Source: Periplaneta americana (taxonomy: Eukaryota; Arthropoda; Insecta; Blattodea; Blattidae). Taken from it: a stretch of 64,000 nucleotides of DNA. The notes beneath the pieces are model-generated. The model was given only the letters and a program-made list of their open reading frames with translations. It was not told the origin of the DNA and did no database searches. Shown one piece after another: positions 1 to 64,000 of the stretch. Location of the stretch: positions 171,527,244 through 171,591,243 of the forward strand of contig NC_091128.1 in the NCBI RefSeq assembly GCF_040183065.1. The letters are read 5' to 3'. Every line of letters starts with the position of its first letter. Within the stretch, counting starts at the first letter, position 1. Made by a program: the position numbers and the translations under genes.

Positions 1-139
1 CTTTATCAGGTACTCGTTTGAGGACGGAAACTGGCTCTGTCAGGGCTGAGGCAGGATAGTCCACCTGTTAGCATTGGATTTACGAATGCCACCCTGCCGG
101 GCTTGGACATTCATGGCATATGCAGGGTGAATCATAAGT

Positions 140-1300
140 AATGTCATCAATTTCAGGGGGTTATTCTTTGAGATATTTCAAACAAAAAAGTTTAATATAA
201 TTGAGGACTTGTTTTTGTAGAATTGGGAAAAATGGAGTTTTTTGTGGTGTATACTTAAGAAAACTATGCATATTTTGCTTTTGATTTATATATGTACCAA
301 ATACTTTCTTACAAATGGCTTTCAAGAAACCCGCAGGTTCATTGCCGCCCTCACATAAGCCCGCCATCGGTCCCTATCCTGTGCAAGATTAATCCAGTCT
401 CTATCATCATATCCCACCTCCCTCAAATCCATTTTAATATTATCCTCCCATCTACGTCTCTGCCTCCCCAAAGGTCTCTTTCCCTCCGGTCTCCCAACTA
501 ACACTCTATATGCATTTCTGGATTCGCCCATACGTGCTACATGCCCTGTCCATCTCAAACGTCTGGATTTAATGTTCCTAATTATGTCAGGTGAAGAATA
601 CAATGCGTGCAGTTCTGTGTTATGTAACGTCATCCCGCTTAGCCCCAAATAATATATGTACCAAATACTGTCTAAAAAATAAATGAAGTGTTTAACATAG
701 AATTTGAAAATTATTTTTTTTTACATACAATTTTCCAATCAGTTATTTGTGTCTCCTGAAAAATTATAATTTTGCAGGAAGTGAGTTTTTAGAAAAACAG
801 TTCTCAACTTCGCTCATTTTTTGTTTCCTTTTCGAGATAAAAATTGTTTTATATGAAACATTTCGTAGCGTGTTTTGGAAAAGCCATTGATTTATTCCCA
901 ATATGCTCAGTCAGTTTAAGAGAGCAGTGTATTATAATAAAAAATTATTGAAAGAATTTTAATTTTGTCATTTAAATGTGCAGAAATTTGATCCAAACAA
1001 ATGTAACATTGTAAAATCCCTTTGCAGAACGAAAAGTTTCTATTATCCAGATCAAATTTCTGCACCTTTGAAGGACAGAACTAAAATAATTTAAATCATT
1101 TATTATCATAATATACTGCTCACTTAAATGCACTGAGCATATTGGGAATTAAATTAATGGCTTTTCTAAAATATGCTATGAAATGTTTCATATAAAAAAA
1201 ATTTCTCGAAAAGGAAGTGAAAACAAGCAAAATTGTATTAAACATTTTTGTTTGAAACATCTCAAAGAATAACCTCCTGAAATTAATGACATTACTTACA
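140..1300. repeat. Imperfect fold-back (palindromic) element
   Basis: The outer arm at about 141-187 (TAATGTCATCAATTTCAGG...) reappears inverted at about 1247-1300 (...CCTGAAATTAATGACATTA). Inner sequence also mirrors around about 1020: the GCTCAGTCAGTTTAAG region near 906 against 1120-1140, and TTTCTGCAC at about 967 against 1058. The whole block therefore folds on itself. A LINE tail was later inserted into the left arm, so only the left arm is expanded. No protein is recognisable. The family is unassigned; the terminal arms are diverged by a few percent to tens of percent. Confidence 0.7.
306..651 (-). mobile_element. 5'-truncated non-LTR retrotransposon tail (family A)
   Basis: The - strand reads through the C-terminus of a LINE ORF: a RLRWTGHVARM block, then [30 protein letters not shown] and RDRWRAYVRAAMNL. 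This Arg/Trp-rich tail follows the reverse transcriptase domain in RTE-like and related non-LTR elements. The insertion is bounded by a perfect 18-bp direct repeat, ATATATGTACCAAATACT, at 288-305 and 652-669, the target-site duplication. Only about 345 bp survive, as expected for 5' truncation. Related tails lie at 13342-13548, 36626-36800 and 57405-57590. Confidence 0.85.
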
Positions 1301-1365
1301 GTTCGCTCTGTATAGGGCGCACAATGGGCTCCAAGAAGCCAATGGTTTCTGAGAAGATTGCGTTA

Positions 1366-2043
1366 TACAGGGTGTAACGAAAAAAAGTGGGCAAAACTTT
1401 AGGCATGGATTCCTCATATGTATAGAAGAAAAAAAAGTTAAATCAACATGAGTCCGGAAATGCCTAGTTTCTGAGTAGGACTTGCAAGTATGATCAGGGG
1501 CACTCTACTGTAGTACATTTGTTTGCTGGAATTATTATGATGCATTCCTCAGATGAACTGTACAAAATGTCCACCTCCTGCCTGAATACAGGCCACAGTT
1601 CGTCGTCACATCGAGATTCAAACATGCTCCCAAATTTCTGGCATAGTTTTTATTGTCTGACAGTCTTTCAGAATCCACTGATAATGAATTCCTTCATTAT
1701 CCACAAGAGTCGAATACACCAACGACTTTAAGTGCACAGAAAGGAGTGCAATGGGTTGAAATCTGGTGAGCGTGGAGGCCAAGCATGTTCGAATTTCAAT
1801 GAGACGACAAGCTTTGACCTGTATTCATACAAGAGGTGTACATTTTGAACAGTTAATCTAGGAAATGTAAACAGAATGCATCAAAATAATTCCAGCAAAG
1901 AAACATACTGGAGTGCACTATGATCATACTTGCAAGCCCTACTCAGAAACCAAGCATTTCTGGACCGGTGTTTTCTTCTGTACATACGAGGAATCCATAT
2001 CAGAAATTTTGTACACTTTTTTTCTTTACACTCTTTATAGAAG
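1366..2043 (-). mobile_element. Degenerate DDE transposon with long terminal inverted repeats
   Basis: The left end (ACAGGGTGTAACGAAAAAAA near 1368) is matched in inverted orientation by the right end near 1975-2043, and the arms continue inward about 170 bp (GTATGATCAGGGGCACTCTA near 1489 against 1905-1930). Reading the - strand of the interior gives decayed C-terminal transposase sequence: AWPPRSPDFNPL, a block about KVVGVFDS, and CxQAGGGHFE-like wording near the end. This pattern is that of IS630/mariner-related DDE transposases. Several stops and frameshifts make it a pseudogene. Superfamily placement is inference. Confidence 0.65.
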
Positions 2044-2063
2044 CAGCATTTATGACATTGGTT

Positions 2064-2290
2064 GTTCTTTAAATATCCTTTCAGAACGGCCCCGAGGTTC
2101 ACTCAGCCTCCTATCGAATTGAGTACCGGGTCTTTCCCGGGGGTAAAAGGCGGTCAGAGCGTGGTGCTGACCACACCATCTCATTCTGGTGCTGAGATCA
2201 TGGAAAGCATGGGGCTCTACCTCCATGCCCCCCAAGTGCCTTCATGGCATGTTACGGGGATACCTTTACCTTTTACCTTTTTTACTAATA
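2064..2290 (+). repeat. Short interspersed repeat, family S1
   Basis: A GC-richer block (GGTTCACTCAGCCTCC, then GGCGGTCAGAGCGTGGTGCT, CATGGCATGTTACGGGGATA). The same sequence occurs reverse-complemented at 13180-13315 and as a short fragment at 28983-29045. Dispersed copies with different ends and no coding potential suggest a SINE-like repeat. Confidence 0.7.
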
Positions 2291-2299
2291 GACTTTCCT

Positions 2300-4610
2300 T
2301 TCTGTCTACATGAGCGCAACATTTTACTGCTTTTCTATTTTGTAGTCTCACAAGAGGCGTGCTGTGACACACTCTTATGCTGCTATCTGTTGCAAGACAT
2401 AAGTAACTTTCTCATAATTGTCTTCACATGCTACATTAGTTTCACAAGGCTGCATTCATCTGTTTTCTTAGTTATCTGTATATGTCTTCACAATAGAGAA
2501 AATTTGCTGTTACTTGTAGAATCGTCCTCTTTACAACTGTAAAGACAAATATACAGGTGATACATTTCTTTAGAAATGTTTGTGTTATGAATTTGGCATG
2601 GACAATTTACATTACAGAGAACAATTTATTTATTGTCTGCAGCAAATCGTGTATGGTCACAAATTAAATTAAGAGAAAACCATAAGCGGTGTTCAGACCT
2701 GTAGAGCCAGGATAAAAGACAGCTTAATTGACTTCGAGTTTTGAAAGTGGTGATACATTTATAATGATGTGATGTATATTAAATGGTTGTATAAATATTA
2801 CTGAAGTGAGTAATATGTTGTTACTAGTTTAATTATAGAAAACAGTATGGAAACGTCTAGTCAGGAAACACTGATTTGAGAATGTTGCTTGTTGTTAAAG
2901 GAAGATCTGTGTTAATATATTCATTGTTTTATCCTATCTGAACATTAAATGCATTAGAAATGCCGCCAAAATAACGAGAATCCAAGCTACGTGAAATTGT
3001 AATCTCATGAGCAAAAAATGGTCAACATTTTATACAGCATTTTACACTTGATGAACATCCATTTCTTTTCACAGATACTATGACAAACGGAAGCATTGTG
3101 CTGAATGATGCATTGAAGAAATTAAAATTCCTGAATAATGGAATGCCTGGAATGAATATGATTGCATATGACTAGTGTCTTCATATAAATTTAACCTGAC
3201 ACCAAGTGAGATATGTAAACACTTCATCATTATTATGTGTTTGTCTCTGTTCATTGTTGCTTATACATAATATATGCATCATTCCCTTGTACTTTGACAA
3301 TATATAAATGATTTTAACGGAAATGTAATGTATGTTACTGAATCAGTACATCTGTATACATTGGTTCAGGTGCTAACGTAAAAAAATATTGCTTTGGACA
3401 ATGAACATCACTTCGAAACTAAACAGCCAGGTAATTTCCTCATATTAACACGGTAAAGAGTTATAAAGTTAATCAGTAATTATATAAGTGTTAAAAGTGT
3501 ATATAGAACAATGAAGAATAAAATGTTGTATAAATTATGAGTTGAAAGACAAATCTTAGAATATAATTCAGTACTCTTAGTGTTCTTTGCATTTATTTAT
3601 TTTAAAAGAAATAACATAAAATGCACATGCTTGACACACCATCTACAATTTTCTTACAATTTCATCTATTTTATGAAATATAGCCCAAGATAAAGATGTA
3701 TATGATACGTCTTTCTTGAAATCCACGTCCTCTTCAAAGCTTTTCACAGGAACGTTATGAACAATACTGTACTGTGACAATTTTACTTAAGTTCACTGAT
3801 TATCTGATACAATTTTAAAATTCAGTTTCAGAAATAGGATAGTATCTTCCACATGTAAATATTTTATATGGGTTAAATAATCCGAAACGTGTCCATTGGA
3901 AACAACCATATTGCAGAGAATATGAGTACATAATCAGTAATATAAATTATGGTAATTAGTCATTGAGAAATTTTTTTCTGATCTCTCTCTGAATAAGTGA
4001 TTTTTCTTGTCAGGAAAATTGAGAGTCATTTCAGTATATCTAACAAAGAATATTGGAAAAATTCATGCATTTCACTTTTTAAGAGCACTTGTCAGTAGTG
4101 AGATATGTTTATATGAAGGCTAATAGAAATGTCATAAAATAGTGATGTACAAGTTGTGACAGGCTTTGAATGAGTTTTCTGTTAGGTGAGGGAAAAGAAA
4201 AATACAAAATGTTAAAATATATATATATATGTCCTAGATTTCAATGCAAAAAATGCAAAGTTGCAGCATCACTTCCTGCCATCATGGTATATGGCTATGG
4301 CTTGAGATTCACAGCAAATATTGTTTATTGAGTGACAAATGGGATAGTTTCACATTAGTAAATACTTTTATCATCATGCTCATTTTGTGCTTTAATATTT
4401 GGAAAATGTTAATACCTGGGACATAATACTTTCTACATTTTGAATTATGTTTTGTCAGCAGAAGAATCCAGAAATTCTTATATTGAAGTAAGACCTACAA
4501 TGCCAGGTAGCCAATGAGGACTATTGAATTCCATGCTTGTTTTTGTGTCGGGCAGTACACTTGATGGAACAAAATGTATGTTCCTCCTCCCTGCAATAAC
4601 AAAATAAAAT
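2300..4610. other. AT-rich non-coding stretch, nothing recognised
   Basis: No reading frame here resembles a known protein, no terminal repeats stand out, and only a short (TA)n run is seen near 4218-4230. I see nothing further that I can support. Confidence 0.5.
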
Positions 4611-4793
4611 CACAGTCTAGTATATACAGTCACGAAGCTCAATACGTAGTAAATATGCAAACATTAGATAGTTGCTCACCACTAGGATCGCTAATATCGC
4701 CTCATTACAGGCAATGCAAAATAGTACCGTCACAGTCTATTGTTTCTAGCACCCTCAAAACTTAAGCTTCGTGACTGTATATAGTAGACTGTG
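4611..4793. mobile_element. MITE, 7-bp-TSD family, copy 1
   Basis: A 183-bp element starting CACAGTCTAG and ending TAGACTGTG, with inverted ends of about 28 bp (TATACAGTCACGAAGCT on the left, AAGCTTCGTGACTGTATA on the right). It is flanked by the perfect 7-bp direct repeat ATAAAAT. An internal CACAGTCTAT motif repeats the terminal sequence. It is nearly identical to the copy at 61299-61481; further copies are at 25105-25286 and 57648-57820. It has no coding capacity, so a partner transposase must act in trans. Confidence 0.92.
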
Positions 4794-6075
4794 ATAAAAT
4801 TATGATTTATGTAGGAAATATAACAACTTACAATTGGTTATTTAAAATTATTTTTAATTGAAAAATAATTTTTCAGTGACTAAAAACTAGCATTTATATT
4901 ACATCAGGAAATTCTCTTCTTTATATGATATTAGTCTTTAGAATAAGAAAAAACTTGAACTGTACGTTGCTGCATGTAAAATGTAATCTACCATTATCAT
5001 TTATTTATGTTACAGTTAATATTTCATGTTAATGAAATAAAATAATATTATTCTTTTATGTGAAAGATCAGAGATGTTTATCCTACGTTTTAAATTACAT
5101 TAATTTGAGAAATTACTTAAAAAGAAAGATTGGTAAGTTTTAACATATGGTCTTCCTTTAACTTGTTGCAATGGATTATTGGCAATTTAAAATAAAGTGA
5201 GGATTTCTCTAGTTGATGCTCATGCTATTATTATTGGACCAGACAGATATTTTGTTTACATAATAACTGCATATTCCTGTATTGTGATAATTCTGTACAT
5301 TGTCTTTCTTTTTTTTCTCTCTCTCTCTCTAGTGAAAGCCTGGCAGTAATGCTGCTATTTATTCAAATTACATGAGTGTTCGTTAATTTGATGCAAAGTT
5401 TTAATTACACATCGCAGATTCCAGAGACATTTATTTGCATTATGCTTCTAGTGTTTTAGTTAAGTAGAATATGTGTCAGTAAGTTCTGAAATAAAATAAA
5501 ATTCATAACCACGAGCTGATATTAAGTTAATGAAAAGAGAATACGAAATTATTGTTTATGAATGCAGTTTTGATGTCCTCTCTGTTTAAGGTACAGTGGA
5601 TGAGAAAATACATTTTTAGTGTAATACGAAGTTCAAGAAATCACCAGTAGATGCTGCACATGCCAAAGTGTGTGTGCTGCTATCTGTTGAGTGTTAATGT
5701 AATCTACTTAAAAATGAATAAACAACGAGCAAAACCATTTCCTAATGATATAAAAATAGCAGTAAAATACAAAACAATAAAACAAAGACAATATTCGTGC
5801 AATCATCAAGATTCTGTGAATCTCCCAGAATCCCCTGCCACTGTAAATTCAAATTCATATTTATTTACAATTTACATTTGAAATGAATACATATGAATAG
5901 ATACCCGAAATGAGCATATGCCCGTGCTCGGGTACAGTCCAGTAGTCTACATAAATTTTACAGAGATCAAATAATAATGCTGATGATAGAAATAATAGTA
6001 ACAACAATAATAATAATAACAATGATAGAATAATCGTGACAGAGATGATACAAATATAGTAATACAAAATAATTA

Positions 6076-6106
<31 letters not shown>

Positions 6107-6850
6107 GTGATAAAACAAAAATACTTACAAAAATAAAATAAATACTAAGACGGATAAAATAAAATAAAAAAACCACTAGCGAGAGTTAACATAACTTAAA
6201 TAGGCATATAATAACCGGAAAAAAATGACAAACTCGAAAATCAACAGAAAAGTTCGTTATATCACAGACGACAGCAACCGCCGTATTGACATTGTGTTGT
6301 GCATTAATGGTAGTAGGGGGGAGCCGAAAGTCTACATAACTGCCGTTCTCTTCGAATCTTCTCGTACAATCATGGGAAGTTAATGCTGCAAAAACAAAAT
6401 GTCTACGAGTCAAACTGTTCATTATTACTAGGATAAATGCAAAATAATACTGAAATATATTAATCAAGTTTCAGTTATAGATCTCCCCTTTTGTGCAAGA
6501 GGTATCATATCAAAATATTTTATGAATGGCGAGGAAAATATAAATTTCAAGAACTCTCTAGTGACAAGTACAATCAAGTGTATCTGTGGCGATGCTAAGA
6601 AATCATTTATTGCAGATATACACTGTTATTAATTAAGAAAATGATCTATTTATATTTATTACAATGTTTTATCTTATAGGTTACATGCATCAGATAAATA
6701 CAATAAAAATTAGTACCATATAATGCTAGTAACACTTAAAAAAAATAATAAAATTTATCAAATATCATACAAACATTTTCACTTTATAAAATAATGTGCT
6801 TTGTTTTAATCGAACATTACCTTCGTAATTAGAAATTAATACATACATAT
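4794..6850. other. AT-rich non-coding stretch with an imperfect (TAA)n tract
   Basis: An imperfect AAT/TAA microsatellite with interruptions occupies about 5968-6110. A short CT run lies near 5315-5331. Otherwise I recognise no gene or repeat family here. Confidence 0.5.
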
Positions 6851-7671
6851 TGTAAATTTTTAAACTAGACAACAATGTAACTTTATTATCTCAACAATAA
6901 TTCCTTTCTACAATTCACCTTAAACGCTCTCGTCAACAATGGGATTTGCTCTCCGCACAGCAACACAGCGTTCGTTATTGCACTCCACAAACGACAATGA
7001 CAATAATTTACTTGGACGATTACGAACAACAATGAACTGTTAATCTTAACTAATATTTACAAATCAGAACTGTCAGTTCTCAGTTCACAGTTCTTCTAGC
7101 TCAGTCACTCGAGTTCACAGTATCTCGAACCACAGACCTTCAGAGACAGTTCACTGTACTCGAACTCAGGTCCCTCCAACTGCAGTCCACTGCACTCGAA
7201 CTCAGGTCCCTCCAACTGCGGTCCACTTGCACTCGAACTCAGGCCTTCGGATGCTGACACAGTTGCGGACGCACACTCGAGTCGAACTCCGGTACACAAG
7301 ACTGGCTTGCTTGCTCTGGCTTACTCACTGACTGAATAAACTGAAAACGACTCAAGTTCGCTCGCGTTTCTTCTTTTATAGCAAAATCATAGTTGCGAGA
7401 AATTTCTACGCGTGTGCAGAGATAGCTCTCTCGAATTATCTGGATATCTCCACTTCGACGGACTTCTGGAAGAGTCGGGAGGGTCCGTCCCCCATTCACT
7501 CCGCACGTAGCAGTTGCGCGCGCAAACTCCCTCGCCGCGTAGGCCCTTTCCCCTCTCTTCTCTCCGCCGCGCGCCATCCCTCAGTGCTCCGTGGAGCCCG
7601 TGTCTGCTCACGCGCAATCTGCTCTCTTGCGGGACGCTGGTCGTGAGTTCGAATCTCACTTCGCTGTCACA
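6851..7671 (-). mobile_element. Solo LTR of an LTR retrotransposon, copy 1
   Basis: Read on the - strand, the element starts TGTGACAGCG at 7671 and ends ...TTTACA at 6851, giving the TG...CA ends of an LTR. ATAT directly flanks it on both sides, a 4-bp target duplication. A TATAAAAG box lies on the - strand at about 7375-7383 and an AATAAAG poly(A) signal near 6880-6887, in the order expected for U3-R-U5. The + strand also carries internal CGAACTCAGGTCCCTCCAAC subrepeats (about 7160-7220). A shorter homologue is at 47958-48633. No gag/pol is nearby, so it is a solo LTR. The superfamily is probably Gypsy-like from the 4-bp duplication, which is inference. Confidence 0.75.
7374..7384 (-). promoter_or_regulatory. 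LTR TATA box
   Basis: On the - strand the sequence GCTATAAAAGAAG sits inside the solo LTR. The equivalent TTATAAAAGAG occurs in the second LTR copy near 48434-48446. Conservation between two diverged LTRs supports a retroelement promoter. Confidence 0.55.
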
Positions 7672-8915
7672 ATATATACAACTTGATCTAAATTGAAGGA
7701 ATTACTGCAACCTCAATGAAGAAATACAGTTTTTAGTCATGGTACTGTAACAGGCTGCTGTCCATTCCCGTCCATGGATCGTAAGAATGTCAAATGGGTA
7801 GTGCTCTTAATAAGAACCTGTAGGATATCTTGTGGTTAAATTCAACCAAAAATAAACACCATAAGTAGTCGGTAATGAAAGCTACTTTAATTAACAGCAC
7901 AACAAGCAAAACAAGAGTGGCATGAATAACATTGTGTAGAAAAAAGGAACACTTTCCCCCAACACTCAGGAAGCGGATAACAAAAATACTAAAATGCTAT
8001 TAAAAATACTTCCAACCTCCTGAGAGCAGAAGGAAAGACAAAATCTAACAGGTTAAAAGAGTGACCATAAATTTTTACGTAATACCCCGAAAGTCTGTGC
8101 CATCAAACCCATAATAAATATGATGCACACAAAAACAAAAATGGCGTCGCACAATAAACTGAAATCCATACTATAGAAATAACGATCGGTCCCCAAACAA
8201 CCAGTAAGAAGAATTCCATATAAATGGTGTAATTACATGCAACAGTTTTACAAATTTCCTATAAGATACCACACGACACAGCAATCAAATCTTGCAGATA
8301 TTCAAGTCAAGTTCACTGCAGTGGAGTATAGAAAACACAATCCATACAGTCCCTCAATTCGCGCAATTCTCAATGAAATCCGCTTCTGCATTGAAAACAC
8401 AATTCCGGCACAGCGATATGCACTCATGTTCCAGCGACTGACTAGCTGCTGCAGCTGCTTACATTCACTGCATGTTCATGTCCAATGCCTGGCAACTGAC
8501 TTGCTTTCGCAGCTGCTCACCACTAACTGCACATTAGAAACTCCCGATGGCACCCCAAAACTCTGGAAAAGTTCTAGAAGTATGAATTCGTTAAAAAATC
8601 AAATCATCCAATCAAAAATTAACACAAAAAAAGGAAACGAATGATAAAACACTCTCAACATGACAGTATCAATTAGCAAACAAAAGAAAGGGCACCCATA
8701 ACTGCCCTCTAGGGGAAAATAAAGTGAATAATACCGGAAATAAATAACAATAAAGGCGAAATAAAACTAAAAAAGAAGAAAAAGAAGATAAAAAGGGGGA
8801 AAGAGAGATGAAATAAAGGAAGAAGGAAAAATCAGGGTGGCATGCAAACTAAGTGCCACAGTACAACATTTAAAAATAGCCACTGAATTATCTCAGACTG
8901 TAGCAAGCTGAACTC
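7672..8915. other. Unassigned stretch, probably decayed repeat
   Basis: A + strand open frame of 135 codons (8237-8644) has no recognisable domain. A purine-rich run lies at about 8765-8835. I recognise no gene. Confidence 0.35.
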
Positions 8916-8924
8916 TGATCTGAG

Positions 8925-9118
8925 GCTGCGTTCGGTAGTGGGTTCGAATCCCGCATGGGTTGACTACCTGGTTGGGTTTATTTTCGAGGTTTTCTCAAAC
9001 TGTGAGGCGAATGTCAGGCAATTTCATGGCAGTCATCTTGCAAAATGTTATCTCACTATCATCAACCCCGCTAACAGTAGATAATCTTATAGTTGAAACA
9101 GTATCATTAAATAACTAC
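8925..9118 (+). repeat. tRNA-derived SINE, family S2 (copy 1, 5'-truncated)
   Basis: It starts in a T-arm/B-box-like sequence (GTGGGTTCGAATCCCGC) and continues into a conserved body (CTACCTGGTTGGGTTTATTT, TGTGAGGCGAATGTCAGGCA, then TTAAATAAC). The same body order is found at 26865-27090 and, more diverged, at 57205-57350. Confidence 0.7.
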
Positions 9119-9119
9119 C

Positions 9120-9368
9120 TGTGGAGTAACGGTCAGCGCGTCTGGCTGTGAAACCAGGTGGCCCGGGTTCGAATCCCGATCGGGGCAAGTTATCTGGTTG
9201 AGGTTTTTTCCGGGGTTTTCCCTCAACCCAATACGAGCAAATGCTGGATAACTTTCGGTGTTGGACCCCGGACTCATTTCACCGGCATTATCACCTTCAT
9301 ATCATTCAGACGCTAAATAACCTGAGATGTTGATACAGCGTTGTAAAATAACCCAATAAAAAAAAAAT
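9120..9368 (+). repeat. tRNA-derived SINE, family S2 (copy 2)
   Basis: It has a tRNA-like head (GTAACGGTCAGCGCGTCTGG, anticodon-like loop CTGTGAA, T-arm GGTTCGAATCC), then the body GGTTGAGGTTTTTTCCGGGG and GAGCAAATGCTGGATAACTT. It ends with TTGTAAAATAACCCAATAAA and an A-run near 9360. It immediately abuts the previous SINE copy. The tRNA part lacks a full acceptor stem, so it is a retroposon and not a gene. Confidence 0.8.
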
Positions 9369-10255
9369 TAAATAACTCATTTTTACAACTTTTAAAAACC
9401 ATATAAGATAAAGCAAAAGAAAAATTTATGCTGGGGAAATAGAATACGAATGTTCTCTATTTGGTATGGACATTACACGCAATTGAGATCCAATCTAATG
9501 CAATATTACAAAAATGTTGACTAAATTTTCCGATTCATTACATGCTGTATGCTTCTGGGTACAGTTGAACGTCAGTGATAAAGGTAATTAAATAATATTT
9601 TTAATTTGCATTTCATTTATTGAGAGCTTGCATCGGCATTGCAGCTTTGAGATGTGAAAAAGGTTAAAAGTTTTACAAACATAGCAAGCAGATTAATAAT
9701 TCAATTCACAAGTATAAACAGTTCCTCAGTTGAGTAAGTGAAGAAATTCTTTTAATTCTGTTTTGAATCTTTTCTTTTGGCCCTTCAAAGCTTTAAGAAA
9801 ATTAAGCAGAGCATTGAAGACTGTAATACATTAATAGTGAACTTCTTGTTTATAACATTTTGGGACTAACAGGGGGTAGCTGGAGATCTGATTTCTGTTT
9901 TGTATTAAAATTATAAATGTTTTGACTAGTATTAAATGTAGCTTGGTTCTTAATATAAAACATCAACTGAAAAAATATTTATTCACAAGGTAAGGTCTGT
10001 ATTTTTAAATTTTGGAAACCTTCTTTCACAATGTCCTTTTATTCACATCTGTCATTATTTTTAGAGCTTTCTTCAGATGAGTTGTGCATATGTTTTTTTT
10101 TAGTCTACAGTAACCATTGAGCATATCAGTTACTCATTTAAGATGGATTCTGGCTTACTTAAGTCTTGCGCCATAGCATTGTGGTCTAAGGCATCATAAG
10201 GCATACCGGTAATAATAAATATAATTCGCATACTGTTATATAAAACATAAAAAAA
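9369..10255. other. AT-rich non-coding stretch
   Basis: I see nothing coding. A 5' fragment of the SINE family at 43555 (GCATTGTGGTCTAAGGCATC) occurs near 10178-10197. Confidence 0.45.
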
Positions 10256-10455
10256 TGTAGAGATTAATTTTTTGGTCCTATAGAATTTCTGTGATGATTA
10301 CCATTTATTATTAACAGAGAAAAATTCGCTCTGGCACCGAGGATCGAACCTGGGTCTTCCAGTTCTACACACTGGGTGCTCTAACCACTGAGCTACGTTG
10401 AAGTTCAACCCACCGCACTGGATCGAATCTTTCTCCCTTGATTCTTTTCTTTTAA
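10256..10455 (-). repeat. tRNA-derived SINE, family S3 (copy 1)
   Basis: The - strand has a tRNA-like fold: GTAGCTCAGTGGTTAGAGCA (A box), anticodon stem CCAGT/ACTGG with loop GTGTAGA, and B box GGTTCGATCCTCGG. The flanking body (GTAGAGATTAATTTTTTGGT) recurs at 10656-10850. Extra sequence on both sides marks a SINE, not a tRNA gene. Confidence 0.75.
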
Positions 10456-10478
10456 TGGCCTTACTCCATGTTCGACTT

Positions 10479-10481
<3 letters not shown>

Positions 10482-10551
<70 letters not shown>

Positions 10552-10560
10552 CATACATAC
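10482..10560. repeat. Compound microsatellite (CA)n(TA)n(CATA)n
   Basis: About 20 bp of ACACAC, then about 44 bp of ATATAT, then three CATA units. It sits between two direct copies of SINE family S3. Confidence 0.97.
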
Positions 10561-10655
10561 AAAAATTTAAGTTAAGTCATCACACAAGAAGCGCACTCAA
10601 TTGAGTGACTTGACGGCAGGGACTCCAATCTATGCACTGTTAGACGAATAATCTA

Positions 10656-10850
10656 TGTAGAGATTAATTTTTTCGTCCTACAGAACTATCTGTGATAGTT
10701 ACCATTTGTTATTAACTGATAAAAATTCGCTCCAGCGCCGAGGATCGAACCCGGGTCTGCCAGTTATACACACTGGGTTTTCTAACCACTCAGCTATGCC
10801 GAAGTTCAACCCACCGCACCAGATCAAATCTTTCTTCTTTGGTAGCGAAG
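10656..10850 (-). repeat. tRNA-derived SINE, family S3 (copy 2)
   Basis: It repeats the 10256-10455 unit in the same orientation (GTAGAGATTAATTTTTTCGT, then the tRNA-like segment with GGGTTCGATCCTCGG on the - strand). Here the anticodon loop reads GTGTATA. The copies differ by scattered substitutions, so the duplication is not recent. Confidence 0.75.
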
Positions 10851-11283
10851 TCACATTTAGGAACCAATTCAAACCAGATGATTAGTACGTAATTGTTATG
10901 ATTTCATTATTAATTTGTACTTATACTTTACAATTGTTTATGAATGTTATTTCTTATCAGAACTTCTTGACATAGCTATCAGCAATAGTTTGATATATAC
11001 TCTAAAATATATAGCTTGTGTTTGTAAAGAGGTTCATGTTGTTTTCTCGTGATTTTTCATGGTTTAATTGTTCATTTTAATATGTTTATTTACATTTTTT
11101 ACAATGTTTTATCTTGAAGTCTAATAAAATGTGAATATGTGTTTAAGAATAAAGCAAGTATTTTCTTTGTGTGCATCCATGAAAGAAAACTCTCATCCTT
11201 ATTCAGTCTACATTCTCATGGTATTAGTTCAGTAAACTCTTGTTTTAACAGACTTTGGATTTAACGGTATTTTTTGCGGACAC

Positions 11284-11314
<31 letters not shown>

Positions 11315-11333
11315 GTTGTTGTTGTTGTTGGTC
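11284..11333. repeat. (TTA)n(TTG)n microsatellite
   Basis: About ten ATT units followed by about five GTT units, uninterrupted. Confidence 0.95.
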
Positions 11334-11689
11334 GCCATTGGCAACATGCCTTATGTAGTGAGATAAAATGTGGTCCTGTGTGAAGCGGTGGTGGGATTTT
11401 ACGCCATGTATCATCATTATGATTGGTTGCCAGCTGAAGCATGCTGCATGTATTGAGATAAAAGTGTACATCAGTCCTGTGTTGAGTGTTGATCTTTTAT
11501 TATTATGATGTCAGCGTCAGAAAAATGGTAAGTGCATTTAACATGTAACATTAATATATTAACGTACTAAATTAAAAATATTATTTCTAAAATCGTGATT
11601 TAACATATATCTCTTCATACCCAATAATCCGTTAAATCGAGGGTTTGCTGTATATTGTAAAATTAAACCATGTCCATGAAGTCCCGATA

Positions 11690-12200
11690 CAACTTCAAAA
11701 CATCAGCATGCTCCAACCATATACCATAAAGCACTGCTACCTTTTGCAAAGTGTTCTGGCATTCTGAAAGTTTTTATATATTCATTTCACCTCAACATGT
11801 CTCCCGTGGTGCCCTCAGAATGTAAGGCAATAATCCATTTCTGTCCTTGTGTGGACCAGCATATCTTCACTAACAATTGGAATAACTTCAGTTATTTTTA
11901 TCTGAAGGATGCAATTTCATTAACTGTGTTCTGTACAAACAAACCTTTACGTATCCTCACAGGAAGAAATCTAAGATTGTGATACCAGGAGATTGTGGAT
12001 GTCAGGTAATTGGTCCATCACAGTCTATCCACCTCCCAGGATATTGTTAATTCAGAATAATCTATCCCAAACATCTGTGCACGAGGGTTGAAAAATGATT
12101 GATGATTCCAACTCCATCTGGGGAAGTATGTAATGTTCGAGCATATTAAGGTAAATGGCCCTTGTAATAGTATTCTTAGCAAAGAAAAATAGACCTATCA
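11690..12200 (-). pseudogene. DDE transposase relic
   Basis: The - strand contains YLNMLEHYILPQME followed by SSIIFQPSCTDVW, matching the catalytic region (ML..YVLPQL...IFQQDGAPPH) of Tc1/IS630-related transposases common in insects. It continues as decayed sequence (WHNLRFLPVRI... region) toward 11700. Several stops interrupt the frame. Terminal repeats were not found, so boundaries are approximate. Confidence 0.5.
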
Positions 12201-12209
12201 CACTATTGT

Positions 12210-13179
12210 GCATGACACCCAGCGGTGGCTGATTAACTGAGGCCGGGTTTCAATCACTTGGCTTAACTGAAATCAAATTTTGTGTTTTTATATAATATAT
12301 TAGTTATTTGAATGAAGCATATATCGTTGCAGAAGTATTTGAAAACTTTGTAATGTATATAGATCTGTTTTGCAGTAAAATTTGTCCCCAAGGTCAGGAT
12401 CGCTCGTGCCGGGTCTGGCTTCTGAATTTCGTATATTTTCGCGGGCTTTGATGTTGCACTTTAAACGTTGTAGCTGAGGCACAATTCGTCTGGCCTCGTG
12501 GCCTGGTCAGCTTTCACTCCTCCCAGCCATGTACTGGTCTCAAAGGTAGAATGGAGTGGGAATAGCAGTGGTAACTTGTCTTCCTAAATAGACCATAAAT
12601 AAAAAAAATTCCTACTGTTTAGAAGACAGAGACCAACACTGTTCTCTCCCCTTATGTCTCAGTTTATGACTTAAGTGAGGGTGTTGTACTATTGTACTTC
12701 ATACTACAGTAGTGAGTCTAGTCCAATGTTATGTGTTTCGGGAAAATAGAAACAAATGTGAAAAATAATGATGATGTAGTTAATTCATTGTTAGAGTGTC
12801 CTTTTCGAGAAGAAATAATATTGAAAGAAAGGAAGTTTTAAATAAAGAGAGAGCCTACCGAGATACCTACGACATCGCTGACAATTTTTCTGACATAATC
12901 TTAAAACGCGAGTTTCTATTTGCATCCTGGTATGAGCAATATAAATGGTTAATTGGTAATGTGGTGCAAAATAAACTTTTTTGTTGGCTTTCTTTGTTGC
13001 TGTCAAAGGAAAAAAATAAAAGAAAGAACATTTCCAGGGGAATTTCAACACATACTTCTTTAGTCGACAAGTGAGCATAATATGGGTTGCTTCATCACAA
13101 TCACTGAAAAAACTCAGCATAACAACTTATTTGGTGAGTGACATTTTTCATTAATAATAATAATAATAATAATAGAGTA
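12210..13179. other. Unassigned non-coding stretch
   Basis: Overlapping open frames on both strands at 12791-13120 have no recognisable domain and no splice or repeat context. A short (TAA)n run lies at 13154-13173. Confidence 0.4.
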
Positions 13180-13315
13180 AAAAAGGTAAAGGTATCCCCG
13201 TAACATGCCATGAAGGCACTTGGAGGGCATGGAGGTAGAGCCCCATGCTTTTCATGACCTTGGCACTAGAATGAGGTGGTGTGGTCGGCACCATGCTCTG
13301 ACCGCCTCAGAGTAA
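13180..13315 (-). repeat. Short interspersed repeat, family S1 (copy 2)
   Basis: Reverse complement of the 2150-2290 part of the first copy (GGTATCCCCGTAACATGCCA, GAGGTAGAGCCCCATGCTTT, GACCGCCTC). Confidence 0.75.
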
Positions 13316-13341
13316 TAATTTATTATATTAATAATATAATA

Positions 13342-13548
13342 CTTACTTACAAATGGCTTTTAAGGAACCCGAAGGTTCATTGCCACCCTCACATAAGCCC
13401 ACCATCGGTCCCTATCCTGTGCAAGATTAGGCCTAATCCAGTCTCTATCATCATATCCCACCTCCCTCAAATCCTTTTTAATATTATCCTCCCATCTACG
13501 TCTCGGCCTCCCTAAAGGTCTTTTTCCCTCTGGTCTCCCAACTAACAC
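13342..13548 (-). mobile_element. 5'-truncated LINE tail (family A, copy 2)
   Basis: The - strand encodes the same tail as 306-651 (VGRPEGKRPLGRPRRRWED, then [12 protein letters not shown] and RDRWWAYVRVAMNLR). It is flanked by a 13-bp direct repeat, TAATAATATAATA, at 13329-13341 and 13549-13561. About 207 bp long. Confidence 0.85.
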
Positions 13549-13561
13549 TAATAATATAATA

Positions 13562-15035
13562 ACAATAATAATTAATATCTTGAATATACATTTCCTATAG
13601 GAAGCACTTAAACTAAGCAGTTGCATCTGGCCTCACCGAAGATATCGGTCACTGGCCACTACTGATGAAACCACACCAGACATTTGTCTGGATACAACAT
13701 CTTTTGTAAGTAGGTCCTACTTATTGTCAATTATTGAGTTCAAAGCGAAACAGACGAATGCATAAAGCAGAGAGTGGTTGTTTGGCCACAAAGCTCGAAT
13801 GATTTACATGTTGTAAACACAAAGACATAATCACTTACGTAAGATGTCATGAACATTTGATCTCCATAGCTACAATTCACATGAAGCACAACAAATCGAC
13901 TTAAGGACTGGGTTGGAATGCAGCTTGCACATTGTCAATAGTGACGAGTAGGGTTTCGGACATTGACCTTTTTGCCTGTTTGATTTCTGTTTGCGTAAGT
14001 TAGGGAAAAGGATGGTATAATTTGAACTTCGTTTCCTAATCGATGCACATTTTTCATTTTTTGCATGTAGAAATATCATTGCTGCAACTTAAATTCGAGA
14101 TCAGCTTTCGAAAAAAAAAATGGGGCCCAAATTTTGAATAAAATATTACCAGGGTACAGTAATTCACTAATGGGTATATCTCAGCCATCTTTAAGAGAAA
14201 TTCAAAATCTCTTTGACATTTTACTCCTAAAAGCACTTTGTTTAAAATGTCTGGAGCATAATTTAAAAATTGGCTTTCAAAATTTAAGATAAACGACTAC
14301 AATTTAAGAACGAATTTTAGAAATACTTTTATAGAAATATGGAGGAATATTTTCAAATGCAACAAAACAAATTTCTATTTAAAAAAAAGTCCCAATAGCC
14401 TAAAGAGTATTTCGGACTTTTGCCCTAAGGAACAATGCACACAAAATGACACAAGTAGTTCAGGAGAAAAAAAGGTACAAAGTGGTTGAAAACAGTGTTT
14501 CTATTGGTGAAATAGGTATACCATAGTTATAAATTCGGAGGGAAGAAGTGGCAGGGCTAATGTAATTAGAGCCTACGTACTGAAAACATTTCTGTTGAAA
14601 AAGTAGCGGTAATTGATCAGTCAGCTAATGTTAATATTACACATGAATATGGAAATGACGTATTGGAGAGGAGGAAAAAGGTACAGTAACTTAAATGTGA
14701 ATTACCACAAGGACTGGGAGAGAATGAGACAGGCTTCATCACGACGACAGCCGAGGCTGTAATGACTGTAGAAACTTCTTAAACAATAATCACAATTTCT
14801 TACAGAAGACCAGTGGCAATTTTTTTTTTTACGACAGCGGAGTCCAAAGGCTAGGACTGCAGCCTGTAGTGGTTTTACCACTCCTGCTGGGAATGATTTT
14901 TATTTAATTGTCGTGCTTCTATAGATGCCGGTATCGTCACAATAATATATATTCATACCACGTATGTACCATTTTGGGTGGATATATCGGTACTATTGAA
15001 ATAATAATGAAACGGAGAGACGAAGGAATGTTGGG
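13562..15035. other. Unassigned AT-rich stretch
   Basis: No recognisable protein. A T-run at 14819-14830 precedes a short GC-richer block (CGGAGTCCAAAGGCTAGGAC) that could be an old repeat end, but I cannot assign it. Confidence 0.4.
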
Positions 15036-15039
15036 TCAA

Positions 15040-15110
15040 CGCCGGATTCGAACTCGGGTCGGAAATCATTATAAGCCAATGTTCTGCAAATGAGCTACCA
15101 AGGCCCCTTG
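15040..15110 (-). repeat. tRNA-like (Ile-type) SINE or pseudo-tRNA
   Basis: The - strand reads as a near-complete tRNA cloverleaf: TTGGTAGCTCATTTGCAGAA (D arm), anticodon stem ATTGG/TGATT with loop CTTATAA (anticodon TAT), T arm CGAGTTCGAATCCGG. The anticodon stem has mismatches and the acceptor stem pairs poorly, so I call it a pseudo-tRNA or SINE head. Confidence 0.55.
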
Positions 15111-16074
15111 TAAACGGTTAAGTTATGCTAATTTTTGTAAGTAATTCACGAAATATTTTTGTCTTCAGAAGTTTCTGATGATGAGCAGGCCTATATCACG
15201 AATCATGATTATGGGACTTCGTCGCCATAATAAAATTGTAGCCTGCTCAGAAAATATGCCACAATTGTAGCCTACTGCTCAGAAAATATGTTTTGCACTG
15301 AAAATTATTTTCCATGTGCATACTTTCCGAATCAATTGACTCAGTATTCAGTAGTTTTTTTTTTTTTTTTGCGATAATCTAAATTTTGCACATAATGATG
15401 AATTTGAAAGTACAACACACCTATGTTCATAATACTCTTTTGAATTTGAACTTCTGAAGTTACAGAAGTGAAAGAATTAAATTGTTACTCATTTCACCAC
15501 TATTGATCTTTTACAACCGATCGCGATAATGAATATTGAAAATCATTCGTAAAGAAACTCATGCCTGTTCACCTTTGGTCGCGAGTTATTTTAAAGATAT
15601 CTTATCAACTTTGCTGTACCCTATTTGGAATTTAAGAACTCTTACAATAATGAGTAATATGGTAGGCCTATTCAAGGTTGCACATTATTTGCTAATGTTC
15701 GTGAGCATAAACGAAATCTGTTGAGAACACGGAAATTATGTGAATTGTGGTCGTGCTTCCTACTTTCCCTTATATTTCTTATTTCCTATTATACAAGAAT
15801 GTTGCTCAGACTACCTCTCTCTGCCAATGGTACGTCCCGCAACATTTACTCCATTAAAGACGTGACATACAGACCGTAAACAACCTTCGTTAAAATGACA
15901 ATACGTGATTCTTAATGAGCAGAGATAATCTTGAAGTAATAAAGCTAATTTGTCACGAAGCAAGATTAAAAGTCGTTCGATGGTTCAGTGACTCATTCAT
16001 AGATCACTATTTGTATTATTGTTTGTAGTATGATCGTTTAACGGGGGCTATTTGAAAACTGACATTTTTACAAT
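15111..16074. other. 5' flank of the GPR180/TMEM145 gene
   Basis: It contains a short tandem duplication near 15235-15290 (TTGTAGCCT..GCTCAGAAAATATG, two copies) and a T-run at 15355-15370. No TATA box or initiator can be fixed from sequence alone; the gene's promoter and 5'UTR should lie within the last few hundred bases. Confidence 0.4.
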
Positions 16075-16607
16075 ATGGCTTCCAGGAAACAGATGGAAGC
16101 AATGTGTGTTTCGAAGTATGTTTCTTTTCTCCGTGTTAGTGTGTATATATTTTATTTATTCGTGTTGTTATCACTTCCAATTCAACATGTGGACTCTAGT
16201 CATATTACAGGTACATGGAATACGAAAGAGTTTTTTAAGTTCCTTATAAAATTTGGTTTTAAAAAAACCGATGTACACAATTCGAAGGATACTTCAGGAT
16301 ACATTTTTGGCAATATTACTGCCAAAACAAATTTTACTCACAATGTGACGTTTGCAGTGTTGGACAGAGGATATTTTTTAGAATATTATGGAAATAGGAC
16401 TATTGTAAATAAGGAAAAGGCATGTACTCAAATGTTCAATAAAATAAGCACCATTGCTTATGACTTCCGTTGCTATGATCAAGGAGAGGATTTCTTGAGG
16501 AAAGTCCCATGCCCAAAAGGGAGTGTTTGTGTGGACGAAGATGCACCTTGGAATGTAGTGAAAGGACACCAATTTACATTTGTTATTGAAGATTTAATGC
16601 AGCCAAG
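16075..16607 (+). CDS. GPR180/TMEM145 gene exon 1
   Basis: It starts at ATG 16075 ([10 protein letters not shown]...). The first ATG gives a signal peptide; downstream in-frame Mets at residues 7 and 10 are alternatives. The exon encodes residues 1-177 plus two bases, ending ...EDLMQPR across the splice, with donor AAG|GTAAGA at 16608. Confidence 0.92.
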
Positions 16608-19600
16608 GTAAGAATGGATTTTGTTTAATCGAGCCGATAGAGCACTGTCATGCTGTTATTTTTTTTTGTGACAACTAAGTTATAGAGGCTACTAGATCAG
16701 TAAAAAGTAAAATTAATTGTATTGCATAAAAGTGACACAAATCTTAATAAGTTAATAACTGATCATTAGGTGCTATAAAATGTAGTAATTTAGTGTCAGA
16801 CAATTGAGAGTTTTAGATCTATTTAAAGGAAGGAGATGGTATTAAATTTCAGAATTAAGTTATTAGCTTGCGTAGGTTCAAAAAGTATAGTGGTTGAATT
16901 TGTCAGTTAAGTAACTTTTTTTTTTAATAAACGATTGTCCGATAAAAATGTAGTAACTTTTCCCCTGTTAAAGTAAGTACAGTGCATATCCCTTTCAGTT
17001 CTTCAGTAAAAAATCTTGGCATTCACATGGATAATAATCTCAACTGGGACATGCAAATCACAGAAACCTGCAGAAAAGTATATTCTATTATCCATGTGCT
17101 AAAAAGGATAAATGTTCATCTCCCCTCTTGCTTAAAAAAGTCCCTTGTGCAGACACTTGCATTTCCCTATTTCGACTATGCGGACATTTTACTGACTGAC
17201 CTCTCCAGCGACAACAAAATGAAACTTCAACGTGCTCATAATTTATGTGTACGTTTTGTAAGCAATGTTCGTAAATATGATCATATTACCCCATCCCTGG
17301 AAGCAATAGGTTGGCTTAAACTAGATAAGAAAAGAAATTTACATTCACTTCTCTTTCTCTTCGAAATCTTGAACTCTTCTATTCCTTCGTACCTGTCGTC
17401 TCGCTTCACTTACCTTTCTTCCCACCATAATCTGAACACACGCTCTCGTCATGAAACAATACTAACAATACCATCCCATCGCACCTCCTCATACTCATCT
17501 TCTTTCACAATAGCCCTGCCAAGACTCTGGAATTCGCTACCTGCTAGCATCAGGGACTGTCGAAATAAAATTGAATTCAAACGAAAACTTACTAGGCACT
17601 TGGTCAGTAATTGATTACTTGTAAATAGTTTCTTTAATCTATGACAAAATATTTCAATATTCAGTAATTTCATCACTATACAATTTTGTTATTCTAGATT
17701 TAATTTGTAATTCAGTAAATATAAAATATTCTTTGTTTCTCTATGATAAATTATCTAGCTTTAATTATTCAGGTAATCTTTTCGTACTTTGATTTTATTG
17801 TAATTGTAAATTTAATACTAACTGTAATATTATTTGTAATTGTAATTGTAAATTTAATACTAATTGTAATTTTATTGTTGATATTGTAGTTGGAATCTCC
17901 TGGTAGAGGGTCAGAGAAGGCCTGACGGCCTTATCTCTACCAGGTTAAATAAATAAATACTAATACTAATACTAACTTTCTTGTGAAGGTTTGTTGCTTT
18001 TTACAGGAACATCTCAGTTTTGTATAGTCTAATTTACTATAGGCTATTATCCTTCCGATACGCGCCTTTCCCGAGAATGTTAGGTTAGGTAAATGACAGG
18101 GGATCTCTGTGCGTGATCTGCGCAGGGGATTCGAAGCATTTGGGTCATTCCATTGTAACGGGTGTTACATCCACAAAGCTAAAAACAGAACACTTTCAAT
18201 GCAGCCTTAATAGAATCAAAATTTATTTATTAAAACTATTTCCCCTACATTTTCTGAACATTTTGATATAATATAATCCTAAGTTTATTTTAACGAAATT
18301 GAATAACAAATAAAAAAGATGGTGTAACGGGTGTTACAGGATTTAGACATGAACTTTTGCATAGTTATTGAAAGGTGTAAAATTCTGTGAGTTTAATGCA
18401 TACAAATTAACATCATTTTATATGGATATATATATATTAAACATTGACAAAATCAAATATGTTCTCAGTTTTCCTTTCTGCTTAAAATATTTAATTTTTT
18501 TCAAGAAAAGCTTCTGTAACAGGTGTTACACTGTGCAAATATTTCTACTTTACTGAAATGATTAATGACACTCTTCGTGTTTTCATTAAAACAATGCTAT
18601 TAAAATTTAATATAACGAAATTTCTGTGTAATAGCAATTCCATTTTATGTAAATAATTAAATTATCTTTTTTAAAATTCTCAGAGCACAATCTATTTATT
18701 AAATAGCCTAGAATGGAACAAATAGATTAATTATTGAGGAACATTCAAATTATGGTTGTTTTACAGATATTTTAGTGCATGTGTAATTAATTTTAAACAT
18801 TTTTTTTTCATTTACACTGTCACTGAATTCATAATACAGTCTGTTTCCTTAACACTTAACATCAGGTGACCAGTTGACTAAATTTTACAAAATAAATATC
18901 ATTTTCATCAGCTTTGAAGATTTTTTGCTGTGCCCAGGAACTTTCAGGAACATAATTTTAACGTCCTCTTCATTGTCAGCTTGGTTCTGGTATATTCCAA
19001 TGTATTGGAACTTTTATTCACCCTTTGATGATCCGGGTTTCTTGTTTTCACTTAAAAACCCTACCAAAACAAACATGCCAGACTTAATTTCAGATATATC
19101 AATACTGTACACTGACATGGGAATCACTTGTGTTTCACTTGTCAGTATCCCATCTTCAGAATCCCCAAAATTTGTGGAATCATCATCTTATGGTGCTAAA
19201 GAAAGTCCAGACTGGATACTTGTTCAGTGATAAATCACTACTTATTATGGCATAGGATTTCACTGTATCATTAGAACCCAAATGCAACCTGTTTTTTTCA
19301 TGCGATTGTTTACAGGAGCCATTTCTGGAAATAAGCACATTCAAATGCATTAGATCGCGGTAGAGCAAACAAATATTTTATACAGAATGGACTCTAACTA
19401 CTTAAACTACTTAAGAGAGAGTTAAAAGCTACTTTTTACTGTAATAGGTTACAGCACTCAAGTACAACATTTTGTAACTGGTATTACATGAATACTATAA
19501 CACCCGTTACTTAAAGAGTTGTAACACCCGTTACACCGTTTCTGGGTAAAATAAATGAAATATTAATTTTAAAATGTTATGGTCTCAACAAGCAACCTTA

Positions 19601-22600
19601 TAATCTCACTTTCACTACAGGATATTGTGAACAAATATTTCATAAGATCATAATTAAAACTTATTGCATATTTTGTGTAACGGGTGTTACATGCTACAGC
19701 AATTTTTATTATGCTATAATTAATTACTGAATTTGATCTTGCCTTGAATTGTAATATATGCTTGAACTTGGAAAGCTTCATACATTTCCTCCAAAAGTGC
19801 AAGATCAACAACATGGTGTTTTATGACAACAGCAGGATCTTAAACTTAAGCATGCGAAATAACATTTACTATTCAAAGAACCTACCAACAAACATATTAA
19901 AAACATATTCCATACAAGACAAATTTTCTTTAAGGGCAGTGTAATTCATACTTTTAACAGTTGATATATCAAAGCACCATACACTTTATTAATAAATGAA
20001 AAAATCACTCAGAGGCTCAGTTGGCATGGAATGACCCATTTATGCTCTCGGTTGGACGTTACTGTGGTAGCTTGTTTAGATTGTTAAGGGGTCTGTTTTT
20101 ATAAGAATTGTAGATTTGTGTAAGAGTGATATGATAATGCAGTTTTAGAGTATGATCCCAAAAGTAGCTCAGTTCATTTGGCCATTTTTATGATTTATAC
20201 ATTCATTTTAGACCTATGTCATTATATTTTAAGCTTGTTTTCTTCTAAAACAATGCTGAGCCTTATCTAGACCTGATACATTATGTTTAGGCCTGTCTAA
20301 AAGTTGTGTTATTGTGCCTGTCATTTGGCAACATGCTCAGTCCAGTCCGTAGACCAGTGGTTAAAAAAAACTAGCTCAGACATTTAATGAAAATGGACAT
20401 CCAGTTATGACTATTGTCCTTCTAAAAGGACAGTGGTCAATGTTTCAAATTACCCTCTCTGCAGTTAGCACATTTGCTTTTTCACTGGTGTCACTATTAC
20501 TGGTCTTAGAGGCTTGGTAAATGTGGTAGTTCTGATAATGTGAGTTCTGGTCATCGTTGAGTTTGAGATGTGGACGTGAGGGTGGTTCGTTTATTTCAGC
20601 TATGGCATCCGAAACGCAAATCAGATATGAAAGTTAAATATTGTTACAGTTCGAAATTATTTTACAAATTGTTGTAGATCAAATGATTCCTAATAAACAT
20701 AAATATTACGTGAAACCACAATGCGTTTGAGATATCTATTCATTGCTACATTACAATGACGAAAACTTATGTGTCCTTTTAAAAGGACAGTAGGAATATC
20801 CGCACACATTTTGAAATTGTGTTGCTTCCCCGCCTTTTCAAATTTTAGTGGATTTTCCCTGCATGAAATGCTGTGTTTGAAAATTATGCTACAGGCGAAA
20901 TTTCATCTGAAATACAGACATCGCTATAATGCCGCCTACAAATTCCACTGAAGACTTAACAGACGAGGATTCAGGGAGTTAGAAACGTGATGTAATACCT
21001 ACTAATCTATCTGCTTCACAGCTTGCAACAGGAGCAGAAAATATTTCAGCATAGCCTTCTTGTAGAGGAGGGGGAGGGGGATAGGAATGGGGTGACAAAT
21101 TTGTTGCATGTGAAGAGCAGACACAAGGTCAAAGCAGTGTTTCTGCGAACACAGCAAGATCTACATAATTTCAAGGGAAAAATTATTCTCGGGCCGGATA
21201 TCGATCCCGGAACCTTTGGCTTAGCGCACCAATGCTCTGCCGACTGAGCTACCCAGGAACTACACCCGACAGCGTCTCAACTTTTCCCTTTATATCCACA
21301 CACCTCAAGTGGGCTGACAAGACGCCAGAAACCCAACTTTTAGGGCACACAAACTCTGTGTGACTTGAATTTTTTTTTTTTGTTGATATTGTGATTGTAG
21401 GACGTAGCATCTCCAATTTAAAAGAGATGTTTAGGGTTTTAGATAATGAAGGCAAACATTGCTTAAAAGTAAAGTGAAGAAAAAACAAAATATATGAGAT
21501 TGGATAAACAGAGAAATGAAAGAGTAGTAAATTTTGAAGTGAATTAGCCTATAATTTCGAAATTGTTAAACAATTCACATATCTAGGATCGTCTATCAGT
21601 AATGAAAATAAAATAGAGAATGGAATTCATAAAAGAATAATGTATGTAAATAGAACTTATTTCTCGTTTTCACACATGTTCACATCAAGAATGCTATCTA
21701 AAGGAACAAAAACTTAAACTATATAGAACAATCATTCACCCAGTAGTTTCTTATGGAGAGGAAACATGAACAATGAAACTGTAAGATGAGAATAGCCTTT
21801 TCATCTTTGAAAAAAAAAAACATTTACGTAATATTTATGGTCCATTGTAAGAAAGGGGAGATTGGCGAAAGAGAACGAATAAAGAGATTGATCAGATATT
21901 GGAAGGCGAGAATATAGTGAGCTTTATTAAATCTATTAGGCTGAGATGGTTAGGACATGTAGTGAGAATGGAGGGGGGAAGGCTTCCTAAGATGATAATG
22001 AACGCAAGAATGGAGGGGGAAAGAAGAAGAGGAAGACAGAAGAAGCTGTGGACGGCTGAAGTATTGCGACACGTTACAAGCCTGGGTGGGAGTGAGGAAT
22101 TGGAGAACTGTGGCTGGGACAGAGTGAAGTGGAGAGCTGTTGTGAGAGAAGCCAAGGCCCACTTTGAACTGTGGTGCTACGGTTCACCCTGTATATCTTG
22201 ACTCAGCTCTCTTGTACCTTCAGGTACAGCAGGCTATTATTCAGTTCAGTTTATTAAGCCATTAAACATACAGTGATAGGCTTCGTCACAAAAAAAAAAA
22301 AAAAAACATGCATTTGAAAATATACATAGGCTATAATTGAAAACAATAATTAGAATGAAAACACAAAACATTTTGAAACTCTAAAATTAATGAAAACACT
22401 TCACTCTTATGTAATAATTGCAACTAATCTAAATATCTTTATTTGTTAAAAAACAATTTCGTATGAATTTATGTTAAGAAACTCATCTACAAAGTAGAAA
22501 GGAATAATTATAAGCCAATTATAAAATCTAGCTTTGAAACTGTTGGTTGGTAACTTATAATATTGACTGGGAAGCTTATTATATAATTTCATCCCCATGA

Positions 22601-25600
22601 CAGAAAAATTTGTACTAGTTTTATGTAATCTACAGTATTGAATATTAATTTGTTCTAACTTCATGATCATGTATATTGGCTATTAATGAGTAATTGTCTA
22701 TATTTTGTCGAGTGTAAAGGACTAGGTCGTATATATATAAATTTATGACAGTTAATATCTGTGATTGTTTGAAAAGAGGTCGACAATGTTCAAGATAGTT
22801 TGATTGACATAGAATTCTAATGGCTTTCTTTTGCAAAATCAAGACATCCCAATTTTGCTACCATTCCCCTAGAAAATTAAGGCATACCTAATTATCGACT
22901 GAAAGAACGAAAAGTAGGCACATCTTAAATAATTTTGAGAAACACAAGTCACTAATTTCTTTAATAAATAGGCCTAACTTATATAACTCTTGATAATTTT
23001 GTGCATATATATTCGATATGTTTTTCCCATGTTAAACTGGAGTCTATAAAAAGTCCTAGAAATTTGGTATAGTTTTGTATGTTGTCCTTTTTTATTACAT
23101 GATTTAGGGTAAAAGTTATGTTGATAGTCTTTTCTTGATTAAGCAAAAAACCATTAGATTCAAACCATAAAGCCATCTGTGATAGAATATCATTGGTTAG
23201 AGCATGTAATTCATTCAGAGTAGAGCTAGAACATAAGAATGTAGTGTCATCAGCATACATAATTGTTATAGCTTTAATGAATTTAGGAAGGTCATTTATT
23301 GCTACTAAGAATAGCAGTGGACCAATTATTGAGCCTTGTGGAACACCATAATGTATACTGGAGAGACTTGACCAATTGTCACCTATTGAGACTAATTGCC
23401 TCCTGCCATGAAGATAGGTTCTAAAAATATTTAGTGTATTCCCTCGAATACCATAAAATTCTAATTTTGATAAAATTAAGTTGTGATTAATGCAATTGAA
23501 CGCTTTGGACAGATCACAAAACACAGCATTAACTTGTGACCTTAAAATTTCTGTTATTAAAAGCTCAATTGCATCATTTGTTGATTTCCTTCTTCTAAAG
23601 CCAAATTGGTTAGTACTAAAGAGATTTGAATTTTCAAAGACCACATAAGAAATGATAAAATCTTAGAAGAGCTGGAAATGGTGCCCATATTAGATTACAT
23701 CCATCAATATCAACAATACTGGCGCCATCATGTGAACTGCATGTCCAGATCCAGAATCTCAAGATTTTAAATTACCAACCAAACGGTAAAAGATCACTGG
23801 AAGAGATGAATGGAAAATTTCTTGTAGACCTTAACAGTTCTTTGAGAACTACAACATTAAAGGAAGATGATGAATTGATAAATTAGTGACTTATTCATCA
23901 TGGATGTAGACAAAAATAATTTTATTGTTCATGGTACGGTATTCCAGAACGAAACAAAAGAAGTAAGTTTGATACTTTAAAAAAAGCTGAAGGGAGTGAG
24001 GCAATCTATAGTTCATGACATACATAAACTCGATAACACTGATAAGTTAAATATGATAATTCTTGTTTGTCTTCATGGCAGCTTTTGTCCTACCTCCCAT
24101 CTGGCTTGAAAACTGCATTACCTATCATAATACAAAGAACAATACTTGCCCCTGTCTATTGCTTGTCTTAGCCCTCCCATGATTAATAATTCTCTGCAGT
24201 TTATGAATGTTATCTTTCCGTTTCTCACATGTTCTTATGGGTATTTTTCCTTGAAAAGTCTCGTTTAACTACCTTATTTTCAAGGTAACTGCAATAATAG
24301 TGTTATGCAGTATTACATTAATTGTTCTGAGTGACAGAAGACTCCACCTCTGAATAACAAGTGAATTTCTCATGTTCATATTACCATATTCCTTCATCTA
24401 TTCTTATCCATGATTAGGGTTGCCAACTTTTTTTGAAAATACAGGAGACTGAGGAATCGACAAAATTTCACATAGAAAATTGACAAATTATTCGGTTCAG
24501 TTACTGAAAAACAACTTTATTTTATGCTTCGGCAGCTAGGCTTAAATTAAGAGTATTTTGAAGCATATTTTGTCTCGTGTAATAGTTGAAGTCGACTGCA
24601 GTTTTCAGCTCTCATTTGATTAGATGACGTCCTCATGTTTCGAACATTCGTCCAATTTATTGTTCATGAGATGAAACATCCTCCTTGTATGAGCATTACT
24701 GCTTGGTAAGCTTAGAACAAAACTAGCCAGTTTTTTCCAAATTTATAACATTAATATGGTTTGATTTTAAACCGGTGAGCACCAAAACTCATTTCTGGCA
24801 AGCATTATGTTTTAGTATACAAAGGCTGCACATTTTGATGCATATCTGAACAAGAAAATTCATCATGTAAATCATCATTCATGGCAGAATCAAATGTGTA
24901 GAATAAAGATTTTTATATTATCCAAAAATAAGGGAGAAAAGTACTCAAAGAGAAGTATAATATGGGAGTTGGGAGTCTATTAAAATTAGGGGCAAATACG
25001 GGAGACCCCAGGAAATACGGGAGAGTTGACAACCCTATCCATGATATAGTGAGAAACTTATCGACAAAATTATTTTCGTACAGAGTGGAGTTTTGAAGTA
25101 CTATCACAGTCTATTATATACAGTCACAAAGCTTGAGTTGTGAGGGTGCTGGGAACAATAGACTGTGCCGGTACTATTTCACATTGTCTGTAATGAGGCG
25201 ATATTAGCAATCCTAGTGGTTAGCAACTATCTATGGATGCATATTTACTACGTATTGAGCTTCGTGACTGTATATACTAGACTGTGGTACTATGTCTTTC
25301 TCTACACTGAATATGGGCACCCATTCCAGGATCCATGGTGAAACAAAAAGTGGCAAAATTTCAAACGCTTACTGTAACAACACTATGAGCCACAGCTGAA
25401 TGCTAATGTTATTAGTATTTAGGCTATAAACCAAATATAACTCGTGTGACCACACTCAAAGCGTGAAGGTGCCAAAATTTTGTATAAAATTAGCTGTGTC
25501 ACTCAGCCTCTCTCAGTAATATCTCTGCATCGACACATTTTTCATGCACAGATTTGTTTTTCAGGAAAAATAAACAGGTGTAGTGGAACTATTCGCCCAG

Positions 25601-27620
25601 TCTGTAGTTTATTACCAAGCTTCTGACTTTCCATTTTTGTTATAGTTGTCTCTAAAGGAACCTATAGTGAACAAACTAGTTATCAATTTTGAATCTTGCG
25701 TACACCACTTTTAACACTTGAATATAATTAATTGATGAACTAGTGGACTTACTCGTGTTAAATATGAAATATCTGTCCGGCTTATAGCTGTTTCAGTGCT
25801 TCACGCACCATCATCAGAGCCTACTAGATCGCGGCGTCATCTCGAACTTCTCTGCCTGTTAGGAGGGTGTGTTTTATTGTTGGATTGTGGAGTCGAATAG
25901 TGTGTGTGTACTGAAATTGATCTGTGTGTTGAGGATTTGATCAGGGTGTGTTTTAGTGTGTTTGTATATTTCGTATTGTTCTAGTGTGTTGAGTTTTTGG
26001 TTCTTGGGTTGTATGTGTAGGATTTCCATGTCCGTATTTATGTTATTGTATGTATGGTTGGCATTGGTTATGTGATCGGCGTATGTAGATGTGTTGTGTC
26101 CTCTGGTTATAGCTTTAATGTGTTCTTTGTAGCGAGTTTGGAATGATCTGCCTGTCTGTCCTACACAACACATCTACATATGCCGATCACATAACTAATA
26201 CCAACCATACATACAATAACATAAATACGGACATGGAAATCCTACACACACAACCCAAGAACCAAAAACTCAACACACTAGAACAATACGAAATATACAA
26301 ACACACTAAAACACATCCTGATCAAATCCTCAACACACAGATCAATTTCAGTACACACACACTATTCGACTCCACAATCCAACAATAAAACACACCCTCC
26401 TAACAGGCAGAGAAGTTCGAGATGATGCCGCGATCTAGTAGGCTCTGATGATGGTGCGTGATGCACTGAAGCAGCTGTAAGCCAGACGAATATTACATAT
26501 TTAACACGAGTAAGTCCACTAGTTCATCAATTAATTATATTCAAGTGTTAAAAGTGGTGTACGCAAGATTAAAAAATGGATAATATTTAATGTTTTTGTG
26601 CTTACCTATATTTTGGTTATAAAAATATGCTGTGAAATTTAATTACATCATCAATATACGATTAGTAAATTATTTTACAGTACATGAGCGTTCGTGCAGA
26701 GATGGTTTGAAAATAATTTGAAAGCAATCATTGCTGATCATGCGCAATAGTCGAGGTTGTAACAGTTTTCAAACGGTTGGCAAACTATCACAAACTTGCT
26801 GCAGAAACAAACCTATATTATATTTTTGGTCCTGGGAAAATACTCGCATTTTACAGAGTCACTGGCGTAGCTCTGGCGGTAATGGGATTGCCTGCTGTTC
26901 CGGAGTTGCACTTGGGCGTGGGTTCGATTCCTGTTTGCTTTGATCACCTGGTTGAGTTTTTTCCTAGTTTTCCCCAATTGTAAGGTGAATTCTGGGCCTC
27001 ATCTCGCCAAGTACCATCTCACTGTTGACAATTTTATCAATGTTAAGTAACCTAGTAGTTCATACAGCGTCGTTAAATAACCAGTTTTAAAAATTACAAA
27101 AACACTCTTAAAAATATTAGTAATTTCATAAAAGTCGAGTATTTTCCCTGGACCAAAAATGCAATACGATGTTGGTAGGAGTGTTTTCATAAAAAAAAAA
27201 GAGTATTTTCTCTTAACCAAAAATACAAATTTATGGCATTGGTATGAAGTGGCTGAGATATGGTGAACATTTGCCAGAAACACACTGTAACAATAGTTTT
27301 ATGGACGTAGATCTACCTTACGTTGTCAGACAGTCACTGTTGTTTTTGTTACAGGTTCTGGTACATAAGTTTGGTCGCTTGCTACAGAAATCTAACTACA
27401 TGCAAATGGCATCATGTGAATGAGGAAGCAGTCCTGGAATATGATATCTGGCTTGTGAACGGAAATCCAAATGTCAGCAGCTTCAATCCTCTGGTTTACC
27501 AGTTCTCATTTGACCGGCAGGTGTGGCATTACTTTCACTGAGGCTCTGTAATGTATTTTCTCACCTTCTGAGTTTTTAAATTTATGCTTAGTACTTGAAT
27601 TATTTTTTTAAATATATATA

Positions 27621-27683
<63 letters not shown>

Positions 27684-28215
27684 GAACTGGTAATGGAAAT
27701 TAAGGGAAAACGGCTGAACGGATTTTAATGAATGACCCCTCATATTGAAGCTTGAAACCCAACGTTTTTCAGAAAAATAGTAGTTTTGAGTGAAATATTA
27801 ATTTTCCTACATCATTTTCCTATCTTCCAAAATCCATTTGTCATCAGTTTTGAGAAATAATGGCTTTTCAGAATGAAACAAAACACAAAACTCATACAAT
27901 TAACAATAAGCCATTACACGAAGGCCATGACCTGAAGGATTGCAGACATATTTAGAGTTGAAATTCAATTGGTTGTTAAAAACTTCAAGATTTATTAAAA
28001 ATTATTTACAGGTCTGATTATGTGATGTATAATTTTCTGAGTACAGCTGTGTATTGGATATTAAAATCTACAAAACTTGAGGTGGTTTGATGACATTATT
28101 ACCATTAGAAATTAAATATTATTATAGTTAATGCCATTATGTGACTATTTTTCATTAATTATACATATCAATGCTATATTGATGAATGAAAGTGAAACGT
28201 TTTGTAGTTTTATTT

Positions 28216-28292
<77 letters not shown>

Positions 28293-31200
28293 ACTACAAA
28301 ACTTACGTAAGATAATGTTATTAAAAATTAAATATTTTTGCAGTTATTAATCTAGTGGGGTTCGCTCTTTTTCATATACTTAATGGCGGTGTGGTGTAGA
28401 TATTTATATGCGTCATTCTCTTCAGTATTGGCTCGAGAGAGCACAAAAATTACAGTTCCTAAGGAAAGACCAAAAGGTATTATTTACTGATAAAATAAGA
28501 GATCTACAAAATTTTGTAGTCTCACGATCATTTCAGCACTATCTGTTGGCAGGATAAAATGATTTCACCCTCTACATTTCAAGCTGTACATGCAGCAGCT
28601 ATACCAAGATGCCATGTCTATTGTTCGAAAGCATAGTAAACCTGACTTTTTTTAACTTTCGCCTACAATCTACAATGACCTGAAATAGCTATTGCTTTAC
28701 TCCCACATGAAAAACCCACTGATCGTCCTGACATTGTTACTTGCGTTTTCGCGTTGAAACTCAAAAAACTGAAGGTGGATAGGTTCAAGAAAAAGTATTT
28801 GGCATAAAAAACATTCAGAGGGAGTATGTTTCATTATTATGGAAGCAAATAACTTTCAAAATGTCTGGTATTCTTCATTGAAAATAAATCTGAAAAATTG
28901 TTATTTGAACGTCGAACTTAGTTTGCACCATTTGCTGCACAAGCCACTAGTATTAATATAAAAGTTGGATGTTTTTTAAAGTACATATCAAGAAAGCATA
29001 GAGCTCTACCGAAGCACCTTCATGGCATAAGAGGGGATACCTTTATGACAACCTAGATTTTGTTTCTTGTTCCAGGATACGGTGGAGCTCTATCTGGTGT
29101 TTTTCCTGTGTTATCTCGTGCTTGTTCCCCTCCAAGTGTATGCTGCCATGAGACAGCACCATCCAGTGACTCGTCTGTTCACTGCCAGTTTGATTCTGGA
29201 GTTCCTAGCACTCTGCCTTATTCTGCTGCACGTTCTTAAATTCTCTTTGGATGGAACAGGAATTCATCAACTAGCCGTTGCCGGAGATATCTTAGATATA
29301 CTATCTCGAGTGAGTATTACATAATTAAGAGAATGTGAACAGCATGAATATTAAAAGGTGCCATGTAATAAGAGAAGAATGTATCTGTCTGTCACATGCA
29401 AATCGGTCGGCACTATGTGATGCTCTTGGAAATTACTTTAATTGTGCAAATGCAGCTCTGAGATTTTTATCCAATACAGGACTTGTCAAAGTGATATAGA
29501 TTTTACTGTTTACCCTCCACCCTTTACATTTGGAGGTTACTTTGGTCGTTTATGTTAGTTTTACTTAAGGTGTTAGATACAGCTTACAGCAGAATTTTTG
29601 AAAATATTCAACATTTTTTTCCTCCATTACTGTATCTTGTACAATAATGAAAATTGGTATGTGTAAAGGCTGGTTCACAATAAACCGGGAACGGAAACGA
29701 CAACGAGAACGAGAACGGAAATAATGTTAAAATAAATGTATTTAATTCTGAGCATTCACAATTAACTATTGTGAATGCTCACATTTAAATACATTTATTT
29801 TAACAATATTTCCGTTCTCGTTCTCGTTGTCGTTTCCGTTCCCGGTTTATTGTGGACTAGCCCTAAGACACTGTTGTTCTGCTATATGAAAAAAAAATAT
29901 TTTTACGGTTCTGTTAACCAGTGTAATTGCTCACTTTTATGATTTTCAACGAATCACCTTGTTATTAATGCATTTGGGTATCTCATTTTAGCGTGACAAC
30001 GTTTTTCGTGTTCGGATTTTAGCTTATGGTTTTGTTTGTGTTTTTGTTTTGAAATAATTGTTGATGAGGCTGCATATAGCCATAGTTGCTGACGCGCCAT
30101 TTTTGAACCCCATTATCTTATCTTTCTGTCTATCCGTCCATCTGTCTAATCCACTGCTTTGGACTGTCAGACTGCGAAACTAGCAGCCCTGGGATCGAAG
30201 CCTGGTTCGGACAAGTTACCTGGTTGAGGTTTTTTTCTGGGTTTTCCTTCAGCTCATTAAGAGCAAATGCTGGGTAACTTTTGGCGCTGGTGGGCACATT
30301 TCATTGTCATTATCACCATCTTCACCTACCCTGCCTATTTCCATATCATATCTTTGTATCATACGAGGTGATCAGAATCCGACCTAATGTGTGCCCCAGT
30401 CTAAGAACAAGATTCTTCAACATCATCACCAAAAAGGAGACAGATGCACAAATGGCGACACCCCCATATGCACGGCATTAGCACAAAAAACCTATCTATA
30501 TCTCTGTGTGTTCATCCGTCCATCTGTGTCTGTCTTCCTATCTGTCCATTGATCCACCTACGCAATCACCTATCTAGACATCCATTTCTCCCTCCCTCTT
30601 CCCATCTCTCTTCTGCTTTGCCTTCTCGTCTCCCTCTCCCCTCCATCTCCTTCCTTCTTCATTGTCTCCTCTTCCTTCCCCCTTATATTTTTCTTTCCTT
30701 CTACTTGTGTATCTATGTCTGTTACTCGCAACCAATGGACAGTTTAACAATAAAGATATTACAGTGCAACAAACATTAGCGTTTCAGATATTAGAATACT
30801 AGGATAAATCCTCATGTTAACTAGAAAACTTATTTATAGCTTTCATCTCGTGTAATTCATTCATTCATAGTGTTCTGGCCAAGGTCTTTCACTGCAAAGC
30901 CAGTATTCTCCAGTTTTTCTTATTTTCTGCTTTACTCTTAGTCTCTGCATATGATCCAGATATCTTAATGTCATCTATCATCTGATATCATCTTCTGCCT
31001 CGAACTCTTCTCCCGTTCACCATTCCTTCCAGTGCCTCCTTCAGAAGGCAGTTTCTTCTCAACCAACTCGTGTGTAATACAGACGTGGACAAATTATTAA
31101 CAAAATGGACGATTTTTATGATAATTCTGTTTACAAAATTTGACTTTTCAATTTAGACTACATTTGACAATTTTGGATATTTCCATCATTACAGTAGACA

Positions 31201-34200
31201 GAAATATGCAAAAATGTCAACTGTAGTTTAAATTGAAGAGTCAAGTTTTGTAAAAATATATAATAAAAGTCTTCAATTTTGCTAATAATTTGTAAATTAG
31301 CAAAATTGTCAACTGCATTGAAGAGTCAAATTCTGTAAAAATATAAAACAAAAATCTTCAGTTTTGCTAATAATTTCGAAATATCCAAAATGTCAACTGT
31401 AGTACAAATTGAAGAATCGAGTTTTGTAAAAATATAAAACAAAAACCTTCAGTTTTGCTAATAATTTGTAAATATGCAAAAATATCAACTGTAGTCCAAA
31501 TTGAGGAGTTAAATTTTGAAAAATATACAATACAAATCTTCAATTTTGCTAATAATTTGGAAATACACAAAAATGTCAACTGTAGTTTAAATTGAAGAGT
31601 CAAGTTTTGTAAAAATATATAATAAAAGTCTTCAATTTTGCTAATAATTTGTAAATTAGCAAAATTGTCAACTGCATTGAAGAGTCAAATTCTGTAAAAA
31701 TATAAAACAAAAATCTTCAGTTTTGCTAATAATTTCGAAATATCCAAAATGTCAACTGTAGTACAAATTGAAGAATCGAGTTTTGTAAAAATATAAAACA
31801 AAAACCTTCAGTTTTGCTAATAATTTGTAAATATGCAAAAATATCAACTGTAGTCCAAATTGAGGAGTTAAATTTTGAAAAATATACAATACAAATCTTC
31901 AATTTTGCTAATAATTTGGAAATACACAAAAATGTCAACTGTAGTCTAAATTGAAGAGTCATATTTTGTAAAAATATATAATAAAAATCTTAAATTTTGC
32001 TAATAATTTGGAAATACACAAAAATGTCAACTGTAGTCTAAATTGAAGAGTCATATTTTGTAAAAATATATAATAAAAATCTTAAATTTTGCTAATAATT
32101 TGTCCACGTCTGTAGATCTACTTATTTAAAATTCATAAAAATTGTGTAATGGATATAGTATGGAGGGACAGTTTTGTGTAAGAACATAAAAGGAGCAGAC
32201 ATGCGAGTCAGTCTTTGTTCACTACAAATTCCAGTTGCATTGATTGGGATTTAAAGTCAGGTCTCCAGAATGGAAAGTCGATACTGTAGCTGTTCAGTTA
32301 GCAGTCTGTTGTTAGTCAACTGTTCGAAGACAAGTCTGAACCTCACAAGGCACCACTTATGAGGCAACTAGGCCAGGAGATAATGGGATATGGTACCAGT
32401 TCCTTTCTCCCTCAATTGCGTACATCACTGACTAGTAACATATTACACTAATCAGACTTCAGATGCATACAAACAATAACTGTTCTTTCTCTTACGCATA
32501 TCGTCAAGTGAGATGTACTGCCTTATAATTTAGAGTTGCTGCATGGAAATTACTATGGCTCAGTTTATTTTGATCATTTATGTGTAATTAATTCAAATTT
32601 TCTTATGCAGGAATTGTATTGTTGTCTTTTCATTTTTCGCAGACGACATTCATGTTACTGCTCCTGCTTCTGGCAAAAGGCTGGGCTGTTACAAGACTTG
32701 AATTGACTTGGAAGCCCTTGGTGTTTGCTATCTGGTTCCTGTATGGCGTGGTGCACATTCTTCTCTACGTCTGGAATATGGTAAGCAACAAGCAGAGTGC
32801 TGTAAAAAGGACATGTGAAGTTTTCCGTAGTTTTACATATATCCGTTTTTATTGTCTCGTGTTTGTACATAAAAATTATTATACATCAAACTCTGGATTA
32901 TCCGGGTTAACAGGAACTTAAGAATGCACGGATAAATGAAAAATGCTGCTCATCGTCATCAGCTGTAATGCATTGAGTTTCCAGGACCTGTTCTAACTGC
33001 AAGGACTCTTCGTCTTCCTATCTTCCATTGGGGTGTCCTCTTTTTCTTTACTCTTGTGTTGAACAATTTTTCACCATTTGTGCAGATTGAATTTGTTTTA
33101 ATTTTTCCAATATTGCCCATGTTCCATTGCCATACATGATAGCAACTATAGATATTATTTTATAAAATTTTTTTAACGTATCTTCCCTTGTTTTGTTATT
33201 ATTTTTTAGCCTTCTTACGAGTGTACTTTATCTCACAAAAAAATGTATAACTCTTGACTTGCAAATCAAGATTTCAGGTATAACTCCCTGTAAAGTTGAT
33301 TTGAATAATTTCGAGGAAAAATTGTTCCGGGGCCGGGCATCGAACCCGGGACCTTTGGTTTAACGTACCAACGCCCTACCAACTGAGCTACCCGGGAACT
33401 CTACCCGATACCGATCCAATTTTTCCCTCTATATCCACAGACCTCAAAGTGGGCTGACAACCGTCAAGCAACCAACTTCGAGTGCACATTAACTCCGTGT
33501 GACTTAAATTGCGGTTTTCTGTTAACGAACAGTGACATGTATTATGCAAATCAAGCTTTCAGGTATAACTCCCTGTAATGTTGATTTGAATAATTTCGAA
33601 GGAAAAATTGTTCCGGGGCCGGGCATCGAACCCGGGACCTTTGGTTTAACGTACCAACGCCCTACCAACTGAGCTACCCGGGAACTCTACCCAACACCGA
33701 TCCAATTTTTCCCTCTATATCCACAGACCTCAAAGTGGGCTGACAACCGTCAAGCAACCAACTTCGAGTGCACATTAACTCCGTGTGACTTAAATTGTGG
33801 TTTTCTGTTAACGAACAGTGACGTGTATTATGCAAATCAAGCTTTCAGGTATAACTCCCTGTAATGTCGATTTGAATAATTTCGAAGGAAAAATTGTTCC
33901 GGGGCCGGGCATCGAACCCGGGACCTTTGGTTTAATGTACCAACGCCCTACCAACTGAGCTACCCGGGAACTGTACCCGACACCGATCCAATTTTTCCCT
34001 CTATATCCACAGACCTCAAAGTGGGCTGACAACCGTCAAGCAACCAACTTCGAGTGCACATTAACTCCGTGTGACTTAAATTGTGGTTTTCTGTTAACGA
34101 ACAGTGACATGTATTATGCAAATCAAGCTTTCAGGTATAACTCCCTGTAATGTTGATTTGAATAATTTCGAAGGAAAAATTGTTCCGGGGCCTGGCATTT

Positions 34201-37200
34201 AACCCGGGACCTTTGGTTTAACGTATGTTGGTTGCTTGACGGTTGTCAGCCCACTTTGAGGTCTGTGGATATAGAGGGAAAAATTGGATCGGTGTCAGGT
34301 AGAGTTCCTGGGTAGCTCAGTTGGTAGAGCGTTGGTACGTTAAACCAAAGGTCCTGGGTTCGATGCCCGGCTCCGGAAAAATTTTTCCCCCGAAATTATT
34401 CAACTCTTGACTTATTCCACATCTTAAAGCTTAAAATCTATGCAATACAATGAATGATATACAGTGCTGTCATTTTACAAGGAAACTAGATTACAGCGGA
34501 ACCCCGGCATACACTTTCCTGCGTGTCGTGCTTGCAGCAGCAGGGATCATGTTCTGTTACTATCGGCAAGATTTTGTAGGAATGCTAGAGTCAGGATATT
34601 TACGAGCAAATCTCCGAACATATCTTCTATAGTTATCTTTTTTTCACGTAACATTTCACCAAATAAATTCGCTGTTCAACCGTTTACTTCATTTTCCAAT
34701 CGATTATTTAATACACAAGCGACAGTCACATACGTGTTCCAGTACAGTTCTCAGAAGCAACTCATTGCTGGGATGTTTTGTAGAACTGGCTTCCAACGCT
34801 GCGATTGGGAGAGCAGGAAGTCGGCTGGCGACAGAGTGATGTGAAGTTTCCTTGTAAAATGAGAGCACTGTATGTGATATATGATATGAGCTGTATCGGG
34901 TAGAAGTCGGGATGGTACCCGCTGTAGGCGATGTCTCAGCGAGATTGAAACTCTTCCCCATATCCTTGGCTTCTGCCCCTATAGTGAGTCCCTTCACAAC
35001 ATCCGTCACCATGCTGTCCATTCTATGCTGGCTGAGGCATTGAAGGAAGTAGGGTTTACAGTCCATCAAGAGGTACAGGGACTAGCCACACAAGGAAGTG
35101 TTCGGCGAATTGATATCATTGCCATTAAGAACAACTCGGTATACATTCTCGATCCCACCATCAGATTTGAGACACATGCAGATCAACCGCATGAGGTGGA
35201 CAGTGAAAAGAAACGAATCTATGAACCAACAATCCCGTTCTTTAAAGATAAATATAGCCTGTCTCACATTGATGTAATAGGTCTGATGGTGGGAGCACGA
35301 GTTACCATACCCTCCTTCTTTGTCAGCAAATGTAAAAACCTGGGGATAACACACAGCATTGTGAAGGAAATAGCCATTAGTGCCCTCAAGGATCAGTTCA
35401 GATATTGAGAAATCATTTGTATGGGAGTGATAATGGAAATTTGAAGTTATCTTAACTGATGGCTGTTGAATGATTTAGATATTAGTGCCAATAAATCCGT
35501 ATTATTTTTCTCGCGGTATATGGCATTCAAATCACTCTAACCTATCTGATGATTTTTTTCCCCTTTTCTTAACTGTAAATGAGCACAAACGCTACTTAGG
35601 TGTAAATTTTTCTGACATTTTGTATATTCGATTCCCTAACCGTTTCAAATGTATATCATTTTACCTTTTAGGTGTGTTTCCAAATTATATGTAATATGCT
35701 TTGTCAAATCTGGCAACCTTTTCATAAGGGAAGCTAAATTTATATTTATATATATCATTTTCTAGTTTGTCCCTTACTCAATTGTTTAATTTTAAATTTC
35801 AAAATTAAATTTTATTTTTTATAAGACAGTTTGTGGTTTGGAATTGAACGGATTACATCAGCTTGTCTATGCGGATGACATGAATATGCTAGGAGAAAAT
35901 CCACAAACAATTAGGGAAAACACGGAAATTTTACTTGAAGCAAGTAAAGCGATCGGTTTGGAAGTAAATCCCGAAAAGACAAAGTATATGATTATGTCTC
36001 GTGACCAGAATATTGTACGAAATGGAAATATAAAAATTGGAGATTTATCTTTTGAAGAGGTGGAAAAATTCAAATATCTTGGAGCAACAGTAACAAATAT
36101 AAATGACACTCGGGAGGAAATTAAACGCATATTCAATATGGGAAATGCCTGTTATTATTCGTTTGAGAAGCTTTTGTTATCCAGTCTGCTGTCAAAAAAT
36201 CTGAAAGTTAGAATGTATAAAACAGTTATATTACCGGTTGTTCTGTTTGGTTGTGAAACTTGGACTTTCACTTTGAGAGAGGAACAGAGATTAAGGGTGT
36301 TTGAGAATAAGGTTCTTAGGAAAATATTTGGGGCTGAAAGGGATGAAGTTACAGGAGAATGGAGAAAGTTACACAACGCAGAACTGCATGCATTGTATTT
36401 TTCACCTGACATAATTAGGAACATATTTTGAGATAGATTTTGTCTCACATAATAGTTGAAGTTGACTGCAGTGTGCAGATCTGATTTGATTAGATGTATC
36501 GTGCTCCTGTTTCGAACATCTGTCCAATTATTGTTCATGAGATAAAACATCCTTTTTATATGAGCATTACTACTTGGTATGCTTAGAACAAACTAACCAG
36601 TCTGCCGCCCTGCCCATCTCAAACGTGGTATGGAAAGGACCTTTGGGGAGGTCGAGACATAGATGGGAGGATAATATTAAAATAGATTTGAGGGAGGTGG
36701 GATATGATGGTAGGGACTGGATTAATCTTGCTTAGGATAGGGACCGATAGTGGGCTTACGTGAGGGCGGCAATGAAACTCGGGGTTCTCTAAGTAAGTAT
36801 GTACCTTACTTAACCAGATTCATAAAATCCACTACTCAGTTGCAATACTTTAAGTCGTTCTAATTGTGATGTTGATTAAAACATTTGAGTTGTGACTAAT
36901 ACATTTCTCTCTGTTTTATGCAGACTGAGGTGGATATAATAGAAGACATAGACGAGTACCAGACTTGGCCCGGTTGGTTGATAATTGTGTTCCGAACCTT
37001 GATCATGGTATGGTTCTTGTTTGAGCTGCGCAATACCATGATGTACGAACACAACACACAGAAACTGAACTTCTTCCTTCATTTCGGAGCATCAGCATTG
37101 GTGTGGTTCATATATTTACCCATCATTGCACTTATTGCCCTACAGGTATCTGCTCTCTGGAGATTCAAACTTTTACTCGGTAAGTGCACTGCCTTATTAA

Positions 37201-39754
37201 AGTGTTAAAAAATGTCGTGGGTTTGCTTAAGGTAACCAGGATGTTTAAATCTACTATAAAGTATAGAAGCCCACATTTTGCTCTGTAGCTCATCGACTTT
37301 TAAAGCTGTCCATTTGAAATTTCAAGACAGATTAAGAAAACTCCAGTGATGAACATTACCTGTAAATTTTAATATTCAAGTGAACATATAACAATTTTAG
37401 TAAAATGTTTTTGATAAAAATCTTATAAAAAAAATTGAGAACACTGAGATTTAAATGCCAATTTTTCTGATAAGCTAAGAGATTTAATTTTCATAACTAT
37501 ATATATTTTTTTTCTTCCCTGAATTAGTCTGGGAATGATATATACATACGAGGGCGATTTCAAAAGTAAGGTCTCCAATTTTTTAACACGGATAAAGATA
37601 TGTTTATTTTCAATCCTGTTTACATCATTTCAAGCTTGAACATTTATTAATTTTCCTACATAATCGCCATTTTGATCGATGCGTTTTAGTAGGCGTAATG
37701 GTAGTTTTTGTATGCCCATGTTATACCATTTCACTGCCATGCCGTTCAGGAAGCTTTGAACTGCATCTTTCACCTTGTCGTCGTTGTTGAAGCACATTCC
37801 GGATAAATATTCTTTCAACTTCGGAAACAATCACTGGGTGCCAAATCTGGACTGTAGGGTGGATGTGTGATGATGTCCCATCCAAACTGTTGCAGGAGAG
37901 CGACGGTTTTGTGGGCAGCATGGAGTCGAGCGTTGTTGTGGAGAATGATTACACCCTTGCTCAACGTTCCTCTTCTCCAGTTCTGAATCGCCTGCCTGAG
38001 TTTTGTCAGTGTTTATTGTGGTCCCAGTAACCATGAAGTCGATCAACAATACCCCCTTTCGATCCCGATCCTAAAACACAATTGCTATGACTTCACTGGC
38101 AAACTGTGCTTGCTTCAATTTTTGTGGCTTAGGCAAAGAGGAATGCAGCCACTGACGTGATTGTTGTTTGGTCTCAGGTGTGAAGTGGTATGCCTAGGTT
38201 TCGTCGCCCATGACAATCGAGTCCAAAAAGTTATCCCTTTTTGTCTGCATAGCAGCGGAGAAATTCACGGGCAGAATCCACTCGTTGCAGTTTGTGGTCT
38301 TCTTTGAGCATTCGTGGGACCCATCTTGCGTACAACTTCCGATATTGCAACTTGTCCGTCAAAATCCGATAAATGGTGGTTCGAGAAACCTGAGGAATCG
38401 AAATGCAGAGATCATCTAGAGAGACCCGCCGATCTTTAAGCATGGTTTGCTCAACTTTCGCGACTGTCTCCCTCTTCGTTTTTCGTCGTGAATGTCAGTA
38501 CGACCACATGCAAACTCCCTACACCATTTGCGGACGTTTTTGACATCCATGCACGACTCGCCATACACTTCCGTCAATTTATAATGAATGTCAATCGGTG
38601 TATTGCCTATTGCATTCAAAAACCGAATAACCGCGCGAACTTCGCGGTAGTGCTAAGCGGGAGCTCCATTCCATAAGGCTGCAAAGCCAAGACTAAGCAT
38701 CTGATCTCTGTGTGCGCATGCTTGGATGGAGTGGGGGAAACGACATACGCAACAGTGTTGCCAAGAGCCGCACAAATAGTTCCACAGCGCTTTGGAGACC
38801 TTCCCGCAAAATTGCAAAAAAAAAAAAAAAAAGTTCTGTACAAAACTTATTATAATTAACAATACATTCCAAGTTCTTTTATGTTCTTTACTACAATAGT
38901 TCAACTTATTGTTTATGTAAGAAAAATTCTCCCCCTCTTAAGCAACAACCCCTCTAAAAGATTATTGTTACATGAAACTATCAGTATCATTTAATACAGA
39001 TTTCACTGTACAATATTAATATCACGAATATTACCATATTCGTTTACATCATTATATTACCTAACCTAACCTATCTGTACTGTCTATTATAATTGGGGCT
39101 TTGCCCTGTTATATACATAAATAAATAAATATTAGCCTCCTGCCCCTTGGAGTCACTAGCGTCACCAGGTTTCTGCTAGCTCAGGGCTGGGCAGCAAGAG
39201 CGGATTCTACTCTCTCACTGGGAGCCATATGATTTCTCTTCATCCCCTTTCTTCCCCACCGAACACAGCGCAGCGTTGATTCAGTGACGGATGAATATTT
39301 AGCGTCCCCGTTTAGAGACTGGATCCGCTCCCGATGCCCAGCCCTGTGCTAGGTGGCAAGTTCGCATAGAAAATTTAACACAATGTGCCTACTGTATATA
39401 TATTCTACTTATACTGTGGCTTAATTCTTGAGGCATGTTTTATATTATTAAAAATGTAACTTTTTAGACACTAAAACGTGTGGATTGTGGTCTCCCCAAC
39501 TGATTGCAGGAATAACGTACTCTGCGGACTGTCTAGCGTACTGTGTGATGACTCATCTCCTGTGGCCGACGAGGAGCGAGCAGTACTTCCTGCTGGCCGA
39601 GGACATGGACCTCAGCGACGAATTAGATGAATTCAACGAGGCACCACATGTGATTAACAACTACATCGCACTGAACAGCCACCACCACCACCGCCTCCAT
39701 CACCACCACAGTGTTAACTCCGAACCGCCCGACCTCACTAAAGTCATCACGTGA
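16075..39754 (+). CDS. GPR180/TMEM145-family seven-transmembrane protein (six exons)
   Basis: Exons 16075-16607, 27355-27520, 29076-29309, 32643-32780, 36924-37179 and 39510-39754 join in frame to 523 codons plus TGA. The protein has a signal peptide (hydrophobic core about residues 20-36), then an extracellular beta-rich GOLD-like domain to about 233 with several N-x-S/T sites (NIT, NFT, NVT, NRT). Seven membrane helices follow at about 238-257, 267-287, 314-330, 337-355, 373-395, 405-430 and 444-461. The C-tail has a [11 protein letters not shown] motif, an acidic patch and a His-rich run (500-509). The order matches the GPR180/TMEM145 family (GpcrRhopsn4 domain; human members about 440-490 residues). 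Mammalian GPR180 acts in signalling and vascular remodelling; the insect role is not established. All introns are GT/AG, but the intron 2 donor (CAG|GTGTGG) is weak. All five introns hold transposons. The choice between TMEM145 and GPR180 orthology is open, with TMEM145-like favoured. Confidence 0.92.
16975..17970 (+). mobile_element. CR1/Jockey-type LINE 3' end
   Basis: In intron 1, an open frame of about 210 codons (16982-17614) is the post-polymerase C-terminus of a non-LTR retrotransposon ORF2: [18 protein letters not shown], ...[11 protein letters not shown]..., [12 protein letters not shown], and the terminal block [25 protein letters not shown] stop at 17612 is followed by about 350 bp of 3'UTR and a short tandem tail (AAATAAATAAATAC, then ACTAAT repeats) near 17945-17970. 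The RT core is missing, so the copy is 5'-truncated. Its long open frame suggests a fairly recent insertion. Confidence 0.85.
18139..20041. mobile_element. Inverted-repeat element with dispersed GTAACGGGTGTTAC palindromes
   Basis: Left end TGGGTCATTCCATTGTAACG (about 18141) and right end CATGGAATGACCCAT (about 20026-20040) form terminal inverted repeats. Between them the palindrome GTAAC-SSG-TGTTAC recurs near 18157, 18323, 18512, 19468, 19497 (inverse), 19522 (inverse) and 19675. The - strand at about 18866-19230 carries a decayed C-terminal protein module (see separate entry). The element is about 1.9 kb and lies in intron 1. I cannot place it in a known superfamily. Confidence 0.65.
18866..19230 (-). 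pseudogene. Decayed C-terminal domain of a transposon protein
   Basis: The - strand reads ...[20 protein letters not shown], stop, [24 protein letters not shown]..., and after a one-base shift [15 protein letters not shown] then stop. Pattern GxFVLVxF...YIGxxQ...E.V.I.FL...ENDIYFV resembles a small beta-barrel reader-like module seen at the C-terminus of uncharacterised transposon proteins; that likeness is from memory and uncertain. At least two in-frame stops and one frameshift are present. Confidence 0.45.
20042..21155. other. Unassigned intron-1 stretch
   Basis: Two short palindromic motifs, TGTCCTTCTAAAAGGACAGT at about 20417 and TGTCCTTTTAAAAGGACAGT at about 20771, recur 354 bp apart. 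No recognisable gene or repeat ends. Confidence 0.4.
21160..21382 (-). repeat. tRNA-like SINE, family S4, single copy
   Basis: On the - strand: TTCCTGGGTAGCTCAGTCGG (A box), anticodon region ATTGGTGCGCTAAGCCAAAG, GGTTCCGGGATCGATATCCGG (B box), and the family body (TGTCAGCCCACTTGAGGTGT, CACACAGAGTTTGTGTGCCC). It ends at a T12 tract on the + strand. This is the simple form of the unit found in the composite elements at 33261, 46407 and 57859. Confidence 0.75.
21540..22205 (+). mobile_element. Non-LTR retrotransposon RT/tail relic (family B)
   Basis: The + strand shows [20 protein letters not shown], then [20 protein letters not shown] after frameshifts. A clean tail follows at 21899-22201: [43 protein letters not shown]. 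The YLGS and LYRT..P..YG.ETW motifs follow the RT active site in RTE-like LINEs. The relic is interrupted by an A10 run and frameshifts. An A18 tract at 22290-22307 may be the tail. Confidence 0.75.
22440..23643 (-). mobile_element. Jockey/CR1-type LINE reverse transcriptase relic
   Basis: On the - strand, 23644-22979 is an open 221-codon RT segment: [38 protein letters not shown] (DLSKAFD block with D to N), [14 protein letters not shown], the active site [17 protein letters not shown] and [17 protein letters not shown]. It continues, frame-broken, through [20 protein letters not shown] and [20 protein letters not shown] at 22842-22446. This is domain order RT1 to post-RT. It abuts a different LINE relic at 23645 on the + strand. 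Confidence 0.88.
23645..23835 (+). mobile_element. LINE tail relic (family C)
   Basis: The + strand reads [36 protein letters not shown] and, one base shifted, [15 protein letters not shown]. This wording ends another insect non-LTR family. The frameshift and stops mark it as dead. Its start coincides with the end of the Jockey relic, so one probably inserted next to or into the other. Confidence 0.55.
24415..25037. mobile_element. hAT-type non-autonomous element with 8-bp TSD
   Basis: Terminal inverted repeats TAGGGTTGCCAACT (24415) and AGTTGACAACCCTA (ends 25037) are flanked by the perfect 8-bp duplication TCCATGAT at 24407-24414 and 25038-25045. Eight-bp duplications and short ends with A/G at position 2-5 fit hAT. 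The interior (about 24550-24735, AGTTGAAGTCGACTGCAGTT etc.) recurs as a fragment at 36421-36600. It has no transposase frame. Confidence 0.88.
25105..25286. mobile_element. MITE, 7-bp-TSD family, copy 2
   Basis: A 182-bp element with ends CACAGTCTA/TAGACTGTG, interior inverted relative to copy 1, flanked by the perfect 7-bp repeat GTACTAT on both sides. It lies 60 bp beyond the hAT element. Confidence 0.92.
25778..25820 (-). ncRNA. Hammerhead-ribozyme-like motif, left Penelope copy
   Basis: On the - strand: stem I GGCT, core CTGATGA, stem II GGTGC/GCACT with a short loop, core GAAAC, then AGCTATA and stem I closing strand AGCC. This is the type I hammerhead order with a very short stem III, as known from Penelope-like elements. 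Core boxes are intact; the stem III palindrome is altered by one base compared with the right copy. Confidence 0.6.
26441..26483 (+). ncRNA. Hammerhead-ribozyme-like motif, right Penelope copy
   Basis: Stem I GGCT/AGCC, core CTGATGA, stem II hairpin GTGC/GCAC, then GAAG in place of the conserved GAAA, followed by the palindromic CAGCTG and TA. The A to G change in the second core box should reduce or abolish cleavage. The palindromic stem III would favour a dimeric fold. Confidence 0.5.
26865..27095 (+). repeat. tRNA-derived SINE, family S2 (copy 3)
   Basis: Head ACTGGCGTAGCTCTGGCGGT, B box GTGGGTTCGATTCCTG, body CACCTGGTTGAGTTTTTTCC and TTGTAAGGTGAATTCTGGGC, end TACAGCGTCGTTAAATAACC. It lies in intron 1, about 260 bp before exon 2. 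Confidence 0.8.
27355..27520 (+). CDS. GPR180/TMEM145 gene exon 2
   Basis: Acceptor TTGTTACAG|G at 27354. The first base completes Arg178, then [12 protein letters not shown]...FSFDRQ (55 codons). The donor CAG|GTGTGG is weak, but the next exon joins in phase 0 and the joined sequence keeps family order (last extracellular segment before TM1). Confidence 0.88.
27618..27679. repeat. (TA)n microsatellite
   Basis: About 30 TA units in intron 2, within 160 bp of the exon 2 donor. Confidence 0.97.
28215..28285. repeat. Compound microsatellite (AC)n(AT)n
   Basis: About 8 AC units then about 27 AT units in intron 2. An inverted flank motif (AAAACTACAAAACTTA / TTTTGTAGTTTTATTT) lies on each side. 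Confidence 0.95.
28983..29045 (+). repeat. Family S1 repeat fragment beside a splice site
   Basis: TAGAGCTCTACC..AGCACCTTCATGGCAT and GGGGATACCTTT match the 3' part of the repeat at 2064-2290. It ends about 30 bp before the exon 3 acceptor. Confidence 0.6.
29076..29309 (+). CDS. GPR180/TMEM145 gene exon 3
   Basis: Acceptor TTGTTCCAG at 29075; 78 codons in phase 0 encode [20 protein letters not shown] (TM1) and [20 protein letters not shown] (TM2), ending DILSR with donor CGA|GTGAGT. Confidence 0.92.
29570..30090 (+). repeat. Dispersed repeat, family R (host of the Harbinger MITE)
   Basis: Sequence GTGTTAGATACAGCTTACAG, CAACATTTTTTTCCTCCATT, TTGTACAATAATGAAAATTG recurs at 62390-62515 and inverted at 62925-63100. 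The 29667-29863 MITE interrupts it. Confidence 0.7.
29667..29863. mobile_element. Palindromic PIF/Harbinger-type MITE with TAA TSD
   Basis: A 197-bp near-perfect palindrome: left AGGCTGGTTCACAATAAACC, right GGTTTATTGTGGACTAGCCC, arms continuing through GGGAACGGAAACGACAACG. It is flanked by TAA on both sides (29664-29666, 29864-29866). Family R copies elsewhere lack the insertion and give the pre-insertion site. TIR and TAA duplication fit PIF/Harbinger. It lies in intron 3. Confidence 0.9.
30165..30335 (+). repeat. tRNA-derived SINE, family S2 (copy 4)
   Basis: B-box remnant CTGGGATCGAAGCCTGG, body AGTTACCTGGTTGAGGTTTT and GAGCAAATGCTGGGTAACTT, in intron 3. Confidence 0.75.
30850..31075 (-). 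mobile_element. LINE tail relic (family D)
   Basis: The - strand reads [14 protein letters not shown], then, with frameshifts, a MIDDI and YAET/LRVKQ-like segment and WRILALQ. An RG-rich block followed by 'ID..LL..YAE..R' is the usual end of insect non-LTR ORFs. It abuts the inverted-repeat element at 31080. Confidence 0.5.
31080..32112. mobile_element. TA-flanked inverted-repeat element with internal minisatellite
   Basis: Ends CAGACGTGGACAAATTATTA (31080) and TAATAATTTGTCCACGTCTG (to 32112) are perfect inverted repeats of about 27 bp flanked by TA, as in Tc1/mariner. The interior is a tandem array of about 90-bp monomers, each with CTTCAATTTTGCTAATAATT and GTCAACTGTAG; four monomers form a 359-bp higher-order unit repeated almost identically (about 31245-31603 and 31604-31962). 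The monomer contains the inner half of the terminal repeat. It is in intron 3 and non-coding. Confidence 0.88.
32643..32780 (+). CDS. GPR180/TMEM145 gene exon 4
   Basis: Acceptor TTTTTCGCAG at 32642; 46 codons in phase 0, [18 protein letters not shown] (TM3) and [19 protein letters not shown] (TM4), with donor ATG|GTAAGC. Confidence 0.92.
33261..34401. mobile_element. Composite inverted tRNA-like element, locus 1
   Basis: A 1141-bp unit flanked by a 12-bp direct repeat AACTCTTGACTT (33249-33260, 34402-34413). It holds tandem units of about 285 bp, each with a 72-nt tRNA-like sequence on the - strand (33326-33397, 33612-33683, 33898-33969, plus a decayed fourth near 34183). At about 34219 the sequence switches abruptly into an inverted copy ending with a + strand tRNA-like sequence (34306-34377). 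The tRNA-like anticodon stem TTGGT/ACCAA has loop ACGTTAA; acceptor stems have at least one mismatch, so these are not functional tRNAs. The same structure with fewer units is at 57859-58426. It lies in intron 4. Confidence 0.85.
34462..34870. mobile_element. TA-flanked MITE with 26-bp inverted ends
   Basis: Ends CAGTGCTGTCATTTTACAAG and CTTGTAAAATGAGAGCACTG (continuing to GAAACT/AGTTTC) form inverted repeats with one mismatch; TA flanks both sides. 409 bp. The interior has no transposase. TIR and TA duplication fit Tc1/mariner-type mobilisation. It abuts the R2-like LINE end. Confidence 0.82.
34885..35408 (+). mobile_element. R2-like (RLE) non-LTR retrotransposon C-terminus
   Basis: The + strand reads [20 protein letters not shown], a CCHC zinc knuckle (C-x2-C...H...C), then [20 protein letters not shown] and the restriction-like endonuclease core [20 protein letters not shown], then [16 protein letters not shown] and [14 protein letters not shown], ending ALKDQFRY stop at 35408. 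Knuckle followed by PD-(D/E)xK-type endonuclease is the R2/NeSL/CRE arrangement. The frame is open to the stop; RT is missing, so the copy is 5'-truncated. Confidence 0.8.
35838..36425 (+). mobile_element. LINE reverse transcriptase relic (family A)
   Basis: An open frame of about 195 codons: [20 protein letters not shown] (RT active site YADD), [54 protein letters not shown], ending [17 protein letters not shown]. The tail after this point is displaced by a foreign block (36426-36600) and a rearranged segment. It lies in intron 4. Confidence 0.88.
36426..36600. repeat. Internal fragment of the 24415 hAT family inside a LINE
   Basis: It matches about 24555-24735 (TAGTTGAAGTTGACTGCAGT, TGTTCATGAGATAAAACATC, GCATTACTACTTGGTATGC) without terminal repeats. 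It sits exactly where the LINE frame breaks. Confidence 0.7.
36601..36800 (+). mobile_element. Rearranged LINE tail (family A, copy 3)
   Basis: A short inverted piece (TGCCCATCTCAAACG) precedes sense tail sequence ACCTTTGGGGAGGTCGAGAC, GAGGGAGGTGGGATATGATG and GTGAGGGCGGCAATGAA. With 35838-36425 it forms one broken family A element. Confidence 0.75.
36924..37179 (+). CDS. GPR180/TMEM145 gene exon 5
   Basis: Acceptor TTTTATGCAG at 36923; [18 protein letters not shown] then [18 protein letters not shown] (TM5) and [20 protein letters not shown] (TM6). It ends ...RFKLLL plus one base of Gly443; donor CG|GTAAGT at 37180. An internal CAG|GTATCT at 37146 is ignored because the family sequence continues through it. 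Confidence 0.92.
37549..38655 (-). mobile_element. Inactive mariner transposon
   Basis: The - strand in broken frames gives a mariner transposase in order: [60 protein letters not shown] and [15 protein letters not shown], then [56 protein letters not shown]. The second catalytic residue of DD34D (HDN) is Asn here (HNN), and there are several frameshifts. The downstream end CGAGGGCGATTTCAAAAGTA at 37549 is a mariner-type end next to TA; I could not confirm the other end. It lies in intron 5. Confidence 0.88.
39510..39754 (+). CDS. GPR180/TMEM145 gene exon 6 (last)
   Basis: Acceptor ACTGATTGCAG at 39509; two bases complete Gly443, then [18 protein letters not shown] (TM7), [15 protein letters not shown], the His run, and TGA at 39752-39754. 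Codon use is markedly GC-richer than the flanking introns. Confidence 0.93.
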
Positions 39755-40919
39755 ATCAGCTTGTGGAGGGTCGTGACATTCGCGTGCCACATCTCTGTGT
39801 TTAATAATTTGTTAAAGGAGAATCCAGAAGGGTTTATTCTAGAATAAATATTACGGTAATATTGTTGGGGATTTCAGTCACACCAACAAATTTAAACTTT
39901 TGTCATATATCTTGAGATATTAGTCACTGGAAAACTTGTCTCCTAGGTTCAAAGGTTTTTCTTTTCATACCATATTGTTACGATTTATTTACATGTGTAT
40001 TTCGCCTTCATGTTTCATTTTTAATTTTATTTAAAAAATGAGAAAGAAAGGCACTCAGGAAAACCTCACTATTTCAAGCTTCAAGATAATTGTACAAACC
40101 CCTCTGTGGAAGTTATGCAAATAATAATAATATTATTAATAATAATGTAATAAACTTGTGTATGTGTAGACTTTACAGTTGTAGATGCTCATGATCTTTT
40201 CAGTGTTTTCCTCAACATCTTGTTAACCTTTTGGTATGTATCGATAAACAAATAATGGCAGGAAATGTTAATTCCTCCTTTCCATATTTTTCATTTTCTT
40301 TAAAATTTCATTTCTTCATCTACAATATTGCGTACGTTTATTTTTCACGACTTTTATGTATTATTTCTGGTTAAACGAAAATATTCCTATGATAATGGAC
40401 TTCATTCATGTTGCCTCATTTTTGTTGTTGTATTCTTATTTTGTTGTTATTATCATCATCGCCACCATCACCATTGTTGTTGTTATTATTATTGTTATTA
40501 CTACTACTACTACCACCACCACCATTATTATTATTATTATTATAGCTATTGTTATTATTATTGTTGTTATTATTTAAAGCTTCTGCTGCTTTTTATATAA
40601 TTTTTATAATCAGATTTTTATTTTTATTGACATCTTTCTTAATTCACAATTGATATGTTCTGTATTTTATTTTCAGTCTCAGTTTTCTTCTCTGAGTTAC
40701 ACAGAAATTGTAATTACTGAACAATTGTTAGGAGAAACTGCAACTGACATTGGCGGACTGGAGTCTTACGTAGCATGACTAAACCATGTTTAACATGCAA
40801 CGTATTTCATAATTCTTAGTCATACTACATCATATGCAAGGATTCATATACGCTTCACAATTTCATACTGAATATCACCATTTGACGATCATGATGGCTA
40901 CTTGGCCTTACCTTGAAAT
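39755..40919. other. 3' flank of the GPR180/TMEM145 gene
   Basis: Probable 3'UTR followed by an AT-rich stretch with an imperfect trinucleotide tract (GTT/ATT/ACT/ACC) at about 40440-40575. No gene is recognised. Confidence 0.45.
39843..39848 (+). terminator. Candidate poly(A) signal of the GPR180/TMEM145 gene
   Basis: AATAAA 89 bp after the stop codon. A second AATAAA at 40149-40154 is an alternative; the choice cannot be made from sequence. Confidence 0.4.
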
Positions 40920-41070
40920 CAGTGGCGCCAACTTTTGTAAAATATTGGGTGGGTTCAGACACTTTAGTTATATGTTAGCCTAAATAAATCTCATAAATAA
41001 TAATGATAATAATAACACGAATTATTGGGTGGGTTCGGGCCCCACTGGCCCATATAAGTTGGCGCTACTG
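40920..41070. mobile_element. hAT-type MITE (CAGTGGCGCC family)
   Basis: Ends CAGTGGCGCCAACTT and AAGTTGGCGCTACTG are inverted repeats; the flanks CTTGAAAT and TTTGAAAT form an 8-bp duplication with one mismatch. 151 bp, with an internal near-direct repeat ATTGGGTGGGTTC. Confidence 0.85.
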
Positions 41071-41078
41071 TTTGAAAT

Positions 41079-43550
41079 TAAACTTTTCATGAATTACATT
41101 AAAAAAATTACTGGTAACAAACCTTAAAGAACCTCAGAATCTTTAATAAAAAATCATTGAGTCCGAAATTATTGTTCGAATTAAGTATGTCTTCAATTAA
41201 GTCAACGAAAACAAGAAACTTGAGTTCATTAATTCTACAAGTGAAAATTGAATCAATTTTACACTATAAGGTACCAGAAATTGTTTACAAATTGTTGAGG
41301 TTTTCCTGTATTGCACATAACTTTCATCATATACTGTATCCCCCACCAAATAGTTAAATTTGTATACGAGTACATGAAATTACACATATTATGTGTATTT
41401 GGGCAACTTCTTTTCAGAGTTAAGAAAATCCTTGTCATCCTGTGATGTTGATTTAACTTCGTGGCTTCTAATTGGCCACTTCAAATGATTATGCTGCTCT
41501 TTTGTATATTGATACGAATTATCTTGTCGATATCATGTTTTTTAAAGCACATCTCTCTATATTGTGCTATTCTCTTGCCATATTTCTTTGATTATATACA
41601 TTTTTATATTGTTCATTGTGTCTGATACCAATATTATAATATAATTCTCGACTGAAGAAATAATCTTTCGTTTATGTACGTACATACCCTCAGTTTACAA
41701 CCAAAACACATTAAGTCAAAAATATTACTTCTGAGAAAAAAGTGCTTGAACTTTTTATTGTTTCAATCTAGAGTGGAATATTATATCTCACATTTAAAAA
41801 TGTTAAGTAAACAATATCTGCATCAGTACCACGTTATATTTCATATTATAGTGACCTTAATATAATGTCCAAGAATGTTACATAATTTCCTATTTTGTAT
41901 TATAAAAATAGTACTAAAAATGCGAAGAATTTGTTTGTGCAGTTATTTTTCGAAGTTAAGCGATTTTGTAATCTGAAGCTCGGAGACACGAGTCTATGAC
42001 TTTAATACACTCTGAACAGAGTATAGCAGTGTGTAGAATCACTGGACTGATTATAACCACTGTTTTGCAAAGTCGATAAAATGGCTTTTGCACATTTAGG
42101 TTATACTATTCTAACTTGCAGCTATCCTGATATAGGGGATATAAAGTTTTTATACATAAAAGTGGTTACACTTGTTACATATCAGTAGATTGTGTATCTG
42201 TTTTGTAGTTAACAATTATCGTCTGTGGTGTACTTAAGGAGACACTAATAGAAACTTTTGAAATCCCTATCTACAAAACGTAAACCATTTTCTTTTTACT
42301 GTCTAGAATAAGGGTATCCTTAACATTATGCAAAGCATTCCAGAAGCAACTGAATACTACTTACTTTCATAGTATTATTACAGATGTGTAGGTGTTTGTA
42401 TCAGTATTTTGCCTTTTAAAAGTGAGTAAAGGCTACCATATTGTTTATCTTCTGTTCACAAATTAATTGCTTTTTATGTAGAGTACATTGTTAAAGATTT
42501 CAATTTGTATGAGGTACTTCTGTAAGAATTACGCACAAATATTGTTGACTTTGGTGCTATAAATCGTTTATTCATTTGTAAGACGTTTTAAACTCTTCTG
42601 GGTTTCCCTATAAGCAGATTGTTTAGTAGCAGTCTTCTCCTGAATTAGAAATTCGCTGGAAAAACATCAGCATAACGTAATTTATGAATAACTTACTTTT
42701 TAACTCTTACATAAGGTTTATTACATGCATTCCAGTATTAAAACGTAATTACGTAATGGTCACTGATGTAATTTACGATTCTAAACTCTGTTCCCTTACA
42801 GTAGAAGAGTTATGCCAATTGTAATTTTTGTATTATATATATTTTTTTCGCTGTATACTGTATTATGTGAAATTTATATACGAAATGCAATAAACAATGT
42901 TTGTCTTCTCATTTGAGTTCTCAGTAACATTTTTCGAAGTTTCTCTTCATGTCATATTACGAAATATGTGCAGTAGCCACTTTTTTAGGGCAAGTAAGAT
43001 GTCTCCCGACTTCTTCCTGATAAAAATGTTCATTTCTCTCTATAAAATCAAGAGTTACATCCAGAAAATAATTAGTAACACATTGCTATGTCTTTTACTT
43101 CTCAAATAAATAAATAAATGTTGCTTTTCAAAATATTGTGCTAGTGTTTATAATACAATTAATGTTCAGTTATTGATTCCGACAAATTTGGTGATATTAC
43201 AAGCCTGAGAAAATAAATTGTGTTGGCTTCTCTTCTCTTACAACAGTTTCACAGCATATACGGATAACATCAACTTTGTTGGCAAAACTGAACGTCTAAA
43301 ATGTTGCAGTAAGGACTTTGAAGTGGATGAATTTTATTCGGTACACTGTTTTTAATTTATTTTCAGTTTAACAGATTTTTTTAAACAATTGTCTTTGTAT
43401 TATTTTTTGTTTGCTTATATTTAATCACAAAATCACGATTTTTATGTTTTTATGTAACTATATTTACACTGGTTACATTTCTCATGTGCTGTGCAGTAAA
43501 TCGATTGATCTTGTAAGTGTGATGTTAGTGGATAACTTTATGAATAATAC
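41079..43550. other. AT-rich intergenic stretch, nothing recognised
   Basis: No recognised protein, no clear terminal repeats and no tRNA-like fold seen across about 2.5 kb. Confidence 0.45.
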
Positions 43551-43554
43551 ATAC

Positions 43555-43885
43555 TCGTCGCGTGATGTAGTGTTGTGGTCTTAGGCATCATGCCTGGGCT
43601 CACGTTATGAATGCATGCTGGTTCCTAATGGAGGAAAAAATTCTCATGAAATTTCTGCCAGTGTATGGGACTGGTGGCCACACAGTATTGTGGTGAATTT
43701 TGGGAACCACGATAGGTAGTGAAGTCTGGGTTTGAAAACCAGCTATAAAAGCTGGGGGAATCATCACGCTAAACACACATTACCCCTGTTCTGGTTGGAT
43801 GATCATTCACTTCTGCTGAGGAATGTAGACATGAGACCAACAGTCATCTGGTTGGCCTTAGTCTTCATGGGCTGTCATGCCAGGA
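43555..43885 (+). repeat. Arthropod tRNA-derived SINE, family S5
   Basis: Head TGTAGTGTTGTGGTCTTAGGCATCATGCC without a clear cloverleaf, then the body AATTCTCATGAAATTTCTGC, CAGTGTATGGGACTGG, GGATGATCATTCACTTCTGC, CATGGGCTGTCATGCCA. I recognise this wording as a widely distributed arthropod SINE from memory. A 5' fragment occurs at about 10178. Confidence 0.65.
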
Positions 43886-43907
43886 TAGAGATTATTTAAA
43901 TGAATGT

Positions 43908-43912
43908 TGTTG

Positions 43913-43956
<44 letters not shown>

Positions 43957-43957
43957 T
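43908..43957. repeat. (ATT)n microsatellite
   Basis: About 16 ATT/GTT units directly after the SINE body. Confidence 0.95.
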
Positions 43958-46392
43958 CCCTTCAAGTAACAGATGCTAGTAGTCTCTTACTGTATTTAGG
44001 AAACAAACGAAAAAGATGGCAAGAAACTCGTAGAATCCCTATAATGTTGTGTGATTTCTAATAATAATCATAGGCTCCTGTTTGATGAGAATCATCTTAG
44101 CATAATAAAAAGAATTTGAAATTTTTTTAATGGATACTATAATCATTGCAAGAAAATAAATGTAGCATTCGCTGCTCAAGCCACTAGTATTATCTTGCAT
44201 GTAATACATATACGATGATATTCAAACTTCATTTATTTTTCTAATACTAGTGACAGACTACAGTCACTAATTGCGATTATCGACCTACTCGTGATTGTAG
44301 TGTACCAATGTCCCAATCGCAGTCAGAAGCTTAATCCAAGCACAGCCCAGTGGACGAAAGTAACATTTTAATAAACTTTGATTTTGAATCGCCTTGATAT
44401 TTTGAAGTTTTCTATTATTTAGGAAGTGATGATAGCTGCTGCTGTGAAATTTTACCTCTTCCATTGTATTATATGGAAGAGGAAAGAAAACGAAGTGAAT
44501 GGGTAGAAAATTACATACATCTACTATTAGACATATTTGAGAAATTTAATGCAGATATGAGAAAAGTAAAAAGAAATATAGTAACAAATGGCAGACGAAT
44601 TATTCATTTATGAAGAGCAACAGAAGGCTGCTGAAAGATGTTACATTTCAATATATATGTCTTGGATTAATTGATTTTTTTTTTTTTTTTTTGCAGATTT
44701 TTAATTTGAATCGCCATGACGATGACATTGTTGAGGTTAGAGTTCATTTTAAAAATATATTTTATTACAAAATAATATAAGTAGTAAGTCTAATGATATA
44801 AATTATATAGATTATAAAACTTCTTTCCAAAATAATATAAATAGTAATGGTATAAATTGTATCAGTTTAGATTATGATTCTCTTAATCATTATTTATTAA
44901 TGTTTGTGATATAGCAAACGTGACAGTGGTGCTTGTTTTGGAGTCAATGTTGGTCATACTGCTAATGATTTTTGCTGATTTTAGGTGTATTATTTCATAC
45001 TACAGTAAATTTTATAGATGAACAAAGCAAAATATAACTAGACTGAGTTTTAGGAGTGAATAAATTAAACATATCTTAATTATTTTTGTGTTAGCAACTT
45101 TTGTTCTTTACTTCCCAAAAAGTTAAGTATGTTGAACATTTTAGTTCACTAAACATGCGAAGTTGCTAGATGTAAGTATGATTGGGATGGGGGTGAGTTT
45201 GTCACTGCTCATTGTTCTAAAAATATCAACTTAAATTTTACTCTTATATTAATCCTAACAGAATTCTATAATTAAATCACTAGGATTTACATAAACTGTA
45301 CCATAACTGACATATTGTATTACTATGTATCTGCTTTTCAAAACACGTGACTTTTTACTGTATCACAGTACTTTTTTTTTCTGGTGGAACGCGCCTTTTT
45401 GTTTTATTTTTCATCATGAAACCCGAGAAATGCGTTAATAATTAATTTTTCTTTGTACTTTGCTTAGGTCTTGAAAGTCTTAATGTTGGGCGAAAAGAGA
45501 GTTAAAAATGATGAAATTCTCGTTCACTGGATAGCAATCATCACCCAGTTATTATATTATATTCTGCACAGAGTTCCTCCGCCTTTTTCTCCAGAAGAAA
45601 AGCACTGCTGTATCATTAGGTCGACATTTTTAAGAGGAATTCTTTTAACTACAATGCAGTAATCGTACAACATTGTCTCACCCTCATTTCTCCTACAAAC
45701 TCTTAGTGACTTCTCATGGTGCAAGATCTATATATCCATGGAAGCACGCCTGAAGTAGGGCTTTTAAGTTGCAAATTAAACTTCTTTGTTAAAAATACCA
45801 GTACTGTTTTTATTAGCACATATGATATACAGATCAGAAAAATATACATAAACTTACGAGTAATATTTTCAGTATCTTTTAATTTTTCAATACTGGTATG
45901 CATGTATTTATAATAGAAGTTGTATGCACGTAAAGTTACATAATCCTTCGAGTTTAAACTTGGCTATACACTGTATTGCCTTCCTATGAATCATAGATTG
46001 CTGTGTGCAGCATTTATGAATTCAATGTGATAGTTGTGTGATCGAAAGTTGACACTATCTGAACATTACATGTGTTGGAGTAGGCATGGACAGCACATGG
46101 ATATTTTATACACAACATTGTATTTTCCAGTCATCTGTATATTGTTTCATTTTCATGTATCTTTTGCACGTTTTTGTGATTAATAAGACTGCTTGGTGTT
46201 GTAAGAAGGTGTTACATGTAATATGGTGCAATATAAGTAGACAATAGTTTAGTGCAGTACTAGTGTAATTTTTAATCTGTTGAACCATTTCAGTTAAAAA
46301 CAAACGTGAAGGTAATTCATCAGAATGTAACGAAATGTTCTGTATACGCAACTTTTGGTGGCCAATCGGTATGGCATAGTGGAAGTTTGGAA
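43958..46392. other. AT-rich intergenic stretch with weak exon-like segments
   Basis: Two segments with good 3' splice signals fall in compatible phase: 44697-44735 (TTTTGCAG| acceptor after a T-run; 13 codons ending DDDIVE, donor GTTAGA) and 45468-45662 (TTTGCTTAG| acceptor; VLKVLMLGEKRVKNDEILVH..., stop). I do not recognise the product. It may be chance or part of a decayed element. Confidence 0.25.
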
Positions 46393-46406
46393 CATTATTG
46401 AATATT

Positions 46407-46874
46407 TGAATAATTTCAAGGGAAAAATTGTTCTGGGGCCGGGTATCGATCCCGGGACCTCTGGTTGAACATACCAGCGCTCTTACCCACTGAGCTACCT
46501 GGGAACTCCACCCGACACCGTCTCAACTTTTCCCTTTATATCCACACGACTCGCGTGGGCTGACGAAACGCCAGAGACCCACATCGAGTGCACACAATCT
46601 CTGTGTGACTTGGAATTGTGGTTTTCTGTTAACGTACACAGTGACGAAACTGTTTCGAAACACGGGATCAATACCCGGCCCCGGAACAATTTTTCCCTTG
46701 AAATTATTCAAATCTGCTTTCCTGGGATCGATACCAGGCCCCGGAACAATTTTTCCCTTGAAATTATTCAAATCTGCTTTACCCCGGGATTGATACCCTG
46801 CCCCGGAACAATTTTTTCCCTTGAAATTATTCAAATCTGCTTTACAGGGAGCTTCACCTGAAAGACTAGATTTG
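46407..46874. mobile_element. Composite inverted tRNA-like element, locus 2
   Basis: A 468-bp unit flanked by the 14-bp direct repeat CATTATTGAATATT (46393-46406, 46875-46888). The left part is a family S4 unit with a - strand tRNA-like sequence (about 46433-46506). It then switches to inverted sequence: three tandem copies of about 60 bp (CCGGAACAATTTTTCCCTTG...AAATTATTCAAATCTGCTTT) at about 46665-46845, ending in the family terminal sequence GGGAGCTTCACCTGAAAGAC. The tandem part differs from the ~285-bp units in the other composites. Confidence 0.82.
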
Positions 46875-47020
46875 CATTATTGAATATTCTTTCTATGACA
46901 TACGCTCCCAAAACCATAGTGAAATTACTTGTATGGTTGCCCAACTGTGGTGACATCTGGCTACAATGTCATCTTTTTTAAAGCATATCTGTCATTAGTC
47001 TTTCTGAGCTAAAACCACCG

Positions 47021-47733
47021 CCTGCTTGAACGCATGTTGGCTGCTTATACTGCCTTCTCATAAGACCATTCTAACAATGCTTTCATTGAAATGGTAGGTG
47101 GCAGCACCAAAAGTACTATGTTCATCCATATGTCTTCTTCAAATTATGAAAAAACATTGTTCTATCTATTTTGTGCCAGTGTGTTGGGAGTAATAACTAT
47201 TAGAAACTCTTGTGGATAAATTCGTGAAACCTCTACTTAGTAATGTAAGGAAGTTTCACACAGAAAACGTTTTCCTGTTTTCTTGTTCTTTCAAGAGCAA
47301 AGAATATAATGGATTAACGAAGAGGAAGAAGAAGCTATTAGAGTCACGAAAGAAAGTAATAATCACCAGGGGCGTATTTTGCGGGCTACTGGGGCTACCG
47401 GCGGTAGCCCAAGGAAATTACAAAAGAAAAAGTTTATAATATAACATAATGTAATAATTTTGTATTATTAGTTTTACCATAGTAATTAAAATTAAAGTAA
47501 TTGTTAGATATATTTTGTGTAATAATAGGGTCAGCGGTAGCCCAAACCCTTTAACCAGTATACGCCTCTGATAATCACATACTACAAACATAGAGCATAG
47601 GACCTATATCCACAAGCAATTTCACTGGCCGGTAGGAGCTGCCATCTAGCGACCATTTTTTCTATTTATGTTACATGTTTGACCATTGAATGAGCACGCA
47701 GTATAAGCAGCCAATGGATGCATTCTAGCAGGA
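47021..47733. mobile_element. Inverted-repeat element (CCTGCT...GCTTATACTGC family)
   Basis: Left TTGGCTGCTTATACTGC (about 47038) and right GCAGTATAAGCAGCCAA (about 47697-47713) are inverted and extend outward as CCTGCTTGAACGCATG against the matching right end, about 35 bp with mismatches. A younger hAT MITE is nested inside it. No transposase seen; boundaries approximate. Confidence 0.5.
47367..47570. mobile_element. hAT-type MITE with 8-bp TSD (CAGGGGCGTA family)
   Basis: Ends CAGGGGCGTATT and GTATACGCCTCTG, flanked by the perfect 8-bp repeat ATAATCAC (47359-47366, 47571-47578). A GC-rich subterminal GGTAGCCC motif occurs at both ends. 204 bp. Confidence 0.92.
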
Positions 47734-47957
47734 GAGAGAACAGAAATTTCCATTCATTTGTTTGTTCCAGCCGCAGCTCATGCTCTTAGTAAGTTAGTGT
47801 GCTACACTTACTGCAGATTGATACTATTTTTATTGAATATGTCCAATTGTTTTGTTATGTAATAATTTATGTTAAACGTTTCCTAAACACATGCTCTTTT
47901 TTCATATTATGTTTATCATTATACACGATGTTAGAGGATTACGATAAATGAAAATAT

Positions 47958-48633
47958 TGTAACTTTAAAATTCAAAACAATAATGTAGTTTTATTCTCAC
48001 AACAATAACTCTTCACTTTCTACAATTTAATTCTACTCCCGTCAACAATGGGATTTGCTCTCCACACAGCAACACAGTATTCGTTATTGCACTCCACAGA
48101 CGACAATGACAATTTACTTGGATTATTGAGAACAACAATGAACTGTTAATTTTAACTAATGTTCACAAAGCACTATTTACAAATCAGAACTGTCAGTTTT
48201 CAGTTCTTCTAGCTCAGTCACTCGAGTTCACAGTATCTCGAACCCCAGACCTTAGAGACAGTCCACTGAACTTCGAACTCAGGTCCCTCCAACTGCGGTC
48301 CACTGCACTCGAACTCAGGTCTTCGGATGCTCACACAGTTGCGGACACACACTCAAGTCGAACTCCGGTACACAAGACTGGCTGGCTTGCTGTTCACTGA
48401 CTGTAACAACACTGACTGACTGACTGCGTCTTCTCTTTTATAACCAAACCATAGTTTCTGGAGTGTTCGCGATCTCGATATCTCCCGTCTCTGCCGCAGT
48501 CGCTCTCTCCCCTTTCTCCTCTGTGCCATAGCACATGCCCCAGGAAGCAGATGCGCACGCAACCCGCCCAAAACACGGCCGACTTAGCCCTTCCTCCATC
48601 GGTCGTGAGATCGAATCTCACGTGGCCGTCACA
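47958..48633 (-). mobile_element. Solo LTR of an LTR retrotransposon, copy 2
   Basis: - strand ends TGTGACGGCC...GTTACA, flanked by ATAT on both sides. Sequence matches the LTR at 6851-7671 (CGTCAACAATGGGATTTGCT, GTTCACAGTATCTCGAACC, TATAAAAG box). It is about 145 bp shorter, with fewer of the CGAACTCAGGTC subrepeats. Confidence 0.75.
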
Positions 48634-48950
48634 ATATTTTTTTAAGTAATAAAGGGCAGTGGAAAGAACAAAAATTCTACATTGTTTCTTATGTTCACTT
48701 TAACATTTGTTTAAAACTAAAAAATGTGTCTTAGTTAGAAGTGCTATGAGTTGGATTCATAACACATACATAACACTTTTAACGTTTTAACTAAGAAAAA
48801 TTTGTAAGTAAAAATTCTACGTTTTTTAATAGTAGGCCTATTTTAGATTTCTGCCCAGCTTCAGCAGGTTCATGTCTTAATATATTCTGTGAGATTTGTG
48901 ATGAAGTACTTTCAATACAACAGTTCCCCTTCCTATCTTTTTACGAAGGC

Positions 48951-49235
48951 TGTCCAGTAATACCATGATTTTTTTTGTAACATACCCTTATTTATCTTCC
49001 AAATTTTTATGGCATTCCCCATTGGTTACACTGCACTTGTCCCATTGTTACCTGTACTCAAAGACGTGGTAGAAACTATGTTTTGATATGCTCGTCCTAA
49101 TCGTCTCAGTAGCGTCCACTATTTGTTCTGTTCTACTGAAAGTGCATCCCACGAGGCATTTCTTCAAGTTTGAAACTAGAAAAAGTTATATGGTGCCAAG
49201 TTCAGACTGTTGGGAGAATGAGTGACACATTTCAT
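48951..49235 (-). pseudogene. Mariner/Tc1-related transposase C-terminal relic
   Basis: The - strand reads THSPNSLNLAPYNFF (catalytic [10 protein letters not shown] block), then in a shifted frame KKCLVGCTFSRTEQIVDATE, TIRTSISKHSFYHVFEYR and QWDKC. This is the usual C-terminal course of insect mariner-like transposases. A possible terminus CGAAGGCTGTCCAGTAATAC lies at 48945. Confidence 0.6.
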
Positions 49236-49285
49236 GAATATTTTAATGAGATACTTCATCATTATATTTGCAAAGTGAGGCCATA

Positions 49286-49335
<50 letters not shown>
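49286..49335. repeat. (ATT)n microsatellite
   Basis: About 16 perfect ATT units. Confidence 0.97.
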
Positions 49336-49336
<1 letters not shown>

Positions 49337-49455
49337 GGTGCAGTATCTGTCCTGGGGAATCTCGGCTTCTTATGGTGGAGTATGACAAAAGGGTTCTCGT
49401 TTGCTTCCTTGTCCATTTGGGACTCCTCCATGATGAGATAGTATTTTTTTTTTCT

Positions 49456-49972
49456 TTATGCTCGACCATGCCGAAATGTAATTATACACCTGGTAGCAGC
49501 CCTTTAATGGACCTCATTAAAGTACACCTATTCATTAAAGTTCAGGTGTTCCACCAATCAGAAAACACCATTGTAGCAATATGAAAGTGCAAGTATCGAT
49601 TATTCTCGGATATGCAATCGAAAGACAATTAGCGAAAAGTCACGGAGGCTGGAAATCCAATACTGTCGCAGAAGGTTATGTTCTGTTACCATAATATTAG
49701 CGTTAATTGTAAATAATATTCAAATAAATTCAATTTGTCATCTCGTTTTTCAATGTCTAAATCAATTTCAAGGTTATATCAAGATTAATGTTCATTTTAC
49801 TCTCTAGAGTATATCAAGGTCAATGATATTTGTTCCTCGGAAAAAATCAATACTTTCGCGTCTGCGCACAATTTACAAGATATTGCACAAGGTCAGTTCC
49901 GCTCCCCACTCAGATAATAACATGAATACTTATGAATAATTTCAAGTTAGAAATATGGTCGAGCATAAAAAG
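49456..49972. mobile_element. Inverted-repeat element (TATGCTCGACCAT family)
   Basis: Left TATGCTCGACCAT (about 49458-49470) and right ATGGTCGAGCATA (about 49957-49969) are perfect inverted repeats. A separate strong hairpin follows (CCTATAATGGTAATTAAGAC against GTCTTAATTACTACCATTAT, about 49988-50052). No transposase is visible. Confidence 0.55.
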
Positions 49973-50039
49973 TCGTATGAAACTTGCCTATAATGGTAAT
50001 TAAGACGCTCGTTTCATAAACATACTCGCGTCTTAATTA

Positions 50040-51470
50040 CTACCATTATAGGCTCGTTGCATAATATACTATTATGAACTGCCTGTATTCTCTTCTCTAT
50101 TTTGCATATTCTTGTAGATCTTCCACTGATGCAGTTATGATTGAAATATGTAGTATCTCCAGCACTGTCCTTCTTGCGTCGAACCATGGCTTCACTTTTC
50201 TCTCTTTGGTGGGTATGGGCTCAGTTTAGCCTTGTGTTATCTTCGATTCTCTTTAACTGGATTGTTTTCCCCAATCGTCTTTATGAGGTTTTTTTTTTTT
50301 TGCCAGTTTTGCTACATAGTCGGCGTTTGTCCTATATGTTTCTGTGATACATAGGATGGGAGTCAGCGTGATTTTCTATATCTGGGATGCTTTTCTTGTC
50401 CTCTGAGTGGAAGTTAGACTAGACGGCATTTCGGAAGGTGGTCGGCTGGTATATGCGCAGTAGCATTTCTGGCATGTGACGTCACAAGCTTGTACAATAG
50501 AACCAATCGGAATCAGTCTGTAACTGTCTGTCTGTAACAGTCTGTCCCGGGTTCGTTTGTTCACGTGTGAGCATTTCAATACATTGAATAAGTAAAACTA
50601 ACATTTACTGTGTGTGTGTAAGATAAATAAATGGAAGAAGAGACTGTGAAAAGACAAGTATTGCACAGGCAGGTGCGGAAAATAGTGTTTAAGGTGTATA
50701 ATTATTTTAAAAACGTTGACGAGCAGAATGCTGCCAGCCATCTTGATGCTGGCTGCAACGTTGCCAACGCGCAAGAAACGACTGTAGAAGCATGTGGTTT
50801 GGGATTGGGAACCGTGCAAAGAATATTGTTTGGTGTCATGCTTGCAGTAATCAACGGCTAAGGTCATTATTGTCTTTTAATAATATTTAAATTCTCTCCT
50901 GCACTATTTGTATCGCACGTGCTCGTGAAGTACGATGTGGCAATGTTGTACGCTGCCTTGCCCTCTCTATCTGTCTCTCTCGACGCAAACGCTAGCAGAC
51001 TGCCGCCTTCCGAATTGCCGTAGACTCTAGTTTCCACATGGAGATGGTTTCTTGCAATAATGTTAAGTATTGTTTGGTATAGTCCAGGTTTGTTCCTTTC
51101 ATATTCCCGAAGACATGATCTATCATGCAGCTCCCAGTTGGTGCGATGTATGTTTTAATATCTTTCATATAGTGTGTCAGTTCCTCCAGTTCTAGGAAGT
51201 TTATTAGATTGGTTGTTTTTGTATCTGAATGGTCAATTCGGCAATTTAGATCTCCTGCTAGTATTAGTATCTCTCTTTTTGTATTACCTTCATTAGAGTG
51301 CTGCTTAGCTCATCTGTGATGTACGTAGTCTTACCTGAGATTTCATGCAGCAAATCGTGATCTGTTTTGTGTATTATGTAGAATGGCGAGAGCTGAGGGT
51401 GAATCAGATAGGAGATTACATCCATTCTTAGGTCTTCCAAGTGGACAGTTCTGCATTATGTAAAAACTGT
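50040..51470 (-). mobile_element. Non-LTR retrotransposon endonuclease region, decayed
   Basis: The - strand between 51290 and 51050 reads REILILAGDLNCRIDHSDTK, LINFLELEELTHYMKD, TYIAPTGSCMIDHVFGN: the AGDxNxR and SxIDH-type motifs of an APE endonuclease. Surrounding antisense sequence (50100-51000, 51300-51460) looks like more of the same element but with many stops, and contains an unrelated insertion at about 50600-50870. Confidence 0.6.
50600..50900 (+). mobile_element. N-terminal transposase-like fragment
   Basis: The + strand frame 50631-50861 encodes EEETVKRQVLHRQVRKIVFK VYNYF, then NVANAQETTVEACGLGLGTV QRI. A leading helical block followed by a predicted HTH (A..T.EACGLGLGTVQRI) matches the DNA-binding N-terminus of an insect DDE transposon family. 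Only the first 76 codons remain. Confidence 0.5.
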
Positions 51471-52179
51471 GTGTAAACCATTCTTTCATGAGGAAGAGCT
51501 TTACCGGGATTATGATGTCGTAATTTTCAAATATGATATCTGGTTGATAGTGTTAAGTAGGCCTTCTATATTCAATCATCTCAGTCTTCTGCAGTCTTAT
51601 TCTTTTAGGGTGCTTGTGTCAGCATGTCTTTATTGTGCGCTTTTCTTGTTATTTCGAGGTTCGTAATATTCCACAAGTCGAATGTATGGTCATGTTCGCA
51701 TTTGCAAAGACATTACAAAAAAATTGATTCAAACATGCATTACTTTCGCATTAACATACGAGCATAAACTGTAATTAGAAAAAAATTACAGAAGGAATAT
51801 GTCTTATTGAGCCATTGTATCTTTTACCCCAGAATTTAATGCTTTAGATTTGTCACATTTCATTATAAGATCTCTCAATATCCGATATTCATCTGTTCAT
51901 ACATGAAGTGGTTCAATGAGTGGAAATTCAACTTAGACTTTATTTTATTATAACTATATTGAAATAATATACAGTGGTTGAATATTTCAGCTGGTTATAC
52001 ATATGTGTGTTTCTGTTTGCGTATGTAAAGATATTCCATTATGTAATCTAATAAGCAAAACGATATAGAATTTTGACATTTGATTCTATTTTACTACAAT
52101 TGAATACTACCGTTTATTAAGTTGAAGTTGGAGTTTTATGCTGTACTTAACTGCAACGAGAAATGGTTACATAGATATA

Positions 52180-52778
52180 TACTGGGTGTTCAGTTCAAAA
52201 TGTGTCTTGGCTCACTGTATGCCGTCATGTGGCTAGCTGATGAGCCTAGAGAATTCAATCTTCCTACACTTCCGCAGCTCAGGTGTATAATCTAAGAGGC
52301 AGAGAAGTTGGCTCGCAAGTACGGCGTTCATTCTGGAGAGTACGTGCCGATACGTTCGGTAACGCCGGTAGTGGCAGGAATGTGAACTGTTTGGAAATAC
52401 GTACTGTCGGGATATGGGGAGAGGGTTAAGACGATTACTTACGTATTTGTTGACATTAACTTCGACGGTCAACATGGACACGGAGCATTTGATTTGTGTT
52501 GTGGAATGTTACCGTACGCAACCGATGATAACAAATACCCTGCGTACGACTTGCCGGCGCAAAAAACACTTTTCGAAAGAGGTTATGGTAGCACACAGAC
52601 CGTACAGACTGCCATCTGTTGCTACGACGTTCAAGTTATACCGTACATGTTCTCAAGTTCAGATTGAAGAACGCCTTAAATAATAGGCAACTTCTCTAAC
52701 ATATAAGCTGAAACTCGCTTCAAATCGGTGACCCAACAACAGTGACGTCATGACACACTTTGAAATGAACACCCAGTA
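52180..52778. mobile_element. TA-flanked inverted-repeat element (CTGGGTGTTCA family)
   Basis: Ends CTGGGTGTTCAGTTCAAAAT and ATTTCAAAGTG-matching right end (TTTGAAATGAACACCCAG) are inverted repeats of about 26 bp, bounded by TA. A + strand frame 52474-52683 starts near MDTEHLICVVECYRTQPMIT and contains HRPYRLPSVATTF; I do not recognise it and it may be a decayed N-terminal transposon protein. About 597 bp, non-autonomous. Confidence 0.78.
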
Positions 52779-54011
52779 GTTCTTTCGAAAATACAGAAGG
52801 GGAGAATGAGGAAAGAACTGAATAAAAAAATCTAAAAATGTGGCAAAGTTCCAGGAAACTGAAAATAAAAATTATATTCTGGGAATAAGTGCCAATTGAA
52901 CTAAAATGAAATATTGTTGAAATGTGTTTAGTATAAAGTTAGATTCCTGCTTAGACATCACTGGAAGAGGTTGATACAGCCTAATCCATGTAGCTGCTGA
53001 TGATGATATTTAGTAAACAAAAGATGCTCAATATTAACGTGTCACATTATTTTTATTTATAATTGTTTTTCTATTTATGAAATTCTTCTGCTGCTGTTAC
53101 CCTAATAAACGAGAAAACTAATTTCTGCCCTTCTATAAGCTGGTTTGTAATAAATTTTCAATGCATTAGTATTATTGTATGGATAACATTAATCATTTAA
53201 ATTTTCTCAGTTAAATGTAATAAATAATATAAATGGCAATTCAATAGAGCTATTTCAATTAAATATAGAATTGGTATTGAATTCTGTAGCCAAATCCTTT
53301 ACAAAGAACAATCGCCATAATTATATCAGTTTGCATGAAAACTCTGAAATAATTGGGGAAAAATTAAACATTTTAGATAAGAACATGGTTTTTGTTTAAT
53401 TAACATGACAGATGTTAAGTAATATTTTACTAAAAAGCTAGAAAACGTGTAGTTTATTGTACATTACTACATTGCTGGTAAAGAAAAGACTACCTTTGAC
53501 TATGTGTGAATACAGTGATTACATCAGCTCTTGGTATTTATACGTGCTGATGAAGAATGATGTCTATTACAATACTACCGAAACTTAAGTTTATAATGAA
53601 TGTAGTTTTGCTCATGTTATAAATATAAATAAATGTATAGGTTAAATTGAAAATTTCGTTAGGTTTTTATTTCGTAAGGAACAGGACTTTAATTGTTGAG
53701 AGTTGTAATCAGTTATCCTGATAGAAGAATTTGTAGGTAGAATTTTCAAAGAAACAATCTAAAATTTATTTTGACCCAAATACTCCAATGTAATGTCACG
53801 CTGGCTGATATCAAAGACGATATTTTTTGCTCATAATCGATAAATCGTCTTTTTTTTTTTTTTTTTTAATTTCGTGAATAAACTCACAAATAGAAATGAG
53901 TAGATAGGCTATATGCCTTACCTCTTAATAAGCCACAATACTTTCATTTAATATCTGGCAATTTACAATTTTGTAAGAGACTGAAGTATCATGTTTTGTA
54001 CATAATATATA

Positions 54012-54048
<37 letters not shown>

Positions 54049-55845
54049 TTGGTGATAGTGTTCAGAAAGGACTTTTGTGTATTCCACGGTATGTAGAACT
54101 TAACATCTCCAACATATTGGAATTGCAGAATGAGACATTGGTACTTGAGAGTCATGGAATTTGATAAGACTTAATTCACATTTTGTTGTGATTTTCAACC
54201 ACTGTATCGTATTTCATTGTTCAGTGTTCCCTTAATAAGGTTATGTATATAATATTTCATAATAAAGATACTTAGTAGAAATTGTATACGTAAGTTATAC
54301 AGTAATAAAAAAGTATCTTCCACAATAATGTACCAACACAGTCTAAAAGAGCTAGTGTAAACAGGATGACATTTTTTGCCATTTTGTTGCAATAGAGAAC
54401 ATTGCTGAAAACTGTTTTAAGAAGTATTGTTATTATTACCAAGTCTTGACATATTCGTTCACAGTCAGTTTATTCTAAATTTGTCCTCTTTCATTTACAT
54501 CTGCTGCAACTACAGAATCTCCTTTTGTTTGTCAATATGAAATTATTTAAATTTTAAAATATTCTCTAATAGTATTAATATAAGTTACACATCATATACT
54601 ATGGCGGACTGGGTTTATTTATTTACTTATTTATTAGGTTACCATTATTTTCCGTCCTATTCTTCAAATGAGTCTTTTTAAAAATAAAACTATATGGATA
54701 CGAAATAAAAATCTTGTCCATCAAACTGGATATCATCTTTATGACGTACTACTTTTATTTAGTGTTAAAGATTCTTTGGACAGAAATAAGAATAATAATA
54801 ATGATAAAATATAGAGTAGTTAAGTTAAAATACCTGTGATTTTCTCTTTAATCGAAGTTTTAGTTGTGGTATATTTTTTTCACTTGTATGTTTGTACCAT
54901 TTCTCATTACGCACCATATAAAATGAATACCTGTACCATTTATATTTAGAAATTGCAGTGATAAGAGATAAAAAAAATAATTGCGCATTTTCAGTTTAGC
55001 AATTAAATTTATATCTGTTGAATGAGACAACACAGATCGAGTTATTCTAATAATAACATATGAAATATCATTGAATTTAGACTGTGTTATAGGTACGTGT
55101 TAAAATATTTTTCTTGATTATATAATGAATGTTTTAAAACTCAGCTTATTTTATTAGTTCAGTTGTATATTTTTGTATTACATAGTGCTATTTTTTCTGT
55201 TTACTTCATATTTTTTGCAAATTGTCATTAATGTTCTGAGCAGTTCAAACATTATGTGTACAATTTAGTTGATATCCATTGCATTCTTTTGAATGAATAT
55301 AGATTTATATACTAGTACAGCTGGTTTAATTTTGTCTAGTAGCTTTATGAATTATTCTTGTTCTTTTCCCATCAAGTATTAGGTCCATCTAAACCTTTCC
55401 TTACATCAAATTAGAAAGTAAAGTTGTAAATTTCTAGACAGCATATTTTGAATTCATTTTATATGCCTGGTGGTTCTTTGAAGTTTAAATTATATTTCTG
55501 GTCAGTGGCTTAAGGTGAAAAAATAATATTGGACAGATGGTTATATAAAAACTTTTGCGCAATGCATTAAATATTGCAGACTTTAAGATTAATATAAGAA
55601 ATATTCACCTTTTAAATTTTATTTAGTACTTGTTTGCATGTTTCATAACTTTCACTTAACAATTTTTGTAGTTATGTTATTATTCAAGACTCTATGACCA
55701 CCTCTTAACATGAGACAATAACAGTGAAGAAGCTTCTTTGACACAAAGCCACAAGTGTACATGTAGGCTATATATTACTTTGATGTCCTAACCTGAAAAT
55801 GTCTCGTAATTTTTATATCTAAAAGAAAAAATGTGTACCAGTATG
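52779..55845. other. AT-rich intergenic stretch
   Basis: A (TA)n microsatellite lies at 54014-54045 and a T-run at 53850-53869. Otherwise no gene, tRNA-like fold or repeat end recognised across about 3 kb. Confidence 0.45.
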
Positions 55846-55847
55846 TA

Positions 55848-56170
55848 GAATTTTGGACCTAGAAAAGGCATTTGACAGAGTGAACTGGAATAAACTTATG
55901 GGGATTAGAAACAGAGGGAACTATTAAGTAATCCTTATATGAAACGAGTCAGTCAGGATAGGAGAAGAAATGTCAGAGAGAAGTGGAGTAGGGAGAGGAG
56001 TATGACAAAGATGATCTTTATTACCACTTCTCTCTGAAATTTCTCCTATCCTGACTCTTTTCATATAAAGATCATATAAAGCATGCTCTGTTTCCAATCC
56101 CCATAAGTTTATTCCAATCTCCTCTGTCAAATGTCTTTGTTAGTTCCACGAATACTATATACACTTCTCT
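55848..56170. mobile_element. Inverted duplication of a LINE RT fragment
   Basis: The + strand at 55848 reads DLEKAFDRVNWNKLM (RT palm block AFDRV). The same segment is found inverted at about 56080-56160 (- strand TFDR..WNKLMGIGNRA). The copies continue through MKRV..RIGEISERSG-like sequence to a junction near 56010. The 3'-more part is repeated twice head-to-head, consistent with a twin-primed or folded LINE insertion. Confidence 0.6.
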
Positions 56171-56261
56171 ATATTTCTCTAGATATTTTTCGCCGATTGT
56201 TTGCAGCAGTACAATAAAATTGCATGTCTCATACATTTTCTCTTCCTGAAGACATCATCTA

Positions 56262-56625
56262 TTAACTGGACACACAGGAAAGAGGAAGGAAAAAAGGAAG
56301 AGAGGAGTAGCAAGAAGAGAATGCGAGGAGAGGAAGGAAAAAAAAAGAGATGAAAAAAGATTAGGAAAAAGGAAGAGCAGATGAAGCGAAAGTAAAAATA
56401 AAATTATGAGAAAAACGAATGGAAACTGAGAAGGATGTGAAGGCAAAAAGGAATAGAAGATAATGATGAAGGTAAGAGGAAAAGGTGAAGAAAATGAGCA
56501 AAAAAAGATAGAAAAGGAAGAGAAGATTACAAAAATAAGAGGAAAATAGAAAAAAATAAAATAAAAATATGAAGAAGGAATAAAGAAACATAAGAAAATG
56601 AAGGGGGAAAGGGAGGGATATCTTT
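56262..56625 (+). repeat. Purine-rich low-complexity tract
   Basis: About 360 bp of GA-rich sequence on the + strand. Its complement gives a Phe/Ser/Leu-rich open frame that is composition, not a gene. Confidence 0.8.
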
Positions 56626-57204
56626 GTGTATGTGTCCATAATATATGACCACCTTGTACTGCATAAGCACACATGCCCATGAGACTAATATACTTATTCT
56701 GGTATTATCGGATCATCATCATCATCATCATCATCAGCAAGCTTTGACTGTACCTCAAACAGAGCCACTGTCTCCAGACAGCAATGTTTTGTCGTCTTTT
56801 GTCTGTTGTCTTCAGTTCACAGGAAGTATTGTTCCGAAGTGATTTATAATTTTACTGTTGGTGTTTGGTGTATCATTAATTGTAGATAATAAAACGAAAA
56901 GCCCGAAAAAGCATTTGAATGAAAGGCAACAATTTGAAGAAAGAAAAAAAAAAAAAGATAATTTCACCTGTGAATTAGCTCAGAGAGAGTTTTATAGATT
57001 TTTTGAAAAGAAACACTCATCCACAGTGCAACAGCTTCTAATCAAACTGCAAGTATGCCAATTTCCTTACGCAACTGAAATTGCATTCGAAAAAGTTAGA
57101 TTTTAGATTCTGCACATTAAATAAGCGACTTACAATTGAGAAATCAGCAAGAATAGTGGCTTGGAGGTATCGCTATTCAAGTCGACTTAATACTGTACTA
57201 CAGG

Positions 57205-57350
57205 CAACCAGCATAGCTCAGATGATAGACATTTGCCAACTGATTTGGAACTGCATTTGGGTGTGAGTTTGATTTCTGCTTGGGTTGATTATCTGGTTAT
57301 TTGGTCAGCTTGGAAGTTGGGTGAAGGCCTAACAACTCATCACTGTAAAA
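57205..57350 (+). repeat. tRNA-derived SINE, family S2 (copy 5, decayed)
   Basis: Head ACCAGCATAGCTCAGATGAT, B-box-like GTGTGAGTTTGATTTCTGC, body TTATCTGGTTATTTGGTCAG. Confidence 0.6.
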
Positions 57351-57404
57351 AAAAACAGCTATTACGAAACCCCAGAATAAGTCTTGGAATAGGATGTTAG
57401 TTGG

Positions 57405-57590
57405 GAGGCTGAGAAGAAAAAGACCTTTGGGGAGGCCAAGACATAGATGGGAGGATATTAAAATGGATTTGAGGGAGGTGGGATATGATTATAGAATCTG
57501 GATTAATCTTGCTTAGAATAGGGACTGACAGCGGGCTTATGTGAGGGCAGCAATGAACCTGCAGATTCCTTAAAAGCTGTAAGTAAATAA
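57405..57590 (+). mobile_element. LINE tail (family A, copy 4)
   Basis: ACCTTTGGGGAGGCCAAGAC, GAGGGAGGTGGGATATGATT, TGTGAGGGCAGCAATGAACC match the other family A tails. It ends near TAAGTAAATAAGG. Confidence 0.8.
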
Positions 57591-57647
57591 GGCTGCTTCA
57601 CAATACCCAGTTTCCTTAAAGGCTCTCTTTTGCTGTCACAGTAACAC

Positions 57648-57820
57648 CACAGTCTAGTATATACAGTCCCGAAGCTCAATACGTAGTAAATATGCATCCA
57701 TAGAAAGTTGCTAACCACTAGGATCGCCACATTACAGACAATGCGAAATAGTACCTGCACAGTCTGTTTTTCCTAGCACCCTCATGACTCAAGCTTCGTG
57801 ACTGTATATACTCAACTGTG
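57648..57820. mobile_element. MITE, 7-bp-TSD family, copy 3
   Basis: A 173-bp element, CACAGTCTAG... to ...CAACTGTG, flanked by perfect 7-bp GTAACAC repeats. An internal deletion of about 10 bp relative to copies 1 and 4. Confidence 0.92.
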
Positions 57821-57858
57821 GTAACACATCCATCTATGATGGCAAGAATGTACAAATG

Positions 57859-58426
57859 CAAATCAAGATTTCAGGTATAACTCCCCGTACAGTTGATTTG
57901 AATAATTTCGAGGGAAAAATTGTTCCGGAGCCGGGTATCGAACCCGGGACCCTTGGTTTAACGTACCAACGCTCTACCACTGAGCTACCCGGGAACTCTA
58001 ACCGACACTGATCCAATTTTTCCCTCTATATCCACAGACCTCAAAGTGGGCTGACAACCGTCAAGCAACCAACTTCGAGTGCACATTAACTCTGTGTGAC
58101 TTAAATTGTGGTTTTCTGTTAACGAACAGTGACGTGTATTATGCAAATCAAGCTTTCAGGTATAACTCCCTGTAATGTTGATTTGAATAATTTCGAAGGA
58201 AAAATTGTTCCGGGGCCTGGCATTTAACCCGGGACCTTTGGTTTAACGTATGTTGGTTGCTTGACGGTTGTCAGCCCACTTTGAGGTCTGTGGATATAGA
58301 GAGAAAAATTGGATCGGTGTCGGGTAGAGTTCCCGGGTAGCTCAGTTGGTAGAGCGTTGGTACGTTAAACCAAAGGTCCTGGGTTCGATGCCCGGCTCCG
58401 GAACAATTTTTCCCTCGAAATTATTC
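57859..58426. mobile_element. Composite inverted tRNA-like element, locus 3
   Basis: A 568-bp unit flanked by the 12-bp direct repeat AATGTACAAATG (57847-57858, 58427-58438). It contains a - strand tRNA-like unit (57924-57994), a second decayed one (CCTGGCATTTAACCCGGG near 58215), the same abrupt switch point as locus 1 (after TTTAACGTA at about 58250), and an inverted + strand tRNA-like end (58331-58402). Two units against four in locus 1. Confidence 0.88.
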
Positions 58427-58494
58427 AATGTACAAATGGTTCCACAGAAGAGAGATTCGAAATGCAACGTGTTAAGAGGCGGCTATTCCCAATC

Positions 58495-59650
58495 AACAGC
58501 TTAACATGGTCATTTCAAATCCTGGTTGGGTCAAGTTACCTGGTTGAGGTTTTTCTGGGGTTTTCCCTCAACCCATTAAGAGCAAATGCTGGGTAACTTT
58601 CGGTGATGGACACTGGTAGGGTTGCCAGATGTCTTGATTTCCATATAAAAATCCCGAGTCCCGCTTCGATTTGAGGCGGGACACAAAAAGTCTCTTCTTT
58701 AGAAAATTAACATCACTTGTATAATTTTGTCGTTACCTAGTAATTATTTTCTTTTAGACTTAAATAATTACATTAAATTTAAAGTAAGTTTGCACATCGG
58801 AAAAAACGAATATTTTGTCAAGTGTAAGGTTTGTGACATTGAAGATCATCTACAAACCTGTGAAGTTCTACCTGATGGATCCACCACAGAGAAATATTGG
58901 AGAGCAAGAATGCTAATGGCTTCATTGCCAAAGCCCGGCATTAGATAACAACAACAATAACAGGTTTGTGACAGTGAATTCAGTGATGAATATATTTCTG
59001 AACATTTAAAAAGAAATGTTCATGAAAAATGCATGACATAAGTTAGTGAATAGAAAAAAAGCTTGCTAAAAATGCTTAAGGCCAGTGATAAATTATGTAA
59101 AGCTCTGAAAATGTATACTGTATGGGTTTTGAACAGTAGAATGCTGAGTCACAAAATAAATATGAATTTAGGTATCAATAAATTTTATGTCTAGGTCATC
59201 AGTTAATAAACACTGAAATTTGAATATTTTATCACATATGATGCAATTTTCTGGAATTTGTGCTTTACAATAATTAATAATAAACAGCTGAGTTGGGGAA
59301 ATCTATGAGACAGAACTACTAAGTCATCTCATTAAGTTAATAATTACGCATATCACTAACATATTATTACCACAAGACCTTCAGGAAGACACCAGAGAAA
59401 CATGATGTAACTTACAGTCGGGTAAATATTGTTTTGTACTAGGAAGCCTGTACCTACAATATTTTTTTTTTATTAAAATTTCATTAAGGATTTTTTTTCT
59501 TAATCATGAAAATGTCAACTCTGCCCATATTCATAACATGGAAAAAGGCTGTCCCTCCATGGTAGATGTAATATCTGGCAACCCTGGACCCATTTTGCTG
59601 TTATCACCTCCATCCCATTCAGACGCTATATAATCATAGCAATTACCTAG
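58495..59650 (+). repeat. tRNA-derived SINE, family S2 (copy 6), split by an insertion
   Basis: The body GGTTGAGGTTTTTCTGGGGT, GAGCAAATGCTGGGTAACTT and CGGTGATGGACACTGG stops at 58616 and resumes at 59587 with ACCCATTTTGCTGTTATCAC and CCCATTCAGACGCTATATAA, in the order of copy 2. About 970 bp are inserted between. Confidence 0.8.
58617..59586. mobile_element. hAT-like element with TAGGGTTGCCAGAT ends
   Basis: Left TAGGGTTGCCAGAT and right ATCTGGCAACCCT are inverted ends, close to those of the 24415 hAT element. Inside, the + strand reads NEYFVKCKVCD and, after an inserted segment, VCDSEFSDEYISEHLKRNVHEKC, a possible BED-type zinc finger (C-x2-C...H...H) of a hAT transposase. A 4-bp CTGG at each flank is the only possible duplication; a full 8-bp one is not seen. 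Confidence 0.6.
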
Positions 59651-59786
59651 TCTTAAAATTTATATGATACTCTCACAACAAATTCATATATCAATAATAT
59701 GACGTTCGAATGAAGAAAGATACCACTAGGCCTATTTCATGTACATAAACTGAAATAAAAGCTTTCTAAGATGTAGGTCAACAATA

Positions 59787-59792
59787 TTTATT
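59787..59792 (-). terminator. PTRH2 poly(A) signal
   Basis: AATAAA on the - strand 16-21 bp downstream of the PTRH2 stop, implying a very short 3'UTR. Confidence 0.6.
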
Positions 59793-59807
59793 GTCCATAA
59801 AAATCTG

Positions 59808-60293
59808 TTACATTAATCTCAGATGTTTGGTTACTTGATCTATGAGAAAACTTTCTCCAGGGCCAATTCCTAAGACAGTAGCACTGCCACTCTCAATCTG
59901 AGTCTTGCCAGCATCCCTGATTAAAACAGTTATCAACCCTAGTGTCTTTGCTTTTTCATCGAGTTGAATCAGGCAATCTTCCCCTTTATCTTCAGCCTTC
60001 AGTACTACCTTAGGTTGCCCCATTAGCTCCCATAACTTCAAAGTATTTGGTGATACTTTTAGTGCATTTTTATAGCAACATACTGCCGCATGAGCACACT
60101 GTGAAGCCAATTTTCCCTTCCCCATTCCTAAATCTGTTCGTACCACTAATACTAACTTCATATTAGATTGCATCATTTGCGTTATATTTCGGAAGTTCAT
60201 TGACTGAAATCTTTTCAGAATCCAACAACTGCTAACGCCGATTATTACACCAGTCAAAAAATATTGGTAATTTCTGTATTCTTGCGAAATCAT
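59808..60293 (-). CDS. PTRH2: Peptidyl-tRNA hydrolase 2 (single exon)
   Basis: 161 codons. Pth2 hydrolyses the ester bond of peptidyl-tRNA to recycle stalled tRNAs; the animal protein is anchored in the mitochondrial outer membrane. Residues 11-27 ([17 protein letters not shown]) form the N-terminal anchor, and the catalytic domain starts at residue 45 ([20 protein letters not shown]). Family motifs are intact: [18 protein letters not shown], and [20 protein letters not shown]. Human PTRH2 has 179 residues, so the length is normal. The start is ATG at 60293; an upstream TTG codon in frame is not used as the start here. It lies 31 bp downstream of the COA4 stop, same strand, different frame. 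Confident identification. Confidence 0.95.
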
Positions 60294-60324
60294 TATAATT
60301 ATCAAGATTCAGACTGATTCAATA

Positions 60325-60763
60325 TTAACTCTTCGCAAGTTTTTCTTTTCTTGAATTATAGTCTTCTATGCACAGACGAAATTCCTTGAGCACATCTTGA
60401 CACTTCCTCCAATCTTGATGTTCTGCTACACATTCCTAAAATAATGAAGATTCAGTGACACTTTCGTAAAATATTTAATTAAGCTTAAATGACATAATTT
60501 AACCCAAATTTATAATTCTCATAATTTCACACTGCAACATTTGATTGAGAATGAAATTAAGTGATGTTCTGAAATTTATATGTATAAGTAAACTTCGTAA
60601 CATCTGACGAATTAAAATAATGAATTGTTACAATCAAATAATTATACATAATCCATTTATGCACCTGCACTTTATAATGAAGTTGCATGCACCCTGTTTG
60701 TTTTAGCATGTTTTCAACAGGGTCAATAACTTCGTTAGGCTGCATCTTTAAGTGAACAGACAT
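60325..60763 (-). CDS. COA4: COA4 homologue, twin CX9C protein (two exons)
   Basis: Exon 1 is 60665-60763 (33 codons from ATG 60763) and exon 2 is 60325-60435 (36 codons plus TAA), both phase 0, giving 69 residues. Cys25-x9-Cys35 (TGCMQLHYKVQEC) and Cys46-x9-Cys56 (CQDVLKEFRLC) form the twin CX9C hairpin. DPVENMLKQTGC, AEHQDWRKCQ and FRLC match COA4 (CHCHD8), an intermembrane-space cytochrome c oxidase assembly factor imported by the Mia40 pathway. The donor is CAG|GTGCAT (weak) and the acceptor ATTTTAG|GAA. The human protein is somewhat longer (about 87). Next gene downstream: PTRH2. Confidence 0.92.
60436..60664 (-). other. COA4 intron
   Basis: 229 bp, GT/AG, with the donor GTGCAT weak. 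Retaining it would add a VHKWIMYN... tail and remove the second CX9C pair. Confidence 0.8.
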
Positions 60764-61298
60764 TCTTCAAAATAACGTTACTATCGGTGCATTTCAAAAA
60801 TGGCAAAGCTTATTACAGACAATGTAGCGTAACAGTTTCCACTGGAATATGCATTGCAATGGTTAAATTACACAATACACACCACACCAACACACAGTGA
60901 TTTAATTGCTCACCTTTTGTTTTAATAAATCCGACCATAACCAGCGGTGCCAACAGAATTATATGAAAAGTCGCCAAACAGTAGTTCAAAAATAGCCAAA
61001 TTTCTCATTTTGAATGGAGAAAGTTTTTTTCTTTTGTCGCTAAAGGGTCCTGAAATAGTCATTAAATCCCTATAAGCAATATAAAAGTTAAAAGAAATTA
61101 TCAGCTCAAAACATTTTTAAGTGACCTGATTTAGCGACGAAGTCCCTATATTGGCGACACTGATAGCTACCAGTGCTGCTAACATTTACAACTAGAAATA
61201 CTCTAGTTGGAGAACTAGAAAAAAAATAGTGTGATAAAGTGAAATTTGGCAAATTTCTACTTGTCAAATAATACGTATCATGGTTATCACGGTTTTAC
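60764..61298 (-). promoter_or_regulatory. Upstream region of the COA4-PTRH2 pair
   Basis: Presumed promoter and 5'UTR. I see no TATA box at a convincing distance. No other gene is recognised to 61298; a segment near 60945-61170 is unclassified. Confidence 0.35.
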
Positions 61299-61481
61299 CA
61301 CAGTCTAGCATATACAGTCGCGAAGCTTAATACGTAGTAAATATGCAAACATTAGATAGTTGCTCACCACTAGGATCGCTAATATCGCCTCATTACAGGC
61401 AATGCAAAATAGTACCGTCACAGTCTATTGTTTCTAGCACCCTCAAAACTCAAGCTTCGTGACTGTATATAGTAGACTGTG
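61299..61481. mobile_element. MITE, 7-bp-TSD family, copy 4
   Basis: A 183-bp element with the same ends as copy 1, almost identical inside, flanked by the perfect 7-bp repeat GTTTTAC. Confidence 0.92.
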
Positions 61482-62380
61482 GTTTTACTTACTAAATATA
61501 TTATTTGCTAAAAATACACAACTTCTCCGTGAAATTATTCGCCTTAATGGAAGATAATAAGCCTACAAAAACAATGCAACGTATATTATAGAAGTAAACA
61601 GCGAAAACGTTCCCAATCAAAATAAATTAACGAGATGGGGTGGTGAGATTCCGTAAGGCCCTACTGTATTGTATAATATCTTTATGAATGAAATAATCGA
61701 GTCCACACGAAAGGATAGAGAATACATGGCGGTAAGATAAAAAGTATGTTATGTTGGCGATGCAGCCATCGTTTAATAATGTCTTGGTTAGTTAGTTATT
61801 TACTACATCTTACCTTTACGTTAAGAGGTATGAACTATTTGTATGATTAGGGCAAATAATTCACGTTCAAATTTCAAATAATACTCGCTAGTAACTTTCG
61901 TTTCATGAACGTTGGCAGTTTCTTCACAGGCAAACGACACTGTCAACTTAACGGCTAAAAAATAACTGCCAGTTATAGCATTTGTCCAATGAGCTCATTG
62001 TATTTGTCAGTACTAATATTCGAAACAAAGTTAGCGAAAGAAAGTTCAACCTGACAACTAGAAAATCGCTGTAACTCACTAGCAGTAATAGGATGAAAAT
62101 GGCTTGGTTTTACTGTGGTTTTACCGTTAGGGTATAAAGTAAAAAGACCAGGACTGGAGTAATTAATGCTTTAAAAAACGAATTTACTTTATATTATTAA
62201 TGTTCACTTCTTATCCCCTATCGAGAACAGAATCACTGTATCGACAATTATAAATATAAATATAAAATGTCACTAGCCTTCTTTGAAGTCCTGTGTTGCA
62301 CATCTATAGCAATTATAATAGTATCTATCCTACTGCAATTGTATAGGCCCTACGGTAGTGCGATTTTCTTTCATTCATAT
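61482..62380. other. Stretch with a LINE RT relic
   Basis: About 61660-61790 reads LYNIFMNEIIESTRKDREYM, a stop, then KVCYVGDAAIV, a decayed RT palm with the YADD box changed to YVGD. No other feature recognised. Confidence 0.4.
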
Positions 62381-62389
62381 CTACAGCAG

Positions 62390-63100
62390 TAAAATTTTGA
62401 AATTATTCAACATTTTTTTCCTCCATTACTGTACCTTGTACAATAATGAAAATCAGTATGTCTAAAACACTGTCCTACTATATGAAAAAAAAAATATTTT
62501 TACGATTTAAAAAATTATTTACATTCCCCCCCCCCCCCCCCAAATTCAGTTCACTGTGCAGTGATGAAGCATTTTGCACATGACTGAAAAACTATCCAAC
62601 ATTCTGTGATGAAATTTTTTGTGTGTATTTATGCATGTCATATCTACAATATAATGCAAGATCACTTCTCTACCTTTGGCAGATTGTCTGATAAAAAAAT
62701 AAATTCATAAAAACATTGTCAAAATATCAGTATTTTCTTCTAACACAAAATAAAAAAATATATATTTATTAAGGAATGTAGTTGAAAGAGCACGATATTG
62801 TAAACATCAGTTTCAGCAATAAAAAAAAAGAGAGAGAACATGAAAAAGTTAACAAGTGAATGAGTATGAGGGAAACGCTTCATCACCATTATGAATTTTG
62901 AAAAAAAAAAAAAAAAAAAAAAAAAAATTAACCGTAAACATATTTTTTCATATAGCAGAAGGACAGTGTTTTACACATACCCTAGATCATATATAGATCT
63001 AGGCACATACCAATTTTCATTATTGTACAAGATACAGTAATGGAGAAAAAAAATGTTGAATATTTCCAAACTTTTTACTGTTGTAAGCTGTACCTAACCC
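62390..63100. repeat. Inverted pair of family R repeats
   Basis: CAACATTTTTTTCCTCCATT...ACAATAATGAAAATCAG at 62408-62455 is mirrored at 63010-63065 on the other strand. Both arms continue through ATATGAAAAAA...TTTTTACG. The middle holds a C14 run (62527-62540) and an A28 run (62900-62927). Confidence 0.7.
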
Positions 63101-64000
63101 CTTAACAGCAACAGAGATCAAGGGGATTACAATTCAAACCTCTTTACGATATCGCTTAATAATAATAATACATATCACATCGTCATGATCTCTATGAAGT
63201 CTATGTTCTGTGGTAATGATTTGTGGAGGAATTAACATTTTTACATCGTTCCTCGGGACTTCTGACGAGATTTGGAAACATGCCAAAATATTTTCATAAT
63301 TATTTATGACGTTCACGACCCATGCTCTGTTCATGTTCATGACGTAAATGGCATAAGTTGCGTAAGTCGTTTTGAGTCTTCTTGAACGTCGTCATAAACT
63401 CGTAACTTCATAAGTAACATATCCTCCGCCTCCTTTAGCTTCAAGCTCATCGGTGTGCGGCCATGTGTCCTATATTTACAACATGCATAATATACCGAGC
63501 GGGGTGGGGTAAAGGCGGTAAAGGTGATCAAGTAGTTCGGTCAATTGATAGAGAAGGCCGAGGTTTCAAGTGCTGCGAAGTGGTGCGAGATAGTAATTCG
63601 TGTGCAGCTGGTTGTAGCTGATAACAAGTTCAAAGGTAAATCTGAAGTAAATAGAAGTTAAAACGATCGAAAGAAATACTATTCTTATATCGTTACATTT
63701 TGTAGATCGCAAATTTAAATGCACAGTAAGGCATTCAAGGAATAACATGAGCCAAAAGCCCAGCTTTATAATGTGAATGATTAAGAGTTATTTGAAGCAT
63801 TTTGAACAAATACATAAACGTGACGAACTGCAGAAACGATTAAGATATCGGAGATTTCTTTGCTTTCTTCCTCGTATAATTGCTTTTCAATTGATTGGAC
63901 TTTTGTACTCAAGCACAGCGTTTAGAAATGTCTCACTGTGAGAGTAACAGTGGGTAGTATTTCATAGATTGACCCATAAAATAAATGAAGTTACATGTTG
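63101..64000. other. Right-end stretch
   Basis: A 64-codon - strand frame at 63337-63531 (GRTPMSLKLKEAEDMLLMKL R...) has no recognised domain. A short GC-rich block (ACCGAGCGGGGTGG) at about 63495 could be a SINE head. No gene supported. Confidence 0.35.

What the first reader, a model, noticed from the sequence alone, without database searches (positions are those of the whole stretch)
33261..34401. A dimeric inverted tRNA-like element that transposes as one unit with 12-14 bp duplications
Three loci (33261-34401, 46407-46874, 57859-58426) each have tRNA-like S4 sequence in both orientations and a perfect direct repeat immediately outside (AACTCTTGACTT, CATTATTGAATATT, AATGTACAAATG). Loci 1 and 3 share the identical internal switch point (after TTTAACGTA into TGTTGGTTGC) and the same odd CCTGGCATTTAACCCGGG change, so the inverted structure was copied from one master and not made anew. 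They differ in the number of internal ~285-bp units (four against two), and locus 2 expands a different 60-bp subunit. Twin priming explains a single 5' inversion, but inheritance of one inversion plus tandem expansion suggests a hairpin SINE lineage.
Basis: partly seen in the sequence, partly recalled or inferred. Interest (0 to 1): 0.9.

Follow-up and report, generated by a model that had tools for sequence, protein, structure and literature searches.

The report
tRNA-carrying satellite of Penelope retroelements
A common repeat in what fits the American cockroach genome carries a tRNA-like gene but appears to jump using the machinery of Penelope retroelements, and its hairpin-shaped copies suggest that this machinery starts copying at two different spots, one for each DNA strand.

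Summary
The lineage reading fails: the switch point shared by loci 1 and 3 occurs only twice in the 3.23-Gb genome; other decoded inverted copies have their own. The genome fits Periplaneta americana.

The element is a ~286-292 bp unit with an internal tRNA-Asn-like gene and a stem-loop. It inserts as 5'-truncated arrays or head-to-head pairs with 10-16 bp (mode 13-14) duplications. Its 3' ends lie at two sites ~41 nt apart, on the two sides of the stem-loop (a, b). Of 52 inverted copies, 48 have one a- and one b-end, none two of a kind, four an unclassified end. In a structure-blind sample, 9 of 10 fit.

This matches the two internal RT starts and "tail" of Penelope-like elements (PLEs; PMC11167929). 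PLEs of this genome follow the rule: 4 of 4 pairs read; 11 of 12 in a hammerhead-bearing family by match length. One such copy carries the element's tail.

Best reading: a PLE-mobilised, tRNA-carrying non-autonomous retroelement. Which PLE, and what the tRNA does, are not shown.

The parts
33249..33260 (.). Locus 1 target-site duplication, left copy (AACTCTTGACTT); right copy 34402-34413
33261..34225 (-). Locus 1 left arm: antisense, b-end outermost, just over three 286-bp units (four copies, the last partial), runs to unit position 178
34226..34226 (.). Locus 1 switch point: one T not assigned to either arm
34227..34401 (+). Locus 1 right arm: sense, unit positions 69 to the a-end
33324..33397 (-). 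tRNA-Asn(gtt)-like gene, followed in sense by CAATTTTT
33610..33683 (-). tRNA-Asn(gtt)-like gene
33896..33969 (-). tRNA-like gene (anticodon att)
34305..34379 (+). tRNA-Asn(gtt)-like gene
33545..33597 (-). One of the a-b stem-loops (approximate limits); further copies at about 33831-33883 and 34117-34169
46393..46406 (.). Locus 2 target-site duplication, left copy; right copy 46875-46888
46407..46646 (-). Locus 2 left arm (unit B), antisense, a-end outermost
46430..46504 (-). Locus 2 tRNA-Asn(gtt)-like gene
46661..46874 (+). Locus 2 right arm, sense, b-end outermost; three starts at unit positions ~200
57847..57858 (.). Locus 3 target-site duplication, left copy (AATGTACAAATG); right copy 58427-58438
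57859..58250 (-). Locus 3 left arm, antisense, b-end outermost
58251..58251 (.). Locus 3 switch point, identical to that of locus 1
58252..58426 (+). Locus 3 right arm, sense, a-end outermost
57922..57994 (-). tRNA-Asn(gtt)-like gene
58331..58404 (+). tRNA-Asn(gtt)-like gene

Best explanation
The three loci are copies of a non-autonomous retroelement that rides on Penelope-like elements (PLEs). Its RNA is probably a run of ~286-292 nt units (inferred). Each unit has a tRNA-like gene followed by a stem-loop that imitates the PLE stem-loop where reverse transcription starts. The PLE enzyme cuts both target strands with a stagger of mostly 12-14 nt. Each cut 3' end can prime cDNA at one side of the stem-loop: site a on the 5' side, site b on the 3' side, facing each other at a T.C mismatch. 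If only one strand primes, a 5'-truncated, often tandem copy results. If both prime, one uses a and the other b, and the two cDNAs are joined head to head at a variable point with 0-5 nt microhomology or up to 17 nt of filler. Hence inverted copies with their own switch points and one end of each kind. Shown here: architecture, ends, TSDs, head-to-head order, one-of-each rule, the same rule and similar TSD length in four PLE pairs of the genome, and the tail shared with one copy of a hammerhead-bearing family. Inferred: PLE enzyme as the agent, one stem-loop serving both strands, multimeric RNA. Unknown: promoter and role of the tRNA (Pol III promoter, or RNase P/Z processing in place of the PLE hammerhead).
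For: One-of-each: 48 of 52 inverted copies a+b, 0 a+a, 0 b+b, 4 with an unclassified end (a = within 14 nt of unit 245/250, b = within 12 nt of the unit border). In the two subsets found by one arm only: 14 of 16 a+b, 2 b+unclassified. Structure-blind sample: the first 100 listed of 9617 core hits hold 11 opposite-strand pairs within 1.5 kb (by eye), all head-to-head; 10 fetched, 9 a+b, 1 a + end inside the tail. Subfamily B: 6 more pairs, all head-to-head, among 100 listed of 4314 (by eye). PLEs: one search lists ten opposite-strand GIY-YIG pairs within about 10 kb (by eye), all head-to-head; I read both ends of four (three of one family, one of a related one), and all four have one tail-less and one tailed end with TSDs of 12-15 bp. 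A hammerhead-bearing family, ORF not read: 12 pairs within 5 kb among 40 listed matches, all head-to-head, 11 with one short and one long 3' match, 1 short+short (by eye). L111, of that family: hammerhead-type core, family sequence, then the element's tail (47/51 to B) ending at b; that tail is one of an element subfamily with 123 matches, while the one typical family copy read has another tail. The stem is kept: 97.2% of pair cells standard, one A-U/U-A double change, slid controls 20-43%. Element subfamily C tail against PLE3, PLE1, PLE1b tails: 6, 4 and 17 of 2000 shuffles as good. Two RT starts in a stem-loop, both strands cut and extended, tail = stretch between the starts: PMC11167929 (parts 1-2 of 4 read).
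Against: No PLE with an ORF and this stem-loop was found; a pattern of hammerhead end plus a-site gave 0 matches. Tail similarity is uneven: subfamily B against PLE3, PLE1, PLE1b 13, 74 and 108 of 2000; PLE1 against PLE3 itself 281 of 2000; A not tested. Four of 52 and one of 10 inverted copies have an end that is neither a nor b. The hammerhead family gives one short+short pair. In PLE family 2 the three ends read (L080, L082, L083, one side each) stop at about the same place, so two kinds of end were not seen there; L079 showed no hammerhead core. Covariation rests on one pair changed on both sides, between subfamilies; 19 of 500 shuffles reach its score, and the structure was taken from folds of these sequences. 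The unit has no hammerhead core. RT domains of the PLEs were not tested, only GIY-YIG. In B, units within an array (96.1-97.3%) are hardly more alike than between arrays (95.8%). TTTTT just after the tRNA should stop Pol III, so the source of full-unit RNA is open.
Confidence: 0.8

Rival explanations
1. Hairpin SINE lineage: one inverted master was copied as a whole, with later tandem expansion.
For: Loci 1 and 3 share switch point and 8 of 8 junction-unit variants at different target sites.
Against: Switch point occurs only twice in the genome against 9617 unit cores; the other decoded inverted copies have their own junctions. Locus 3's outer unit shares 1 and differs at 14 variants from locus 1's. 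Head-to-head tRNA promoters point outwards, so no Pol III transcript would cross the junction (inference).
Confidence: 0.04
2. Ordinary tRNA SINE moved by a LINE, with frequent twin priming (5' inversion).
For: tRNA-like gene, TSDs of 10-16 bp, 5' truncation, junction microhomology as in twin priming (twin priming recalled).
Against: In twin priming the outer end of the inverted part is variable (recalled); here it is one of two fixed sites in 48 of 52, and never the same site twice. The tRNA is in the middle of the unit, not at its 5' end; no poly(A) or microsatellite tail is seen; arrays of 285-292 bp units; PLEs of this genome show the same two kinds of end. No LINE search was made here.
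Confidence: 0.1
3. Foldback/MITE-like DNA transposon with long inverted repeats, moved by a transposase.
For: Inverted arms flanked by duplications of nearly constant length.
Against: The two termini differ (a against b), arms are of unequal, variable length, 20 of 36 copies in the two arm-selected subsets have no inversion, and 5' ends are truncated at many points.
Confidence: 0.02
4. Retrozyme-like circular RNA element: RT runs round a circular monomer RNA and so makes tandem arrays.
For: Unit size, tandem arrays, TSDs and low GC fit metazoan retrozymes (PMC7229834, passages). In A, 13 of 14 arrays have units 98.1-99.8% alike (one 95.4%) against 96.7% between arrays.
Against: No hammerhead core in units A or B on either strand; Rfam finds only tRNA above threshold, though Rfam also missed the PLE hammerheads, so that negative is weak. 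In B the array effect is slight. Multimeric linear RNA explains arrays too. It is compatible with PLE mobilisation, so it is a rival for the RNA form only.
Confidence: 0.2

Closest known systems
Penelope-like elements, Penelope/Poseidon type (PAc of Anolis; Pen families of Adineta)
   Same: Tandem/partial tandem units, head-to-head inverted ends, optional 30-40 bp tail at one end, two adjacent internal RT starts in a stem-loop, cutting and priming on both strands, TSDs (PMC11167929 parts 1-2 of 4; PMC3846280 passages).
   Different: No ORF and no hammerhead core in the unit; carries a tRNA-like gene; duplications mostly 12-14 bp against 8-10 bp in the A. vaga passages seen; tail on exactly one end is a near-strict rule here.
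Metazoan (non-LTR) retrozymes
   Same: ~300 bp low-GC tandem repeats, dimers to long multimers, larger TSDs, non-autonomous (PMC7229834, passages).
   Different: Retrozymes are defined by a type I hammerhead; here a tRNA sits in the unit and no hammerhead is found. The word 'inverted' does not occur in that paper's main text.
tRNA-derived SINEs of Blattodea (Sbg1-9 of Blattella germanica; Talua-Talud)
   Same: tRNA-like gene, 10-15 bp TSDs, one dimeric SINE (Sbg9) (PMC9191728, abstract and section 8 part 1 of 2).
   Different: Sbg SINEs begin 11 bp upstream of the A box and end in poly(A) or short repeats; the present unit has ~146 nt before the tRNA and ends at a stem-loop at either of two sites. 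No sequence comparison with Sbg or Talu was made.
TRIMp3 elements (Helenus, Ajax, Cassandra)
   Same: Non-autonomous retroelements with a small-RNA gene inside the repeated part (PMC10886601, passages).
   Different: LTR elements with PBS/PPT and 4-5 bp TSDs (Helenus); head-to-head copies not mentioned in the passages seen.

Membership tests
Penelope-like element (as non-autonomous member) | RT + GIY-YIG ORF | tested here: not met
   Unit is 285-292 bp with no room for such an ORF; it can only be a dependent. The genome holds GIY-YIG matches over the Pfam cut-off (108 listed).
Penelope-like element (as non-autonomous member) | Two 3' ends separated by a 30-40 bp tail in a stem-loop | tested here: met
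   Ends at unit ~245 and ~286 in A, 41 bp apart, flanking a stem-loop.
Penelope-like element (as non-autonomous member) | Head-to-head inverted ends, tail on one of them | tested here: met
   48 of 52; 9 of 10; PLE pairs read 4 of 4.
Penelope-like element (as non-autonomous member) | Hammerhead motif in the pLTR | tested here: not met
   0 cores in A, consensus A, B; present in 14 of 15 PLE pieces (several from the same insertion); background 14 in 499934 nt (motif recalled).
Penelope-like element (as non-autonomous member) | Mobilised by PLE protein | not testable with these tools
   Needs biochemistry; chimera L111 and tail similarity are indirect.
SINE | tRNA/Pol III promoter | tested here: met
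   ARAGORN and Rfam; promoter activity not tested.
SINE | tRNA head at the 5' end of the element | tested here: not met
   ~146 nt of unit precede the tRNA; arrays run through them into further units.
SINE | 3' tail shared with a partner LINE | not tested
   No LINE search was made; the tail matches one copy of a hammerhead-bearing family.
Metazoan retrozyme | Type I hammerhead in each unit | tested here: not met
   Motif scan; Rfam agrees but missed PLE hammerheads too.
Metazoan retrozyme | Circular RNA | not testable with these tools
   No RNA data.
LINE twin-priming product | Variable outer end of the inverted part | tested here: not met
   Outer ends fixed at a and b in 48 of 52.

The most novel reading that the evidence does not exclude
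A class of tRNA-bearing elements has adopted the Penelope RT-start stem-loop in place of a LINE tail ('Penelope SINEs'), with the tRNA standing where PLEs have a hammerhead. Each double-primed insertion uses the two facing start sites of one stem-loop, one per target strand, so the genome holds perhaps a thousand head-to-head A copies (11 per 100 listed core hits, extrapolated to 9617) as fossil records of a dimeric PLE complex at work on a single RNA stem.
Probability: 0.55. Interest if true: 0.85.

Novelty: new variant of a known kind. Interest (0 to 1): 0.72.

Why it matters
How PLEs insert is largely open; PMC11167929 presents its PLE as the first active in vitro. This family offers 9617 exact A-core matches (units, not insertions) in one chromosome-scale genome, with readable ends and TSDs in most copies decoded. 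The one-of-each rule turns the 'optional tail' into a quantitative constraint: sites a and b each serve alone, but in the copies decoded two primings in one event never use the same site. It also suggests that tRNA-bearing short retroelements need not depend on LINEs. The listings seen of nine paper searches showed no PLE-mobilised tRNA element; subscription papers and Repbase were not searchable.

Tried and rejected
Hammerhead or other ribozyme in the unit: cmscan at gathering on the window, and at E<=10 on one array, gave only tRNA and sub-threshold MIR1031. The PLE hammerheads were also missed by cmscan, so a core-plus-stem motif scan (motif recalled) was used instead.

A sum rule for the two junction coordinates, suspected from the first A loci, was dropped: those loci were chosen by similarity to locus 3, and the B loci did not show it (read by eye). 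Arm lengths: a-arm and b-arm medians 251.5 and 298 (Wilcoxon p 0.36); Spearman -0.40, not interpreted because of query choice.

Gene conversion argued from an identity gradient between loci 1 and 3: not used, because units within locus 1 also differ most in that part (read by eye). Shared-variant counts were used instead.

First structure string for pair counting was misplaced by columns; corrected.

Partner PLE: one search gave 0 matches. One search gave 2, one an element fragment beside a GAAAACGTT, the other L111. I first took L111's tail as native to its family (note); others (L112) showed that it is the tail of an element subfamily, so L111 is probably a chimera. It is evidence that the two RNAs meet, not that this family is the donor of the tail. 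Of the ten PLE pairs, six were not read at both ends.

Rows dropped: L003-L008 (duplicates of L009-L014) and decoded groups under 150 bp before the counts; elements within 40 bp of a locus edge; the 11th pair (three cores). One of the 4 unclassified inverted copies (L016, 1-470) is cut by its locus edge. The counts include the window's own three loci.


Full report
WHERE. The window is G000:C12:171527244-171591243 of a 3,231,669,367-base genome in 91 contigs. Size and scaffold number fit the Periplaneta americana assembly of PMC12774602 (3.23 Gb, 91 scaffolds, 17 of chromosome size; passages).

WHAT IS THERE. All three loci and their direct repeats are confirmed. Decoding against a cyclic unit shows the plan. 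A unit of 286 bp (A, loci 1 and 3) or 292 bp (B, locus 2) has about 146 nt, then a tRNA-Asn-like gene with TTTTT just after it, then a stem-loop. Copies are 5'-truncated, often tandem arrays, or two arms head to head. The core of A has 9617 exact matches in the genome and that of B 4314, with none for the reversed patterns.

TWO ENDS. Sense-strand 3' ends lie at site a (unit ~245 in A, ~250 in B...GAAATTATTC(AA)|) or site b (the unit border...GATTTG(CA)|). They face each other in the stem ATTAT-T-CAAATC.../...GATTTG-C-ATAAT, at a T.C mismatch. The stem is kept between subfamilies: 97.2% of cells paired against 20-43% for slid versions, with one A-U/U-A double change; 19 of 500 shuffles reach the covariation score, so it is modest.

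ONE OF EACH. Of 52 inverted copies in 70 distinct loci, 48 have one a- and one b-end, none has two of a kind, and 4 have an unclassified end. By subset: A found by the whole query (with the window's loci) 21 a+b, 2 a+unclassified; A found by one arm 6 a+b, 1 b+unclassified; B top (with the window's locus) 13 of 13; B found by one arm 8 a+b, 1 b+unclassified. The 20 non-inverted copies end at a (8), b (11) or elsewhere (1), so either site works alone. Because those loci were found by similarity to the window elements, I took a blind sample: the first 100 listed of the 9617 core hits hold 11 opposite-strand pairs within 1.5 kb, all head-to-head (by eye). Ten were fetched (the three-core one was left out): 9 a+b, 1 a + end inside the tail; 7 of the 10 show a TSD of 12-14 bp. 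The B list adds 6 head-to-head pairs and no other order (by eye).

TSDs AND JUNCTIONS. 40 of 51 inverted and 13 of 20 non-inverted copies have a flanking repeat of at least 10 bp, against 1 of 997 and 0 of 377 mismatched flank pairs; the mode is 13-14 bp. Of 40 TSDs, 19 start with CA or AA at the b side and 23 at the a side. Switch points differ between copies, with up to 5 nt of microhomology or up to 17 nt of filler; some stop points recur, such as unit 208.

NOT A LINEAGE. The switch of loci 1 and 3 has 2 matches in the genome at up to 2 mismatches, both in this window. Junction units share 8 of 8 variants and right arms 4 (5 unshared), but the outer units share 1 and differ at 14. The flanks are unrelated. 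A local gene conversion or a chimeric re-copy fits best.

PENELOPE. PAc, a PLE, cuts and extends both strands and starts reverse transcription at two adjacent sites in a stem-loop; the stretch between them is the genomic 'tail' (PMC11167929, parts 1-2 of 4 read). Penelope inserts can end in inverted pLTRs with a tail at one of them (PMC3846280, passages). In this genome GIY-YIG (PF01541) gave 108 matches from 150 scored of 7670 first-look candidates; ten opposite-strand pairs lie within about 10 kb, all head-to-head (by eye). I read the 3' ends of four, three of family 1 and one of a related family. All four are one tail-less, one tailed (C4 94.35 Mb, C12 28.90 Mb, C15 136.94 Mb, C10 109.03 Mb), with TSDs of 12-15 bp. 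Three family-2 ends (one side each) stop at about the same place, so the two kinds were not seen there. A further family, with a hammerhead-type core but its ORF not read, gave 40 listed matches; 12 pairs within 5 kb are all head-to-head, 11 with one short and one long match, 1 short+short (by eye, lengths only).

LINK. L111 is a copy of that further family: a hammerhead-type core, 28/32 similarity to PLE family 2 behind it, then at the a-site the element's own tail (47/51 to B, 45/50 to A) ending at b. The one typical copy read (L112) has another tail. The L111 tail is that of a third element subfamily, with 123 matches at up to 2 mismatches, some spaced 286-288 bp. This is what a jump from element RNA to PLE RNA within the stem-loop would leave. 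It is one case, read on one side. Independently, the subfamily C tail aligns to PLE3, PLE1 and PLE1b tails better than all but 6, 4 and 17 of 2000 shuffles; subfamily B gives 13, 74 and 108; PLE1 against PLE3 gives 281, so these tails are not strongly alike among themselves.

MECHANISM. Shown: fixed ends, order, duplications, the rule, its presence in the PLE pairs read. Inferred: a PLE dimer on one stem-loop gives a to one target strand and b to the other. Arrays reflect multimeric (or circular) RNA: in A, units of 13 of 14 arrays are 98.1-99.8% alike (one 95.4%) against 96.7% between arrays; in B the difference is slight (96.1-97.3 against 95.8%). Locus 2's 60-bp repeats look like repeated back-jumps between the GGGA of the T-arm and that of the tail (inference). 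The tRNA may promote or process the RNA; TTTTT after it argues against simple Pol III read-through.

CLASS. As a SINE it fails on the 5' tRNA head; as a PLE it lacks ORF and hammerhead; as a retrozyme it lacks the hammerhead. It works like a PLE dependent. I call it a new variant of a known kind.

Noticed in passing
L012 (2722/2724), L045 (1406/1409), L072 (1351/1352): Recurrent loss of about 20-22 nt in the T-arm region of the tRNA-like gene in single units; reverse transcriptase may skip that hairpin.
   Followed up: partly
window 46661-46880: Locus 2's 60-bp repeats run from the T-arm to just past site a; both jump points hold GGGA, suggesting repeated template back-jumps.
   Followed up: partly
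G000:C1:13807432-13813291: A roughly 6-kb array of unit B, 11 exact cores in one orientation.
   Followed up: no
unit positions ~221-245: The stretch between tRNA and site a is the most conserved part of unit A (mean variability 0.0044 against 0.012-0.019 elsewhere, 27 loci); possibly an RT binding site.
   Followed up: no
unit position 208 and 57: Some switch points recur between otherwise different inverted copies (208 in five, 57 in three), perhaps structural stops for the enzyme; query choice may add to this.
   Followed up: no
G000:C85:1043112-1043339: Best GIY-YIG hit (E 4.9e-11, open frame 631 aa) scores far above all other hits listed and lies on a contig outside the 17 large ones.
   Followed up: no
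window 21151-21384: Old B-like copy, 83% identical, minus strand.
   Followed up: no
window 31201-32102: Ten-copy 91-bp AT-rich tandem array with a ~359-bp higher-order period, close to locus 1.
   Followed up: no
window 59808-60308: Minus-strand open frame of 166 aa that looks like peptidyl-tRNA hydrolase 2 (recalled, not searched).
   Followed up: no
window 10729-10803: ARAGORN tRNA-Tyr call (minus strand) not among Rfam's gathering matches; possibly another, older tRNA-derived repeat.
   Followed up: no
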